A DNA stretch of 58,258 bases from a virus. The position numbers were made by a program, and so were the translations under genes. Position 1 is the stretch's first letter. Each line of letters opens with the position of its first letter. Shown in pieces: positions 1-58,258 of the stretch. The notes below the pieces were generated by a model. That model saw only the letters and a program-made list of their open reading frames with translations. It was not told the origin of the DNA and searched no databases. Where the stretch lies: positions 1-58,258 of IMG/VR virus record IMGVR_UViG_3300046413_000884; one strand, written 5' to 3'.

Positions 1-232
1 CAAAAAGTTCATCCTTTACAGTCAGTTTAGCGACAAAAACAACACAATGTTCAGGAAGAAGTTTAGAAAGATGTTTTATTGATTTACTTAGACGACCTTC
101 AGTATTACGTTGACAGAATACTTCAGGAAGAGCAGCATATTCATCATAAGACATCCAATATGAATCGATATCTCCACTTTCTTTAATCGGCAAGAAAGGC
201 ACAGTAGTACCATCACCTCTTTTAACAGTCAC
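1..232 (-). CDS. 5' part of an unknown phage protein, cut by the window edge
   Basis: An open frame runs from a GTG at 232 off the left edge. It encodes about 77 residues beginning VTVKRGDGTTVPFLPIKESG and containing CQRNTEGRLSKSIKHLSK. A second in-frame GTG at 262 would add ten residues; no ATG precedes either before a stop. The frame sits just after the terminator-promoter structure at 298-332, so it is probably the first gene of the next transcription unit. In T4 the gene after regA is DNA polymerase gp43, but this sequence does not look like a polymerase N-terminus. The function is unknown. I am fairly sure it is coding because the composition is protein-like and the frame is uninterrupted. 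Confidence 0.6.
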   Translation of the reverse strand, partial: MTVKRGDGTTVPFLPIKESGDIDSYWMSYDEYAALPEVFCQRNTEGRLSKSIKHLSKLLPEHCVVFVAKLTVKDELF

Positions 233-297
233 AAAATACCTCGGTGTAAATACGAAAACCACTAACCAAAAGGAGGTTGTGGGAGGTTAACTCAAAA

Positions 298-326
298 AAT
301 ATAGCATAAAAAAAGACCCCCGTCAA
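298..326 (-). promoter_or_regulatory. sigma70-like promoter embedded in the terminator after regA
   Basis: On the minus strand a -35 TTGACG (321-326) is followed by a 17-base spacer and a -10 TATATT (298-303) preceded by TGC, an extended -10. The -35 lies exactly in the loop of the terminator hairpin. It would drive the incomplete gene at the left edge. The match is strong but untested. Confidence 0.6.
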
Positions 327-332
327 GGGGTC
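308..332 (-). terminator. rho-independent terminator after regA
   Basis: On the minus strand a six-base-pair GACCCC/GGGGTC stem with a six-base loop is followed directly by seven T residues. It begins five bases after the regA stop codon and would end the gp45-44-62-regA transcript. Confidence 0.85.
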
Positions 333-337
333 CTGTA

Positions 338-769
338 TCATTCGGTTCCTTCTACTTTCTTCTTCTTGCCAATATTATACTTGGTCTCTAGCACCCATTC
401 GTGCTTTTCTTTATACGCCAGCACCTTGATTTGATTCAAGGGTGCAATGTCTGTAACTTTCTCTGGTTCAATAACACTGACCAGACCCCAGTCACAGAGC
501 AGTTGAATAATTCTGTTACGTCTCTGGACATCATTCACTGTCAGGTTAGCGTGCTTACCGTCCAAGGCAAACAGTTCCTTAAAGTGGACAATGTAATACC
601 GTCCCTGCTTATGCAGAATATGGCAGGACTGATAAATCTTTTTCTCTTTACGGGATGCAACCCCGATACGTGTCAGAGTTTCACGAACCTTAAGAAAGTC
701 ATCGGGTTCATTTAGGGTAACTTCGATCATCTGATCCGCCGACCAGCGAACTTCAGGTTCTTGAATCAT
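338..769 (-). CDS. regA: RegA translational repressor of early mRNAs
   Basis: The protein is 143 residues and closely resembles T4 RegA (122 residues). Shared segments include DDFLKVRETLTRIGVA, YQSCHILHKQGRYYIVHFKE, LLCDWGL and KHEWVLETKYNIG. RegA binds the initiation region of early phage messages and blocks ribosome loading. The start at 769 is chosen because GGAGG lies seven bases upstream and the ATG overlaps the gp62 stop as ATGA. A second ATG at 730 (residue 14) matches the T4 start (MIEVTL) but has a weaker ribosome site, so the protein carries a 13-residue N-terminal extension relative to T4. It is the last gene of its operon and is followed by a terminator. Confidence 0.95.
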   Translation of the reverse strand: MIQEPEVRWSADQMIEVTLNEPDDFLKVRETLTRIGVASRKEKKIYQSCHILHKQGRYYIVHFKELFALDGKHANLTVNDVQRRNRIIQLLCDWGLVSVIEPEKVTDIAPLNQIKVLAYKEKHEWVLETKYNIGKKKKVEGTE

Positions 770-1146
770 CTTTTTCCTCCAGTCTCAAATTTAGATTTAA
801 TGAATAATAATTGTTCTTTGGTAAGAATGCTCAGAGCCTGTTTTGCTTTCTCGTTATTATATCCATAATAACGTTTGACATAATCTAAATCTCTGATCTC
901 GTCCTTGCGGAGCCACGGAGAGAATCTTTTCCGTTTCCTCACACTATTTAGCATGAACGAATACTGGAGATTCGGGTCTAAGTGTGAGTTCAAGTTCATT
1001 TCATTCGCATACAAAACCGTGTCCAGTTGACCGGACATGCAGCGATTCACAATGTATGCTGGATATTTTGCGTCTGGATCTTCAAGGCGAAGATCTCTCT
1101 TGTTAATGTTGATGGAATTCAACCAATCTTTTAGTTCCAATTTCAT
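766..1146 (-). CDS. 62: clamp loader small subunit gp62
   Basis: This 126-residue protein matches the small clamp-loader subunit of T4-like phages in sequence style (NRCMSGQLDTVLYANEMN, SVRKRKRFSPWLRK) and position, between gp44 and RegA as in T4. With gp44 it forms the ATP-driven complex that loads the gp45 ring on primer-template DNA. It is shorter than T4 gp62 (187 residues), as is common for distant relatives. The start has a GGGGGA ribosome site and its ATG overlaps the stop of the upstream 48-residue ORF (ATGA); its own stop overlaps the regA start. The chain of overlaps implies translational coupling. Confidence 0.85.
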   Translation of the reverse strand: MKLELKDWLNSININKRDLRLEDPDAKYPAYIVNRCMSGQLDTVLYANEMNLNSHLDPNLQYSFMLNSVRKRKRFSPWLRKDEIRDLDYVKRYYGYNNEKAKQALSILTKEQLLFIKSKFETGGKR

Positions 1147-1289
1147 TCTTTCCCCCTATTCCTAATAATAATCTGATCGTTCTTATAATCTGCTACAAAC
1201 TCAAGAACATCGTCATGGTCCCAAAGCAACTCCTCATAGAGTGCATTGAGTTTTCCCATGTCCTCATATAACTGATTGGGGTTTGTCAT
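1143..1289 (-). CDS. small unknown protein (48 aa) between dam and gene 62
   Basis: A 48-residue frame begins MTNPNQLYEDMGKLNALYEE and ends IIIRNRGKE. It overlaps the end of dam by 26 bases and ends in an ATGA overlap with the gp62 start. The tight packing, the acidic protein-like composition and the way it exactly fills the space between dam and gene 62 argue that it is a real gene. No domain is recognised. It could act with the clamp loader or only serve to couple translation. Confidence 0.6.
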   Translation of the reverse strand: MTNPNQLYEDMGKLNALYEELLWDHDDVLEFVADYKNDQIIIRNRGKE

Positions 1290-2109
1290 AGTTAAAAAGT
1301 AAAAGTTCCTTTCGTTCTTTTTGCTCGCGCATATATTCGCCTACAGATCTCATTGTGTATGTAAGATCAAACTCTCCTACTTCCCACCCTTGGAACCTTT
1401 CTTTGACCAGTTGAGACGAATTGTAAGATATGAGTTGAGGACCAATAGACCTATCACAATCGGCAGCAAAATCGTCGTGGTTGAATCCGTTATGCATACT
1501 CCCCTTCCTTCCATAAAGGTTATCTCGTATGTCGTATGGGGGGTCAAGGTAGGTGAAACAAGACTTGGTGTCTGTGAGGAGTTTTTCATAACTGAGGTTA
1601 GTAATTTTCCAATCTTTGATTAGTTGAGAGTATCCTGGAAGTTTTTCGATGCCTCGCATTGAGAAGTTGGAGACACTTGCTTGTTTGCTGAAGGAGGACG
1701 ACTCGGTGAGACCAGAAAAAGAGCACTTATTGACAATATAAAAAGCACCTGCGCGAGATAAATCCGATTCAGTATATTCATTTACAATTTCCTTAGACTT
1801 TAAAAATAAATCCTTTGCGGATACAGGTTCAGGGTGTTGTGACTTCAGTTCACCAATTCTTTCGGCAAGATCAGCACCAGAGTCTTGTAAGACCCTCCAG
1901 AAGTTATATAGAGGTTCATACAAGTCATTGACCCAGATATCTAAATGAGGATACTTTTTAGTGACATGAATGGCGACACTACCACCACCAAGAAATGGTT
2001 CATGATATTCTTTATATTCTCTCAGGTCAGGGAAATATACATCCATCTTTTGACAAGCACGAGACTTGCCGCCTGGATATCTCAAAGGTGTCTTATATGA
2101 CTTCATCAT
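1264..2109 (-). CDS. dam: DNA adenine methyltransferase (Dam-like)
   Basis: The protein is 281 residues and has the order of motifs of the D12/Dam class of N6-adenine methyltransferases: PLRYPGGKSRAC near residues 8-19, the AdoMet-binding EPFLGGGSVAIHV around 37-49, and catalytic DPPY at 189-192. It would methylate adenine in short duplex sites, perhaps GATC as in T4 Dam, though the target cannot be read from sequence. No restriction partner is visible, so it is an orphan methylase, probably protecting phage DNA or marking it. The start overlaps the upstream stop as ATGATGA; 2109 or 2106 are both possible. It lies between an Sm-like protein and gp62, an unusual place relative to T4. Confidence 0.9.
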   Translation of the reverse strand: MMKSYKTPLRYPGGKSRACQKMDVYFPDLREYKEYHEPFLGGGSVAIHVTKKYPHLDIWVNDLYEPLYNFWRVLQDSGADLAERIGELKSQHPEPVSAKDLFLKSKEIVNEYTESDLSRAGAFYIVNKCSFSGLTESSSFSKQASVSNFSMRGIEKLPGYSQLIKDWKITNLSYEKLLTDTKSCFTYLDPPYDIRDNLYGRKGSMHNGFNHDDFAADCDRSIGPQLISYNSSQLVKERFQGWEVGEFDLTYTMRSVGEYMREQKERKELLLFNYDKPQSVI

Positions 2110-2390
2110 AGAATGAGTTTCTTATCAGGTGTGGTAACTCCACCGAACATCTCACAATACTTGTTTTTTACAGTGGGGTCAACTTTTGCAACATAAACAA
2201 TGAATTGTCTTCCTACTGTAATCTCAGGTTCCAATTTATCAACGACAGTTGCCCAAGGAATAAATCCAACACTTTGTGCTTGTGGAACACAGACCAGTCC
2301 ATTCCTTACAGTGATACTTTCTTCATTCTCTTCAACAATCTCAGCAACAATCTCTTCGCCAGTGCTGATGCGTAACAATTTTACATTCAT
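2106..2390 (-). CDS. small Sm-like (beta-barrel) protein, function unknown
   Basis: The protein is 94 residues. It begins MNVKLLRISTGEEIVAEIVE and continues with alternating hydrophobic strands, then KLEPEI and a C-terminal tail. The opening strand-turn-strand (L-STGEEI-A-V) resembles the Sm1 motif of LSm/Hfq folds. The 129-residue protein at 12835-13224 has the same plan (KLISGEEVFAQV, then KVEPWI), so the two are likely paralogues. The Sm assignment is inferred from pattern only. It sits between gp44 and Dam in the replication operon. RNA binding is possible but unproven. Confidence 0.55.
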   Translation of the reverse strand: MNVKLLRISTGEEIVAEIVEENEESITVRNGLVCVPQAQSVGFIPWATVVDKLEPEITVGRQFIVYVAKVDPTVKNKYCEMFGGVTTPDKKLIL

Positions 2391-2412
2391 TTTAATTTAC
2401 CTAATAATTTGT

Positions 2413-3354
2413 TTAACGAAATTCACATTCAACCATAATTTCAGTCATCGCCGCCAGTAGGTTGATTTCTTGGTCTGCAACAAATGCAGATTGATATTGA
2501 TACTTAGCAACAATGAGCACAGCAGCAGCAATGCTAGGACCGTCCAGAACTTCATAAAGAGCATCGTAAGCACGACGCAATAATACGTTAGGATCATTGT
2601 CCAGGTTAGAAACGATCCACTTACGAACCTCCGTAAAGTTCTTTTCCTTAATATTCTTAACAAGATCATTTACTGCGATATCCCCAAACGACGCAAGGAT
2701 CCCCGAATCAATCTTACCAGCCACGGAGTATCGCTGACATTCGTTAAGGACACGTCTCCAATCGGGGAAGTGCTTTCCGATGAGTTCAATGAGTACTTTG
2801 TTTTGATACTCGATGCCTTCGCCTGTGAGGATTTCTTGAAGTCTAAGGAAGAAACCGTTGGCAATTTTTGCTCGTTCTTTTCCTTTGATTCCGAACTCAA
2901 CCACTGTGCAACGGGAATGAAGTGGTTCGAGGATTTTGTTTTTGTAGTTGCAGGTAAAGATGAATCTGCAGTTGCTAGCAAACTCCTCAATAAACGCCCG
3001 TAAGCAGAGTTGTACATCGTTGGAGGTGTTATCTGCCTCATCAATGATGATGACTTTGTGTTTTGCAGTTGCTTGAAGCGATACGGTCGAAGCGAAATTC
3101 TTCGCATTGTTTCGGACAGTATCCAAGAATCGTCCCTCATCGGACCCATTGATGACATAAAAATCTACTCCTAGTTCGTTACACAGTGCCTTTGCTACTG
3201 TAGTCTTACCAATTCCTGGAGGTCCCGCCAGTAGCATATTTGGGATCTCACCCTTATTTAGAAAATCCTGGAACATTTTCTTGGTGTCTTCAGGAAGAAT
3301 ACATTCCTGAATAGTCTGTGGTCGGTACTTCTCGACCCAGATAAAGTTACTCAT
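2413..3354 (-). CDS. 44: clamp loader large subunit gp44 (AAA+ ATPase)
   Basis: The protein is 313 residues from the ATG at 3354, which gives MSNFIWVEKYRP, the typical gp44/RFC start; an ATG at 3366 would overlap the previous gene and is less likely. Walker A GPPGIGKT lies at 44-51, Walker B IIIDEAD at 102-108 and the arginine-finger SRC at 147-149. Four gp44 subunits and one gp62 open and load the gp45 clamp using ATP. T4 gp44 has 319 residues. It lies downstream of the glycosylase-like gene in the replication operon. Confidence 0.95.
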   Translation of the reverse strand: MSNFIWVEKYRPQTIQECILPEDTKKMFQDFLNKGEIPNMLLAGPPGIGKTTVAKALCNELGVDFYVINGSDEGRFLDTVRNNAKNFASTVSLQATAKHKVIIIDEADNTSNDVQLCLRAFIEEFASNCRFIFTCNYKNKILEPLHSRCTVVEFGIKGKERAKIANGFFLRLQEILTGEGIEYQNKVLIELIGKHFPDWRRVLNECQRYSVAGKIDSGILASFGDIAVNDLVKNIKEKNFTEVRKWIVSNLDNDPNVLLRRAYDALYEVLDGPSIAAAVLIVAKYQYQSAFVADQEINLLAAMTEIMVECEFR

Positions 3355-3356
3355 AA

Positions 3357-3869
3357 TTAAATCCAATCAGGTTTACGATGGGGGAGACGAAGGTAATTAT
3401 CGCACACCCAAGGTTTAGATGCAATATACATCTTGTATGCTTCGATGGTAGAAATACTATCATCAAACTTAAACTCCTCAGGCATTGCGCGAACAAAAGG
3501 AGTGTGATCATCCCATTTCACATAAGGAATGATTTCATCAGCAGCAAGGAGGGTCTTGAAGCAAGTATGGCATTTACCATATCGATTAAAATACTCTTCA
3601 CATAATGCAATACCATGAGCAAGCAACCATCTAGAGTTTTCTACAGTCTCGTTTGCCCACTTGGTGCAAGGATGATTACGGAACGCTCCCTTCTCTGTAG
3701 CATAAGGTGTGCCGTCTGCCTTAGGCAGTGTACCGTAACCATGCCCCCACTTGTCTGAGGCAACGATAGAGAGCATCTGACAGGTCTCCAGAGGCATCTT
3801 AACGATGTGCTTGTCAGGTAGAACTTCTGCTGACTTCCATGGATTTTCATCAGTCACAAAAATATTCAT
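3357..3869 (-). CDS. pyrimidine-dimer DNA glycosylase-like protein
   Basis: From the ATG at 3869 the protein has 170 residues and begins MNIFVTDENPWKSAEVLPDK. The ATG overlaps the stop of the upstream membrane gene as ATGA, which supports this start over the longer frame from 3926. The central KGAFRNHPCTKWANETVENS and the H-C-HTC region recall the conserved NHP-W region of a family often annotated as pyrimidine-dimer glycosylase or endonuclease V-like. This would fit repair of UV damage in sunlit water. The link is from pattern memory and the catalytic residues of T4 DenV are not obvious, so the function is tentative. It lies between gp45 and gp44. Confidence 0.5.
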   Translation of the reverse strand: MNIFVTDENPWKSAEVLPDKHIVKMPLETCQMLSIVASDKWGHGYGTLPKADGTPYATEKGAFRNHPCTKWANETVENSRWLLAHGIALCEEYFNRYGKCHTCFKTLLAADEIIPYVKWDDHTPFVRAMPEEFKFDDSISTIEAYKMYIASKPWVCDNYLRLPHRKPDWI

Positions 3870-4057
3870 AATAAATGTGTTAGGGAAATCACTAGTAGGA
3901 ATGATATCATAGTAACAACATCCCAAGATTTTGTCCGTATAAAGTAAGGAATAGATATACTATCTCCAAACATTTGGAGACCAACACCGACAGTTGTATT
4001 TACATGGAGGATAACAAAATAGGCAATGATCACCAGACCACTACCTATTATTCTCAT
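3866..4057 (-). CDS. small membrane protein between gp45 and gp44
   Basis: From the ATG at 4057 the protein has 63 residues. Two hydrophobic segments are evident, about residues 3-20 (GLVIIAYFVILHV) and 47-63 (VTMISFLLVISL). The start at 4057 avoids overlap with gp45; a longer frame starts at 4090. The stop overlaps the next ATG as ATGA. A two-span membrane protein inside a clamp-loader operon is odd; it may anchor replication factors at the membrane or be unrelated. No family is recognised. Confidence 0.55.
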   Translation of the reverse strand: MRIIGSGLVIIAYFVILHVNTTVGVGLQMFGDSISIPYFIRTKSWDVVTMISFLLVISLTHLL

Positions 4058-4064
4058 AGGGACA

Positions 4065-4733
4065 TCAGCCAAACGTTGAGTCGGGTTCAAGTGCGATAAA
4101 GTATGTCAGATTAAAGTTAGTATTGACAAATCGTGCCAGAAGTTTCTGGGAGATAACAACCTCATAGGTTCCAGGGAGAATCTTGATGTTCTCAACCTTG
4201 AAGTTAAAGTTGAACTCTTGATCAGTCAGACCAACATTGATGGAGTATTCGTTAGAGGTATCATTCTTCTTATCACGAACAACCAGTTTAACCACACCTG
4301 CTTCACCAACTGCCACCAGGTCAGGGAGTTGATAGACCGCAGACGCTTTCAGAAGCGACTGCAATTGAGTACTATCAAGTTTAAAGCAAACGTCCTCTGT
4401 GGGTAGTGAAATAGACTTCTCAGGAGGAGAAACAATTACACTAGGGTCTGCAAAGAAATACTTGGTCTTGCGATCCTTGCCCTCACGGATGGTCAGGTTT
4501 GACTCGTTAGGGAATTCAATAGAAGGGTTGTCGTGTAGAGTAACACCATTCAGGAACTGAACCAGGTCATAAATTGCAAAGTCACGGGGAATCTCTTCTT
4601 CAATCTCTGCCTCTGCCAGGATGTTCTTCATCACGGACATAGTGCGGAGAGTATTGCCCTTCTTGAACGCAATAGACTGATTGATAGAAGCAAAGTTCTT
4701 CAAAAGATTAACAGTTTTTTCAGACAGTTTCAT
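4065..4733 (-). CDS. 45: sliding clamp gp45
   Basis: The 222-residue protein starts MKLSEKTVNLLKNFASINQS and ends FIALEPDSTFG, closely paralleling T4 gp45 (start MKLS, end VVALEADSTHDF, 228 residues). It forms the trimeric ring that tethers DNA polymerase and, in T4, also activates late transcription together with gp55 and gp33. The ATG at 4733 is chosen by this similarity; codons at 4751-4754 overlap the upstream stop (TGATG) and would add seven residues. gp55 is also present in the window, so coupling of replication to late transcription is likely preserved. Confidence 0.95.
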   Translation of the reverse strand: MKLSEKTVNLLKNFASINQSIAFKKGNTLRTMSVMKNILAEAEIEEEIPRDFAIYDLVQFLNGVTLHDNPSIEFPNESNLTIREGKDRKTKYFFADPSVIVSPPEKSISLPTEDVCFKLDSTQLQSLLKASAVYQLPDLVAVGEAGVVKLVVRDKKNDTSNEYSINVGLTDQEFNFNFKVENIKILPGTYEVVISQKLLARFVNTNFNLTYFIALEPDSTFG

Positions 4734-4750
4734 AGGATTTCGGATTTTCA

Positions 4751-5197
4751 TCACTGAGGGTAAGTTTCACGTTGAGCGTTCTTGTCATTGAAATGCATCA
4801 GAAGTACAGCATAGTGTAAAATCTTCATAATGTCACGGCGGGCGGTTCCTTTCTTGTCGTAACGAGAAGCATATTTGAGGATATTGGATCGGCAGAATGC
4901 CTCACCATCACCACATGCTTCAATTAAATCAAGAGTTTGAATTTTATCAGAACCAGCAGAATAGTGCTGATCATATGTTCTGACAATATAATCTTGCAGT
5001 TCTTTGAGGATTTCATCCTCACTATACTTGTAGCGGGCGGATTCTTTGTTCATATCAAGGTTGATTTGGTATTCTAGATCACTATGACCCCATGGCGGCA
5101 TGGATGGATCTGATGCATCTCTATTACGATCGTAATCATAATAATACTTTGAATGTTCTATCATTTCATCATAAAGTAGGGACCAAGCATTCGTCAT
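4751..5197 (-). CDS. DUF3310 family protein
   Basis: From the ATG at 5197 the protein has 148 residues; the longer open frame to 5377 only overlaps cobS. The C-terminal half contains DLIEACGDGEAFCRSNIL followed by KYASRYDKKG and DIMKILHYAVLL, the hallmark of the DUF3310 family found in many phages and sometimes labelled nucleotide kinase-like without proof. The N-terminal half (YYYDYDRNRDASDP) is polar and specific to this protein. It sits four bases after cobS and ends at the gp45 start, so it is part of the early replication operon. The biochemical role is unknown. Confidence 0.7.
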   Translation of the reverse strand: MTNAWSLLYDEMIEHSKYYYDYDRNRDASDPSMPPWGHSDLEYQINLDMNKESARYKYSEDEILKELQDYIVRTYDQHYSAGSDKIQTLDLIEACGDGEAFCRSNILKYASRYDKKGTARRDIMKILHYAVLLMHFNDKNAQRETYPQ

Positions 5198-5201
5198 TAT
5201 A

Positions 5202-6308
5202 TCAGATTGTATTGGTGTTGTCAATTGCGTAGATACGATCTTCATCCTCTGTTGAAATGGAGAAGTCCAAATCAACCTTGTCATAAAGTTCCATAAATGC
5301 CTGCTTGGTTTCATCATCAAAACGATTGACGCAAACTTGAATTGCCTTTGCCTTATCGTTGAAGATGCTGTAAGCACGAATGATGTGGACTAGACGACGG
5401 GTGCTGATGATTTCTTCAATACCACCATCGTAGAAGGTCTTACGGATGATGTCACCCCAATCGACCAGATGCTTACAGAAGTCTACATCATCGACATTCA
5501 GAGTTTGAGCAACGTTTTCAAGAATCTTCTGTTCGGTCTTAACGCTAGGATACTGCTGCTCAAATGTTACTGGGAATCGCTCAAGGAATGCTTCATTGAG
5601 CACGTTAGTTCCAATGAATCGTCCATCATCTGAACCTTTACCTTTAGTGTTTGCGGTTGCGATGACGTTGAAACCTGCACTGGGGCGGACAAACTGCCCA
5701 ATTTTTTTGAGAAAGACTCCATTTCCTTCAAGGATAGACTGGAGACAGAGAATTTTATTAGAGGCAAGGTCGATCTCGTCAAGGAGCAGGACAGCTCCTC
5801 GCTGGAGTGCTTCAACGACTGGGCCATTGTGCCAGACGGTTTCGCCATTAACAAGACGGAAACCGCCAATAAGATCATCTTCATCAGTTTCAATAGTAAT
5901 GTTTACACGGATAAGTTCTCTACCAAGTTGAGCACATGCTTGCTCAACCGAGAACGTTTTACCATTTCCAGAAAGACCAGTAATGAATGCTGGATAGAAT
6001 AGACGGGATTGAATAATTTTTTTAAGATCACCAAAGTTACCAAACTTGACGAAGGTATCATCTTTATCAGGAATTAGATTCTGTTCAATTGCAGGCATTG
6101 CAGGGGGTGCCTGATAAGTTTGCTCAAGTTGTTCAGGCACACTCAAATTCCATTTTCCACGACCAGTTTTATATTCATCAATTTTTTTAGAAACGGTTTG
6201 ATAATTAGCACCATTCATTGCACACCATGCTCGAATATCGCCACTGGTGACAGACTCGCCATACATGGATTGAAGTGAAGTGCGAATGTACTCGGAAGAG
6301 AGAGACAT
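5202..6308 (-). CDS. cobS: CobS-like AAA+ ATPase (MoxR/cobaltochelatase class)
   Basis: The protein is 368 residues. An N-terminal region (1-80) precedes an AAA+ core with Walker A GLSGNGKT at 111-118, an IGGF insert around 147-150, Walker B LLLDEID at 174-180 and sensor-type IATANTKGKG near 216. It resembles CobS, the AAA+ subunit of aerobic cobaltochelatase CobNST, which is widely carried by marine T4-like cyanophages. Its neighbour beyond the terminator is a CobT-like vWA protein, the normal CobS partner; CobN is not in the window. The pair may insert cobalt through a host CobN or remodel another target as MoxR-vWA pairs do. A sigma70-like promoter at 6339-6367 probably starts this operon. 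Confidence 0.85.
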   Translation of the reverse strand: MSLSSEYIRTSLQSMYGESVTSGDIRAWCAMNGANYQTVSKKIDEYKTGRGKWNLSVPEQLEQTYQAPPAMPAIEQNLIPDKDDTFVKFGNFGDLKKIIQSRLFYPAFITGLSGNGKTFSVEQACAQLGRELIRVNITIETDEDDLIGGFRLVNGETVWHNGPVVEALQRGAVLLLDEIDLASNKILCLQSILEGNGVFLKKIGQFVRPSAGFNVIATANTKGKGSDDGRFIGTNVLNEAFLERFPVTFEQQYPSVKTEQKILENVAQTLNVDDVDFCKHLVDWGDIIRKTFYDGGIEEIISTRRLVHIIRAYSIFNDKAKAIQVCVNRFDDETKQAFMELYDKVDLDFSISTEDEDRIYAIDNTNTI

Positions 6309-6338
6309 GATGTTGTGTGCTTTGTTTCAACTGAAGTT

Positions 6339-6367
6339 ATTATAGACCAAAAAGGGGGTCTTGTGAC
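6339..6367 (-). promoter_or_regulatory. sigma70-like promoter for the cobS-gp45-44-62-regA operon
   Basis: On the minus strand a -10 TATAAT (6339-6344, perfect) lies 17 bases after GTCACA (6362-6367, four of six matches to TTGACA). The -35 overlaps the loop of the terminator at 6349-6371. The -10 is about 30 bases from the cobS ATG. A host-type promoter suits early expression of the replication genes. Confidence 0.6.
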
Positions 6368-6371
6368 CCCC
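6349..6371 (-). terminator. rho-independent terminator between the SAP-like gene and cobS
   Basis: A seven-base-pair GGGGGTC/GACCCCC stem with loop ACAA is followed by five T residues on the minus strand. It lies 24 bases after the stop of the SAP-like gene. Confidence 0.85.
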
Positions 6372-6394
6372 ATTCAGACAGTTGTAAGATTGGT

Positions 6395-6613
6395 TCACCC
6401 AATGTCCTTGAGTTCCTTGATAAGTTTCGACTTGCTCTTACGGCGGTCAAGTTCGATACCTTTGGTGCGACCAAGTTCCTCAAGTTCAATTTTAGACATA
6501 TCACCCATTGTTTTAGCGACAGGGGTAGGTGCTGCTACAGGGGAAGGGGGGGTAGGAGCAGCAGGTGCTGGTGCTTCTTTTTTTCCCTTAACTAAATCTC
6601 CGAATTTAGACAT
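6395..6613 (-). CDS. small SAP/HeH-like protein with Pro-Ala linker
   Basis: The protein is 72 residues: a basic start (MSKFGDLVKGKK), a disordered Pro/Ala-rich stretch around 13-33, then a C-terminal helix-extended loop-helix (SKIELEELGRTKGIELDRRK) like SAP, HeH or Rho-N modules that often bind DNA or RNA. It lies between the CobT-like and CobS genes, so it may be an adaptor or substrate for that AAA+/vWA pair. A CATAAATA late-type box lies about 25 bases upstream and a terminator follows. The fold is inferred from sequence pattern only. Confidence 0.65.
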   Translation of the reverse strand: MSKFGDLVKGKKEAPAPAAPTPPSPVAAPTPVAKTMGDMSKIELEELGRTKGIELDRRKSKSKLIKELKDIG

Positions 6614-6637
6614 AGCTTTAAATGATGAGGTTTTAAA

Positions 6638-6645
6638 TATTTATG
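6638..6645 (-). promoter_or_regulatory. late-type -10 box before the SAP-like gene
   Basis: CATAAATA on the minus strand lies about 25 bases before the ATG at 6613, at the very end of the CobT-like gene. It differs by one base from the TATAAATA box used by T4-type late promoters. Confidence 0.45.
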
Positions 6646-8809
6646 CAATGAGTTCGATAAACTCACCTAAAACTTTTTTATTCATCTTCTTGGTTCTCAG
6701 ACTCTTAACAAAAGCAGTCTTGATCTGTGTCTTTGTAGCATCTTCTTTGACTTCAAAATCTGTGTCCTGATTCATCGCACTAGCAGATAATCCGAAATAC
6801 TTATGATACCCAGACTCGGTAAGAGTAAAGGACTTGTCTTTTTTCCATTGACGTTGAATTTTAGCATAATCATTAAAGTTTGGTGCATGTTGGCGGATGA
6901 AGTAGTTTGCATCACGAGGAGCAAGAACACGAATACCAATAAAGTTGACTGAAGGCATACGATTACGGAGAAGTTTAAGCATCGCACCAGTATGACTGAA
7001 TCTTGACTGGTCATTCCAGTCTTGCATCATAGAGTATGTGTGTCCGGTTTTGCGATCACGGATAAATGAATCTCCATTAAGACTATTGACTCCGAGATAT
7101 GGTTCTGTGTCGTATACTTTTCGACCAAGAAACTCTTTATGATACTTGAGAGGAGGTGCTTCACCATCAGTCAGGATTACACATTGAACTTTCTCTAAAT
7201 TATTCTGTGACTTAAATTGAGGGATGATTTGCTTCAGAGTAATCAGTGCCTCATTGAGAGGAGTTCCAGAGAGATATAGTCCCACAGGAATAGTGTATGG
7301 TACTCCCCAATTAGCACTGAAGTGATATCCCATACGGAACATGTGTAGAATCTGCTGTTCTAATTCTTTCGCTTTAACTTTACTTGTGAGAAAGTGCAGC
7401 ATTGAGAAAGACTCACCAACTCGAACTAGTCCATCTTTCTTTTCGTAGGATAATTCAGCAATACCCATCCCGTCGTCACGAGGATAGTCGTTAGTAAATG
7501 CATAGACATCGAAAGGAATACCAACTTTTTTACAGAACCATACAAGGTTGAAGAGTTGCTTCATAGTATCAAGCATAACATTGCCCATTGAACCAGACCA
7601 ATCAAGTACAAATACCAGACCGTGATTCTTACCATCAGCAAATGTAGTGACCTTTTTGAAAAGGTCTTCATTGTATTTGTATGTATGAAGTTTGGTGCAG
7701 TCAAGAACTCCTGTCTTAGAAGTTGACGCACGAGCATATGCAGCAGCAGACTTACGGCATTCAAACTCTTTGACCAGATAGTTCACTTCTTTCTGGGCAC
7801 TACGCTTAAACTTGTTAAATGCCTCATCAACATATTGAAAGAATATCAGTGGTGTAGATTCTTCTGACCACTGTTCTTCACACAATTGATGTATCTTGGA
7901 ATTAGGAATAATAATTCGATCAAGATTTAACTCGGGGAGTTCTGCATATACATTATCACAAGCATTTTGATCCAGTAGATTTTCACGAATAGCATCCTCA
8001 AATGCACTCATGGTCTTTACATCAGGACCAGAAGTTACGCCGCCAGACATACCCTGCTGCTGATCATTAATATCAGACATCTCATCACTAGTCTCTTCGG
8101 ATTCAGAAGATTCAGTATCACCCCCACCTGAAGTATATTCCTGCTCTACCTTTTCACCACCACCATCATCATCACCACCAGAAGATCCCTGAGGTGTTTC
8201 ATGATTGTCGAAATTGATTTTACTTTCTTGCTCTTTCTTATTCAGACAATATTTGTAAATTTCTTCTGCAATATCCAATACTTCATCAAAGGTCTCAGTC
8301 TCACCAGATCGCTTTAGAAGATCTCTCTCTTGATCGTTTTCAAAGGGAACTTCTATGAAATTACCGATCTTATAAAACAGATTAATCTTGTCTGCTAGGT
8401 TCAGGAGAGACAGGTCTTCATCATTAGTTTGAAAGAAATCTTCATCACTCAATTGTTTATATCCATTCCAGAATGATTTGGAAAGACCCGGATATCGACG
8501 CTTCATTAATTTTTCAATGCGAACGTCTTCTACAACGTTCACGAACTGTGGGGGAATATTACGATCTACGATCCAATCAATATCAGGAGTGTAAAGAGCA
8601 TGCCCAACCTCATGTCCAACCAAGAGATCATAGACAACAGGAGTTGCATTCTTCCAATTGGGAAGGGTCAGGACACGAGTATGAACATTGAAACATGCAG
8701 TCTCTACATTCTTGTTCTCCACAACCAGGTCTTCGGTTGCCAGAAGTTTAGCAAGTTGCGACTTGATCTCGTGGGAAACAGTCATTGGTGTTCGTTCGTA
8801 TGGACTCAT
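6641..8809 (-). CDS. CobT-like protein: HExxH metallopeptidase plus vWA domain
   Basis: The protein is 722 residues. Near the N-terminus HEVGH (66-70) and the downstream NVVEDVRIEK (91-100) form a zinc-metallopeptidase signature with a possible third ligand. Residues 200-265 are a low-complexity acidic, Gly- and Ser-rich linker. The C-terminal part has TGVLDCTKLHTYKYNEDLF leading to a vWA domain with MIDAS motif DWSGSM (403-408) and a later LTDGEAPP. The TGVLD-L...DxSGSM pattern matches CobT, partner of CobS; HExxH-plus-vWA layouts are also seen in families next to MoxR ATPases. It probably works with the CobS-like ATPase, either in cobalt chelation or in assembly or processing of a complex. 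The start could also be residue 9. Confidence 0.8.
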   Translation of the reverse strand: MSPYERTPMTVSHEIKSQLAKLLATEDLVVENKNVETACFNVHTRVLTLPNWKNATPVVYDLLVGHEVGHALYTPDIDWIVDRNIPPQFVNVVEDVRIEKLMKRRYPGLSKSFWNGYKQLSDEDFFQTNDEDLSLLNLADKINLFYKIGNFIEVPFENDQERDLLKRSGETETFDEVLDIAEEIYKYCLNKKEQESKINFDNHETPQGSSGGDDDGGGEKVEQEYTSGGGDTESSESEETSDEMSDINDQQQGMSGGVTSGPDVKTMSAFEDAIRENLLDQNACDNVYAELPELNLDRIIIPNSKIHQLCEEQWSEESTPLIFFQYVDEAFNKFKRSAQKEVNYLVKEFECRKSAAAYARASTSKTGVLDCTKLHTYKYNEDLFKKVTTFADGKNHGLVFVLDWSGSMGNVMLDTMKQLFNLVWFCKKVGIPFDVYAFTNDYPRDDGMGIAELSYEKKDGLVRVGESFSMLHFLTSKVKAKELEQQILHMFRMGYHFSANWGVPYTIPVGLYLSGTPLNEALITLKQIIPQFKSQNNLEKVQCVILTDGEAPPLKYHKEFLGRKVYDTEPYLGVNSLNGDSFIRDRKTGHTYSMMQDWNDQSRFSHTGAMLKLLRNRMPSVNFIGIRVLAPRDANYFIRQHAPNFNDYAKIQRQWKKDKSFTLTESGYHKYFGLSASAMNQDTDFEVKEDATKTQIKTAFVKSLRTKKMNKKVLGEFIELIA

Positions 8810-8954
8810 AATACGACGAAACCCGCATCTTGTGCGGGTTCATGTGCCTCTTCTTAAACTGTCTGAGTGCTTCCTTCCGTGCTCTCATCGCTTGTGGTTT
8901 GAGAGTCCGTTTCTTATCCTTCTTGGAGTGGTGCTGCCAATTCGGGGTTGTCAT
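8748..8954 (-). CDS. small very basic ORF between gp46 and the CobT-like gene
   Basis: A 68-residue frame begins MTTPNWQHHSKKDKKRTLKP and is rich in Lys and Arg over its first 45 residues. AGG precedes the ATG at usable distance. It fills the 154-base gap between genes and overlaps the CobT-like start by 62 bases, where its composition is less protein-like. It could be a nucleic-acid-binding peptide or a chance frame. Confidence 0.4.
   Translation of the reverse strand: MTTPNWQHHSKKDKKRTLKPQAMRARKEALRQFKKRHMNPHKMRVSSYYESIRTNTNDCFPRDQVATC
8820..8840 (-). promoter_or_regulatory. hairpin upstream of the CobT-like gene
   Basis: An eight-base-pair perfect stem AACCCGCA/TGCGGGTT with a five-base loop ends eleven bases before the ATG at 8809. 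It is followed on the minus strand only by TTTCGTCG, so it is a poor terminator. It may affect loading of ribosomes on the CobT-like message or attenuate transcription from gp46. Confidence 0.45.
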
Positions 8955-8963
8955 CGGTAATAC

Positions 8964-10679
8964 CTATGAGACTTTTTTACTGAACCCTTTTACTTTATCA
9001 AATTTTATGATATTGTCAAACTTATCCATCAGTTCATCAGTCTTGTGTGAGATGACGAAGACGTTTGCATCGTTCACCACATACTTAATGATCTTTGTGA
9101 AATACTCTGTTCCAAATCCATCGAGTGAACTATCAAAGATTTCATCCAGAATCAAAAGATTAGTGCTAGCAGAGTTCTTTCTTTTAGCAATCTCTCGCCA
9201 GGTAAAGAGGAGAGACAAGTCAATTCTCATCTTCTCCCCTTCGCTGAATGATTCATAACTAAAATCTTCATGTATCGGGGACTTTACAGTCTCTTTGAAA
9301 TCTTCGTCCAGAGAGAAGTTAATATAGAAGTCCATCAACTGAAGATACTTGTTAATCTGCTGATTCATAAGAGGCAGATATCTCTTAATAATTTTGGATT
9401 TTACTCCTCCATCCTTCATTAAGGAATGTGCAAATTCGTTGTAGACATTATTCTCTTTTTGTTGGGAGTGTTTAGATTGGAGTTCCTCCAGTTCTGTAAC
9501 TAGTTTTTCTAATGCATGGTGCTCAGTATTTCGGTTCTCAAGTTGTTCGGTAATAGTTTGAATTTCCGTTTCAAGATCTCGTGATCTGTTATGTAATCCT
9601 GAAATCCTAGTATTTGCTTTAGAAATTTCATGCGTTAGGTTAGTTGCCTCTTTAGAAAGAACCTTGAATTGGTTTTCTTTTTCCTCTTCAAGTCTGATCG
9701 CCTCCTCCAACTCCGTGAACCCCTGTTGGAGTTCCTTTGCTTTTGATGCTGCATCATTAATTCTATTTAATCTAAATGACTCTTCAATGTTCTGGTCACA
9801 TGTAGGGCATACCGTATTCTCTGCGAAAAATTTATGTTCCTTAGTAATTGTTGATACTTTCTGTTGTAGTTTACCACGAAGTGTTCCAAGTTTCTTTAGT
9901 TTCTTATTAGAACCTGAAGACACTTCCATTTGATCTTCTACCTTTTTTAACTTATCTCCATGAGTTTCAATTTCCTTTACCAAGTCATCCACATTACCAG
10001 AAAACTCTTTAATTTTATCTTTCTTATATTGAATATTCTTCTTTCCAGTTTCCTCCAAGTCAGAGATGAATGACTTCTGCATATCAATCTTCTCTTCTAC
10101 CAAATCCTTACGGATAGTGAGTTCACGAATATCCTCGTTTGAACTACGAATCTTTTCACGAAGAATATTACTCATGAATGAGAAGATCTTAATGTCCAGC
10201 AAATCCTCAATAATCTCACGACGATTTGCAGTAGAGAGTTGCATGAATGGAACAAAAGATGCACTACCCAGAATCACAATCTGAGTGAATGACTTATAGT
10301 TCATCTTCAATACATTCTCTTCTAACCACTTCTGCTGATCAGCATTTGCTGCTGCCCGATCAAGCATCTCACCATTCTTGTAGATCTCAAAGACATTTGG
10401 TTTGATACCACGAATAATTTTCCAATCAGTCACACCCGTAGAGAACTCAATCTCTACAACACATTCTTTCTCGTTCACTGTGTTGACGAGTTGAGGTTTG
10501 GTAATCTTGCGGAATGGTTTATTGAACAGCACGAAGGTAAGTGCATCAAGAATCGTGCTCTTCCCAGCACCATTAGTTCCCACGATGAGACTAGTTTGCG
10601 CCTCTGTAAAATCAATCTCAGTCCAGTTGTTACCTGTCGATAGGAGGTTCTTCCAGCGGATTGTTTTGAATAAAATCAT
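8964..10679 (-). CDS. 46: recombination endonuclease subunit gp46 (Rad50/SbcC-like)
   Basis: The protein is 571 residues (T4 gp46: 560). It has the Rad50 layout: Walker A GTNGAGKST (34-42), a long coiled coil broken by the zinc-hook CPTC (291-294), a second coil, the ABC signature FSEGEKMRIDLSL near 480 and Walker B LLILDEIFDSSLDG near 510. With gp47 it resects double-strand ends for recombination-dependent replication and, in T4, breaks down host DNA. The upstream DUF3110 gene overlaps its start by 50 bases. Confidence 0.95.
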   Translation of the reverse strand: MILFKTIRWKNLLSTGNNWTEIDFTEAQTSLIVGTNGAGKSTILDALTFVLFNKPFRKITKPQLVNTVNEKECVVEIEFSTGVTDWKIIRGIKPNVFEIYKNGEMLDRAAANADQQKWLEENVLKMNYKSFTQIVILGSASFVPFMQLSTANRREIIEDLLDIKIFSFMSNILREKIRSSNEDIRELTIRKDLVEEKIDMQKSFISDLEETGKKNIQYKKDKIKEFSGNVDDLVKEIETHGDKLKKVEDQMEVSSGSNKKLKKLGTLRGKLQQKVSTITKEHKFFAENTVCPTCDQNIEESFRLNRINDAASKAKELQQGFTELEEAIRLEEEKENQFKVLSKEATNLTHEISKANTRISGLHNRSRDLETEIQTITEQLENRNTEHHALEKLVTELEELQSKHSQQKENNVYNEFAHSLMKDGGVKSKIIKRYLPLMNQQINKYLQLMDFYINFSLDEDFKETVKSPIHEDFSYESFSEGEKMRIDLSLLFTWREIAKRKNSASTNLLILDEIFDSSLDGFGTEYFTKIIKYVVNDANVFVISHKTDELMDKFDNIIKFDKVKGFSKKVS

Positions 10680-10935
10680 TATCTCGTGGCGGGATTACAA
10701 AGTCATCTTCGGTAATTATAACATACCTATAATTGTAAGCGTTACACATTTTTATACATACTTCTTCATCAACCTCTACCACTGTCATCTCAGGGTAGTC
10801 TTCTGCCTCTAATAGACCAGCATATCGTGTTGCATCATCTTCTTCTTCAAATAGGTATAGTGCCTTTTCACCATCCTCATCTAATACAGAATATGCACCT
10901 TCTTCTTCTTTTCCTGATATTGCAAGTAAATACAT
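10630..10935 (-). CDS. DUF3110-like protein between gp46 and gp47
   Basis: From the ATG at 10935 (TAATG overlap with the gp47 stop) the protein has 101 residues. It contains GEKALYLFEEEDDATRYAGL, then EDYPEMTVVEVDEE and YVIITEDDFVIPPR, the pattern of DUF3110, a small family of cyanobacteria and their phages. The protein is strongly acidic. It overlaps gp46 by 50 bases. Its place between the two subunits of the recombination nuclease suggests a role with that complex, possibly as inhibitor or DNA mimic; this is inference from position and charge only. Confidence 0.7.
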   Translation of the reverse strand: MYLLAISGKEEEGAYSVLDEDGEKALYLFEEEDDATRYAGLLEAEDYPEMTVVEVDEEVCIKMCNAYNYRYVIITEDDFVIPPRDNDFIQNNPLEEPPIDR

Positions 10936-11981
10936 TACTCCATTTCGCATGCTTCTCGATAAACATCCCGCATCAATTTTTTAACAATATCTTTGTCTAA
11001 ATTGAACTCAGAATCATCAATATATTTATTAAGGAATGTCAATGTATCTTCGCACTTACCGTCCTCAAAATCTACATCTTCATCATCGATTGAGAAGTTT
11101 TCAACTACCTTTACATCAGAACAACCAGACTTATGTAACTTATCAATGAACTTTTCAAATGCAAGTTGGTCTGATTTCTTACGGACAATGATCTTTACGA
11201 TCTTATCTTTCAAGTCTGATGCATCAAACAATTGATACGGTGTATCTTCGTAGTAGAACTTTTCAAAGATTGAGAATGGATTACCAATGAACTCTAGTTC
11301 TTGGGTTTCCGTATCGAAGATATGGAATCCTCTTACGTCATTCACATCATTCCAGAACATCTGGTAGGTGTTACCAAGATAAGTGACATTACCCTTGGTT
11401 GATTTGTGATGATAGTGACCTGAGAATACAGTATCAAACTTCTTGAACTTACTGGGTTCCAGACCATGCTCCATTCTCATACCAGGAATCACCTCAAACC
11501 CATTCAGTTCAAGGTGACCCATCATGATCTTTGCTTTTGACTTAGTAACTAAATCAAAAGTTTGTTTTTCATTGTCTTCACAGATCCACGGCAGTAGAAG
11601 GATTTTCTTACCACCAATCTTGTATTCTTTTGGTTCAGAAACTCTTACTACATTATTGTATGATTCAAGCAGAGCATCTACAGCATTGATACCAATGGTA
11701 TTCTTGTAGTAAGCATCATGGTTACCAACAATATTGTGGACCTTGATGCCTAAATCTCTGAACTTATCATATACATTTTCTTTTGCCCACTGGAGTGACC
11801 AAAAATCAACAGACTTACGGCAATCGAAAGCATCGCCCAAATGGACGCATTCTGTGATACCTCGTTCTTTTAGGGTAGGAAAGAAGATGTTATCATAGAA
11901 TTTTTTGAAGAACTCATGAAATAACTTACTATTCTTTCTCGCACCGTAGTGTGTGTCCGTCAATAATGCAACTTTAGTCAT
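10935..11981 (-). CDS. 47: recombination endonuclease subunit gp47 (Mre11/SbcD-like)
   Basis: The protein is 348 residues (T4 gp47: 339). Metallophosphoesterase motifs are in order: DTHYG (9-13), GDAFD (49-53), GNHD (86-89), GHLE and GHYHHKS. These bind the two metal ions of an Mre11-type nuclease that acts with the gp46 ATPase. Its start overlaps the end of the upstream 94-residue gene by eight bases. Confidence 0.95.
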   Translation of the reverse strand: MTKVALLTDTHYGARKNSKLFHEFFKKFYDNIFFPTLKERGITECVHLGDAFDCRKSVDFWSLQWAKENVYDKFRDLGIKVHNIVGNHDAYYKNTIGINAVDALLESYNNVVRVSEPKEYKIGGKKILLLPWICEDNEKQTFDLVTKSKAKIMMGHLELNGFEVIPGMRMEHGLEPSKFKKFDTVFSGHYHHKSTKGNVTYLGNTYQMFWNDVNDVRGFHIFDTETQELEFIGNPFSIFEKFYYEDTPYQLFDASDLKDKIVKIIVRKKSDQLAFEKFIDKLHKSGCSDVKVVENFSIDDEDVDFEDGKCEDTLTFLNKYIDDSEFNLDKDIVKKLMRDVYREACEME

Positions 11982-12258
11982 TAGTTGTTGTTTCTTTTTC
12001 TTCTTTCAAATGATGTGGTACATGTTCTCTATCCATCGGTTCTGATTTAGTTAAATCTCTACGATCTTGGTTCTTGATAACAATGAATGCATCTTTATTG
12101 ATTTTACGATTACCATATTGAGATGACCACTTCTTGTTATAACCTTCTGGCTGATGAATGCCTGAGACTTGAGTTCCTGCCATTTCAACAGAAATATCAT
12201 CACCTTCTTCCCATCCTAATTTTTCAAATAGGACAGCAAGTTCTTTTGTCAGTTTCAT
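11974..12258 (-). CDS. unknown protein between gp55 and gp47
   Basis: The protein is 94 residues: an ordered N-terminal half (MKLTKELAVLFEKLGWEEGD, then DAFIVIKNQDRRDL) and a polar, probably disordered C-terminus ending KEEKETTTND. It overlaps the stop of gp55 by four bases (ATGA) and the start of gp47 by eight, so it is a firm member of this operon. No family is recognised. Confidence 0.75.
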   Translation of the reverse strand: MKLTKELAVLFEKLGWEEGDDISVEMAGTQVSGIHQPEGYNKKWSSQYGNRKINKDAFIVIKNQDRRDLTKSEPMDREHVPHHLKEEKETTTND

Positions 12259-12725
12259 GAATAAAGTTTAGATTGGATGTTTTCTTTGATAGTATTGTAA
12301 TCAGAAGTGCTGTAGATATCACCATCACTGGAGAACACTTCATCAAATCCTGAACGTTCCACAATCTTGGTGCGGATATCCATTTGACGTTTTTCTTTCT
12401 GAATCCTTCTCAAAAATGCATAGTGAATGATTTGAGTGAAGTATGCAAAAGGATTGCTGGACTTTGCTGGATCAAAATTCTTAATATACTGGACGCAATT
12501 CTCAATGCCGTCACAGATCATGTCCTCACGGAACATGTAATTTACAAAGTTTGGTTTGTAAGAGAGGTGGGTAGCAATCTTTAAGAAGCACTCACCAAGA
12601 TAGTTGGTAATACGTGGAAGTGGTTCTCCTGCATCCTTTGCTCTTTGAACTTTTTCTCGATAAACAATAAGTGCATCTAAAAATTCTTTATTGTTTACAT
12701 AATGTTCAGATTTCTTTCTTGACAT
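12255..12725 (-). CDS. 55: late-transcription sigma factor gp55
   Basis: The protein is 156 residues (T4 gp55: 185). It carries a sigma-region-2-like core: MICDGIENCVQYIKNFDPAK, NPFAYFTQIIHYAFLRRIQK, which binds core polymerase and recognises the late -10 element. Late promoters with TATAAATA-like boxes are found across the virion genes here. The ATG at 12725 has AGGAG nine bases upstream. A strong host-type promoter at 12756-12785 is positioned to express it early. Confidence 0.93.
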   Translation of the reverse strand: MSRKKSEHYVNNKEFLDALIVYREKVQRAKDAGEPLPRITNYLGECFLKIATHLSYKPNFVNYMFREDMICDGIENCVQYIKNFDPAKSSNPFAYFTQIIHYAFLRRIQKEKRQMDIRTKIVERSGFDEVFSSDGDIYSTSDYNTIKENIQSKLYS

Positions 12726-12755
12726 TTCATGGTTCTCCTAGTGAGTTATGTTCAC

Positions 12756-12785
12756 ATTATAGCACATAATGATAGGGCTTGACAA
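12756..12785 (-). promoter_or_regulatory. strong sigma70-like promoter upstream of gp55
   Basis: Minus-strand -35 TTGTCA (12780-12785, five of six) and -10 TATAAT (12756-12761, perfect) are separated by 18 bases. Transcription would start about 20 bases before the ribosome site of gp55. This is the best host-type promoter in the window and lies in the one clear gap (12726-12834) of this block. Confidence 0.8.
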
Positions 12786-12834
12786 GATCGTAATATCTAT
12801 GTAGAATAACTCTGTTAGGGTTCATAGGGATGGC

Positions 12835-13224
12835 TTAACTACTTTTATAGAGTTTCTCTAAATTCACTCTTGCTTCAGGTATTGAAGAGAGGAATCCCAT
12901 ATCTTCATTCACTTTTGTTTGGTTAGTGTCGCGATCTTTATCACGTAAGTACTTATTGTAGATACAAAGGATCTGTTCGTTTTTAACTTCACTAATAGTA
13001 ATTACTTTATTCATATCAATAATCACCATAGAGTCATCACCTAGTGATATCCATGGTTCAACTTTCATAGCATTCACTCCCATATGCTTAATCATTATAG
13101 ATTCAAATATTACAGGAGTATCTAAAATAAGTAAAGTTCTGTCTTCTTCTTCACAAGGAGTTACTTGTGCGAAAACTTCTTCACCTGATATTAGTTTTAT
13201 TGTTGCATAGAATTCTTCTTTCAT
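12835..13224 (-). CDS. Sm-like paralogue after UvsW, function unknown
   Basis: The protein is 129 residues. It begins MKEEFYATIKLISGEEVFAQ and continues with strands and KVEPWISLGDDSMVIIDMNK. The opening and the EPW block align by eye with the 94-residue protein at 2106-2390. A C-terminal extension (about 95-129) is polar. It overlaps the stop of uvsW by four bases. It may be a small beta-barrel RNA-binding protein, but this rests on pattern alone. Confidence 0.6.
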   Translation of the reverse strand: MKEEFYATIKLISGEEVFAQVTPCEEEDRTLLILDTPVIFESIMIKHMGVNAMKVEPWISLGDDSMVIIDMNKVITISEVKNEQILCIYNKYLRDKDRDTNQTKVNEDMGFLSSIPEARVNLEKLYKSS

Positions 13225-14687
13225 TTATCTTTAAGGTTAACTGGTATGATTTCATAATTAAATTTTTCTTGGTTATAGATTTTAATTCTTTCAACTAGAT
13301 GGTTGAGTGTATAGTTCTTTTTTTGTTTATAGACTATTTCATCAGCAATATCATAAAGAACTGCTTGATTCTTATTATCTCCCTTTCTCAACACCCTACC
13401 AATGGATTGAAGGTTACGAATTCTTGATTTGGATGGTGATGCAAAGATTACGTTATGGAGATTTTTAATATTGATACCTGTACTGAATGTTCCATAAGAT
13501 GCAACAATGATTGCATCATTTTCCTTTTCAGTAATTTCCCTTACATGTTCTCGTTGTTGAGCGTCTACTCCACCATGAACATAAAATACTTTACGCTTTC
13601 CTTTCACAGAATTATTTATTAATTCGTAAAGTGGTTCACCATGTGATTCAACTCTACTAAAAAGGATAAGACTATTTCCTTTCAAATCTAATACTAGATT
13701 CTTAATAAAGTTATTTCTCTTATCATGACCAATGATATATTGTATCTCATCTTCATAAGTTTCAAACTCATGTGAGTCATGTTTCATTAGTAGAACATGT
13801 ATTTGTAATTGAGAGAGATGACCTTTATCAATAAGTTCTTTTGTTTGAGTTACTTTGTATGATGGACCAAACAATCCCTCTAACACCCATTTATGCGTCT
13901 GTGTGCCGTCTAATGTTCCTGTAAAACCAAATCTATACTTACAACTGTCCATCTTCGTCATGATGCTGACGAGAGACTTAGACTTAAACAAATGTGCTTC
14001 ATCTCCAATGATAACTCCAAAGTCTTTGAAGAATGCTCTGGGTAATTTGTAGATAGATTGCCAAGTAGTAATTGTTACAGGATATTGATTTGTCTTCTCC
14101 CTACCTGAATATATCTTGTGACAGTATTCTTCAGCATTCCATCCATAGTCCTCAAAGTCTTTGAACATTTGCTCTACAAGAGATGTTGTAGGAACAACTA
14201 ACAGTATTTTATGATTTTTTTCTGCAAAGTATCTCACCACAGAATAAATCATCAATGACTTACCTGATGCAGTTGGTGATATTAAAAGTTTACGATTGAA
14301 TTTGAGTGCATCATATACGGCATCAATCTGATAATCCCTAGGTTTGAACCTAGCAATACGAGTCATATATTCTTTGACTCCTTCTTTTGAAATCATTTTA
14401 TTGACTTCAAATGGAGGACCATAGAATTTGTTATCTTCAAACTCTACCTTGTAGTCATAGTTCTTTGCCCATGCCATGATCTTATCAAGTAGTCCGACAT
14501 AGATCTCTCCAGTGTGAGAACTGAATAGACGTATCTTTCCATCCCAATACCTGCTACGGTATTGAGGCATGAACTTTGCACCCGGAACATCAAATGTAAA
14601 ATGATCCGATAGTTCCTGGATAATATGAGGTTCTGCCTTTACGGTAATAAAAACCTCATTCTTTTTGCGTATAACAAGATCAGTCAT
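13221..14687 (-). CDS. uvsW: UvsW RNA-DNA and recombination helicase
   Basis: The protein is 488 residues (T4 UvsW: 502). Superfamily 2 motifs are in order: Q-like FKPRDYQIDAVYDAL (114-128), Walker A SPTASGKS (137-144), DEAH (229-232), GFTGT near 255, and motif VI QSIGRVLRKG near 440. UvsW unwinds R-loops and branched DNA and switches replication from origin- to recombination-dependent mode. It overlaps the end of uvsY by eight bases. Confidence 0.93.
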   Translation of the reverse strand: MTDLVIRKKNEVFITVKAEPHIIQELSDHFTFDVPGAKFMPQYRSRYWDGKIRLFSSHTGEIYVGLLDKIMAWAKNYDYKVEFEDNKFYGPPFEVNKMISKEGVKEYMTRIARFKPRDYQIDAVYDALKFNRKLLISPTASGKSLMIYSVVRYFAEKNHKILLVVPTTSLVEQMFKDFEDYGWNAEEYCHKIYSGREKTNQYPVTITTWQSIYKLPRAFFKDFGVIIGDEAHLFKSKSLVSIMTKMDSCKYRFGFTGTLDGTQTHKWVLEGLFGPSYKVTQTKELIDKGHLSQLQIHVLLMKHDSHEFETYEDEIQYIIGHDKRNNFIKNLVLDLKGNSLILFSRVESHGEPLYELINNSVKGKRKVFYVHGGVDAQQREHVREITEKENDAIIVASYGTFSTGINIKNLHNVIFASPSKSRIRNLQSIGRVLRKGDNKNQAVLYDIADEIVYKQKKNYTLNHLVERIKIYNQEKFNYEIIPVNLKDK

Positions 14688-15108
14688 AACCTCTTATGAA
14701 TTTCTGCCACTCAATCGAGTTCTTTATTTGAAAAGTTCGATTGTTGATTGACTTGAGAATACTGTCCAAGTAATTCAGCATCACTTGAAAGTAATCTATT
14801 TTGTTTAGAACTTTGATGAGGTCTTCATCAGAATCCATATATTTGTCTACATCCTGTCTCAACACTTTATGGTCAAATGGTTTTTCAATATACACCTCGG
14901 GGTCTGCCTTACCCGTGTAATACTGCCATTTTTCTTTTTTAATTTGCTTGAACTTATTCTCTTCTAACTTTTTCATTAAAAGAATATTGTTCAAAATTCT
15001 GTAGTATTTTGCGTGAAGAGAAGGAATCTTAGTTGATTCCGTATGTAGATTATCCTCGTCTATTTTTGAATCTTCTTCCCATGACAATTGAATTTCATCA
15101 AGATTCAT
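14680..15108 (-). CDS. uvsY: UvsY recombination mediator
   Basis: The protein is 142 residues (T4 UvsY: 137). It is charged and helical with KKEKWQYYTGKADPEVYIEK, as in T4-like UvsY, and sits directly upstream of uvsW as in T4. UvsY loads UvsX recombinase on gp32-coated single-stranded DNA. uvsX itself is not in the window. Confidence 0.88.
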   Translation of the reverse strand: MNLDEIQLSWEEDSKIDEDNLHTESTKIPSLHAKYYRILNNILLMKKLEENKFKQIKKEKWQYYTGKADPEVYIEKPFDHKVLRQDVDKYMDSDEDLIKVLNKIDYFQVMLNYLDSILKSINNRTFQIKNSIEWQKFIRGYD

Positions 15109-15116
15109 ACATTACA

Positions 15117-15659
15117 TCATAAAACTGTTATATTATATATGCTGTATTTGAAGGTTGCTTCTGCGGTAACGTATTGAATATCAGAGTCAGTTGCATCGAA
15201 GTTAATTGTGGATAAACTGACAGGAAATACATCTAGGAAATCAACTCTTGCAACTTCATTGAATTGACTGTTGTAGATAAACAGACTTGCATCTGAATAT
15301 TCACCTAAAGCATTTCTCGCATCATTAGATGGGTTGTATCTATCTTGCTCTTTAAGTGCTGTAAACTCATCAAGACTTTCTGGGAAACCAAGTGCCCTTA
15401 ACCAGTTATGCACTTCCATATAATTAGTCAGATTCTCATCTACAAAAAAACGAAGTGAGAAATCTGCATAAGTTAACTTATCACCTGGTACAGGAAGATT
15501 CTTCAGGTATGTTGGTTGCTCTGCAAATCCAAGGTTGATACCAGGAATTGATGCAGAATTAGAAAAGAAATCTGCTTTGGGTACTTTAGTAATTGTAAAT
15601 TTAAATCCAACAGGAGACAGATAGTTCCTATTGTCGAGTTGATTATTCCAGGGTTTCAT
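15117..15659 (-). CDS. 3: gp3-like tail completion protein (tube-like fold)
   Basis: The protein is 180 residues. It has the beta-rich pattern of the tail-tube/terminator group: GFKFTITKVPKADFFSNSAS, then YADFSLRFFVDENLTNYMEV and a C-terminal DVFPVSLSTINFDATDSD. In cyanophages the gene between the capsid region and uvsY is usually annotated as gp3, tail completion and sheath stabiliser. The name rests on position and style more than direct similarity; a second tube-like or gp54-like role is the alternative. It overlaps the preceding gene's stop by four bases. Confidence 0.65.
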   Translation of the reverse strand: MKPWNNQLDNRNYLSPVGFKFTITKVPKADFFSNSASIPGINLGFAEQPTYLKNLPVPGDKLTYADFSLRFFVDENLTNYMEVHNWLRALGFPESLDEFTALKEQDRYNPSNDARNALGEYSDASLFIYNSQFNEVARVDFLDVFPVSLSTINFDATDSDIQYVTAEATFKYSIYNITVL

Positions 15660-15898
15660 TCTCCTCCACCTCCATTTCCACCATTTCCATTGCCATTAGA
15701 ACCGTTATCACCATTAGAGTTACCATTCTTTGGTCCATTTGAATCCTCAGAATCATTATCCTTTTCTAGATAACCACCACGACCGACATGAAAACCACGA
15801 GGCATCTTCTTACACTTCTTATCATCGAAGCAATAGTATTCTCCAGTAGGGCATCTTTTTGTTGCTGCCTCTTCAATAAACCTATCGAAAGATTTCAT
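15656..15898 (-). CDS. Cys-containing protein with Asn/Gly-rich tail
   Basis: The protein is 80 residues. The start MKSFDRFIEEAATKR is followed by a compact block CPTGEYYCFDDKKCKKMPRG with three cysteines, then FHVGRGGYLEKD and a low-complexity Asn/Gly/Ser tail of some 30 residues. It follows the gp23 terminator and a CTAAATA late-type box, so it is probably late. The Cys block could bind metal or form a disulphide knot. I know of no function. Confidence 0.7.
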   Translation of the reverse strand: MKSFDRFIEEAATKRCPTGEYYCFDDKKCKKMPRGFHVGRGGYLEKDNDSEDSNGPKNGNSNGDNGSNGNGNGGNGGGGE

Positions 15899-15918
15899 TC
15901 GCCTTATTTATTTACTTA

Positions 15919-15925
15919 TATTTAG
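15919..15925 (-). promoter_or_regulatory. late-type -10 box after the gp23 terminator
   Basis: CTAAATA on the minus strand lies right after the T-tract of the gp23 terminator and 20 bases before the ATG at 15898. It would start the gp3-uvsY-uvsW transcript. Confidence 0.5.
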
Positions 15926-15927
15926 AC

Positions 15928-15953
15928 AAAAAAAGGGAGTCCGAAGACTCCCT
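15928..15953 (-). terminator. strong rho-independent terminator after gp23
   Basis: An eight-base-pair stem AGGGAGTC/GACTCCCT closed by a TTCG tetraloop is followed by seven T residues on the minus strand. It ends the late head-gene transcript 30 bases after the gp23 stop. Confidence 0.92.
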
Positions 15954-15982
15954 GATGAAATGTGAATGCCCGTAGGCAAATA

Positions 15983-17407
15983 TCACATGAGGTTTTCGAC
16001 TCTAACGCGACGATAGTAGCGGTTAGCGGACTGCTTGATGCGTCCAAGTCCTTGTGTGGTTCCTTCTGCGAAGGGGTTAGCAACCATACCATATCTCGTC
16101 TTAAATCCGATTTTTGGTTGGAAGGTGTCCTGACCAACTGCACGAACCATCTGAAGAGGAACGTAAGGGCAGTAGAACAGTCCAGCGTCATAAGGGGAAG
16201 AACCCTTATAACCAGCAACGAAGTACTGGGAAGCACGCAGGTTAGCAGAATAAGGATCGATGTATACACGATACTTACCTTGCAGAACACCAGCGAAGGT
16301 GTTACCGGTGTCGTCAACGTTAAGGTTAGCGTTGAGTGCGGGGGTGTAATCAAGTACACCAGCCATGGTGAGTGCGGAAGCAACGTCTGCGGAACACAGA
16401 ATCATGTTGCCCTTTCCTCTACGAGTGCGTTGGGCGATTGCGTTCGCTTCGCGCTCGATCTGGAACAGAAGTCCTTTGAACTTCTCAACAGACCAACGAC
16501 CGTTGGAGTCAACGTCAAGGTCAAAAGTACCAGCGGTAGCAGTGTTGGTTTGAGCACCAGGTTCTGCAGCCTTGTAGATGGTACGGATGACTTCACGGTT
16601 GATTTCAGCAAGAATCTCAGTGCTAAGGATGTTAGCGAGTTCTGCTTCAGCGTTCAGACCGTGGATTGCCTTAAGGTCTTGTGCCAGTTCCAGGGAATAC
16701 TCTGCTTTCAGAGCTCTGGACTTAGCGGTTACAGTGACTTTCTCGATCGAGAATGCCATCTGGTTGAACTGGTCGCCTGAACCATCTCCGAGGTCCTCAG
16801 CGTCACCAGTATGCATACCCTGACCTACGTTGTAGGCAAGTTGGGCTGCTGTTTGGTTGGTAAGCAGAGCAGGGTTAGTGCCAGCTTCGTTAGTCTTCTG
16901 AGCGCCAGTACCGAAACCAACAGTCTGTCCGTCAGATGCTTGACCGGTGTAGAGACCTTGCTCCAGATCACCGCCATCATTCTGACCAGAGAATGCGGTA
17001 TCTGCTTCATCAAACAGGGCTTCAGTGCCAGACTGATTGGTGTAGCGTGAACGCATCGCGAAGATAAGTCCGGTAGGACCGTTCATTGGTTGTACGCCAG
17101 CAAGGTCATATGCGACCAGGTTAGGCATAGAACGACGGATCAGGGAGATCAGTACAGGGTCGAAACCTGCAACTGGACCACCAGCGGTTGCACCGCCACC
17201 GAAACCACCGGAAGCGCCACCAGCATTAGCTGCGTTGGTAGGTGCCTCAGACAGGAAGTTTCTTTCCTCGTTCAGGAATTTTTCTTGGTTCTCCAGGAGA
17301 ACTGCGGTAACCATTCTACGATGCGAATCGGTGATTTTCTCAGCGCCTTCGTAATCGAGTAATGGTGCCCACTTCTCCTGCAGTTGTTCACCGTTGAACA
17401 TTTGCAT
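15983..17407 (-). CDS. 23: major capsid protein gp23
   Basis: The protein is 474 residues (T4 gp23: 521). It contains MRSRYTNQSGTEALFDEADT, VTAKSRALKAEYSLELAQDL and the C-terminal PFAEGTTQGLGRIKQSANRY YRRVRVENLM region typical of T4-like capsids. It builds the head hexamers and is trimmed at the N-terminus by gp21 in T4. The ATG at 17407 is preceded by AGAGGA. GC content is higher and codon use more even than in neighbours, as expected for the most highly expressed phage gene. It follows gp20, gp21 and gp22 in T4 order and is closed by a strong terminator. Confidence 0.97.
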   Translation of the reverse strand: MQMFNGEQLQEKWAPLLDYEGAEKITDSHRRMVTAVLLENQEKFLNEERNFLSEAPTNAANAGGASGGFGGGATAGGPVAGFDPVLISLIRRSMPNLVAYDLAGVQPMNGPTGLIFAMRSRYTNQSGTEALFDEADTAFSGQNDGGDLEQGLYTGQASDGQTVGFGTGAQKTNEAGTNPALLTNQTAAQLAYNVGQGMHTGDAEDLGDGSGDQFNQMAFSIEKVTVTAKSRALKAEYSLELAQDLKAIHGLNAEAELANILSTEILAEINREVIRTIYKAAEPGAQTNTATAGTFDLDVDSNGRWSVEKFKGLLFQIEREANAIAQRTRRGKGNMILCSADVASALTMAGVLDYTPALNANLNVDDTGNTFAGVLQGKYRVYIDPYSANLRASQYFVAGYKGSSPYDAGLFYCPYVPLQMVRAVGQDTFQPKIGFKTRYGMVANPFAEGTTQGLGRIKQSANRYYRRVRVENLM

Positions 17408-17458
17408 TTGATTTTTCCTCTATTAAAAGTGTTTAGGGTTTATCTTATAATGTAAAAC

Positions 17459-18553
17459 TTACTTTTTAGAAACTCTCTGCAGAGCAGTAAGATATCCTTC
17501 CATAGAACCAGAAACATTCTGGGTCATGGATGCTTCTTCTGCAATGTACTCAGAAGAATCTCTTTGAGCACTGGCATTAGGTCTGGAGGGGAAATATGCC
17601 TCTCTCAGGGTTACCAGTTTCTCACGGTAGTCTGTTTCACTATCAAACTCAACACTTTCGGCAAGAGTAGCGAGCTTCTCTTTCTGAGTGACTGCAAGTC
17701 CTTCAGAAATTTCACCTAAGATTCCATCAGATGTGGATTCTGCTAATCTTCTATTAAGAGCGACATTTCTGTCGATCTGCTCATTGAGTTTTCCTTCCAT
17801 TTCATCAAGTTTATTTACCATGCTCTCAAGTACATCATATCTATCTTCAGGGATTGAAACATAATGTTCTTCAAAAAGTTGCTTCATTCCGGTGAGGAAC
17901 GACTCAGACATTTCTGACTTAAGTCCTTCTTCAACAGTCAGTTGGTTTTCTTCCAACCACTCGGATGAAACATACTCAAGATATGAATCGACACGTTCGG
18001 TCGTTTCAGTCTTGAATGTTGCTACTTGCTCTTCAATAACAGTAGCATAGGATGCTTCCAGGTCTTCTTTGATTTCTGCAACTTTAGCATTGATTGCTGC
18101 TTCAAAGATAGTCTTTGCTTTTTCCTGGAACTCTTCGGAGAGTTCTTCGCCTTGGAGAAGTGCTTCGACATCGGCATCGATATCCAATTCAACAACTTCT
18201 TCTTCGACGACTTCTTCTTCTGTGATTTCCTCTTCAGTAACTTCCTCTTCGGAAACTACTTCTTGATCATCAGAAATCTCAGAATCTTCTTCTTCCTTCA
18301 TGCCAGCAGGCATTGCTTCTGCAGGCTTTGCGCCTTTGTTAACAACATCCTTAACTTGCTTAAGGGTAGCGCCTGGAGTCTTCAGTTTTGCTGAATCATC
18401 GTCAGGCTTGTAGTTTTCTGGGGTAGGACCGCCAAGATCTTCTACGCTTGCTCCAGATGGCTTTACCATTGGTTCTGCTGGTTTGGCACCGGCAGTTACA
18501 GCGTTTTCCTTAACGTCTACTTCCATTTCGTGTAAATTTGTGCCACTGGACAT
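17459..18553 (-). CDS. 22: prohead core scaffold gp22
   Basis: The protein is 364 residues (T4 gp22: 269). A disordered N-terminus with repeated GAKPAE segments leads to a run of Glu-rich repeats (EEVTEEEITEEEVVEEEVVE, about residues 98-120), then long helices likely to form coiled coils. This is the scaffold around which the gp23 shell assembles; in T4 it is digested by gp21. It lies between gp21 and gp23 as in T4. The acidic repeat block and greater length are notable. Confidence 0.9.
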   Translation of the reverse strand: MSSGTNLHEMEVDVKENAVTAGAKPAEPMVKPSGASVEDLGGPTPENYKPDDDSAKLKTPGATLKQVKDVVNKGAKPAEAMPAGMKEEEDSEISDDQEVVSEEEVTEEEITEEEVVEEEVVELDIDADVEALLQGEELSEEFQEKAKTIFEAAINAKVAEIKEDLEASYATVIEEQVATFKTETTERVDSYLEYVSSEWLEENQLTVEEGLKSEMSESFLTGMKQLFEEHYVSIPEDRYDVLESMVNKLDEMEGKLNEQIDRNVALNRRLAESTSDGILGEISEGLAVTQKEKLATLAESVEFDSETDYREKLVTLREAYFPSRPNASAQRDSSEYIAEEASMTQNVSGSMEGYLTALQRVSKK

Positions 18554-18601
18554 TTTAGAACTCTCCGAAAATAACCTATTTGTAGTTAATTAAACTATAT
18601 T

Positions 18602-18609
18602 TATTTATA
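18602..18609 (-). promoter_or_regulatory. late-type -10 box upstream of gp22
   Basis: TATAAATA on the minus strand lies about 50 bases before the gp22 ATG, in the gap between gp21 and gp22. Confidence 0.6.
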
Positions 18610-18611
18610 AT

Positions 18612-19262
18612 TTAAAGATTTGATAGAAAATCACCCCATAACTGGAGTTTGTTTTCTTCAAGTCTGTTTTGATCAACAAGAGTATTTATCCTCTTTCTGG
18701 TATTACTGCAAAATCTTTCACGAAGGATTCCACCTTCCCAGACCCACTCTTTTCCTTCCATAATTCCGTCAACAAAAGCATCAGGTGCAGAAGGGTCAGC
18801 AACGATATCTGCGGCAGTTGCCAACATGAAATCTTCACCAACAACATTAATACCTTCGTTGTTCAGTTTTAATGAACCAACACCACGAGAAGAAACTCCG
18901 AGTTTTACACCTTCACCAATCAGTGACTGTGCAATCTTACCCATTGGGGTGCTCAAAAGTTGTGCTTTACCATAAATGTTGGAACCTCTTTGCTCAAGAG
19001 CAACAATTTTATGGGATACACGGTCAAGGTTGATAGTTGGACCATCGGGGTGACCGAGTTCTCCAAGTGCTCTACCTTTGTTGGTATACATTTCATTGTA
19101 TCTACCAACCTCTTTGCAGAGAGTCGAAATGGGATACATACGACCATTACGGTTCTTGATGTCACCCTGAAGGAAAGTTCCCTCAATGTACATCTTCTTT
19201 TTAGCACCCTTTCCTTCGGTGATAAATTCTACGGTTTCAACCTCTTCTCTGATTAGTTTCAT
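18612..19262 (-). CDS. 21: prohead protease gp21
   Basis: The protein is 216 residues (T4 gp21: 212). It has the herpes-type assemblin pattern: LGELGHPDGPTINLDRVSHK with the catalytic His and the later GVSSRGVGSLK with the nucleophilic Ser. It matures the prohead by cutting scaffold and capsid proteins, then itself. It lies six bases after the 85-residue gene. Confidence 0.93.
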   Translation of the reverse strand: MKLIREEVETVEFITEGKGAKKKMYIEGTFLQGDIKNRNGRMYPISTLCKEVGRYNEMYTNKGRALGELGHPDGPTINLDRVSHKIVALEQRGSNIYGKAQLLSTPMGKIAQSLIGEGVKLGVSSRGVGSLKLNNEGINVVGEDFMLATAADIVADPSAPDAFVDGIMEGKEWVWEGGILRERFCSNTRKRINTLVDQNRLEENKLQLWGDFLSNL

Positions 19263-19267
19263 TTTTC

Positions 19268-19525
19268 TTAGTTTCTGTAAGCAACTTTTACAACTTTAAC
19301 TGAAGCACCATTTGAAGCGGCAGATAGTTTATCAGTAGGTTCTTTTTCAAGAACAACGGTCTCACCATTTTTTACCGTAAGACTTCCGATAGCATTATCA
19401 CTTGCATCAGTTCTTGAAATAACTAATGCTGCAGAGTGACCGTTATACAGTCTAACTACAGTTGCATTACCAACATTACCAGCAGCATTTAAATTTGTTT
19501 CTGCTGCTAAGACCTTAATCAGCAT
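19268..19525 (-). CDS. small beta-rich protein at the gp68 position
   Basis: The protein is 85 residues, mostly beta-strand in pattern: ATVVRLYNGHSAALVISRTD, then GSLTVKNGETVVLEKEPTDK. It overlaps the gp67-like gene by eleven bases and precedes gp21. T4 has gp68, a core protein, at this point, but no sequence likeness is visible. A capsid or core accessory role is inferred from position. Confidence 0.7.
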   Translation of the reverse strand: MLIKVLAAETNLNAAGNVGNATVVRLYNGHSAALVISRTDASDNAIGSLTVKNGETVVLEKEPTDKLSAASNGASVKVVKVAYRN

Positions 19526-19751
19526 CTTCGTCTCCGGTTTGTGTTTCTTCCTCTTCGTCCTCTTCGGACTCTACTTCAACTTCATCGGTTTCATCTTCTA
19601 CTTCTTCATCACCAAATACAGAAGCACCGATTTCTGGTCGGATTGCATCTATTTTAGATGAAGATTTAGCATACAAAATTTCTTTAATTTTGTCACTAAC
19701 CTCAGATGGAGATGATTCATTACCCACCAACATATTCATTAAATCATCCAT
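19515..19751 (-). CDS. 67: acidic prohead core protein, gp67-like
   Basis: The protein is 78 residues. The N-terminal half is helical (MDDLMNMLVGNESSPSEVSD) and the C-terminal half is almost wholly Glu/Asp (VEVESEEDEEEETQTGDEDA). T4 gp67 is also a small core protein with a strongly acidic tail, between genes 20 and 21. The name rests on composition and position. Confidence 0.7.
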   Translation of the reverse strand: MDDLMNMLVGNESSPSEVSDKIKEILYAKSSSKIDAIRPEIGASVFGDEEVEDETDEVEVESEEDEEEETQTGDEDAD

Positions 19752-19781
19752 TTTGTATCAAAAATTATAAGAACTATTATT

Positions 19782-19789
19782 TATTTATA
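19782..19789 (-). promoter_or_regulatory. late-type -10 box upstream of gp67
   Basis: TATAAATA on the minus strand overlaps the end of gp20 and lies about 30 bases before the ATG at 19751. Confidence 0.6.
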
Positions 19790-21470
19790 TCTCACCACCT
19801 TCTGGTGCTTCAACTGCCTTCTCTTGACCTGCTAAATCTGGTTCATTGACAGGTGCTCCGAGACTCATTGGATCTGCATTTGGATCAATTGGTAATCCAG
19901 TATTTGGGTCAATAGGAACATTTGGATCAGGAAGAATACCTGCTTCAATTTCTTTTTCAATCTGTTGATCCATTTCAATGATTTCAGTTTCAGTCTGCTT
20001 CAGAATTTTATTTCTCACATAATATGCAGAAAAATATCTACCCATATAGGGTTCCATTGCAGCAATAACACCAAGTTGCTCATTGAGAAGTTCATTCTCC
20101 TTGAGGTCAGAGAAGTGATTATCATACAGATAATCATACTGGATATGATCTTCTAATTCCTGCCAATCATCAGCAGTGATGATATTCTTTAGAATCAACT
20201 GGGTCTTCAACATATCGTTGAACATTCCAGAAAATCTTTTACGCAGTCTACCAACAAACTTGGTAAACTTAAGTTCATCACGCAAAATTTCAGAAGAACG
20301 ACCAAGATTAAATCCACCAGAACTATCAAGTCTACTAGAAGGAACGTTCAGTGATTTGTAGAGTTTAGTCTGAAAGTAATCAACGTCAGACAATTCTCCA
20401 AGGTTTTGACCACCAGGTAGTGTAGAAATCTCAGTTCCTCTACCACCTTCTCTTCTAGGTAACCAGAAATCCTCAAGCATTGCCATATGCTTACGGTCAT
20501 CACGGATTTCTCCAGTACTCGCATTATATACAAGTTTATTACGATAGCGATTCATCACATCGCGTAGATATTGTTCTGCTTTTACCTTGGGCAGATTGCC
20601 AACATCAATATAGAAAATTCTACGTTCTGGAGCACGAGACAGTCTGTAAATAACAAGACTGTCTTCAACCATTCTCAATTGATTAAGTGCCTTGATTGCT
20701 TTATGCAAATAAGATAAAATTGTTTGCTTATTCCTATCTACCAATCCAGAGGTTACAAATACAATTGCATCTTTTGAAATTTTTACTGCACCTTTGGCAT
20801 TTCTGTTTGGATAAATTCCACCACCACCTTTTTGTGCAGAGTTAGGATCATAAAGATAATACTCTTCTACTTCAGGTGTCTTATAATTCTCTGGATTAGT
20901 GGGATCTTTTCCATTTCTTGCAACATTAAATGGAGATTCAGAATTTGGTCCGCCTTTTTCTTGCTTACGGATTAAACGAATTTTAAGTGGATCAATATAT
21001 CTAATATCCTGAATGCCAGCAGATGGATCATTAAGATCAATTACTTTATGGTAAAATATTCTTCCATCAATGTACCAATTCCTAAAAATTTCATGAGCCT
21101 TCCTATCGAAGTTCATCATGTTTTTGATATTTTGAAACTCTTCTCTAATAAGATCTTTTAGTTTATCCGAAGCAGGAAGGTTTGATAACTCAACTTGTAC
21201 TGGTGAATCATTGAGATCAGAAACAATTGCTTCATTTACAATATCTTCAATCGCACTATCACACTCAGGATGTAAACACATCTCACGATATCTACGAATC
21301 AAATCCTGCTCAGACTTATAAACTCCCTCGATATCTACGTATTGACCGTAGAAACCGCTGGAGAGATAAAAATCTGATTTGTCCTCATCTGTTTGAGGTA
21401 CAGGGGAGACAATGCCTTTCGACTTGTTCTCCCCCGGATCTGGTAGTTTAAAACCAAATAATTTAGACAT
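19785..21470 (-). CDS. 20: portal protein gp20
   Basis: The protein is 561 residues (T4 gp20: 524). It contains RYREMCLHPECDSAIEDIVN, then NEAIVSDLND, RIFYIDVGNLPKVKAEQYLR and MLEDFWLPRREGGRGTEIST, all strongly conserved in T4-like portals. Twelve copies form the vertex through which DNA enters and leaves. The C-terminus is a Pro/Asp-rich tail (IPVDPN-like, residues 515-561). gp20 is the standard marker gene for cyanomyoviruses. Confidence 0.96.
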   Translation of the reverse strand: MSKLFGFKLPDPGENKSKGIVSPVPQTDEDKSDFYLSSGFYGQYVDIEGVYKSEQDLIRRYREMCLHPECDSAIEDIVNEAIVSDLNDSPVQVELSNLPASDKLKDLIREEFQNIKNMMNFDRKAHEIFRNWYIDGRIFYHKVIDLNDPSAGIQDIRYIDPLKIRLIRKQEKGGPNSESPFNVARNGKDPTNPENYKTPEVEEYYLYDPNSAQKGGGGIYPNRNAKGAVKISKDAIVFVTSGLVDRNKQTILSYLHKAIKALNQLRMVEDSLVIYRLSRAPERRIFYIDVGNLPKVKAEQYLRDVMNRYRNKLVYNASTGEIRDDRKHMAMLEDFWLPRREGGRGTEISTLPGGQNLGELSDVDYFQTKLYKSLNVPSSRLDSSGGFNLGRSSEILRDELKFTKFVGRLRKRFSGMFNDMLKTQLILKNIITADDWQELEDHIQYDYLYDNHFSDLKENELLNEQLGVIAAMEPYMGRYFSAYYVRNKILKQTETEIIEMDQQIEKEIEAGILPDPNVPIDPNTGLPIDPNADPMSLGAPVNEPDLAGQEKAVEAPEGGEI

Positions 21471-21498
21471 TAATCAAAGTTTGAACTTATTATTCTAC

Positions 21499-21506
21499 TA
21501 TTTATA
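21499..21506 (-). promoter_or_regulatory. late-type -10 box upstream of gp20
   Basis: TATAAATA on the minus strand overlaps the gp19 stop and lies about 30 bases before the gp20 ATG. Confidence 0.6.
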
Positions 21507-22137
21507 CTCCAGTTCCTAACTGACTTGTGCCGTCAGGATTCAGTGCTTCACTCCACTGAACTTCCATGGTTACTGAAAATTCCTCAATTGTATCAGAACT
21601 ATCGTAAGATAGTGCGATATCAGAGACGTTAGTTGGGAATGAACCATAGAATTTGTACTGCTTGAGTACAGGAATTTGTGCATCGGTAGTTGGTTGGACA
21701 CCACCTACTTGTGCTCTTCCAAGTTGCTTGACATACATATCCTGCTGATATTCAGTTGGATTTGTAATTCCAGCGTTATCTTCATGCTTGTTGATGAGAT
21801 TCATCCATCTCTCGAAAGCAGTTCTGATAGTGAAATCAACATCATTGATGATGGTGATGGTCCATGGATCGAATGTTCTGTCTCCAGCAACTTTCAGGTT
21901 TCTACCCCTGAAAGGAATGTTGATTGGAGAGATGTTAGAAGCAGGAAGGTTTGCTGCCTTAACCATAAAACGAGTTCTGTCGGTTAAAGCATCCTTCGAT
22001 GTTCCTTCGGGGATAGCGTCATCGGGGAAGTACAATTCACACTCAAATAGATTGGGTCTTGCACCTCCACCGATCATTCTGCCCTTAAATGCATCAAGGG
22101 TTCTGTCCTTGGTATTTGGAGCGTTACGGTTTGCCAT
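21502..22137 (-). CDS. 19: tail tube protein gp19
   Basis: The protein is 211 residues (T4 gp19: 163). It contains RTRFMVKAANLPASNISPIN, then VAGDRTFDPWTITIINDVDF and GSFPTNVSDIALSYDSSDTI, the pattern of T4-like tube subunits that form the inner tail channel. It follows the sheath gene gp18 as in T4. Confidence 0.94.
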   Translation of the reverse strand: MANRNAPNTKDRTLDAFKGRMIGGGARPNLFECELYFPDDAIPEGTSKDALTDRTRFMVKAANLPASNISPINIPFRGRNLKVAGDRTFDPWTITIINDVDFTIRTAFERWMNLINKHEDNAGITNPTEYQQDMYVKQLGRAQVGGVQPTTDAQIPVLKQYKFYGSFPTNVSDIALSYDSSDTIEEFSVTMEVQWSEALNPDGTSQLGTGV

Positions 22138-22165
22138 TAGATGTTTCCTCTATTGTGTGAATTAA

Positions 22166-24589
22166 TTAAACGTTACCAACGACTTCTTCAAAACTTACTC
22201 CGGTGCGGGTAGCAACGAATGTAAGACCGATGAAGTTGATTGATCTTGCGGGTTTGACAAAGATGTCTGCTCTAAACTGATTAGAGTCAACAATGTCTGG
22301 AGTATTGTTAGTCTCATCGCAGATTACGACGAAATCGGTAACACCTCTCTTTGCCTTAACATCACGAAGGAATGGTTCGACAATATTGACGAAATTGGAT
22401 CTTGTAATAACATCGTTGAATTCAAAGAGTTGATCCTTTGCTGCTCTTTCGATTGAATCCTCAATGGTGAGGAATAGACGACGAACGTTGATTCTATCGA
22501 ATGCAGAAGCGAAGGAAAGTCCAGTCTTATCACCGAAGAGTTGAATTCCAGAACCGCCTTGGGCGACAATTGGGTTAATTCTCTTAGGATAGATTAGATC
22601 TCTCTGTGCTTGTGAAGGATTATAAGCAAGTTTCACTGCACCATTGATTGCTCCTCTTGAGGAACCAGCAGGTGAGAACCAGGAGAACTGGTTTATTGAA
22701 GTTCTTGCCATCAGACCAGCAACGTCAGCGTTACATGGGATGTAACGGAATTCATTGTTGAATCTATCGAAGGTGTACTTATATCCTGAGTCAAAGACTG
22801 CGTAGGAAGAAGAAGTCAGAGCATCAAAGAACTGAATAAGTTTGTCTGTCTGTGTATCAGAGTTAGATTCATTAACGAATCCAGAACTATGAGGAGAGAT
22901 ACAAGCGATACAATCCTTTCTGAGTTCAGCAATTTCAATCAGTTTGTTTGCTTTTGCCTGTGAATCAAAGACTGATGTTCCACCAGAAGGTCCATTGATT
23001 AAGAAGTCAATTGAATATTCAGCAGGATTCTTGAGGACTTCATAAGAATTTACAACATCTGCAAGTGTTACGGCAAATCCATCAGCAGCAGTGTAGTTTT
23101 TACCACCGGTAAGATTATATGTTTTTGCACCTTCAACGTTGAACGTTGTTCCTTGTGCAACTCCACCCCACGCTCCAGATGCTGCAGTGAATGCACCACC
23201 TGATCCAGAAGTAAGTCCACCAGAAACTCCAACTGGATGTGCTCCAGAGAAAACATATTCAGAAAGACGAGCAATGCTGTTTTTGTAGTATACTGCCTCA
23301 GTTGGTGAGATAGTGCCATCAGATGATTTGGTGAGGAAGGTAAACTTCTCAACAATATTTCCAGCAGTTCCGGTTACAGAACCAGTATCGTCAACTATAA
23401 CTACGTGAATCTCATCGTTTTTTGCACTTCTTTCAGAAGCATACTGTGAAGTGCCGGGTTTCTGTGCGATTGACTTCCAGGAAACTGTGGAGTTTGTAAG
23501 TCCCAGAGTCTGACTATTATACCAATCAGCAAGAGTGGCAGAAGTGTAAGTTGCTAGTCCAACAGCAGATGCATTTCTAACACGAAGTTCGTTAGTGCTA
23601 GTAGTAGTTGAAGATGATCTTGTAAATGTAAAGATCGCACCATCTCCAGCAGTACTGATACCGCTGATTGCCTGGTCAACAAATACTGTATCAACACCAA
23701 GACCTATAACTTTAGTTCCTGTGGGAACAGTTGAATTGCCACCAGTTACAGTAACAACGTCTCCGACTGCAATGTTTGAATCAATACCAGAAGCAGCAGA
23801 AGTTGTAGTGATGCCACTGATTGAAGCATCAAATGCTGCATCAATAACACCAACGGTTGTACCAATACCAGTATTAGTGGTCGTACTCGTTGTAGATGGA
23901 GCAATGAATGCTAACGAACCTCCTTCCTGATAACCAGCAGCACTAGAAGTTCCGTTAGCAGCAACTCTGTCTGTAACTTTAACCGAGATTTGGCCAAGAC
24001 CAACTTCTGTGATGATTCCTCTCAACATTCCGTCATATACGGAAGTGCTTCCAGAACCAGCATTTACTCTTCCAGCAATAGTCTGGGTAACACCCATTCC
24101 GACTGTAACACCAGTAGTAGTGATACCGGAGATAATTTGATCGGCAGCACCGTCAATGGTGCAGACCTTAAGTTTGTTTGCCCACTTTCCGGGGTTCTTT
24201 GCTGCATACTCCCAAGAGACGCCAACAGAACTATTATTATTTACATAATCCTCATAGGATTTGATTTTAACACTACTGGAACCGTCATTGTTGGCATTAT
24301 TGAGATGACTACCAGCAGACTCGTCAGATCTGAGAACTCTCAGAGTTCCACCATAAGAAAGATAGGAAGACGCACTCAACCAGTAGTCACACTGTGCGTC
24401 GGTTGTAATTGGCTTACCAAAGGTTCTAAGAAGATCTTGCTCTGTTTCAATCAGAATAGGAACATTAATAGGTCCTTTTTCAAATGGACCTGCAATTGCA
24501 CCAACTTGGTCATTTGCAGCATCCACTCTACCGATTGTTAAGTCAACTTCTCTTACCTTGACGCCGGGGGATACTAGGTTAAGCGACAT
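22166..24589 (-). CDS. 18: contractile tail sheath gp18
   Basis: The protein is 807 residues (T4 gp18: 659). Both ends are typical: MSLNLVSPGVKVREVDLTIG at the start and INFIGLTFVATRTGVSFEEV at the end. A central region (about residues 150-350) is rich in Gly, Ser, Thr and Val (GDVVTVTGGNSTVPTGTKVI) and is probably an inserted beta domain displayed on the sheath surface. It follows gp17 and a late-type promoter. The C-terminal half includes the conserved IPCNADVAGLMART segment. Confidence 0.95.
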   Translation of the reverse strand: MSLNLVSPGVKVREVDLTIGRVDAANDQVGAIAGPFEKGPINVPILIETEQDLLRTFGKPITTDAQCDYWLSASSYLSYGGTLRVLRSDESAGSHLNNANNDGSSSVKIKSYEDYVNNNSSVGVSWEYAAKNPGKWANKLKVCTIDGAADQIISGITTTGVTVGMGVTQTIAGRVNAGSGSTSVYDGMLRGIITEVGLGQISVKVTDRVAANGTSSAAGYQEGGSLAFIAPSTTSTTTNTGIGTTVGVIDAAFDASISGITTTSAASGIDSNIAVGDVVTVTGGNSTVPTGTKVIGLGVDTVFVDQAISGISTAGDGAIFTFTRSSSTTTSTNELRVRNASAVGLATYTSATLADWYNSQTLGLTNSTVSWKSIAQKPGTSQYASERSAKNDEIHVVIVDDTGSVTGTAGNIVEKFTFLTKSSDGTISPTEAVYYKNSIARLSEYVFSGAHPVGVSGGLTSGSGGAFTAASGAWGGVAQGTTFNVEGAKTYNLTGGKNYTAADGFAVTLADVVNSYEVLKNPAEYSIDFLINGPSGGTSVFDSQAKANKLIEIAELRKDCIACISPHSSGFVNESNSDTQTDKLIQFFDALTSSSYAVFDSGYKYTFDRFNNEFRYIPCNADVAGLMARTSINQFSWFSPAGSSRGAINGAVKLAYNPSQAQRDLIYPKRINPIVAQGGSGIQLFGDKTGLSFASAFDRINVRRLFLTIEDSIERAAKDQLFEFNDVITRSNFVNIVEPFLRDVKAKRGVTDFVVICDETNNTPDIVDSNQFRADIFVKPARSINFIGLTFVATRTGVSFEEVVGNV

Positions 24590-24626
24590 GTCTTTTCCTC
24601 GACCGAAGATTCATTTTTACTAAAAC

Positions 24627-24633
24627 TATTTAG
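24627..24633 (-). promoter_or_regulatory. late-type -10 box upstream of gp18
   Basis: CTAAATA on the minus strand lies about 40 bases before the gp18 ATG, in the gap after the small zinc protein. Confidence 0.55.
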
Positions 24634-24672
24634 AATTTTGAACTCGTAGAGTGGGAAAACTGTGCATGAACA

Positions 24673-24900
24673 TTACCAATCCGGGTATATATCTTTAACC
24701 CTATTTTTTTCTTTTCTGGATTTAGTTACTCTTTTCTTTGTACACTCCTTACACTCATAAGAATATGATGATGGGAACATACCTCTATTCTTTCTAATGA
24801 GGTAAAATCCATCAATTAAATCTTTAGTGACACCACAAGTTCTACATTTTCTTTCTTTGAACAGTAGATGTTCTAATCCAAACTGCTCATCAAAGTCCAT
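24673..24900 (-). CDS. small zinc-finger-like protein after terminase
   Basis: From the ATG at 24900 (TAATG overlap with the gp17 stop) the protein has 75 residues. Two CxxC pairs, CRTCG and CKECTKKR, are about 30 residues apart and suggest one zinc site; the tail is basic (TKSRKEKNR). A DNA-binding or HNH/endonuclease VII-like relation is possible, but no catalytic His is obvious. Position implies a packaging or late role. Confidence 0.65.
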   Translation of the reverse strand: MDFDEQFGLEHLLFKERKCRTCGVTKDLIDGFYLIRKNRGMFPSSYSYECKECTKKRVTKSRKEKNRVKDIYPDW

Positions 24901-26546
24901 TAATGGTATTCCCACATATAAGATCTATCACCATACTCATCAGTGCTCCACCTATCCCCATCAGCATCTACAAAACTAGTCTCTTCTAATCCATCTGACA
25001 TAAAACCAAATGGTGCCATGTCTTGTTCAATCTGATTCTTCTGTTCTTCATACAGTCTCTTACGAACATCCTGGTCAGTCAGTTCTTTAAAGTAATCCTG
25101 TTGGACCAACCATGCATAGATTACTAGACACATTGCAAGGTCATCATTACAACCTTCTTCTGCCTCAAAGGAGTTACGCTTTTGAATAAAGGTAGTCAGT
25201 TCAGATATAATCTCATAATCATTGAAGATTACCTTATCTTCTTCGATCATTGTCTTCAGGTTGAGTGACCCAACCTGTTTCACAGTCTTACTCATCTTGA
25301 CACCAAGTTGTGTCTTTTTACCAGAGAATCCCTGTCCTACAATTTGACCTGCTCTACCACGCATTGAGCACATTAGTAGATTTTGATACTCAAGATCATA
25401 GTTTAAAATTGAAGCAACTTGGTCTCCAACGTCATTTACTTCACAAAGAACAAATGAATTGTTATAATTTCTTACTACTTCGTATATAATATTAGGGAAT
25501 AGCATCGGTTTTATATCATTATTCCGATACTTTGCTACTACCTTATGTGGGAATTCAGTAATATCTACAACAATAAAAGCAGAATAATCTAAACTGACTC
25601 CTCGTGCAACGTCAACAGTGCAGACATAATCTCTGCCCTCTCTGGGTTTTTCATAGATATCCAATCCAGCATTTCTGGTCATTGGATTATCATAAACTAA
25701 ACTTCTTAATTTACTTGGTGCAATCAGAGTATCAACAGATCCAAGGAATTCACACTCAAACTCGATCTTGAATTGCTGTTCTGATGTGTTAGCAATTGTT
25801 TGTTCTTTCCAGACATCATCTCTACCTGGAACTTCTGACCAATGAACATCTGTCGGTACATAATCATTCTTTTGTTTCTCTGCATCATGCCATAGACGGT
25901 AGAAATGATTCATACCATGTGGCGTAGATACAATAATTACTTTGGTACTTTTACCAGAAGTAATAGTAGGATAAACCGAGGCAAAGAACGAGTCAGCAAT
26001 ATGATTTGGGACGAATGCGAACTCGTCGAGAAAGAGGATGTTGAACGACATACCTCGGACAGCACTTGCAGACGTAGATGCTGCCAGTATCTTACTCCCA
26101 TTTTCTAACTCCAACGAACCCTTGTTCCATGCAATAATACCCTGTTGCATCCACTTAGGCAAGTTCTCGTATGCAGTTTGTAATCTTCCAAGAAGATCTC
26201 TTGCAGTTGCTGCTTTGTTTGCTAGGATACCTATATTAACACTATCATTGAATACTGCATAATGCAAAAGGTATGATACAGACGTAGTAGATTTACCAGT
26301 CTGACGTGGCATCTTACAAATATTAAATCTATTCTCATGGAAGTTAGAAATTAACTTCTCTTGAAAGTCGTATGGTTTGAAAGGAACAAGACCTTCATCC
26401 AGACTCACAATCTTTACATAATTTCGTGCAAAGTAAACCGGATCTTGCTTACACTTAATAAATTCAGCAATCTGTTCTTGTGTAAATTCAATTGGGGTAT
26501 TTGCCTTTTTAAGGTTAGGATTCCCCAAATAGATATTTTCAGCCAT
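24900..26546 (-). CDS. 17: terminase large subunit gp17
   Basis: The protein is 548 residues (T4 gp17: 610). The ATPase part has Walker A PRQTGKST (80-87) and Walker B ILFLDEFAF (170-178). The nuclease part has CTVDVARGVSLDYSAF with Asp312, and a late CNDDLAMC motif. It cuts concatemeric DNA and pumps it through the portal. T4 gp17 has a longer N-terminus. It is followed at once by the zinc protein. Confidence 0.96.
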   Translation of the reverse strand: MAENIYLGNPNLKKANTPIEFTQEQIAEFIKCKQDPVYFARNYVKIVSLDEGLVPFKPYDFQEKLISNFHENRFNICKMPRQTGKSTTSVSYLLHYAVFNDSVNIGILANKAATARDLLGRLQTAYENLPKWMQQGIIAWNKGSLELENGSKILAASTSASAVRGMSFNILFLDEFAFVPNHIADSFFASVYPTITSGKSTKVIIVSTPHGMNHFYRLWHDAEKQKNDYVPTDVHWSEVPGRDDVWKEQTIANTSEQQFKIEFECEFLGSVDTLIAPSKLRSLVYDNPMTRNAGLDIYEKPREGRDYVCTVDVARGVSLDYSAFIVVDITEFPHKVVAKYRNNDIKPMLFPNIIYEVVRNYNNSFVLCEVNDVGDQVASILNYDLEYQNLLMCSMRGRAGQIVGQGFSGKKTQLGVKMSKTVKQVGSLNLKTMIEEDKVIFNDYEIISELTTFIQKRNSFEAEEGCNDDLAMCLVIYAWLVQQDYFKELTDQDVRKRLYEEQKNQIEQDMAPFGFMSDGLEETSFVDADGDRWSTDEYGDRSYMWEYH

Positions 26547-26549
26547 GAT

Positions 26550-26723
26550 TTAAATATTTCCTATAGATGCTCTAATCTCTTGTGTTTTTAAGTATAATTT
26601 TGCGTAGCACTTTGCTACTGTTTTTAAATTTTCCACCCCTTCCAGTGCATCAATCTCTCTTGCAATCTTGATATACTCAAAACCTTTATTCAAATTTGTA
26701 ATTTCAATATCATCTGGGTTCAT
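26550..26723 (-). CDS. small unknown protein upstream of terminase
   Basis: From the ATG at 26723 the protein has 57 residues; GGAGG sits at ideal distance and decides this start over the ATG at 26750. It is helical: MNPDDIEITNLNKGFEYIKI. It overlaps the end of the 175-residue gene by 14 bases and ends three bases before gp17. It may be a packaging accessory. Confidence 0.65.
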   Translation of the reverse strand: MNPDDIEITNLNKGFEYIKIAREIDALEGVENLKTVAKCYAKLYLKTQEIRASIGNI

Positions 26724-27237
26724 TTGCGTCTCCTCCTGCAGTTCCTGCAAACATGAATGGTAAAGTTGGTTCTTTCTTCGATGGGTTGTAGTATAGTACG
26801 ATTGGTCCAGGATATATTTTATTAAGTTCCTGGCGTACTTCTTCTCTGGTAGGTCTGGAGAATTTGTTAAAGAACATTTGAACTTTTAGTGTTCTTCCTC
26901 TCCAGTTAAAGATAATAGTATATGTCCTTCCTCTTTCCTGTAATCTAAGATACGATTCTGCTAATTCACTCCTCCAGTTAAATTCTTCATAAGTTGATTT
27001 TCCTGGAACTACAACTGACTTACTGAAATTTCTTATCGTAAACATGTCCCACATCTTGGGACCATAACTACACTCTTCCTTATATTCTTTCTTACCACAA
27101 AGTTCACAGAATCTTTCTTCCCCTAGTCCTGAGGTGGATCTAGAAGCGTCACTCCCATTATCATTACTAGCATTGCTGCTATCATCGTTGTCACGAACAC
27201 TATCATTATTTTTGTTAGATCTTGTGGGTTCTGGCAT
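26710..27237 (-). CDS. unknown protein between gp16 and gp17
   Basis: The protein is 175 residues. The first 36 are low-complexity Asn/Asp/Ser (SNASNDNGSDASRSTSG). They are followed by a CELCGKKEYKEEC cysteine cluster, then an ordered region (YTIIFNWRGRTLKVQMFFNK) with mixed strand and helix. The start abuts the gp16 stop. A late packaging or neck function is inferred from position; no family is recognised. Confidence 0.7.
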   Translation of the reverse strand: MPEPTRSNKNNDSVRDNDDSSNASNDNGSDASRSTSGLGEERFCELCGKKEYKEECSYGPKMWDMFTIRNFSKSVVVPGKSTYEEFNWRSELAESYLRLQERGRTYTIIFNWRGRTLKVQMFFNKFSRPTREEVRQELNKIYPGPIVLYYNPSKKEPTLPFMFAGTAGGDANEPR

Positions 27238-27653
27238 TACTCTTTCTTGAATCCGTCCTTGAGAAGTTTCTGAAGTTCAGCAGTTGAACCAACAAATAAT
27301 GCATTGTTTACAGTTGTTGGTGAAGAAGACTTCTCCTCTTTATTTAGATCTCTCATCTTCTGTTGAAGATCAAGTAACTTATCAGACACATCACCAACAC
27401 TCTTAATGAGTTGTCCAACAACTTCATATGATCTAGGTTGTTGCCCCTCCTGTGCTAATTCGAGAATACCGTTGATTGCTTCCTGTCCTTTTTCAATCAA
27501 AGAATACAGGTTACCACGAGTATACTCATAATCTTTTACATGATCCTCTTGAGCACTAATTTTTTTAAGTTCTTTTTTAGTTTCCTTTACAATCTCTCCC
27601 GCTTGAACTTCAACGTCCAGGGTATCATTTATGCTGTCAAATTGATCACTCAT
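27237..27653 (-). CDS. 16: terminase small subunit gp16
   Basis: The protein is 138 residues (T4 gp16: 164). It is mainly helical with coiled-coil potential: DYEYTRGNLYSLIEKGQEAI, then RSYEVVGQLIKSVGDVSDKL, and the C-terminal NNALFVGSTAELQKLLKDGF that parallels the ATVFMGSPTELM end of T4 gp16. It recognises phage DNA and stimulates gp17. It overlaps gp15 by four bases. Confidence 0.85.
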   Translation of the reverse strand: MSDQFDSINDTLDVEVQAGEIVKETKKELKKISAQEDHVKDYEYTRGNLYSLIEKGQEAINGILELAQEGQQPRSYEVVGQLIKSVGDVSDKLLDLQQKMRDLNKEEKSSSPTTVNNALFVGSTAELQKLLKDGFKKE

Positions 27654-28702
27654 ACATCTGTACCTTTAGTTGGACTATAAGTTCTACCGTCACCAAAATC
27701 AAATCGTTCTTCACTGAATCCGAAGTCATCACCAGGTTCTACCAGATCATCATCTGTCTGAGTAACTGCATCAATTGATACTCCAGAAATGTGACTGTCT
27801 GCCTGAGTTCCATCAACTCCTCTGTATACTAGGAGTGTTTCGTTACTGATTTCTCTAATCTGTATTAATTCCTTACCTATGTAGATGTATCCATCTACAA
27901 TGAGACTTGATGCATTAGTAACTAAGAACTTGGTCTGTTCCGCAGTAATATCTTCGGCAAGGGTAGTTGCATTATCATCATTATAATCCTTGAGTGCTCT
28001 AGGTGTAGCAACATACCTGAGTTCTCTTTTTGCAGTCTTGGTATTTGTGCTTGTGTTATAATCAACCTGAACTTTTTTGATAAGTCCTTCACTGTTATCA
28101 GCAATAGCACCAAACAGATATGTCTTTGCTGTAAATTGTAGTTGATGAATGATAACTCTTTTTTCCTCATATCCAGAGGTGTAATTATCTTCAAAGTTGA
28201 TATTTTCTAGAACCAGTGGCACATCTCTCTTTTCGCCAATTGATTCTACTAGGTCAACTGTTACATTAAATGCTGGTTGGAATAATGGAAGAATCTGTTC
28301 AATAATTTGCATCGCATCTTCATTATATTGAGTCAAGATTGACAAACTAAATCCCAGATTATATGGGACCGGCATATAGACTTTCTTTGCTAACTTAGTG
28401 CCGTCCTTAGTAAATGTCTTAAAGGTCTGCATTGTAGAAACCTTTCTACTAGAATCATACTGAATACCAGTCATTTCAAATGCCAACCTAGGGATAGTTA
28501 TCGATACTCTTCTCCTTGGGTCAGGTTTCTGCTCTAGTCTTGCAATGAACTTCTCAGCAGGACCATATGCAATGGGAACCTTTACAGTCGAAAAATTAGA
28601 TCCATCCTGCTTGGTATGCCGGATTTCAATGCTGTTGAAGAGAGTGCCGAAAGATATAATAGTCTTTCGTATAATCTCATGATAATGATATGTTCCTAAC
28701 AT
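27650..28702 (-). CDS. 15: tail sheath stabiliser / neck connector gp15
   Basis: The protein is 350 residues (T4 gp15: 272). The start MLGTYHYHEIIRKTIISFGT and RPRRRV-type segment VSITIPRLAFEMTGIQYDSS match T4-like gp15, the hexamer that caps the finished tail and joins the head. A C-terminal extension (after about 250) contains a strand-rich repeat ending RTYSPTKGTDV. It follows a late-type promoter. Confidence 0.93.
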   Translation of the reverse strand: MLGTYHYHEIIRKTIISFGTLFNSIEIRHTKQDGSNFSTVKVPIAYGPAEKFIARLEQKPDPRRRVSITIPRLAFEMTGIQYDSSRKVSTMQTFKTFTKDGTKLAKKVYMPVPYNLGFSLSILTQYNEDAMQIIEQILPLFQPAFNVTVDLVESIGEKRDVPLVLENINFEDNYTSGYEEKRVIIHQLQFTAKTYLFGAIADNSEGLIKKVQVDYNTSTNTKTAKRELRYVATPRALKDYNDDNATTLAEDITAEQTKFLVTNASSLIVDGYIYIGKELIQIREISNETLLVYRGVDGTQADSHISGVSIDAVTQTDDDLVEPGDDFGFSEERFDFGDGRTYSPTKGTDV

Positions 28703-28727
28703 GACACCATGGTTTGCATATAGTAAC

Positions 28728-28734
28728 TATTTAG
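28728..28734 (-). promoter_or_regulatory. late-type -10 box upstream of gp15
   Basis: CTAAATA on the minus strand overlaps the end of gp14 and lies 25 bases before the gp15 ATG. Confidence 0.5.
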
Positions 28735-30152
28735 ATCTCTCCAAACGGGTTTCTCTCGGTAAAATCAAGAATAGTATCTGCTTCTGATTCTATTTCAATA
28801 TTATCAGCAAATTCATCAAACTCATCCTGATCTGAAATTGCTTCAATTCTTCTAGCAGCATCAGATCCAAGTTGAGTAGTTCCAATACCTACAACAATTT
28901 CTCCAAGTGCAAAATTACTGGATGCATTAGTGATCTGTAATACATTAGTATCGGCATCCCATTTGTGGACATACGCTGTGGTGCCCGTAGAAACGCCTCT
29001 AACGAGTTCTCCCGAGAAGTAGTTGTCCGAGGTAATTCCAGTCGCTGGAACCGCTATGATGACGTTTGGTGTTAGCGTATAACCTGCACCAGCATTGGTA
29101 TATCGAATAGCACTAACTCTTTCATCAGCATCAATAATAACTACAGCGGAAGCATCAGTTCCACCTGAGGGTGCTGTTGTAATTGCAACTGTCGGTGTGA
29201 CTCCATATCCAACACCAGCAAATATAATGTTTGGAAGTCCAAGAGCACCTTCTGTTAGAACTGCTGTTGCAATACCACCAGTTCCATCATTATTCTGGGG
29301 ACGGATTGTAATTGTTGGTGGTGTTACATATCCAAGTCCTGGATTGGTGATTTGGATACTATCAATTGACTGACCTACCTGGCCAGTTCTTTGAGTCATA
29401 AGTGCAACAGCAGCAGCATTAATGCCACCACCAGGTGCAGTCTGAATGTCAATAATTGGTGGAACTGTATATCCTGTTCCATCATTAACAAGATCAACCC
29501 TACTTACAGCAAGATCGGTTGGACCACCACCAAGGTCTTTTGCAAGTCGAATGGTTGCTGTTGCCTGTTGTGCATCAAGACCAACCATTGTAAGTTTGGT
29601 AGTGAAGATAAAGTCGGATACTGCCTGATCAACCTCTTCGATTCCAGTATCAACCAGTTCATCAAGAGCAGCATCGAAGACTTCACAACTCAACTGATAA
29701 ACGAATAATTTATTCAGTTGATAGAATGGTTTCTTTGCTTCTACATATTTAATTTCAAAGATGGTATTATCAAGAGGTAGATAAATTAAATCACCTTCTG
29801 CTGGTCTTGATGATACTATAACATCTTCTCCTTGTAAGAATGGACTAGTGAAATCCTCATATCTTTCTTTTGAGATTATCAAAGTAATCTGGTCTGTTGA
29901 CTGAACACCAAACTTTGATAGAATATCTCCATTTCCTGCAAACCCTTCATAGTTTGCTAGGTACGCCTCCATTCTGAAAGAATCATCAAATTCAGTGGCA
30001 ATTGTCTCATTCAGAATTGCATCTTGACTCACCAACTTCCTTGGAAGATAGATAATATCTTGTCCGTATATTTTTAATTGTTCGTTAATGAGATCCTGGA
30101 CTAGTCTTTGTTCTCCTTGGGATCCTTGTAAAAAGTAAGAATTTAATGGCAT
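28731..30152 (-). CDS. 14: neck protein gp14, enlarged by GxGY repeats
   Basis: The protein is 473 residues, nearly twice T4 gp14 (256). The N-terminal part (QGSQGEQRLVQDLINEQLKI, YGQDIIYLPR) and C-terminal part (ADTILDFTERNPFGEI) are typical of gp14. Between about residues 210 and 430 four copies of a beta repeat appear: NDGTGYTVPPIIDI, NPGLGYVTPPTITI, GVGYGVTPTVAI, NAGAGYTLTPNVII. The repeats also occur in gp7, gp8 and the DUF4815 protein. gp14 forms part of the neck with gp13. Confidence 0.92.
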   Translation of the reverse strand: MPLNSYFLQGSQGEQRLVQDLINEQLKIYGQDIIYLPRKLVSQDAILNETIATEFDDSFRMEAYLANYEGFAGNGDILSKFGVQSTDQITLIISKERYEDFTSPFLQGEDVIVSSRPAEGDLIYLPLDNTIFEIKYVEAKKPFYQLNKLFVYQLSCEVFDAALDELVDTGIEEVDQAVSDFIFTTKLTMVGLDAQQATATIRLAKDLGGGPTDLAVSRVDLVNDGTGYTVPPIIDIQTAPGGGINAAAVALMTQRTGQVGQSIDSIQITNPGLGYVTPPTITIRPQNNDGTGGIATAVLTEGALGLPNIIFAGVGYGVTPTVAITTAPSGGTDASAVVIIDADERVSAIRYTNAGAGYTLTPNVIIAVPATGITSDNYFSGELVRGVSTGTTAYVHKWDADTNVLQITNASSNFALGEIVVGIGTTQLGSDAARRIEAISDQDEFDEFADNIEIESEADTILDFTERNPFGEI

Positions 30153-30158
30153 AACGCA

Positions 30159-30980
30159 TCAACCTATCAAATCGAAAGGTGGAGTTTCAAAAGTCTCTCT
30201 GAGTTCTTTTTCTAAAATTTCTAACTCTGCCATGGCATCATCATAAAGTTGCCTTCCATTTAATTGAACTCCACCTGGAAGTGCTACACCTTGGAATTTA
30301 ATTAGGTTCTGACCCCACTGTCTTTTGATTAATGAAGTAGTGTATTTCTTTAACCACCAGTCATTATAGACTGCTGCAGCATCAGAAGGATCAACCATTC
30401 TATAGCAATCTAATACAAGATAATTGTCATCATTAAATTCACGCCAATCAATATCTACATATAATCTACCATTCTTTCTATTGAATCTCAACTGAACATC
30501 TGGAGTGATAAGTCTACTTAAATCCTCAAGATACGTTTTCGTCATTGAGTAATTTAAGAGATCAAGTGCTCCATAGTAATACACGTCATTCAGGAACATT
30601 TGATATTTAATATTAAACAGACCATTAGATATGGTGCTGTTGTCCATCTTGAAAACTTTATTGATTCCAAGAACATGGTCTGGTAGTTGAAGAAAGTTTT
30701 GTCCTTCTTCCCAATTTACCGATGCAATACCAGAACCAGAAGAGTTAGTTCCTGTGGTAGTTGTAATACCACTCTTTAATGTTTCTCTTTCTGCTGTAGT
30801 AACCTTATGCTTTAAAAACACTCTCTGAATACCATCATAGTGGTAATCCTGAAAGTGTTGTATTGCATCATCTACCAAATCATCAATCTGATCATCATCT
30901 ACGTTAATTTCCAGAACCGGATATCCAAGTCTCCTAAGACAATAATCGATCAATTCTTGTCTGGTCGATGGTTTGCTCAT
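30159..30980 (-). CDS. 13: neck protein gp13
   Basis: The protein is 273 residues (T4 gp13: 309). It contains TRQELIDYCLRRLGYPVLEI, DDQIDDLVDDAIQHFQDYHY and NDVYYYGALDLLNY, the standard gp13 signature. With gp14 it seals the filled head and joins it to the tail. It overlaps the upstream coiled-coil gene by four bases. Confidence 0.95.
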   Translation of the reverse strand: MSKPSTRQELIDYCLRRLGYPVLEINVDDDQIDDLVDDAIQHFQDYHYDGIQRVFLKHKVTTAERETLKSGITTTTGTNSSGSGIASVNWEEGQNFLQLPDHVLGINKVFKMDNSTISNGLFNIKYQMFLNDVYYYGALDLLNYSMTKTYLEDLSRLITPDVQLRFNRKNGRLYVDIDWREFNDDNYLVLDCYRMVDPSDAAAVYNDWWLKKYTTSLIKRQWGQNLIKFQGVALPGGVQLNGRQLYDDAMAELEILEKELRETFETPPFDLIG

Positions 30981-31165
30981 TCTTCGATACCTGCTTCCTG
31001 ATATTTAACTTTGTTTTGCAATTCAAGATAGTCTTTTGTTAAAGATTCCAATTTTGCTTCTAAAAGAATATTCTGATTCATTAATGAAGAAATTTTAGAA
31101 TGATAATTCTTGATCAAAATATTCACGTCAACGTCACTATTCATAACTTTAGAAAGTTCCTCCAT
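30977..31165 (-). CDS. small coiled-coil protein upstream of gp13
   Basis: The protein is 62 residues with heptad-like spacing (SLMNQNILLEAKLESLTKDY) and overlaps both neighbours by a few bases. It is likely a short trimeric or dimeric coil, perhaps a fibre or neck accessory. No family is recognised. Confidence 0.65.
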   Translation of the reverse strand: MEELSKVMNSDVDVNILIKNYHSKISSLMNQNILLEAKLESLTKDYLELQNKVKYQEAGIEE

Positions 31166-32681
31166 CTAATGTATTTGTCCACATTGGTTTGTTGGTATAT
31201 ACAACAGATACCGTGTTTGGTGAAACTGAAATACTCGCACCATTTACAACCAGATCATTTGATGTATCGAAAGTTCCCTGAACACCGATAAGAACAAGAG
31301 TAGTTCCGCTAGTAATCGTTGCCTTACAGACACCAAATGCTGTGCTATTATTCTGCTGAGTTACCAGGGCATCCTGAGCAATTGTCTGTCCAGAAGGTAG
31401 AGCGATTGAGATTTCAGTTATAGCAGTCAGAACCTGTGTAGAAGTTCTTGTATTTACAGCATCTGTTGGATTGTTACTGGATGTCTGTAAACCATTAGCA
31501 TCGAAGAATACAACACCATGTGTTTGGTAATCTCCAGTCTGATAATAGATACCCTTAATATCTAAATTACCTCTGGTTCCTGCGATCGTGCTACCAGTAA
31601 TAGTTGCATCAGGAACATATGTAAATGCTCTTGCAGGAGCAGAACTTCCTTCACCAGCACTATCGTTGTAACCAAAGAAACCAACCTTATTGTTAGAAGT
31701 TCCGCTACTTATATTGTATTGGAATGAAATACCACGGTCAGTGTTAGTATCGAATCCATGAGTTACAGTTACTTGTGACGTAGTGGTAACACCAACTGCT
31801 GTACCTGCAAATGTTACAACCTTAGTTGCAGTATTATATGCTGTAACTGTACCAATACCAGAAGCATCAATACCTGATACTGCCAGTTGGTCTCCAGTAT
31901 TAATACCAGCAACTGAATCAAGAAGAACTGTGGATACACCAGAAGCAACAGTTCCCATGACTGTCTTGATACTGGTTACGTCACCAATGCCGAAGATAGC
32001 GTCATTAACTGTAACATCGTTTGAGTTAACAGTGGTTGTTGTACCATCAACCTGTAGGTCACCTTTGATGATAACCGTACCTTCATTACTCAGACCATCG
32101 GGATATGGGTCGATGAATAGTTGATTACCAGCACCTGATTTGGTGGAGATGACGTTGGATGAAATTCCAACACTACCAAATGTTTGAGGAGAGTTCCACT
32201 GCCATCCATGACCAGTAACTACAAGAGTGTTTGTGCCATCTTCATCATATTCAAGACTAACATCTTTACTTGTACCAAAAGTAAGTTTAGTGTCGTCAGG
32301 AATGACAATTTGACCAGATCCATTAGGATCAATGGTGATGTCTCCGTCAGTGTTTGTAGATGAAAATGTATTCCCATCTAAAGTTAAATTGTCTACGTTC
32401 CATTGATCAACCTTTCGGTTCTGATCCAAAAGTGCAACAAAACCATTTGCTGCTGTCGTCGGGTTTGCTTGACCAGCAACCAGACCAGGCGCGATGCTCA
32501 ATAAGTCGGTGTAGTATCTACCACCAACTACCTGAGAGTTTTGTGAATTATCACCAGCGAAAAGTCTTCCGCCTTTATTACCGTGAGTTCCTACTCCAAC
32601 GGTAAGACCTAATTCACCGAAATTAAGACTACCTGGAGCGCCAGTGCCCGTAGATCTTTTTACTCGTATGATACTTGCCAT
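31149..32681 (-). CDS. fibre-like virion protein
   Basis: The protein is 510 residues. The N-terminus (MASIIRVKRSTGTGAPGSLN, FGELGLTVGVG, FAGDNSQNSQ) is the attachment-type domain of many phage fibres, similar to Mtd N-terminal domains. It is followed by Gly/Asp/Thr-rich beta stretches (DGDITIDPNGSGQIVIPDDT) usual in cyanophage virion proteins, and the C-terminal part looks like a beta-sandwich. It probably forms a fibre or surface structure on the baseplate; receptor contact is possible but not shown. Confidence 0.75.
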   Translation of the reverse strand: MASIIRVKRSTGTGAPGSLNFGELGLTVGVGTHGNKGGRLFAGDNSQNSQVVGGRYYTDLLSIAPGLVAGQANPTTAANGFVALLDQNRKVDQWNVDNLTLDGNTFSSTNTDGDITIDPNGSGQIVIPDDTKLTFGTSKDVSLEYDEDGTNTLVVTGHGWQWNSPQTFGSVGISSNVISTKSGAGNQLFIDPYPDGLSNEGTVIIKGDLQVDGTTTTVNSNDVTVNDAIFGIGDVTSIKTVMGTVASGVSTVLLDSVAGINTGDQLAVSGIDASGIGTVTAYNTATKVVTFAGTAVGVTTTSQVTVTHGFDTNTDRGISFQYNISSGTSNNKVGFFGYNDSAGEGSSAPARAFTYVPDATITGSTIAGTRGNLDIKGIYYQTGDYQTHGVVFFDANGLQTSSNNPTDAVNTRTSTQVLTAITEISIALPSGQTIAQDALVTQQNNSTAFGVCKATITSGTTLVLIGVQGTFDTSNDLVVNGASISVSPNTVSVVYTNKPMWTNTLDGGTF

Positions 32682-32684
32682 GGC

Positions 32685-32909
32685 TTAGAAATTTCCTCCG
32701 TTGATATCCAAATTTTGGGTTGTTCCAGGCGTTAATTCTAAAGTTGCTTCAAATTTATTGGTTGACCCGTTATAGACCAGAACTGCACCGTCCTGAACCC
32801 CGGATATGTCAACATCAGATAATCCACCTAAAGTTCCGCCACCTCCAGCAAAGGAAGATAAAACCTTGATAGCATTTTGCGATCCAACCCTGACTTTAAT
32901 GTCTGCCAT
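32685..32909 (-). CDS. small virion protein
   Basis: The protein is 74 residues with a Gly-rich hinge (SSFAGGGGTLGGLSDVDISG) and DGAVLVYNGSTNKFEATLEL, a segment that recurs at domain boundaries of cyanophage fibre proteins. It lies three bases before the fibre-like gene and is probably part of the same structure. Confidence 0.75.
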   Translation of the reverse strand: MADIKVRVGSQNAIKVLSSFAGGGGTLGGLSDVDISGVQDGAVLVYNGSTNKFEATLELTPGTTQNLDINGGNF

Positions 32910-32914
32910 ATGTT

Positions 32915-33256
32915 TTAACTCGTGGTAACTCCGGCTGTGACGATAGCACTACCTTCTACTACTCTAGTTTTAAGTGCAGAAGCATCAGTTAATAGAACAT
33001 CATATACGTATCTACCAGGTTTTAATGCAGAAGTAATTGTAGATCCCAAAGAAATCTTCAGTTGTCCTTCTGTTGCATTTGGAAAGGATACAACAAATGA
33101 AGCAGCAGTCGTCAGTGACGCTGCTGATTTCTTCAATTTTGCTGCACCATTAAATCCTGTTAAATCCAGTGGAGCATTTGCATTGCTTTCAAGATTAAAC
33201 GATTGGTCGAAGTTTGCGCCAACGTCAATTATAATGTTGCTTACATATGCTGCCAT
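32915..33256 (-). CDS. small beta-sandwich virion protein (BppU-like N-terminal fold)
   Basis: The protein is 113 residues. The pattern IIIDVGANFDQSFNLESNAN, PLDLTGFNGAAKLKKS, LKPGRYVYDVLLTD and GSAIVTAGVT resembles N-terminal domains of receptor-binding or baseplate proteins that start with Asp-Gly-ANF-type strands. It follows a late-type box and precedes the other fibre-like genes. Confidence 0.75.
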   Translation of the reverse strand: MAAYVSNIIIDVGANFDQSFNLESNANAPLDLTGFNGAAKLKKSAASLTTAASFVVSFPNATEGQLKISLGSTITSALKPGRYVYDVLLTDASALKTRVVEGSAIVTAGVTTS

Positions 33257-33285
33257 TATTACAGTCAGTTAGATCTATCTACTGG

Positions 33286-33293
33286 TATTTATA
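33286..33293 (-). promoter_or_regulatory. late-type -10 box upstream of the fibre-gene cluster
   Basis: TATAAATA on the minus strand overlaps the end of the 76-residue gene and lies about 35 bases before the ATG at 33256. Confidence 0.6.
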
Positions 33294-33519
33294 AATCATT
33301 TTTCGCTATGGATAGTAGAAGGGACTTTATCTCCTCAATATCGGATTTCATGCCCTCCACATCGTCTTTTAATTTATTCATTTCCTGTTTTTCATGATAC
33401 TTCTTTTTAGAAAGTTTCATGAATTTGTCATATTCACCTTTGTTAGTATTAATGATTGCACCCGATTCCATATCCCTTATTAGGGATGTGTCTGACTCAA
33501 CTTTTAAATACTTGCTCAT
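33289..33519 (-). CDS. small coiled-coil protein after the DUF4815 gene
   Basis: The protein is 76 residues: MSKYLKVESDTSLIRDMESG, then a helical coil (MNKLKDDVEGMKSDIEEIKS). It overlaps the DUF4815 stop by four bases. A structural or assembly role is likely from position. Confidence 0.7.
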   Translation of the reverse strand: MSKYLKVESDTSLIRDMESGAIINTNKGEYDKFMKLSKKKYHEKQEMNKLKDDVEGMKSDIEEIKSLLLSIAKNDL

Positions 33520-36500
33520 TCTTCTGAATCAAATGTTCTTAATGCAATTGCTCTGAGATTTTTAATTCTTGGAGATTCGGACTGCTTAGGAGAAGTCATA
33601 ACAATTTTAATCTGGAATCCATTAAACTGTGGTGTGTTTTCTGCAGTATACTTATACTCGCTGAATCCATTCTCATTTATGTTTGGATTTACAAATTTAT
33701 CTGATAGACCATTATCGTTGAATGGGATATAAGATTGACCAACCTCATTTTCGTCATTCCTAAACAATCTATAGAATACTCTGATGTTTGAATCTCCTAT
33801 TCTATGTCCATCAAATTGAACAAACATGGAATTAGAAGTAAACTCAAGATTAATTCTCTTGGTCTCATAAATTGCAGAGTGTGGATCAAATCCAGGGATA
33901 TTAATTCTACTGTCAGTTGTATAATCAATATTTGGATTGTTAATGAGATTACTGACTGCAACAATATTAGTTGTATCGAGATCAATCATAGGAGATACAT
34001 TCTCGTCAGTAGTTGTCAACAACATTTCAAGTTCAAATGATTTTTCACCACCAAGGAGTTCAGATTCATTTAACTGAGATGCAACCATTCTTGGACTATC
34101 AAGACGATTTAACTTATTCAGAGTGACAGTCTCATATCCAATATTTGAGAATGATGCTTCAGATCCATCTATACTTGATCCTGAAGTTGTCTTAATTCTT
34201 GCAGAAACAGTTGTTCCTGAAGGACTGACAAGGTTTAAATTTGGTTTGATATATTCAAATGGAATGTTCTGAGTTAACTGAACATTACCTCCACCAACTG
34301 CTTTAGATGTAGTGAATGTCTTAGTATCATCAGTGAGACTTACATGATAACTATTAAACGTTCTCTCTCTTGGATCAATATCATGAACTTTATTAACCTT
34401 AAGTAGAGATACACCATTGACCTCATATTTGAACACGTTTGTGTTTTGTGTATGAGTTGATAAGAGACTACCTGTGACTGAATTGTTAAAGTTTCTACTT
34501 TCAATAGTAATAACATTACCAGAAATTGTTTCGTAAGCAATAATTTCTTTATCAATCAATAGATAACCAGTGTTTGCAGCACCAACTGCTGCTCCTTCAA
34601 AGGTAGTAAATGCACTTCCATCTGCAACATTAATAACTGAATCGCCATCATTGATTGTCGCAGTCAAAGTTGTTGGAGATACATCACTTTCAACATTGTA
34701 CACTCTCAATTTGTTTTGTGGTGAATGCATACCATGGTTGAAATGGTCAAACTTCATTGTCTTACCATCTCTAATCGGGTCATTATTGACGTATGCGATA
34801 GCAGACATTGCCGTAGAACTACCAGCGTCATTAAAGAGGTTGTAGGCACTTCCAGAGACAAAATTGTTCTTGACATTATCAACAACTAACAAGTTAGTTC
34901 TAGTTGAAACTCCAACAGTTGCTCTTACACCACTTCCGGTATCACCAAGTTGATTCATCAGTAGAAGATCTCCAACCTGATATCCAGCACCACCATTGGT
35001 GACCTGAATTTGAGTAACTGCTCCACCAGAAACAGTAACACTTGCTGTGCAAGAATTTCCAAAACCAGTGAGTGATGTGAATCCAATACCAGTGTATGTT
35101 CCATTGGTCAGACCAACACCAGCAGTTGGTTGTACCAGTGCTGCGATACTCTCATTGCTTGGAGAAGTTTTAACTGATAATGGACCGCCGAATGCAAAGA
35201 TCTTACCGTTATTGGTTCCTTGTTGAATTTCATTACCAGCTCCAAATGCAGTATCTGTATCTGGAATACCAATGAACTGTCTCTTAGAGAATGCAGTAAC
35301 TGGATTATTCTTTCTAATACCAACTCTAGGGAGTTCACTATTATAGAATGATACTGAAACTGGAGTATTGGTTACAAACTTTGCCTTATTAAGTTTGAAC
35401 TTAAGGTCTTCCAACTGACTTGGAGTCCAGGTTGACTGGTTCTGTGACTTGAACAGCGATCCAAGGTATGGTTGCTTATTATAAACTGCCTTGAGTAATA
35501 GGTCTTCTTCACCCATTCTAGTGATGAATGCCAGATACTTCTCTGTAGGTGAAACGAGCACCAGAGCATATTCATATCCAGTTTGTAGATAAACAGGGGT
35601 ATCAAACTTAAATTCTGTTGCTGCACTACCATCATCAGATATATTAACATCGTTTGATTGAATGTTAACTTGACCGAATGGTACAACCACTGTTGTTGGA
35701 GTGCCATCTCTCATGGTTCTGATCTGAACCGTAACTGGAATTGAAGGATCCTTAGTCTTGAAGTATACCTCACCACCGGTTACATATACACCATCTGAAT
35801 TTGTTCCATTAGCATTTTCTGCAGTAATTAAGAAGGATTGTGCTAATGGGTCAAAGTATTCACCAACAACTGTAGATGAACTTGATGAACTAGAATTTTC
35901 CGTTCTAGTTGTAGATCTTTCTGATTGTGTAAGTCTGAATGCATCCAGAGTCTCAACAAATCTTCTATCAACTTCTGGTGTCTTAATAGCAAGGACTTGC
36001 TCTTCGTAACTAGTAGCATATCCAGAAGACAGATAATCAGTTTCAGCAGAACTACCGCCTGGGTCTAATACAGGTGAATTAATAGCAGATGAAGTCAATC
36101 TAATTGTACTCGATCCAGTAGTAAACTTAGGATTAGCAGCAATAACTGGATCTGGAATGTGAAGTGAGAATTGTATCTCACCTTTACTATCAGTCATCAA
36201 CTGTATCTCACCTACCTGCGCCTCTGCAGTCCCATCATTATTAACGAGGACCATCCCCTTTTTAACGTATCCAAGGTGTCCTGGTTTTGTTTGGTTTGAA
36301 AGATCTGCAAGGTCAATATTAATAAATTCGGAAGTTCCAGAATAAGAAGAACTAAGTCCATCAACTACAGTTGTTGGAGCATTAAATGGACCAATCTCAT
36401 GATTATGTTGTGCTGCACGGAATTGAATATTTGGTACTCCTACCTGCGTTAAAACAATGCTATCAATAATATCACCAGTTTTAAATGAACCTTTGGTCAT

Positions 36501-39500
36501 GGTAACTGGCAATTGCTTGGGAAATGCAAATTCATTCATGTCAACACTTTCCATGAAGACATAATATTTTGTATTTGGTTTCAATTTCTTACCAGTTACA
36601 TGAATATTTCTGGAACGGCAGTTATGGATAGTCTCAACACCAATAACTCTATCTCCAAGACTGATCTCTTCTAATCCAGAAGAAAGTTCAAGACCAAATA
36701 CACTTTCAGTGCCAGTTTCTACGTTAGTATCAAGCCAGTCATCACGGAAAGTGGTACTTGACCAACTGTTGGTGGTAGTGGTTGTAGTTTCGCGAATACC
36801 CAGTCCGCCGTTCGAGATAGCGCCTCCTCCTTCCGCTAGGGTAGATCTTGTGCGACTAACGCTAGTAGATGATCCACTTGAACTACCAGTTACTGTACTG
36901 CCTGTTAGTACGGTATCAATCATTCTATCATCACCATTCCAAGTGAAATCGGAAGAATTCCACCAACTTGCTGCCATTCCACCATTTTCACGATCTTCAG
37001 TAGCAAGTAGTTCTGCCATTCCATTGAATACAGAATCAACCTGAACAATATCAGGAGTAGCAAGAACAATTTCTTCAATCCAGTAGTCTGTAGCAGGAGA
37101 CAAATCAATTGATCCAGAATATAGTGCAATATGATATGGATTTAGGTTTTCAGTTCTAGTTGCAAGTGGTTGATCAATAAAATCAACTTCTTCAAAGTTA
37201 AGAGTTAGACCAGGACCATTTCTGGTGATATTTACATCAGAAAAATCATTTGCCCAAGCATAATCAGCGTTTGTTGGATTTGCTTGAGTTGTTACAGTTT
37301 CAAATTGCAGAGTAACATTTCTTTCAGTAGAACGTGGACGCAATTCACCCCTCTTTATATCAATATCAAATCTTGCTTCACCCCTTAAGTTAGCACCATT
37401 GTGATTTCTAAAGTTATCTACAAAAAAACCAGACTTAAACTTATCCAGTCCAGTGTTGGGATCTTTGATTGAAAGATTCTTAGTATCGGTTTCAAGTAAA
37501 GAAAGTGTAGTGTAATCCTCAAGATTCCTAACTCTATTCTCAATACTACCAATGTCTTTCATAGTGAATCTCTTATGAGGAATGAGATCCAATTTAGTGT
37601 CAAAAGTTGCATCATACATGTATGGAGCCATTTTAAGAATGCCAATTTCAAATCCTTCACTATTTCCAACTGGTAATTTTGGAAACTCTGAAGGTTCTCC
37701 TCTCTTAATTAAAAACTCTCCATCCCTAGTCAAATATAGTCTATCGATTCTTCCAAGATAGTGAGAATAATCAACAATAAGAGTTTTATCAGTTATCGCA
37801 CTTTCACAATTTGAATTTGAGAATGATCTTGATTCAAATGCAAATGGTGAGTCAGATGAACTAAGAGAATATGTATTGGCTTTTGGTCTTAGATCAATAA
37901 AATCTGATGCCCGTCCTAATGGTGTTACTGGAATTTCTTTTGAATATTCGAGAGTATTGTAACTATTAACAGATTCTACTGTTCCTGTACTCTCATCAGT
38001 GGTAAGGTTGTCAAAGACAACTCTCAATTGTCTAGTTGGTTCAGCAGCACCTGGTATTCTATTAATTCTTGCAATATCACGGAACTCTTGTCTCTGTCCA
38101 GCGTCTAAATTATAATCATTACTTACATTTCTGTCACCAATAATAAGAGTGCTAATATTTGCAGTAATACCAGAACTTTGCAGTGAAACTGTTTCTAATA
38201 TCTGGAATGACTTATCATTCTCATATACAAAGTTGATTTGATTACCACTTACAATATCAACAACACGAGCAACTGCTCCAGTATCTGCACCAACGATTTG
38301 TTCACCAACTACTACATTATTTGAGAATGTATCGCTTTGGGAAGAAGCAATAATTGATGGGAGAGTGGGGGCATTAGTATCATTGGACTCAAATACAGCA
38401 AGAACTCTAGTAACGTCTGGTACATTTAGTGAAATGCTTTCATCCTGAACTCTTGTTCCATATGGATAAGTAGACGACCAAGATAGTCCATCATTGAATG
38501 TTGTAGAACCAATACCAGATCCAGCATTTCTAGATCTTGCTACAACTAAATTAGTGCATCTTGTGCTGGTCTTTACCTTAGATGTTAACGTGCTTCTCTT
38601 ACAAGTAAGGGAAAGTTTTGCACCATTACCGGTTTGGCTAAGTCCCTTAATTAAAATTGTTTTAAGGTCACCAGAAATTGTTACCTGAGAATCAAGAATA
38701 ATTTCTTTATGTCCATTTGCATAAGTTAAAGTATAATTAAATTGATTATACGGTTCTAAGAACAGAGTATCATCGCCAAAGTCAGTTATAGCAAAACTAA
38801 GTTGTAGATTTGCGCCAATATTAACTGTTGTCTGCTTTCTTACGATGTAACTACTATCGAGAAGATTGATAGAAGAAATAGTTTTATCGGGAAGGGAAAT
38901 CGTTTTTCCTGGACGATTTCCTTTTTCTAAGATACCAGAAACGACATTTAAGTTTTGAATATTAGTAAGACTATTTGCAGCACCAACATTAGCAATCTTT
39001 ACTGTGCCACCAGTACATACACCCACTACTGTGCTTACACCAACCAAGTTGATTGAACCAGCAGAAACTGCACTTACTCTATTGAACGTAGGCAGAACTT
39101 GACCTGGTATGGTGAATTGAACAACGTCATTAACCCTTACAGGAACATTTCTGAAGTCTCCAACAGATGGTGATGTTACTGTGGTCAGACCAGTAGGATC
39201 ACCCGTATCAGCTCCACTAATCTTGAATGATGAACCAGGTTCGATAAGATTGGTGGTCTGTTGCATTGCAACGTTGCAAGCAAAAGTATATGAAGTGGTG
39301 CCAATCGACTTGACATCACGGATATCATTATCTTTGACTGCTGTAATATTTCTACCTACAACAAGTCCATTGATCTCAATTGGTTCGTTAATTTGGAACT
39401 GACCCGCTACATCTAATAGGTTAAGCGTTGTTGCATTTGCAACTGCATCCTTAAGATGACCAGTTGCTCCACTATATACGCCTCTAACTAATGCAGAATT

Positions 39501-40946
39501 TAGAGCAGTGACGCCAAGTCCTATTGTCAGAGTAGTAAATGTTTGAATATCATAAAGTTTTAAATCAAATCTTTCTGTGCCAATTCCCGCTATATTTTTC
39601 TTACTAAAATCATAAATTCTGGCATTACCAATAACTTCCGATGAAGGATCTAGTTGTCCATTATCACCAAGTCTACGATTTCTTAACTCTACAGTAGATG
39701 TAGTGTTAAATCCAATTATTGGTGAACCAAAAAGATTTTCTACTTGAATATTGTTTCCAATTTTAACTGGAACACTGACATTTTCTTTTTTCTTTGTAGT
39801 TCTTGGTTTTTCATTATCAAGTGAAGTTGATCCAATCTTTTCAATTTCATATCCTTTTACATATGCCTTACCTGAGGATATCTGAAGGGTGAAAAGATCG
39901 TCAGATGGAGTATTACCCCTCTGTGTTAATTGACCTGGTGCATATATGCCCTTATTACCAAGTCTGTCATTTAAAGTTTCTCTAATATCGACAGCAAATC
40001 TCTTAACATAATAATCACCAGACTCGTCGTTTGTTCTTCTTGCAAGTTCATCTTTGAAGATATTATAATCAGTCTTATTAACTAACTTTTGTAAAAGTCC
40101 ATTATCTAAACGTAACAATTCTACAAAGTTAGCATCATTATTATCTGTCAGTGATTTCTTAACGAGAGTTGCAGACATTTTAAGTCTATCTGCACCAGGA
40201 GCAGATTCATTTGAAAATCCCTTAGCGTTGTCAAACAAATCAGGGTTTGCAGAAGAAGCAGTTACAATATCTTCTGAAATCTGAAGACCAACTTTATAAC
40301 TAGGTGAATTTGTATATTGATCCAGGATTACAGTACCTGCAGGCACTTTTACAAAATATCCTCTAACAAAAAATACTCCCTCACTAATTGAGGAAGCAGA
40401 ACCAGTTGATGTTGCTTCAGATACAACAGTTCTTGCAAATGCATTATTTGCAGGAATAGTAGTAGAAGAATACTTAATATCTTCTAATGTAATTAAAGTT
40501 TCACCATTCGCAAATTTTGGTGTTATACCATCAATTCCAGAAGAAGTGTATTTGACGTAGATAGTGTCTACAGAATCAATAGATTCCGCACTAGTGATAC
40601 AATTGACCACGGTTGCCTTAACGCCAGATGTTTCACCCTGTATCTCAATCTTATTATCTTTAAGATATGAAGTATATACAGAAACAGGAACATCTAAGAA
40701 AGTAGGATCAATCTTAACTGCAAAATAATTTGAATCATAGATTATTCCACCAGGAACAATCATTGCTCCTTCTTTGAAGAAGTGTTGTCCAAACTTTTCA
40801 ATCTGCCCCTGAAGGATAGATTGTAAAGTAGTTAGTTCTCTGGATTGAACTGGAAATCCAGGTTTGAACAGCACCTTATTATAATTATTAACTTCATCAA
40901 AATCGTCAAAATAAGGGGAAACATTTAAATTGGTGTTCTGGGTCAT
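33516..40946 (-). CDS. giant DUF4815 virion protein (baseplate/fibre region)
   Basis: The protein is 2476 residues. The N-terminus (SPYFDDFDEVNNYNKVLFKP, then GFPVQSRELTTLQSILQGQI and EGAMIVPGG) is the DUF4815 domain found at the start of large cyanophage and other phage tail proteins. Later parts are beta-rich, with a Ser/Thr-rich low-complexity hinge around residues 1360-1410 (SSGSSTSVSRTRSTL, TTTTTTNSW) and one GxGY repeat (NGGAGYQVGDLL). The position after gp8 corresponds to gp9/gp10 of T4, so it is likely part of the baseplate rim or tail fibre complex. The exact role is unknown. Confidence 0.8.
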   Translation of the reverse strand: MTQNTNLNVSPYFDDFDEVNNYNKVLFKPGFPVQSRELTTLQSILQGQIEKFGQHFFKEGAMIVPGGIIYDSNYFAVKIDPTFLDVPVSVYTSYLKDNKIEIQGETSGVKATVVNCITSAESIDSVDTIYVKYTSSGIDGITPKFANGETLITLEDIKYSSTTIPANNAFARTVVSEATSTGSASSISEGVFFVRGYFVKVPAGTVILDQYTNSPSYKVGLQISEDIVTASSANPDLFDNAKGFSNESAPGADRLKMSATLVKKSLTDNNDANFVELLRLDNGLLQKLVNKTDYNIFKDELARRTNDESGDYYVKRFAVDIRETLNDRLGNKGIYAPGQLTQRGNTPSDDLFTLQISSGKAYVKGYEIEKIGSTSLDNEKPRTTKKKENVSVPVKIGNNIQVENLFGSPIIGFNTTSTVELRNRRLGDNGQLDPSSEVIGNARIYDFSKKNIAGIGTERFDLKLYDIQTFTTLTIGLGVTALNSALVRGVYSGATGHLKDAVANATTLNLLDVAGQFQINEPIEINGLVVGRNITAVKDNDIRDVKSIGTTSYTFACNVAMQQTTNLIEPGSSFKISGADTGDPTGLTTVTSPSVGDFRNVPVRVNDVVQFTIPGQVLPTFNRVSAVSAGSINLVGVSTVVGVCTGGTVKIANVGAANSLTNIQNLNVVSGILEKGNRPGKTISLPDKTISSINLLDSSYIVRKQTTVNIGANLQLSFAITDFGDDTLFLEPYNQFNYTLTYANGHKEIILDSQVTISGDLKTILIKGLSQTGNGAKLSLTCKRSTLTSKVKTSTRCTNLVVARSRNAGSGIGSTTFNDGLSWSSTYPYGTRVQDESISLNVPDVTRVLAVFESNDTNAPTLPSIIASSQSDTFSNNVVVGEQIVGADTGAVARVVDIVSGNQINFVYENDKSFQILETVSLQSSGITANISTLIIGDRNVSNDYNLDAGQRQEFRDIARINRIPGAAEPTRQLRVVFDNLTTDESTGTVESVNSYNTLEYSKEIPVTPLGRASDFIDLRPKANTYSLSSSDSPFAFESRSFSNSNCESAITDKTLIVDYSHYLGRIDRLYLTRDGEFLIKRGEPSEFPKLPVGNSEGFEIGILKMAPYMYDATFDTKLDLIPHKRFTMKDIGSIENRVRNLEDYTTLSLLETDTKNLSIKDPNTGLDKFKSGFFVDNFRNHNGANLRGEARFDIDIKRGELRPRSTERNVTLQFETVTTQANPTNADYAWANDFSDVNITRNGPGLTLNFEEVDFIDQPLATRTENLNPYHIALYSGSIDLSPATDYWIEEIVLATPDIVQVDSVFNGMAELLATEDRENGGMAASWWNSSDFTWNGDDRMIDTVLTGSTVTGSSSGSSTSVSRTRSTLAEGGGAISNGGLGIRETTTTTTNSWSSTTFRDDWLDTNVETGTESVFGLELSSGLEEISLGDRVIGVETIHNCRSRNIHVTGKKLKPNTKYYVFMESVDMNEFAFPKQLPVTMTKGSFKTGDIIDSIVLTQVGVPNIQFRAAQHNHEIGPFNAPTTVVDGLSSSYSGTSEFINIDLADLSNQTKPGHLGYVKKGMVLVNNDGTAEAQVGEIQLMTDSKGEIQFSLHIPDPVIAANPKFTTGSSTIRLTSSAINSPVLDPGGSSAETDYLSSGYATSYEEQVLAIKTPEVDRRFVETLDAFRLTQSERSTTRTENSSSSSSSTVVGEYFDPLAQSFLITAENANGTNSDGVYVTGGEVYFKTKDPSIPVTVQIRTMRDGTPTTVVVPFGQVNIQSNDVNISDDGSAATEFKFDTPVYLQTGYEYALVLVSPTEKYLAFITRMGEEDLLLKAVYNKQPYLGSLFKSQNQSTWTPSQLEDLKFKLNKAKFVTNTPVSVSFYNSELPRVGIRKNNPVTAFSKRQFIGIPDTDTAFGAGNEIQQGTNNGKIFAFGGPLSVKTSPSNESIAALVQPTAGVGLTNGTYTGIGFTSLTGFGNSCTASVTVSGGAVTQIQVTNGGAGYQVGDLLLMNQLGDTGSGVRATVGVSTRTNLLVVDNVKNNFVSGSAYNLFNDAGSSTAMSAIAYVNNDPIRDGKTMKFDHFNHGMHSPQNKLRVYNVESDVSPTTLTATINDGDSVINVADGSAFTTFEGAAVGAANTGYLLIDKEIIAYETISGNVITIESRNFNNSVTGSLLSTHTQNTNVFKYEVNGVSLLKVNKVHDIDPRERTFNSYHVSLTDDTKTFTTSKAVGGGNVQLTQNIPFEYIKPNLNLVSPSGTTVSARIKTTSGSSIDGSEASFSNIGYETVTLNKLNRLDSPRMVASQLNESELLGGEKSFELEMLLTTTDENVSPMIDLDTTNIVAVSNLINNPNIDYTTDSRINIPGFDPHSAIYETKRINLEFTSNSMFVQFDGHRIGDSNIRVFYRLFRNDENEVGQSYIPFNDNGLSDKFVNPNINENGFSEYKYTAENTPQFNGFQIKIVMTSPKQSESPRIKNLRAIALRTFDSEE

Positions 40947-40950
40947 GTTC

Positions 40951-42486
40951 TTAGAACTCTACTACTACTTTTACTTCTTCTTTTTGTGATTCAGATCTAC
41001 TGATTGGTGCTCTATTATCAATGTAAATGATATCACCTGAATACTTTTCAACTTCTGGATTTGCCTTTCCAAGTATGAAAGTTTGTCCTAAATTAACAAC
41101 TTTTCCACTTTGTGATATACTAGAAACATTCGTAAAACTAGTATCGGGAAATAAAGCATCTCCCGTTATACCGACACAAGTAATTGCATTAGTATTGCCT
41201 TCAAAATCAAAGTTTCTAAAGTTATTATTTGATATAGTAGATAAACCAACAGGTTGGTAGTATCTCAAAACACCAGTATTACGATCCCAAGATGCGACAT
41301 AACCAACAGCAACTGAAGTGCCAGAACCAACTGTTTGACGAATTTCGGCATTTATTGGATATATGGTGCTGGATGTTTGAACACCAGCACTTGCGGGTTT
41401 CAGTTTCAATGCACCAAGTGAGGTTGCGGTATTAGTATTTAGAATAGAAGTTGTACTTCCATATTCAGTTGGATTTCTTACGATACCGATTCTTGAGAAT
41501 GTATTCTGCGAGATAAAATCAGAAGAGGAATCATACTTAGAATAAACCATTACTCTATATGAACCCAGTTCACGATATATATCTGCACCATGACCACCCT
41601 TTGGTGGTATTATAACTTCAAATACTGCTCCAGATCCAGCAGCAGCAGTGAAATTGATTACCCCCCTAGTGTAGTCTTTCCCTGGAGATGTAACCTCAAC
41701 GCTAGTGACTTGTTGACCAGTTACAACAATAGTAACCTTTCCACCGGCACCATCACCGAGAATGTCTATATTATTATAAGTTCCTGCTGTATATCCTGAT
41801 CCTCTATCATTGATGAGTACTGTTTCAATTCTTCCACGAACAGCAGCATCCTTTACTGCTGCAGTATTAGAATCTCCCCAGTTTGGGGGGAGGGGTATAT
41901 ACTTCTCTGTTGTAAATTTAACAATATCTGCAGGAGAGATTGTGTAAAGATACTTCCAGAGGTATCCATCACTTCCATTTCCAGCTTTTTGAGGAACAGT
42001 GGAAACAAAAGTTGGTTCATTTTGTGATGGTTGTCCTTTTTCAAAACCACCTGGACCTGCACCATTATTGATACAAATATAAACTTTAAATTCAGAGTTT
42101 ACGACATAAAAACGAGATTCATATAATGTCTTCGCACTAGTTTGTGGTGCAGGATTGGTAATATCATAGTCATCTCTATACATGTCATAGGTTATACCAG
42201 AAGACCAATTAATTCTGGGTACAATTCTTGCAAAGTCATTAATACCAATCTTATTCAAGAAAAGTAAAGAGTCATGATATCTATTTTCCTGCTGAAAAGA
42301 GTCTCTTGGATCTGGAGTATTTGTTTCCCAGTTAGTATCCCCATATTCTTCAATGCTAACATTGGTGGGATTTGGGTGCGCCAAGAAGGTATAATAAAAA
42401 TTTGAAGTCGTGCCAATGCCAGTCACAGACTTAGCAAATGTCTCCGCATTCAAAATTCTAAATTGGTCAGTAATTATGGCAGGCAT
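40951..42486 (-). CDS. 8: baseplate wedge gp8
   Basis: The protein is 511 residues (T4 gp8: 334). The N-terminal part (DQFRILNAETFAKSVTGIGT, IVPRINWSSGITYDMYRDDY) and NGSDGYLWKYLYTISPADIV follow T4 gp8. The added length is mainly beta repeats (NDRGSGYTAGTYNNI, SPGKDYTRGVINF) and a C-terminal extension. It lies between gp7 and the DUF4815 gene and follows a late-type box. Confidence 0.9.
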   Translation of the reverse strand: MPAIITDQFRILNAETFAKSVTGIGTTSNFYYTFLAHPNPTNVSIEEYGDTNWETNTPDPRDSFQQENRYHDSLLFLNKIGINDFARIVPRINWSSGITYDMYRDDYDITNPAPQTSAKTLYESRFYVVNSEFKVYICINNGAGPGGFEKGQPSQNEPTFVSTVPQKAGNGSDGYLWKYLYTISPADIVKFTTEKYIPLPPNWGDSNTAAVKDAAVRGRIETVLINDRGSGYTAGTYNNIDILGDGAGGKVTIVVTGQQVTSVEVTSPGKDYTRGVINFTAAAGSGAVFEVIIPPKGGHGADIYRELGSYRVMVYSKYDSSSDFISQNTFSRIGIVRNPTEYGSTTSILNTNTATSLGALKLKPASAGVQTSSTIYPINAEIRQTVGSGTSVAVGYVASWDRNTGVLRYYQPVGLSTISNNNFRNFDFEGNTNAITCVGITGDALFPDTSFTNVSSISQSGKVVNLGQTFILGKANPEVEKYSGDIIYIDNRAPISRSESQKEEVKVVVEF

Positions 42487-42505
42487 GTCTGTCCGATTTT
42501 TTGAT

Positions 42506-42513
42506 TATTTATA
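42506..42513 (-). promoter_or_regulatory. late-type -10 box upstream of gp8
   Basis: TATAAATA on the minus strand lies 20 bases before the gp8 ATG, in the gap after the giant gene. Confidence 0.6.
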
Positions 42514-42519
42514 CTGTGT

Positions 42520-45500
42520 TTAGTACTGTGCTTTTAATTCAGTAGTTCTTGATATGTGTGCTGAAGTACTAAGACCAGAAAGTGGATCATTTTTTTGGAA
42601 TACAAATTCAGATCCATTCCTACTTCCTATATTTATCTTACCCCAACTAAACGATCCATAGGTAAAATCTGTTTGATCGTGAGTATTAGTGTTAATTCCC
42701 GTCAAAGACATAACATTTGTAGATACGCGAATTGTATCGGTTCCACCAATAGCGACAACTTGAGCAGCACGATAAACATTATCAATAAAAGATGTTCCAG
42801 TGGAAACAGTGGTGGACACATCACCATCAATTGATGTAACACCAGAACCAATAACACTATTCCTGACTACAAAGTAATCTCCTGTAGAAATACCAGTCTT
42901 ACGAATCGTACCTGGATTTCCTGATTGGGAATAAATTTGTGGGTGTGGGAAGAAGTCAAATACAATTGTTGGTAATGAGTTAACTCCTGATGCAGCAGTG
43001 GTAACATCAAGAATATGTCCATAGTCACCATCATAACCAACTGATTTTATAGTTTCAACAAGTGGAATAGTCAATCCAACTCCTACTGCACTTGTGACTG
43101 TTATATCATTAAGTGTTTGTCCAAGATTATCAATTTGTTCAAATGACCAAACATCTTCAGCATATATTGTAGTATCTGTAGGTCCAACAGGTGCAATAAT
43201 TTTTGTTGATGGATAATATAGTGGTTCGAGAGAATTTCTTACTTTAGGAATTCTAAGACCATCAATAATAAGATCAGAAGTTTGCTTTGTCCATTCTACT
43301 GGTCTCAGGAATGAACTATCAGTACTAATACCAACACCTGTATAAGTTTCAGTCTCAACAGTATCAGCAGCAATTAGTGCATATATGGTTCTTCGATCTT
43401 GACTGATAGTATTATCTTGAACTTGAAGTCTCAATTCATCACCTTCTTTGACTGTTGGATCGATATCGATCGCGCTGTAGTCTTGATCAGAACCAGTGTA
43501 GAAGTACATTCTAAACGTACTTCCTGCTTTTGGTGCTTCCTTAAACTTGAATCTAGTGCCACCATTAAATTCATAATCGATTCCTGGTTTTTGGAGAACA
43601 TCATTTAGAAAAACTAAGAAGTTATTTTGGAGAATAATACCAGATCCTTCTTTTGCAACGATACTGTAGAATTCTTTGGTAGTCTCTGTTCTAGTAATAA
43701 GGAATTGAGTTTTAGCACCATTAAATTGGTTACTAAAGTCATCTACTTCAAGAAGTTGACCGAATGTCCATCCAGAGAACTTATCCTGATACCTGTTCTT
43801 AACAGTTACGGTGAAGTGAGATGTGCTAACTCCAGACTGGAATGGAAGACCCTGAAGTGTAAGAACATCGCCTTCCTTATATCCATTTCCCGTGGAAGAC
43901 ATATTGAAACTAATGATGCTACCGCCAGTTCCAACAACAACATCCATCTCAGCACCAGAACCAGTGCTGCTACCAACTAGTCTAAGATTTTTATATGGTG
44001 CAGGTTCATCTGTGAATACTTGAGGTGGATTTGCTTGAGTATATCCAGTACCACCCGATACAACACTAAATCCAGTAACTGTTCCAGCGGTTCCAATAAT
44101 TGCAGTTACTGCAGCACCAGATCCACCACCCAACGAATCAGCAATTGAAACATTTGGCGGGAATATGTGACCAGCACCACCGGAACGAATACCGGTGCTA
44201 CCAATACCAACTGTGACTCCTGTGATTACACCAGAACCATTTACAACTGCAGCACCAATAGCACGAGTTGGGAACTGATAACCACTACCAACTCCAACTA
44301 CAAACTCATTGATTATACCGCCCTGAGGAAGATCTCCAACTACTGAAGTTCCGGTGAAATTAATATCTTCTCCACTCGCAGTTTTCTCAATCTGATAATT
44401 AGCGACTAAGACAGAACCAATTGGTGACAGGAATGGTTTTTGGAAGATATTGTTGATTAAAACTGCACCATGACTGGTAGTGATACCAGTTACCGCAACA
44501 CCACTGCTGGTTATTGCAAATTGATCAGTGGTACTATTGAATGAATCTGAGATATCATCAAAAATTGTATTTTCATTGTATGTTAATTTATAGAAAATTC
44601 TACCCGAGAACTTCGATCGAGTTGTTAAAGAACCAATACCGGCAGGTCCATATGGTGCGTCACTTAAATAAATCTTACCTTGTTTGATTCTATAATCGCC
44701 TGAGACGACGCTACTGGCGGTGCCAACAGTATATGCTGCAGCAACAGTACCCATTACTCCACGCTGAACATTAAGGACATTACCTGCTCCTACTAAATCC
44801 ACTTTAACAATTTCTCCAGTTCCAAATCGAAGTAGAGACTTACCTGCAATCTTTGATATATCACTGACTGTAATTTGAGTTGAACCAACTCCAACAGCCT
44901 CGGACATAGTGATAGCAACTCCTACTGGTTTCACTGCAATAGGACTTTGAATGATATTGTCAATCGTGATTATACTTCTAGTAGTTGCAAGATCACCCTC
45001 TGTTGAGAAGGATTGAGTAAGACCAATTCCAGCAGTATTGGTAAATGTTACATGATTTCCATTAGATGCTTCTGTTGCTGCAACAGCAACTTTAAATTGA
45101 TTTTTACTTATTCTGATTGCAAATACCTTTTCAGGAAGAAGAGTAGTAGCACCAATACCAGCAACATTAGTAGATACAATACTCATGCTAGATCCGGTAT
45201 TAATACCAGCATTAGTTGGGTCATATACAAGTTCTTCGCCGGTACTAAAGTTATGGTCCACAATTGAAATTGTGCTAGCACCAATACCAGTCGTAGGGTT
45301 AACCGAATGGTGAAGCATTGAATTGCTATTGTTGAATATAGAGAAAGTGCTCAGACCAACAAGTTGACCAGCAGAGTTTCCAATACCATTAAACTGAGAA
45401 CTAATATCGTCTATCATCAAAACTTTATTAGTTCTAGATTCATTATAGTCAGTAATTATCTTAGAATCAAATTTAATAATCTTTGAAATACCAAATGAAT

Positions 45501-48500
45501 CGGTATCTTCAGATGCAAGATCATAACTTATTCTTGTATGTACTGATGATTCACTATTAACTTCAACCTTAAGACCGAGTTCTTGGTCAACTTGTTTTGC
45601 GTTTACTCCCGTTTCTGGTACTGTAATAATCTGTAAATCTGAAAAATTCTTGTAACCAGCAGTGTGATCTAAACTATCAACAGTCTCTTTCCACTTATCT
45701 AATTCAATTTCGCCACGAATACTATAAGAGAATCTTTGATAATAATCATTGTCATGAAGTCTTTGAAGACTATCACTCAATTTGCCCACATCATTCAACC
45801 ATATTCCATTATCGTGAGAAACACTTCCTACATTTAACTCAAAATTAAATTCATTTATTTCTAAAACAGTTGCCTTAAAGTTACCTACAACACCACGAAT
45901 GACTGTATCTTTGGTGAATACACCATTAGTTTCATTAAGTCTTAGTATGCCTGACTCTTCATCCCAACCATCTTTTGCTACAGTGCCGAATACATTTAAA
46001 TCATTAAGATCAACTATTTTTTCACCTTCTACAAATCTAACAGATTGGAATTCTGGAGTAAATGTTGCAAGATCACTTACTCTGATAATTCTACCGAATT
46101 GTGCATTCTGGGCAATATTATATGTGCCACCAGTAAAACTTGAATCAGGAAGTTTATAACTGATACTTTCAGTTCCACTAGCAGTATTGCGAGCAGTTAC
46201 CTCAAAGAATTGGTAATCATAATCACTTGAATTGTAACCATCCGCAAGAGTAGGATTAGTGATTTGAACATTTTCTACAAAGATCTTATCTCCAATATTA
46301 AATGGAAACGGATTAGTGATTCCAAATCCAACATTTGGTGCTCTAAGGAAAAGTTCATTTACACCATTAGAAGAATTAGCGCCAATAACACCAACTCCAT
46401 TTGAGTTAGAAGTTGCAATAATTTTAAGATTATCTCCCAAGTTACTATCACTAGTAATAACTTCAATTTTTTCGACAGAACCACCTGCAAGTGTTGCTTT
46501 GGTTACAATTGAATCATTCCCAATTGCAATTACTGTTGGTGGAACATTATAATTAGATCCAGCAGTAACAATACCAATTGATTTTAGTGTTCTAGTATTA
46601 TTAAGTCTCAAAATAAGAGAACTATCTGCTTTTGGTTTGATGGTATTATCTTCTGAGAATTCAATACCAGGATAGGATACCATCCCATCTATAATTTCAC
46701 CAATTTCTGTGTTACTTAACTCCAGTTCTGCAGAAACTCCTGTAGTAGTTCCTATGGATGTAATTGCTGGAAAATCTTTAACATTGACGCCACCATTTAT
46801 AATTTTGGTTGAATGAATTCCACCAATTGCAGTTGGGGAACTAGTAGAATAGAATCCAGTGCTATATCCCGCAGGAGTATATGAGTTTGTCTCGGCAGAC
46901 CCAACTAAAGTAAATCCAAAGGAGTGATCAGTGCCTACTCCAATTGAGGCAACTTTATAGTTTTGATTAAATTTGGAGTCTACTATGCGGATATTGGAAT
47001 AATTTTCTACATTTACATTTGTAGATGTTGGATACGTATCTGTATACTTGGTATCATCTCCCTCAAGTCTATAATAGAAACTAGATGAAAGATTTTTGTT
47101 GATATCAATTATAATCTGTGTGGTAGGACTACCATCACCAATAATTCCGTCTCTCGTGATCAGAGTAGATTCGTATCTAGATTGGAACTCTCTATCATTA
47201 TAGAAATTAATATCAAATCCATCAAGACTTGTATCTCCAGTGTTTAGTGCGAATCTTCCACCATTTATGACATCTAACTTTGGATTTATTTTTGAAACTT
47301 CATGAGTTCCATGTCCCTGCTCAGTTATAGTAATGTTTTGATATGGGAATGCTCTCGCATCAAAATTTGTTTCCGCAAGTCTAAATCTGTCATCATCTAT
47401 TTTGATTACAAAATACTCTCTATTATTCTGGAGAGGTGTTGCAACACCAACAGCATTTACATAAGCAATAGAGTCACCAGTGCTTAATCCATGATTTACT
47501 GATGTGATTTCTGATGTAGTTACAGTTGCAATTCCAGTAGGAACAAAAGTCTTAGGATTAACAACCAGTTTTTTCAAAACCGGATTGTACTTGAACACAA
47601 ACTGTTGAACTTCATTGGGAGTTATATGTAATCTAACCTCATCTTCTTTCTGTAATCTATGTGCTACACTGGTTTCAACCCTAGCAGAAACCTTTTTAAC
47701 AATGCCCGTAATATTATCCTTTACCTGTGATAATGTATGACTATTTCCACTAGAATCATTAACAAAGAATAAAGTGGAATTAATACCAACGAATGCCCTA
47801 GAGGTTGCAATTCCAATAAAATCAGTTCCTACATTGACTGCAAAGAGATTAGTTGTAGAAATATCAAAGAAAGGAGAAAGTGAAGCAGTTGTAGCAGCAC
47901 GAATTGTACCTCCAATAGAAGTAATACTCAGTTCATCACCAGTTTTAAACTGATGATTTCTCAGATAGATTGTATTTGGTGGAATCGAAACTGTGATATT
48001 TGTGCTTCCAGCAACTCCAACAACAATTGAAGTATAAGTAGAACCTATACCAACAGCAGAAACTTCAAAGTTTTGCTTGTATGGAAGACTTAAATTCTTA
48101 TTTTCTAACTTTTTATCAAGAAGGAAATTAAACGTCTGTGGTTGCTTAACTACCAAATCTCCTACAGCATGAGTGCTAGCAGTACTATTATTAACAACTC
48201 TTGTAATTTTATATTTATCATTGACGGTATCAACTCCGACAATTTTCATTAACTCACCACCAACCTTGATAATATCATCTTCTACGAATTTTTCTGTAAA
48301 CGTAGAAGCTTGTAGTGAAATTACAGTGCTAATACCTGTTGCTGTAGTAGCAGCAACAGCAACTTTCATATTGGTTAGAACCGTACCTACTCCAATCGTT
48401 CTAAAACCTTCAATGTTTTTATACGTTGCAGAACCAATACCAGAAATTTCAATAATATCACCATCAAGGAAACCATGTGGAGTTGTAGTAACACCAGTCA

Positions 48501-51500
48501 CCACATTACCTATCACGCTAAAAATAGTATTTTTTAGTACAGTATCACTAGTTCCGATAGAAACAATATTTTGTCCTATAACTTGCTCAATCTCTACATC
48601 GATTGATGGTTCATTGAAATTGATTTGTTCTCCAACTTTATAATTAATACCAGAATCAATTACATTGACGGAATTTATTCTAGAAGATTTAATCGCATCT
48701 ACATCGACTTGTACCTTAGACGAAATGGGATCTTGTAAGAATGTATATTCTCTATGCAAATCATTTAACCCAAGATAAGTTACATTTCTCTTATACGAAC
48801 CGTTATTCAGAGTTGAGTCACTTTGATCAGTCTCACTATCATAGTTGAAAAGATCAGTTTCATTGTAATGTGATTTTGTAATGTATGGATATGCAAGATT
48901 CCCGCTAAAATCTATACTAGAGAAGTATGCATACGTTCCTTTAGGGAATTCTTTAGTTTTACCAAATCTTCCATTATATTCATCAAGATCACCACTTGCT
49001 TTATAAAGATAATCTTGTGTAAAAGATCCATTATTAAATCCAGATGGTCTGAGAGTATCAGAAGTTTCTGCATCAATTTCGTAACTTGAAAAGATTTTTT
49101 TAATTCCACCGTTACTTTGACCTTCTTTATGGAGTGGAATTGCATAACCGTATGGACCATAAATTGGATTGCCATCATATGCCCATCCAATGATTGGTGA
49201 ATGGTCTAGACCTGTGATCTTTTCATTTCCATCGGAATCAACGTTATCTTCTAATATTTGACGATAGAATGCTCCAGGATAAAAAGCAACTACTTTAGAC
49301 TCTTTCAAACTAGTTCCAGAATCTATTTGAACTAATTCTCTATTAAGTCTATCTAATTTGGGGATTGCGGGGTTATCGAGTTGAAGTACTTTTTTATATC
49401 TTTCAACATTATTGAATTTCCATTCATGAATTTGTGCATTCAACTTTGCACCAACACCAGTTGGGATTACTTCAATTTTTGTATCTTGGTCATATCCAAT
49501 ACCAGAATTGATAACATTGACTGCTGCAATAGAACCATCTACAATGGTAGCAGTTAATTCTGCTAAAGTACCTGCACCAACAACATTAATTGTTGGTGGA
49601 GAGGTGTAATTTAAACCTGGTTCTGCAACGTATACTGAAGTTAACTTTCCATCAACAACAACTGCTTTAATATCTGCTTCTTCTCCTGTCTTGACCTTAA
49701 TATCCAGATCTCTCTGATAGTTTATTACATCGGATACACCATACCCAACTCCGCCATTTCTAATAAACACATTCTCAAGACTTCCACGAACCACAGGAAC
49801 GCCAGTAGCATTATAATATGAAGGAGTGACACTAGTATTTCCAGTAGAAACAATACCATTGATTTTAACGACAATTGGTGGATACTTAAATGTATGTGTA
49901 CCTACACCCACACTGGTAAGGTTAACATACGATTTTTTGTCAAACTTAACACTACTGATAGTGGTTGCTGTTCCTGCTTCACTCAGAATGAATCTATCTT
50001 CATCTAAGACAGTTACCTTATAATTTACTGCTGTTGATAGTCCGCCAATAGCAGTTCCGTCAAATGAATATTCTAAATTATCACCAGTTTTGAATGAATG
50101 GTTTCTTGCATAGATGTAATTTGATTCAATGTTAACGCCAACAAAAGAACTATAGATATCTTTCTGATTTGCTGGTGGCCATGCTACAGCATCCACAATT
50201 ACTTTCTTATTGGAGAAATCATCAGTAGATTTTATGACATTGATTCTATCAATAACCTTTCTGTTTAATCTTGATGTAAACTTATGAGTGCCATTTCCAA
50301 AGGCATTCATATTAATCACATCTTTGGATAATGCTTTTTTTCTTGTAACAGCAAGTGAAACTTCTGTATCATTAATTTTTGCGATAAAATATACTGCACC
50401 AGATGTTAGTCTAGTTGTGCTAAATCCAACAGAAGTACTTCCAGCACCAATAGGAGTTCCTGTAGAAGAATATATAATTTCTTCTCCATCTGAGAATCTA
50501 TGCCCTTCTGCTATACTAATTTTATTTGAATTTTGATTTCCTCGCGCAGAATCAATGAAAGATACAGAATAAGTAAATCCTCTTATCCTTGCTTCAGCAA
50601 CTGCCTCTGTTCCATTTCCTCCAGAGATTGTTACCGTGGGAGTATCTTTGAAGTTGAAACCAGGAGAAGTAAGACTAACATCTACAACTTTTCCTTTAAA
50701 TTGTCCTACGAAACTAGCGCCAGAACTTCCTAGAGTATTTGCAACTCCAACCTCTGGTATATTGACAACATCGTAACCGGTTCCAGCAGTTTGAATATTA
50801 ACCTTGTCTATCTGACCAAAGAAAATCGAATCACTTGAAATTGGTGATTGAAATTCAACACCATTCAAGGAAACACCAATTGGTCCAACGATATCTTTAT
50901 GATCATTTGCAAGTTTTGGTATTCTATTAATTCTCTTGAAATTATTCTGATTGATTATATTCTTTTCAAATAATGAAAATGGAGTCAATTTATGTTCACT
51001 GATAGTTCCAATACCGGCAATATCAATATATACTTGATTATCAACAGCAGCACGACTAAATGCTAATTTTATATTATCATTGTCAATTACAGAAACAAAA
51101 TAATTTCCTGTTGAAATACCGGAAGTTCCAGAAATTGATTGATAATTTAACTGTTCGCCATTTTTAAAGTCGTGATTGTTGATAGTAATCAAATTGTCAG
51201 TTACGTTTATATTGCTAGCACTAAATGTCTTAGATCTATCAGTGACTGTTACGTTATCGTAACCAGGAAGACCCGAGAATGCAACATATGTGTTATTTTC
51301 TATATCAACAAAGGTATTTTGAATATTTGATAAAATACCGTCCTTATTGAAATTTGTACTTGCAAAGTCAAGTTTTTTCTTGATAAGATACTTTGTATTT
51401 ACATCAAATGGGAGACTATTTCCAGTAACCGAAAATTCTTTTCTATTGATTGTGGAACTAACTGTACAATTTGCTTCTTTAACACTCTTATCATTCATCA

Positions 51501-53157
51501 GTAGAATATCTACTTTATCACCAAGATGTAAGTGGTGGTCAACTACAGTTCTAAGAGAAGATGTTCCGATAACTTTTTCTACATGAGTAATTACTACATT
51601 ATTGTAGAACCATCTGTTGAATTTTACATCTGTTTCATCTACTTTCTCGCCAAGGTGCTTTACAGATAGCACATCTCCTTTTCTAAACTGACTTGTAGTA
51701 CTTTTACTATCTGCAACCCCCACAATGGTGCCAACGATTCGCATTGTAACGAGTTTGGTCGTATCATTATCTTCATAACCAAAAATATAGTTTCCATCAG
51801 TAATAGGATCATTCTCTACAAGAGTAGTAGACAGTCCCACACAGTTAAAAAACTGATTAGCACTCTTACCGGTATATGTGACTGCTGTTAAACCATCATT
51901 GTCGGGATTAAGGAATGAACCACTTTCTGGAAATCCAATAGTGGAATCTACAGTCAGAGTTGTATCTGAAATACCAATACCTAAAACTTTGGTTTTCTTA
52001 CTAACATTGAATGTATTTTCAATCGCATCTTTTGGAAAGAATAACTTATAAAAATACTTTCCATTCGAGAGCACAGGTTCAACTCTTGAAACAACACCTT
52101 TTGCAGTTGGATTGTCAGTTGATTCTTGTAATACAGTTGTTTCTGCTAGTTTAGTTGAGTCTCCACTGATAGTTTCAACAATTATAACATCTGAAAGTGA
52201 GAACTCAGCAGTTGATGCTTGAATTGTATTATCAAATGGTTTTACAACTTCAACACCCTTTCCAAACAGAACAGCAAAGAGAATCTTCAATGAAGTATCA
52301 GTTCCCTTTGAACTGTAGAAGTCCCTTGCCCTAGAAAGGATATTATCAATGTTAACGCTTTGAAATTGTCTATCTTCAATTCCTGGTAAGAATAATTTTT
52401 TATACTTTCTGAAAAATTCTGCTAAAAATACTAAACCAAGATTGGTAAGAGATGCCCCTGCATCATGAAAACCAGACTGACTAGAAGTGAAATTTAAAAA
52501 TTCACCATTACTGACATTATCGATACCAGAAAAACCTCTAATGCATCCAGTAAAAGCAAAATTGGTAGCAGTAGGAAGTGTTGCTCCTAATGGGTTAGAT
52601 TCATCAAGATCTAATACATCATCAAGAGCATTTTCATTATCAGAAATTGTAATAGTGTTTGAATCTATAACTTCACTAACAAAATAGACTTGACCAGCAA
52701 TAACAGTCGAAAATGACGTATCAAAAATGATAGTCTGTGCTCTAAAAGATTCTAAACCAACAGTAGATGTCAGTTTAACAATATTATTACTTGGTTCAAC
52801 TTTAGTGACCTTTTGAGCAAAAGAAGTTTTACCAGTATATGTAAAAATCTCATTTTCGATCTTTACAAGTCCATTTTTTGGTATAAATCCCAAATGATTG
52901 GTGACTTCAATAACATCATCATTGTTTCCAATAAATCTAGTCAGTTTTGGCGTAGTTTGTGTAAATTTGAGATTTACAAAACTATCAATATTCTTTAAAT
53001 CCTTAATATTTTCGGCAAGACTTATTGTTCCATACTCACTTTCCTGAGACAGATAGTATTGCTCTAAAAAGTCTTTAAAGAGCGGATTGTCATCTAAAAT
53101 AAATTCTGGAAGTTGACTTCTCAGAATATTGGAGATTTTTACTTTACTATCTGACAT
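42520..53157 (-). CDS. 7: giant baseplate protein at the gp7 position, with YHYH domain
   Basis: The protein is 3545 residues, about 3.4 times T4 gp7 (1032). It lies directly after gp6 and before gp8, the place of gp7, and its first 50 residues (VKISNILRSQLPEFILDDNP) suit a wedge start. A YHYH domain (HSPIIGWAYDGNPIYGPYGY) lies near residue 1320. At least six copies of a repeat beginning H-x-F-x-TGD-x-L-x-Y and about nine GxGY repeats run through it. The C-terminal region has NDVLQKPGIDYEFNG-type segments. The calls of gp7 and of repeat domains are mixed: the position is firm, homology over the full length is not. Confidence 0.8.
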   Translation of the reverse strand: MSDSKVKISNILRSQLPEFILDDNPLFKDFLEQYYLSQESEYGTISLAENIKDLKNIDSFVNLKFTQTTPKLTRFIGNNDDVIEVTNHLGFIPKNGLVKIENEIFTYTGKTSFAQKVTKVEPSNNIVKLTSTVGLESFRAQTIIFDTSFSTVIAGQVYFVSEVIDSNTITISDNENALDDVLDLDESNPLGATLPTATNFAFTGCIRGFSGIDNVSNGEFLNFTSSQSGFHDAGASLTNLGLVFLAEFFRKYKKLFLPGIEDRQFQSVNIDNILSRARDFYSSKGTDTSLKILFAVLFGKGVEVVKPFDNTIQASTAEFSLSDVIIVETISGDSTKLAETTVLQESTDNPTAKGVVSRVEPVLSNGKYFYKLFFPKDAIENTFNVSKKTKVLGIGISDTTLTVDSTIGFPESGSFLNPDNDGLTAVTYTGKSANQFFNCVGLSTTLVENDPITDGNYIFGYEDNDTTKLVTMRIVGTIVGVADSKSTTSQFRKGDVLSVKHLGEKVDETDVKFNRWFYNNVVITHVEKVIGTSSLRTVVDHHLHLGDKVDILLMNDKSVKEANCTVSSTINRKEFSVTGNSLPFDVNTKYLIKKKLDFASTNFNKDGILSNIQNTFVDIENNTYVAFSGLPGYDNVTVTDRSKTFSASNINVTDNLITINNHDFKNGEQLNYQSISGTSGISTGNYFVSVIDNDNIKLAFSRAAVDNQVYIDIAGIGTISEHKLTPFSLFEKNIINQNNFKRINRIPKLANDHKDIVGPIGVSLNGVEFQSPISSDSIFFGQIDKVNIQTAGTGYDVVNIPEVGVANTLGSSGASFVGQFKGKVVDVSLTSPGFNFKDTPTVTISGGNGTEAVAEARIRGFTYSVSFIDSARGNQNSNKISIAEGHRFSDGEEIIYSSTGTPIGAGSTSVGFSTTRLTSGAVYFIAKINDTEVSLAVTRKKALSKDVINMNAFGNGTHKFTSRLNRKVIDRINVIKSTDDFSNKKVIVDAVAWPPANQKDIYSSFVGVNIESNYIYARNHSFKTGDNLEYSFDGTAIGGLSTAVNYKVTVLDEDRFILSEAGTATTISSVKFDKKSYVNLTSVGVGTHTFKYPPIVVKINGIVSTGNTSVTPSYYNATGVPVVRGSLENVFIRNGGVGYGVSDVINYQRDLDIKVKTGEEADIKAVVVDGKLTSVYVAEPGLNYTSPPTINVVGAGTLAELTATIVDGSIAAVNVINSGIGYDQDTKIEVIPTGVGAKLNAQIHEWKFNNVERYKKVLQLDNPAIPKLDRLNRELVQIDSGTSLKESKVVAFYPGAFYRQILEDNVDSDGNEKITGLDHSPIIGWAYDGNPIYGPYGYAIPLHKEGQSNGGIKKIFSSYEIDAETSDTLRPSGFNNGSFTQDYLYKASGDLDEYNGRFGKTKEFPKGTYAYFSSIDFSGNLAYPYITKSHYNETDLFNYDSETDQSDSTLNNGSYKRNVTYLGLNDLHREYTFLQDPISSKVQVDVDAIKSSRINSVNVIDSGINYKVGEQINFNEPSIDVEIEQVIGQNIVSIGTSDTVLKNTIFSVIGNVVTGVTTTPHGFLDGDIIEISGIGSATYKNIEGFRTIGVGTVLTNMKVAVAATTATGISTVISLQASTFTEKFVEDDIIKVGGELMKIVGVDTVNDKYKITRVVNNSTASTHAVGDLVVKQPQTFNFLLDKKLENKNLSLPYKQNFEVSAVGIGSTYTSIVVGVAGSTNITVSIPPNTIYLRNHQFKTGDELSITSIGGTIRAATTASLSPFFDISTTNLFAVNVGTDFIGIATSRAFVGINSTLFFVNDSSGNSHTLSQVKDNITGIVKKVSARVETSVAHRLQKEDEVRLHITPNEVQQFVFKYNPVLKKLVVNPKTFVPTGIATVTTSEITSVNHGLSTGDSIAYVNAVGVATPLQNNREYFVIKIDDDRFRLAETNFDARAFPYQNITITEQGHGTHEVSKINPKLDVINGGRFALNTGDTSLDGFDINFYNDREFQSRYESTLITRDGIIGDGSPTTQIIIDINKNLSSSFYYRLEGDDTKYTDTYPTSTNVNVENYSNIRIVDSKFNQNYKVASIGVGTDHSFGFTLVGSAETNSYTPAGYSTGFYSTSSPTAIGGIHSTKIINGGVNVKDFPAITSIGTTTGVSAELELSNTEIGEIIDGMVSYPGIEFSEDNTIKPKADSSLILRLNNTRTLKSIGIVTAGSNYNVPPTVIAIGNDSIVTKATLAGGSVEKIEVITSDSNLGDNLKIIATSNSNGVGVIGANSSNGVNELFLRAPNVGFGITNPFPFNIGDKIFVENVQITNPTLADGYNSSDYDYQFFEVTARNTASGTESISYKLPDSSFTGGTYNIAQNAQFGRIIRVSDLATFTPEFQSVRFVEGEKIVDLNDLNVFGTVAKDGWDEESGILRLNETNGVFTKDTVIRGVVGNFKATVLEINEFNFELNVGSVSHDNGIWLNDVGKLSDSLQRLHDNDYYQRFSYSIRGEIELDKWKETVDSLDHTAGYKNFSDLQIITVPETGVNAKQVDQELGLKVEVNSESSVHTRISYDLASEDTDSFGISKIIKFDSKIITDYNESRTNKVLMIDDISSQFNGIGNSAGQLVGLSTFSIFNNSNSMLHHSVNPTTGIGASTISIVDHNFSTGEELVYDPTNAGINTGSSMSIVSTNVAGIGATTLLPEKVFAIRISKNQFKVAVAATEASNGNHVTFTNTAGIGLTQSFSTEGDLATTRSIITIDNIIQSPIAVKPVGVAITMSEAVGVGSTQITVSDISKIAGKSLLRFGTGEIVKVDLVGAGNVLNVQRGVMGTVAAAYTVGTASSVVSGDYRIKQGKIYLSDAPYGPAGIGSLTTRSKFSGRIFYKLTYNENTIFDDISDSFNSTTDQFAITSSGVAVTGITTSHGAVLINNIFQKPFLSPIGSVLVANYQIEKTASGEDINFTGTSVVGDLPQGGIINEFVVGVGSGYQFPTRAIGAAVVNGSGVITGVTVGIGSTGIRSGGAGHIFPPNVSIADSLGGGSGAAVTAIIGTAGTVTGFSVVSGGTGYTQANPPQVFTDEPAPYKNLRLVGSSTGSGAEMDVVVGTGGSIISFNMSSTGNGYKEGDVLTLQGLPFQSGVSTSHFTVTVKNRYQDKFSGWTFGQLLEVDDFSNQFNGAKTQFLITRTETTKEFYSIVAKEGSGIILQNNFLVFLNDVLQKPGIDYEFNGGTRFKFKEAPKAGSTFRMYFYTGSDQDYSAIDIDPTVKEGDELRLQVQDNTISQDRRTIYALIAADTVETETYTGVGISTDSSFLRPVEWTKQTSDLIIDGLRIPKVRNSLEPLYYPSTKIIAPVGPTDTTIYAEDVWSFEQIDNLGQTLNDITVTSAVGVGLTIPLVETIKSVGYDGDYGHILDVTTAASGVNSLPTIVFDFFPHPQIYSQSGNPGTIRKTGISTGDYFVVRNSVIGSGVTSIDGDVSTTVSTGTSFIDNVYRAAQVVAIGGTDTIRVSTNVMSLTGINTNTHDQTDFTYGSFSWGKINIGSRNGSEFVFQKNDPLSGLSTSAHISRTTELKAQY

Positions 53158-53160
53158 TTC

Positions 53161-55080
53161 TTATCGAGTAAATTTCGTGCTGCTAGTGTAACTTGAAGGA
53201 GGAATATAGTTTGTACCAGATCTACTTGATCCAGAAGTAACTAAATCTTCTTTAAGTGTTAAAACACTTTTTCCTGTAGTATCTAGGACGATATACAAGT
53301 TCTCTTTTGCGACAATATCATTTGATTCGGGTGTGACCCCAATTTCAATTCTATTGGGCAGTGAAGTTGATGAAATATTGATTGGGAAGAGAATAATCTC
53401 ACCTTTTACATAGTCAACAGTTCCAGCATCCGCAATGACAGTAATAATCTCATTATTATCATTAAATTTGATGACTGATATCGATCCAGTTGTTGGTGCT
53501 ACTTGAACCGGTCTTCCAGGAATCGTAATATCGGTATCAGGAACATCAGTCAGGAAAAGAGTTCCATCAATACCCGAAACTTTAAATCCAGATGACCTAA
53601 TATTGAAACCTTCTACCTCTGCATGGAATTTATTTGCATAACATAGTTCATAATTAGCAAGTTGGTCATATGCAGGAACCAAATTTCTTCTCATTACAAG
53701 ATTAGTGATATTTGAAGTAATTCCAGCATCAACATTATCAATTTGGCGAAGAAGTTTACTATACTTCAATCTTCCACCGAAAGAATTAATATCAGTTGAC
53801 TTAGAATAGTTTACGATTGCATTTACAACTCTACTATACAGGTCTTCAGTGCTTGTAACAGTTCCTGGATCATATGAGACCGTACTATCATACTCCACAT
53901 ACAGATATTTCAGATCTAAAAATTCTTGTCTGATACCAGCAATGGTGTATTCCTTTAATTTGTTCTTGATAGTGTTTTTTGCCACGTCAGAAAGGAAATC
54001 ACCATTTTTGGGTTTGACTGTAATAAAAACTTTGCCATATTCTGGGGGATCTAGTTCTTCACCTCCATATGCCGAGACAGAATCAACATTAGGATACAAA
54101 AAAGGTATCAGACTAGTGTAATCATTGGCAGTGACTGCTCTGTACTGTGATGCATAGACCCTAGGAGCAAGATATTTGATGGTATCAATACTTTCTATAT
54201 CATCACCCTGTTCTGCCGCTTGTAGGGTCGTTACAGCAGAGATATTATTTGTTACATTTCGGTCTCTTCCTTCACTTTTCGCAACTAATTGACCAGAGAA
54301 AGTGAAATTGGATGCACCATTTGCTGCTCCACCAGTTGTTTCAATATAAGTAACCTCAATCTTGCTTCCATTGGGTGGTTTTTTACCTAAAATGTTGTCT
54401 CCGAAGAGAATTTGATACTTTTCGTCCGAAATTTCTTGTACAAGATACAAACGAGTCTCAGCATTAACGTTGAAAATGTTTGTATATGGTGTATATTCTT
54501 CTATCGCAGTCCCAACCGTCCGAACACGAATCGTAGAGGTGTCAATATTACTTGTTGGTAGGATATATTTTGCATCCGGTTGTGAATCATCGACTAAAAA
54601 AGTTTTTTTCAGTAAATTTCCTTCAAGAATCTCAATATTACTAAATGCTACAATTCCTGAAGAGTTTGGAGATGCTGTAACGTCCTCTGGAATTGAAAAA
54701 ATGTAGTTTGAATTATCGGCACCACCTAATGCAACCACACCTTTCTTCAATACAACTGATCTAGCATTTGTACTTGCAACATTTGCAGTAAAAGTGATTC
54801 TTGCAGTTGCTGCTTTCTTCGATCTGGGTACATATCCAATATTTCTTGCTAAAGATACGACATTCTCTCTTAATGTCGCACTATCAATGAACGATTCGTT
54901 CACTGCCATGTTAGTGTTGTAGGCAGTAACGTATGAATTATATGCTAACGTGTCGATTAGGATCGAAAAGTTGGACCCTTCAAAGTCAAAGTCCGTAAAA
55001 TTACTATTCGACCTCAGATAATCCTTTATCTGCTCTCGGATATCGTTAAAATCGAGATTGGTAAACTGATTGAATGCCAT
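53161..55080 (-). CDS. 6: baseplate wedge gp6
   Basis: The protein is 639 residues (T4 gp6: 660). It begins MAFNQFTNLDFNDIREQIKD and contains SILIDTLAYNSYVTAYNTNM, RNIGYVPRSKKAA and a later YGGEELDPPEYGKVFITVKP, all typical of gp6. It forms the inner ring of the baseplate wedge with gp53 and gp25. Its start overlaps the gp25 stop. Confidence 0.95.
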   Translation of the reverse strand: MAFNQFTNLDFNDIREQIKDYLRSNSNFTDFDFEGSNFSILIDTLAYNSYVTAYNTNMAVNESFIDSATLRENVVSLARNIGYVPRSKKAATARITFTANVASTNARSVVLKKGVVALGGADNSNYIFSIPEDVTASPNSSGIVAFSNIEILEGNLLKKTFLVDDSQPDAKYILPTSNIDTSTIRVRTVGTAIEEYTPYTNIFNVNAETRLYLVQEISDEKYQILFGDNILGKKPPNGSKIEVTYIETTGGAANGASNFTFSGQLVAKSEGRDRNVTNNISAVTTLQAAEQGDDIESIDTIKYLAPRVYASQYRAVTANDYTSLIPFLYPNVDSVSAYGGEELDPPEYGKVFITVKPKNGDFLSDVAKNTIKNKLKEYTIAGIRQEFLDLKYLYVEYDSTVSYDPGTVTSTEDLYSRVVNAIVNYSKSTDINSFGGRLKYSKLLRQIDNVDAGITSNITNLVMRRNLVPAYDQLANYELCYANKFHAEVEGFNIRSSGFKVSGIDGTLFLTDVPDTDITIPGRPVQVAPTTGSISVIKFNDNNEIITVIADAGTVDYVKGEIILFPINISSTSLPNRIEIGVTPESNDIVAKENLYIVLDTTGKSVLTLKEDLVTSGSSRSGTNYIPPSSYTSSTKFTR

Positions 55081-55478
55081 TATACCCTGGAAGGTTGTAA
55101 GATAAACTCTATAGCTTGTGTAGGAAGTGGTAATCCAACGATGTCATACTCAATTTGAATCAATAAATCATTAGTATCTGTCTGAGTCTCCGTAAAAACG
55201 TTGGTCAGTTCGATTCTAGGTTCATAATTTTTCAATAATGTAATAATTTCTTCCCTCAATACATCATTATCAAATGTATCTAATTCAAAAAGTGCATCAC
55301 CAACAGATGTTCCTAAAATATCGTTAAAAAATCTCTCTCCAACTCTAGTTCGGATCAAATTTATAACAGATTTTTTGATCGCATCCTCATTTTTAAGGAC
55401 TGTCACATCGTTTGTTATAGGATGACGTTTAAAAGATAGACTAATATCCCTAAAACTACGTGATCGCTTAGTTGGCAT
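55080..55478 (-). CDS. 25: baseplate wedge gp25
   Basis: The protein is 132 residues, the same length as T4 gp25. It contains DAIKKSVINLIRTRVGERFF, then NDILGTSVGDALFELDTF and PRIELTNVF, the hallmark of gp25/TssE wedge proteins. It begins the baseplate transcript with gp6 and gp7. Confidence 0.95.
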   Translation of the reverse strand: MPTKRSRSFRDISLSFKRHPITNDVTVLKNEDAIKKSVINLIRTRVGERFFNDILGTSVGDALFELDTFDNDVLREEIITLLKNYEPRIELTNVFTETQTDTNDLLIQIEYDIVGLPLPTQAIEFILQPSRV

Positions 55479-55514
55479 CTGTTCCGATACACTTCAACAT
55501 ACTATCTATAATGG

Positions 55515-55736
55515 TTAGTAACGATTTGGAATTGAATCGTAAGACGATTCTTCCGAAAGCACCTGTTTTTTATCACCCTCGATAGGTTTTGCTTCATCAT
55601 TTAGCACCTCTTTCAACTCTACAGGAGTATCTTGAGGTGCATTTTTGGGTAATGACCAATAATCTGTAATCAAACTGGTTGTACCCCACACTTCTTTCAT
55701 GTATGCTTCATTTCTATCAACTGGTGAGTTACCCAT
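55515..55736 (-). CDS. small unknown protein upstream of gp25
   Basis: The protein is 73 residues: MGNSPVDRNEAYMKEVWGTT, then a polar tail. AGAGGAGA precedes the ATG. It overlaps the end of the 225-residue gene by eight bases and follows a late-type box. No family is recognised. Confidence 0.65.
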   Translation of the reverse strand: MGNSPVDRNEAYMKEVWGTTSLITDYWSLPKNAPQDTPVELKEVLNDEAKPIEGDKKQVLSEESSYDSIPNRY

Positions 55737-56406
55737 TGTTCTCCTCTTTTTGGTTATTTATTTGTTCTTTGGCAGTTTTCCAGAAATATTCATCTTCACG
55801 ACCCATTCCAAGTCGATCAAATCCATTTTCAACCTGGTAATACTGAGTTGATACCTTAAAATCAGGCATCTTTGGTTCGACTGGTGTCAGACTATTATCA
55901 TAAATGCGTAATCTGTTGTTTGGATAGAGTGCATATTGACCATTTTCCAACTCAATTAAGTTATGAGACTTATGTTCAGCAGGATTTTCACTGGTCGCAT
56001 AGTCAACATAGTCTGGATCATGATGATAATTGTCAATCGTACACACATAAGTGCCCTTAACATTACCATGATCCCGTGTATAACACTCAAAGTCCATTGA
56101 ACCAATGAACTTCTTATCCACTGATACAACCCCGTAGTCCATGCAGTTCCAGAATTGCAGGTTAGGTAGACTCATATCAGGTGTAGGAGTCTCAGGATCG
56201 GTTACAAAGGCACTGATAGGCAATTTATCGTACATTGCCGCATACTCTGGTAAGTATGTCTCAAAATAAAAAGCACGTCCAGGAATCGATTTAACCGATA
56301 CCCAAACGCCTTTAACAAATTCTCCATGACCAGACTGATGATCCGTTAGATACTCTTTACGTACCCACACTTCCTGTGAAGGAAGATTTGCAATCAAACA
56401 GGACAT
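55729..56406 (-). CDS. unknown protein, likely virion or late
   Basis: The protein is 225 residues with MSCLIANLPSQEVWVRKEYL, HGEFVKGVWVSVKSIPGRAF, YFETYLPEYAAMYDKLPISA and a C-terminal YYQVENGFDRLGMGREDEYF. It is rich in aromatic residues and His (NYHHDPDYVDYAT). The place just before gp25 suggests a late gene. No domain is recognised. Confidence 0.7.
   Translation of the reverse strand: MSCLIANLPSQEVWVRKEYLTDHQSGHGEFVKGVWVSVKSIPGRAFYFETYLPEYAAMYDKLPISAFVTDPETPTPDMSLPNLQFWNCMDYGVVSVDKKFIGSMDFECYTRDHGNVKGTYVCTIDNYHHDPDYVDYATSENPAEHKSHNLIELENGQYALYPNNRLRIYDNSLTPVEPKMPDFKVSTQYYQVENGFDRLGMGREDEYFWKTAKEQINNQKEENNG
55755..55762 (-). promoter_or_regulatory. possible late-type -10 box near the end of the 225-residue gene
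   Basis: AATAAATA on the minus strand lies about 20 bases before the ATG at 55736, followed by AGAGGAGA. It is one base off TATAAATA. Confidence 0.4.
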
Positions 56407-56433
56407 ACAAAAGTTAACAACTGATTTATCTAT

Positions 56434-56583
56434 TCAACCTCTACCTTGTCCACGATAACGCTTTGGTTTCTTGTTACCGGATGATGCAGCATACTTTGTA
56501 TGTTGTCCTGAACCTTGACGAGTCTTCTTTGGAATTGACTCAATCATCAAGTTACCAGTTAGACTCTTCTTAATCTTTGCCAT
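56434..56583 (-). CDS. small basic protein (49 aa)
   Basis: A 49-residue frame begins MAKIKKSLTGNLMIESIPKK and ends RYRGQGRG. About a quarter of residues are Lys or Arg, with a helical-looking start and a Gly/Arg end. It fills most of the 256-base gap between the glycosyltransferase and the 225-residue gene and has no overlap with either. RNA or DNA binding is plausible from its charge; no family is recognised. Confidence 0.7.
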   Translation of the reverse strand: MAKIKKSLTGNLMIESIPKKTRQGSGQHTKYAASSGNKKPKRYRGQGRG

Positions 56584-56613
56584 AATTTGTTCTTTCGCGA
56601 TTTTTTAATAAAC

Positions 56614-56633
56614 GGGCGGGAATAACCCCACCC
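56614..56633 (-). terminator. terminator-like hairpin after the glycosyltransferase
   Basis: On the minus strand GGGTGGG and CCCGCCC pair over seven positions (one G-U) with a six-base loop, followed by GTTTATTAAAAAA. The U-tract is weak, so it may be a partial terminator that lets the small basic gene be read at a lower level. Confidence 0.5.
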
Positions 56634-56662
56634 ACCATAATACACCATTAACACATAAGCAC

Positions 56663-57412
56663 TCATATCACGCGCATTTTTTCATGCCCCACACGAATTA
56701 CAGGGTCACACCAAATCTCATAACCCTTCTCAATCGCATCCAGACAGAAACTCACATCCTCTCCACACATATCTTGGACCTCTCCTGATTCAAACGTTTG
56801 CATCTTCGGAGCAAACCATGGATAAGGTAAACTCTCAAATACGCCCTTCTTAATCAGAACCCATCCAAAACCTGTGTAATCAACAGTGAACGGTTTCTTA
56901 CGCTTACTCATTGACTCGCCAGTCTCATGATTCATTACACCACCATTATTACGGAAGTCTCCTTCCTCTAACCAATGTGCAACAGATGTAGTACGACCAT
57001 CTTCAGTCATATACCATCCAGCAGCAATATCCTTATCCATTGCTACAAGACGGAAGAACTGCTCTGTATTAAACACAATATCAGAGTCAATCCATAACTG
57101 ATAATCATAGTGAAGTTTTCCATCCCAAGGTTTCTGATTCGGTCCTCGGAGAACATTTGCACCTAAACACTTACATCGTGCAAAGTTCACCATTGAACTA
57201 TAATCTTGTGAAATCTGAATACTTGCACCAGACTGTACTAGATCAAAACACAGTTGTACAAAGTTCTTCAAATATGTGTATGATACTCCTCTTCCAGGTA
57301 GACAAAATACTACTGTCTTACCACGAATCATTTCTTTTGCTGCTTCTAAATTAAAGTCTTCTACTTTCTTCGGAGTAGGTGCAGCAGTCTTTACTGTAAA
57401 TCCTTTAGCCAT
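56663..57412 (-). CDS. GT-A type glycosyltransferase-like protein
   Basis: The protein is 249 residues. A Rossmann-like start (GKTVVFCLPGRGVSYTYLKN) leads to the metal-binding DSD in YQLWIDSDIVF (109-111) and the later GFGWVLIKKGVFESLPYPWF and GEDVSFCLDAIEKGYEIWCD, the usual order of small GT-A/GT2 enzymes. It may glycosylate virion or host surface molecules; DNA glycosylation is less likely for cyanophages. It has its own sigma70-like promoter at 57437-57465. Confidence 0.75.
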   Translation of the reverse strand: MAKGFTVKTAAPTPKKVEDFNLEAAKEMIRGKTVVFCLPGRGVSYTYLKNFVQLCFDLVQSGASIQISQDYSSMVNFARCKCLGANVLRGPNQKPWDGKLHYDYQLWIDSDIVFNTEQFFRLVAMDKDIAAGWYMTEDGRTTSVAHWLEEGDFRNNGGVMNHETGESMSKRKKPFTVDYTGFGWVLIKKGVFESLPYPWFAPKMQTFESGEVQDMCGEDVSFCLDAIEKGYEIWCDPVIRVGHEKMRVI

Positions 57413-57436
57413 GAAAATGAATTAACCGACATTGTT

Positions 57437-57465
57437 ATTATAACACAGAGTCTCTTGCTTCGCAA
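57437..57465 (-). promoter_or_regulatory. sigma70-like promoter of the glycosyltransferase gene
   Basis: Minus-strand -35 TTGCGA (57460-57465, four of six) and -10 TATAAT (57437-57442, perfect) are separated by 17 bases. The -10 lies in a small palindrome TGTTATAATAACA and the -35 overlaps a CTTGC-GAA-GCAAG hairpin. The ATG at 57412 is about 25 bases downstream. Confidence 0.7.
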
Positions 57466-57472
57466 GTTACTC

Positions 57473-57502
57473 AACGAACACTCACTCAGGTCAACGTTCG
57501 TT
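57473..57502 (-). repeat. inverted repeat upstream of the glycosyltransferase promoter
   Basis: AACGAAC and GTTCGTT form a perfect seven-base inverted repeat with a 16-base loop, starting eight bases above the -35. It may be an operator or the end of the 48-residue ORF transcript; there is no T-tract. Confidence 0.4.
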
Positions 57503-57510
57503 AAAATTAT

Positions 57511-57657
57511 TTAGTATCCATCTGCTAACTTCTCTAACAAGTATGTGAGTTCTTCCTTTGTACTATAATCCCTTATTAATCCCTCGTCATTCTCTAATCT
57601 ATATTCAAGTGCCTCTATGAGTAGTTCTTTCTCATAGGTCTCGATTGAAATGTTCAT
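57511..57657 (-). CDS. small acidic protein (48 aa)
   Basis: A 48-residue frame begins MNISIETYEKELLIEALEYR and ends TYLLEKLADGY. It is acidic and strongly helical in pattern. AGAGGTG lies about 14 bases upstream, a little far for a ribosome site. It stands alone between two non-coding stretches. No family is recognised. The protein-like composition makes coding likely. Confidence 0.55.
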   Translation of the reverse strand: MNISIETYEKELLIEALEYRLENDEGLIRDYSTKEELTYLLEKLADGY

Positions 57658-57933
57658 AGTAAATTTACGCACCTCTTTGGTATATATCAGTAGCGAACCT
57701 TACAGGGTCCTTTTTACCTGGGGGGAATTTTTTTGCTCGGAGGTATTTGAAAGGGTCTAATACCTGCAGGATTTTTTTTTTTGAACTTTATATCTATCTC
57801 GAAAAAGACATACAGTGTAGGTTACAGTAGTAGGGCGTTTTAGCTAAGGGGCGGGGCGACGACATAAAACGCCCCCAAATAACTGTCCCTAAGTATCAAC
57901 AACTGTCGTGCCTCTATTATATCATAAGTCCTC
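57658..57933. other. 276-base non-coding stretch
   Basis: No frame of credible composition was found. It holds a ten-base inverted repeat (57833-57874), a run of eleven T (57772-57782), a run of six G (57720-57725) next to seven T, the palindrome CCTGCAGG and a GGTATT/AATACC hairpin (57741-57763). It is the longest gap in the window and may carry regulatory RNA or signals. Confidence 0.5.
57833..57874. repeat. ten-base inverted repeat with 22-base loop
   Basis: GGGCGTTTTA (57833-57842) and TAAAACGCCC (57865-57874) are perfect inverted repeats. The loop contains GGGGCGGGGC on the plus strand. The high GC content of loop and arms stands out in AT-rich DNA. It may be a terminator for the gene at the right edge, though its T-tract is absent, or a regulatory structure. 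Confidence 0.55.
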
Positions 57934-57944
57934 TCAGACTGCAA
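57916..57944 (-). promoter_or_regulatory. extended -10 promoter candidate
   Basis: TGATATAAT gives an extended -10 with TATAAT (57916-57921), 17 bases after TTGCAG (57939-57944, a weak -35). It overlaps the end of the gene at the right edge and would transcribe the non-coding stretch and perhaps the 48-residue ORF. Confidence 0.45.
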
Positions 57945-58251
57945 CCAGTTGTTCAAACTTAGTGTTATTGAAGTTAGCAACACTGAACTGCTTGCGATCG
58001 ACCAATTTGTATACCTTACCCTCGCATGAGTAGACATAACCCTCGGCATCAATTCTGTCTTGGTTGATGTATGCTTCTGGTCCGTTCAATACTCTACACT
58101 GACTGAGGCATTCTTCCTTGATAAACTGAATCAAACCGTAGAGGTGCATGAGTGTTACATTGCCATTGAAGTCCTCGACACGCAGTACATTACCCTCACG
58201 CAGCGAACGATTCACATTGATACGAATCTGTGCTGCCTCTTTATCACTCAC
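57934..58251 (-). CDS. unknown protein at the right edge, start uncertain
   Basis: The frame gives 105 residues from a GTG at 58251 (SDKEAAQIRINVNRSLREGN) but remains open to the window edge seven bases further, so the true start may lie outside. It contains GNVTLMHLYGLIQFIKEECL and a C-terminal CEGKVYKLVDRKQFSVANFN. The composition is that of a soluble protein with mixed strands and helices. No family is recognised. Confidence 0.65.
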   Translation of the reverse strand: MSDKEAAQIRINVNRSLREGNVLRVEDFNGNVTLMHLYGLIQFIKEECLSQCRVLNGPEAYINQDRIDAEGYVYSCEGKVYKLVDRKQFSVANFNNTKFEQLVAV

Positions 58252-58258
58252 GAACTGC

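Follow-up and report, generated by a model that had tools for sequence, protein, structure and literature searches.

A Predicted Interleaved Intrinsic Terminator and Sigma-70-Type Promoter behind regA in T4-Like Cyanophages

Introduction

In promoter-early stem-loops (PeSLs) a sigma-70-type promoter immediately adjoins a strong intrinsic terminator of the same strand; such units are present in several copies per genome and lie between tandem genes. They are the composite terminator/promoter cassettes of T4-like phages described by Arbiol 2010 and Comeau 2014, both cited in two further reports (PMC4503421, PMC5931544). A related arrangement was seen by RNA-seq in Kayvirus vB_SauM-515A1, where the early promoter p98 lies just behind the terminator t97; in the part of the report available these are described as adjacent, with no shared bases reported, and this phage is unrelated to the T4-like cyanophages (PMC7698491). 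Literature searches by phrase turned up no phage paper on terminators and promoters that overlap, which is weak evidence, the subscription literature being mostly outside such searches. The control of early and middle transcription in T4-like cyanophages has been described as unclear, and unmodified host polymerase is thought to serve the early genes of cyanomyoviruses (PMC2984593).

The element described here resembles the PeSLs in joining a terminator and a promoter of the same strand, in its multiple copies, in its position between tandem genes and in its occurrence at borders of gene exchange. It differs from them in geometry. The cassettes of RB49, as measured in this study, are arranged in tandem, with the terminator and its T tract followed by a separate −35, mostly 26–29 or 39–43 bases after the loop centre. 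The cyanophage element does not have this geometry, since its −35 is the loop itself and the T tract lies in the promoter spacer. Because the geometry differs although the predicted action is PeSL-like, the element was classified as an interleaved variant and not as a member of the RB49 type. It is a more tightly packed form of the terminator/promoter cassettes already known from T4-like phages.

Results and Discussion

The window, that is, the whole stretch of DNA analysed, is a virus record of 58,258 bases whose proteins place the virus among the marine T4-like cyanophages. The genes for RegA, gp62, Dam, gp44, gp45 and an AAA ATPase form a single row on the minus strand. No known RNA families and no tRNA were found in the window. 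The features at and around the regA stop codon are the following:

5202–6308, minus strand: gene of the AAA ATPase, first of the operon that ends with regA (phrog_249, E 9e-137; PF07728)
338–769, minus strand: regA, at the end of the replication operon (PF01818, E 7e-46; phrog_242, E 3e-65)
315–332, minus strand: terminator hairpin, GACCCC (332–327), TTGACG (326–321) and GGGGTC (320–315), from sequence and RNA folding
321–326, minus strand: −35 hexamer TTGACG in the hairpin loop, from sequence and conserved in relatives
308–314, minus strand: T7 tract, shared by the terminator and the promoter spacer, from sequence
298–303, minus strand: −10 hexamer TATATT, with TG at 306–305 (TGC at 306–304) and a spacer of 17, from sequence
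289–291, minus strand: predicted transcription start, about 7 bases after the −10
2–231, minus strand: PHROG 2615 gene, start GTG at 231, truncated by the window end (phrog_2615, E 2e-23)

Read on the minus strand, the regA stop codon TGA (340–338) is followed by TACAG, GACCCC, TTGACG, GGGGTC, seven T, one A, TGC and TATATT. The layout given in the earlier note, a −35 TTGACG in the loop of a GACCCC/GGGGTC stem with 17 bases to TGC-TATATT, was thus exact over 332–298. The hairpin 332–315 is stable by RNA folding (−15 kcal/mol, z −2.4), and its predicted stem of nine pairs takes in the first T and the last G of TTGACG, which leaves UGAC as the loop. The sequence traits of an intrinsic terminator, a G+C-rich stem, a short loop and a T tract immediately after the stem, are present at 332–308. 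TTGACG-17-TATATT shares 10 of 12 bases with the sigma-70 consensus, each hexamer being one base off, and has the TTGACA- and TATAAT-like hexamers within 16–18-base spacing of an early promoter. A predicted sigma-70-type promoter and a stem-loop terminator are therefore joined on one strand, as in PeSLs. In 100 dinucleotide shuffles of the 58-kb window no terminator carried an in-loop promoter scoring 9/12 or more; the real window has two, at 326 and 6367, both 10/12.

The start codon of phrog_2615 homologues is at the same position as GTG 231. The minus-strand leader 292–232 between the −10 and this start (ACCTCCCACAACCTCC...GGTTAGTGG) is conserved whatever gene lies upstream, which suggests a functional 5′ leader.

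The second composite is located at the other end of the gene row, before the ATPase gene:

6339–6371, minus strand: hairpin GGGGGTC-ACAA-GACCCCC, T5 and TATAAT (6344–6339), from sequence and relatives

Since the row bears this element (6371–6339) at its other end, the replication genes are bracketed by composites. The −35 of the second composite (GTCACA, 6367–6362) is poor. Many loci of relatives share the hairpin and the TATAAT but not the −35, and the site was dropped as a full example of an in-loop −35. A motif such as CAAACTGTCCA or ACTGGCACACC is found immediately upstream of the hairpin in many relatives of the phrog_249 ATPase (L078, L063, L065, L240, L264). Where a motif of this type is present (window 6339–6420 and relatives) the −10 is conserved and the −35 is not, and the motif may bind an activator at a middle-type promoter. 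Within the replication row, at the end of the ATPase gene (5224–5196, minus strand), there is a perfect TTGACA-17-TATAAT match with TG, a likely internal early promoter.

In the six T4-like cyanophage reference genomes 17 in-loop promoters were observed, against about 2.4 expected from the other offsets. The excess was found in five of the six, with two to five copies each (P-SSM2, 4; P-SSM4, 4; P-TIM68, 5; S-PM2, 2; Bellamy, 2), in line with the several copies per genome of PeSLs; Syn9 has none. Among the RegA-bearing loci of IMG/VR there were 21 in-loop promoters against 1.67 expected. Outside the cyanophages no in-loop excess was seen in T4 (0 against 1.2), RB49 (1 against 1.6) or KVP40 (1 against 1.1). 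A −35-like loop and a correctly placed −10 are associated, 25 of 38 as against 37 of 253, with a Fisher p of 1e-10 which is too small, because the homologous loci were treated as independent and are not fully so. Where a −35-like loop and a −10 go together, the spacers are mostly 16–17.

The promoter scan of IMG/VR, which takes no account of hairpins, gave 112 distinct viral matches. A stem of at least 6 bp encloses TTGACA in 41 of them, compared with 7.2 when the arms were permuted (maximum 14 in 500). The arms around the constant TTGACA take 25 different sequences, so pairing has been maintained while the sequence changed. Almost all contigs with a hairpin around the −35 (40 of 43) encode proteins closest to those of T4-like cyanophages. 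A chance overlap of terminator and promoter was rejected on the basis of the shuffles, the enrichment by offset, the association of loop −35 and placed −10 and the arm permutation.

The extended −10 was considered as a feature of the class and rejected: TG is present in 9 of the 41 hairpin-bearing matches and in 16 of the 71 others, and since it is not enriched it does not define the class. A second composite class was also seen, in which AACTGGCAAAAWCCAG directly precedes TTGACA and is followed by CCCC-rich bases, a T tract and TATAAT (L015, L047, L070, L141, L155, L157, L172, L179, L192, L198 and L334). Pairing of GGGT with ACCC may give these sequences a longer stem from which the −35 bulges.

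The comparison with related phages proposed in the earlier note showed that the layout recurs at regA in L004, L061, L066, L070 and P-SSM2. P-SSM2 has the same arrangement, with a 12/12 promoter whose TTGACA contains the regA stop codon. In two cases a manA RNA (RF01745), and not directly a gene, comes after the composite at regA (L302 1338–1535, from P-SSM2, and L066 5725–5824). The closest RegA relatives, L002 (RegA 100% identical) and L003, have a different element. There, and in L048 and others, a hairpin and T tract behind regA are likewise followed by an A+T-rich box, but the box (TTAAATA, TATAATTA) is further downstream and no −35 is present in the loop. These boxes resemble the cyanophage late motif NATAAATA (PMC2984593).

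A hairpin around the −35 was also found before the phrog_2615 homologues that follow regA in four loci where tblastn confirmed the upstream regA (L309–L312), with the arms GCACCC/GGGTGC, GGAGG/CCTCC, GACCCC/GGGGTC and CCCAGGA/TCCTGGG; L313 and L325, counted apart, have the same layout. When the homologue follows purM, TTGACA-17-TATACT with TGC is present without a hairpin (ACG-2014d, with the identical sequence in L318, L319 and L321; L324 has a close variant with −10 TATGCT, also without a hairpin), immediately before the same conserved phrog_2615 leader. Since it is kept after purM without the hairpin, the promoter belongs to the downstream gene; these loci show the terminator stem around it where the regA operon, too, has to be ended by the element. 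The promoter accompanies the downstream gene in most of its homologues; in L322 and L323, homologues with other upstream sequence, the −35 matches are weak. In L314–L317 the phrog_2615 start is preceded by TATAAT or TATACT and then by a terminator hairpin with a T tract running into the ATG.

The element is very probably an intrinsic terminator and a sigma-70-type promoter in interleaved form, by which the replication operon is ended and an early phrog_2615 transcript begun; actual termination, actual initiation and the early timing are what we infer from the DNA. RNA of the replication operon (ATPase, clamp gp45, clamp loader gp44/gp62 and RegA) would fold the GACCCC/GGGGTC hairpin and be released in the T7 tract, at about 308. 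In double-stranded DNA the loop TTGACG would act as the −35, with the T tract filling the spacer and TATATT as the −10. Because the DNA of the same stretch reads as a host-type promoter, a host-type polymerase would start a new transcript at about 290, without the hairpin, and read the phrog_2615 gene. Termination would presumably also shield the promoter from being run over. That the hairpin forms only in RNA of the upstream transcript, as had been proposed, follows from the geometry (predicted start at about 291–289, hairpin at 332–315).

Exchange of genes at such cassettes has been proposed for PeSLs. An unlikely reading of the present element is accordingly that it is kept chiefly as a module border where the genes behind regA are exchanged. 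The homology of the window ends at the regA stop (340) when compared with L002 and L003 and at the end of the −10 (300) when compared with L004, and the gene that follows regA varies among the relatives. With respect to the PeSL trait of similarity between copies, these borders are seen, yet the stem arms differ from copy to copy, which leaves little homology for recombination, the copies having little in common beyond the hexamers and the T tract. Borders are found also at sites with late-type boxes, and a role in exchange would be compatible with a regulatory one.

The suggestion that reading through and starting anew may be linked can be extended to a hand-over in which the polymerase, once released in the T tract, is used again at the promoter that it covers and read-through shuts the promoter; we regard this as rather improbable. 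The predicted 3′ end (about 308) and start (about 290) are only some 18 bases apart, so that a terminating polymerase, whose footprint spans both, would cover the promoter. Polymerase remains on the DNA after termination and can begin again at promoters close by (PMC6978380, PMC6978322), reinitiation being reported after 37% of terminations in vitro (PMC6978380), and a link between stop and restart is therefore physically plausible. Such restarts are, however, usually antisense (PMC6978322), and conservation of the promoter after purM without the hairpin means that coupling is not needed for the phrog_2615 gene. It is correspondingly doubtful that one 35-bp sequence, selected in cyanophages, ties the outputs of two operons by polymerase reuse and read-through occlusion.

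It is highly improbable that the element is a terminator only, with the promoter match an accident of the A+T-rich T-tract stretch and the downstream gene transcribed by read-through or from another promoter: T tracts do give T-rich spacers, A+T-rich DNA yields many promoter-like matches and the whole promoter scan gave 34 matches against 32 expected in 12 kb, but five of the six cyanophage genomes have more promoters placed in the loop than the other offsets would predict, spacers peak at 16–17 and the phrog_2615 gene retains the promoter after purM, where there is no terminator.

Experimental Section

For the offset scan, promoter matches of at least 9/12 were recorded at every offset from the loop centre of each terminator in the six reference cyanophages. 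IMG/VR was scanned with the pattern TTGACA-N5-8-T6-N3-6-TATAAT; the bases before TTGACA were ignored, which made the scan blind to hairpins. Stems were tested by arm permutation; the MAFFT alignment A1 put the stems out of register for the structure-pair count.

Conclusions

The 35-base element behind regA, with terminator and promoter interleaved, most likely both ends transcription of the replication operon and initiates that of the gene after it. This proposal of the earlier note is well supported by comparison of sequences, through the covariation of the stem around the constant −35, the spacers of 16–17 and the persistence of the promoter without the hairpin. Two overlapping codes are carried by one short sequence, one read in RNA as the paired stem and the other read in DNA as the −35 in the loop, and both are kept across a large group of viruses by stems that vary around a constant hexamer. 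In T4-like cyanophages the element can serve as a simple marker, both of operon borders and of early promoters, and it is a compact natural system for asking whether a polymerase at a terminator moves on to a promoter that overlaps it.
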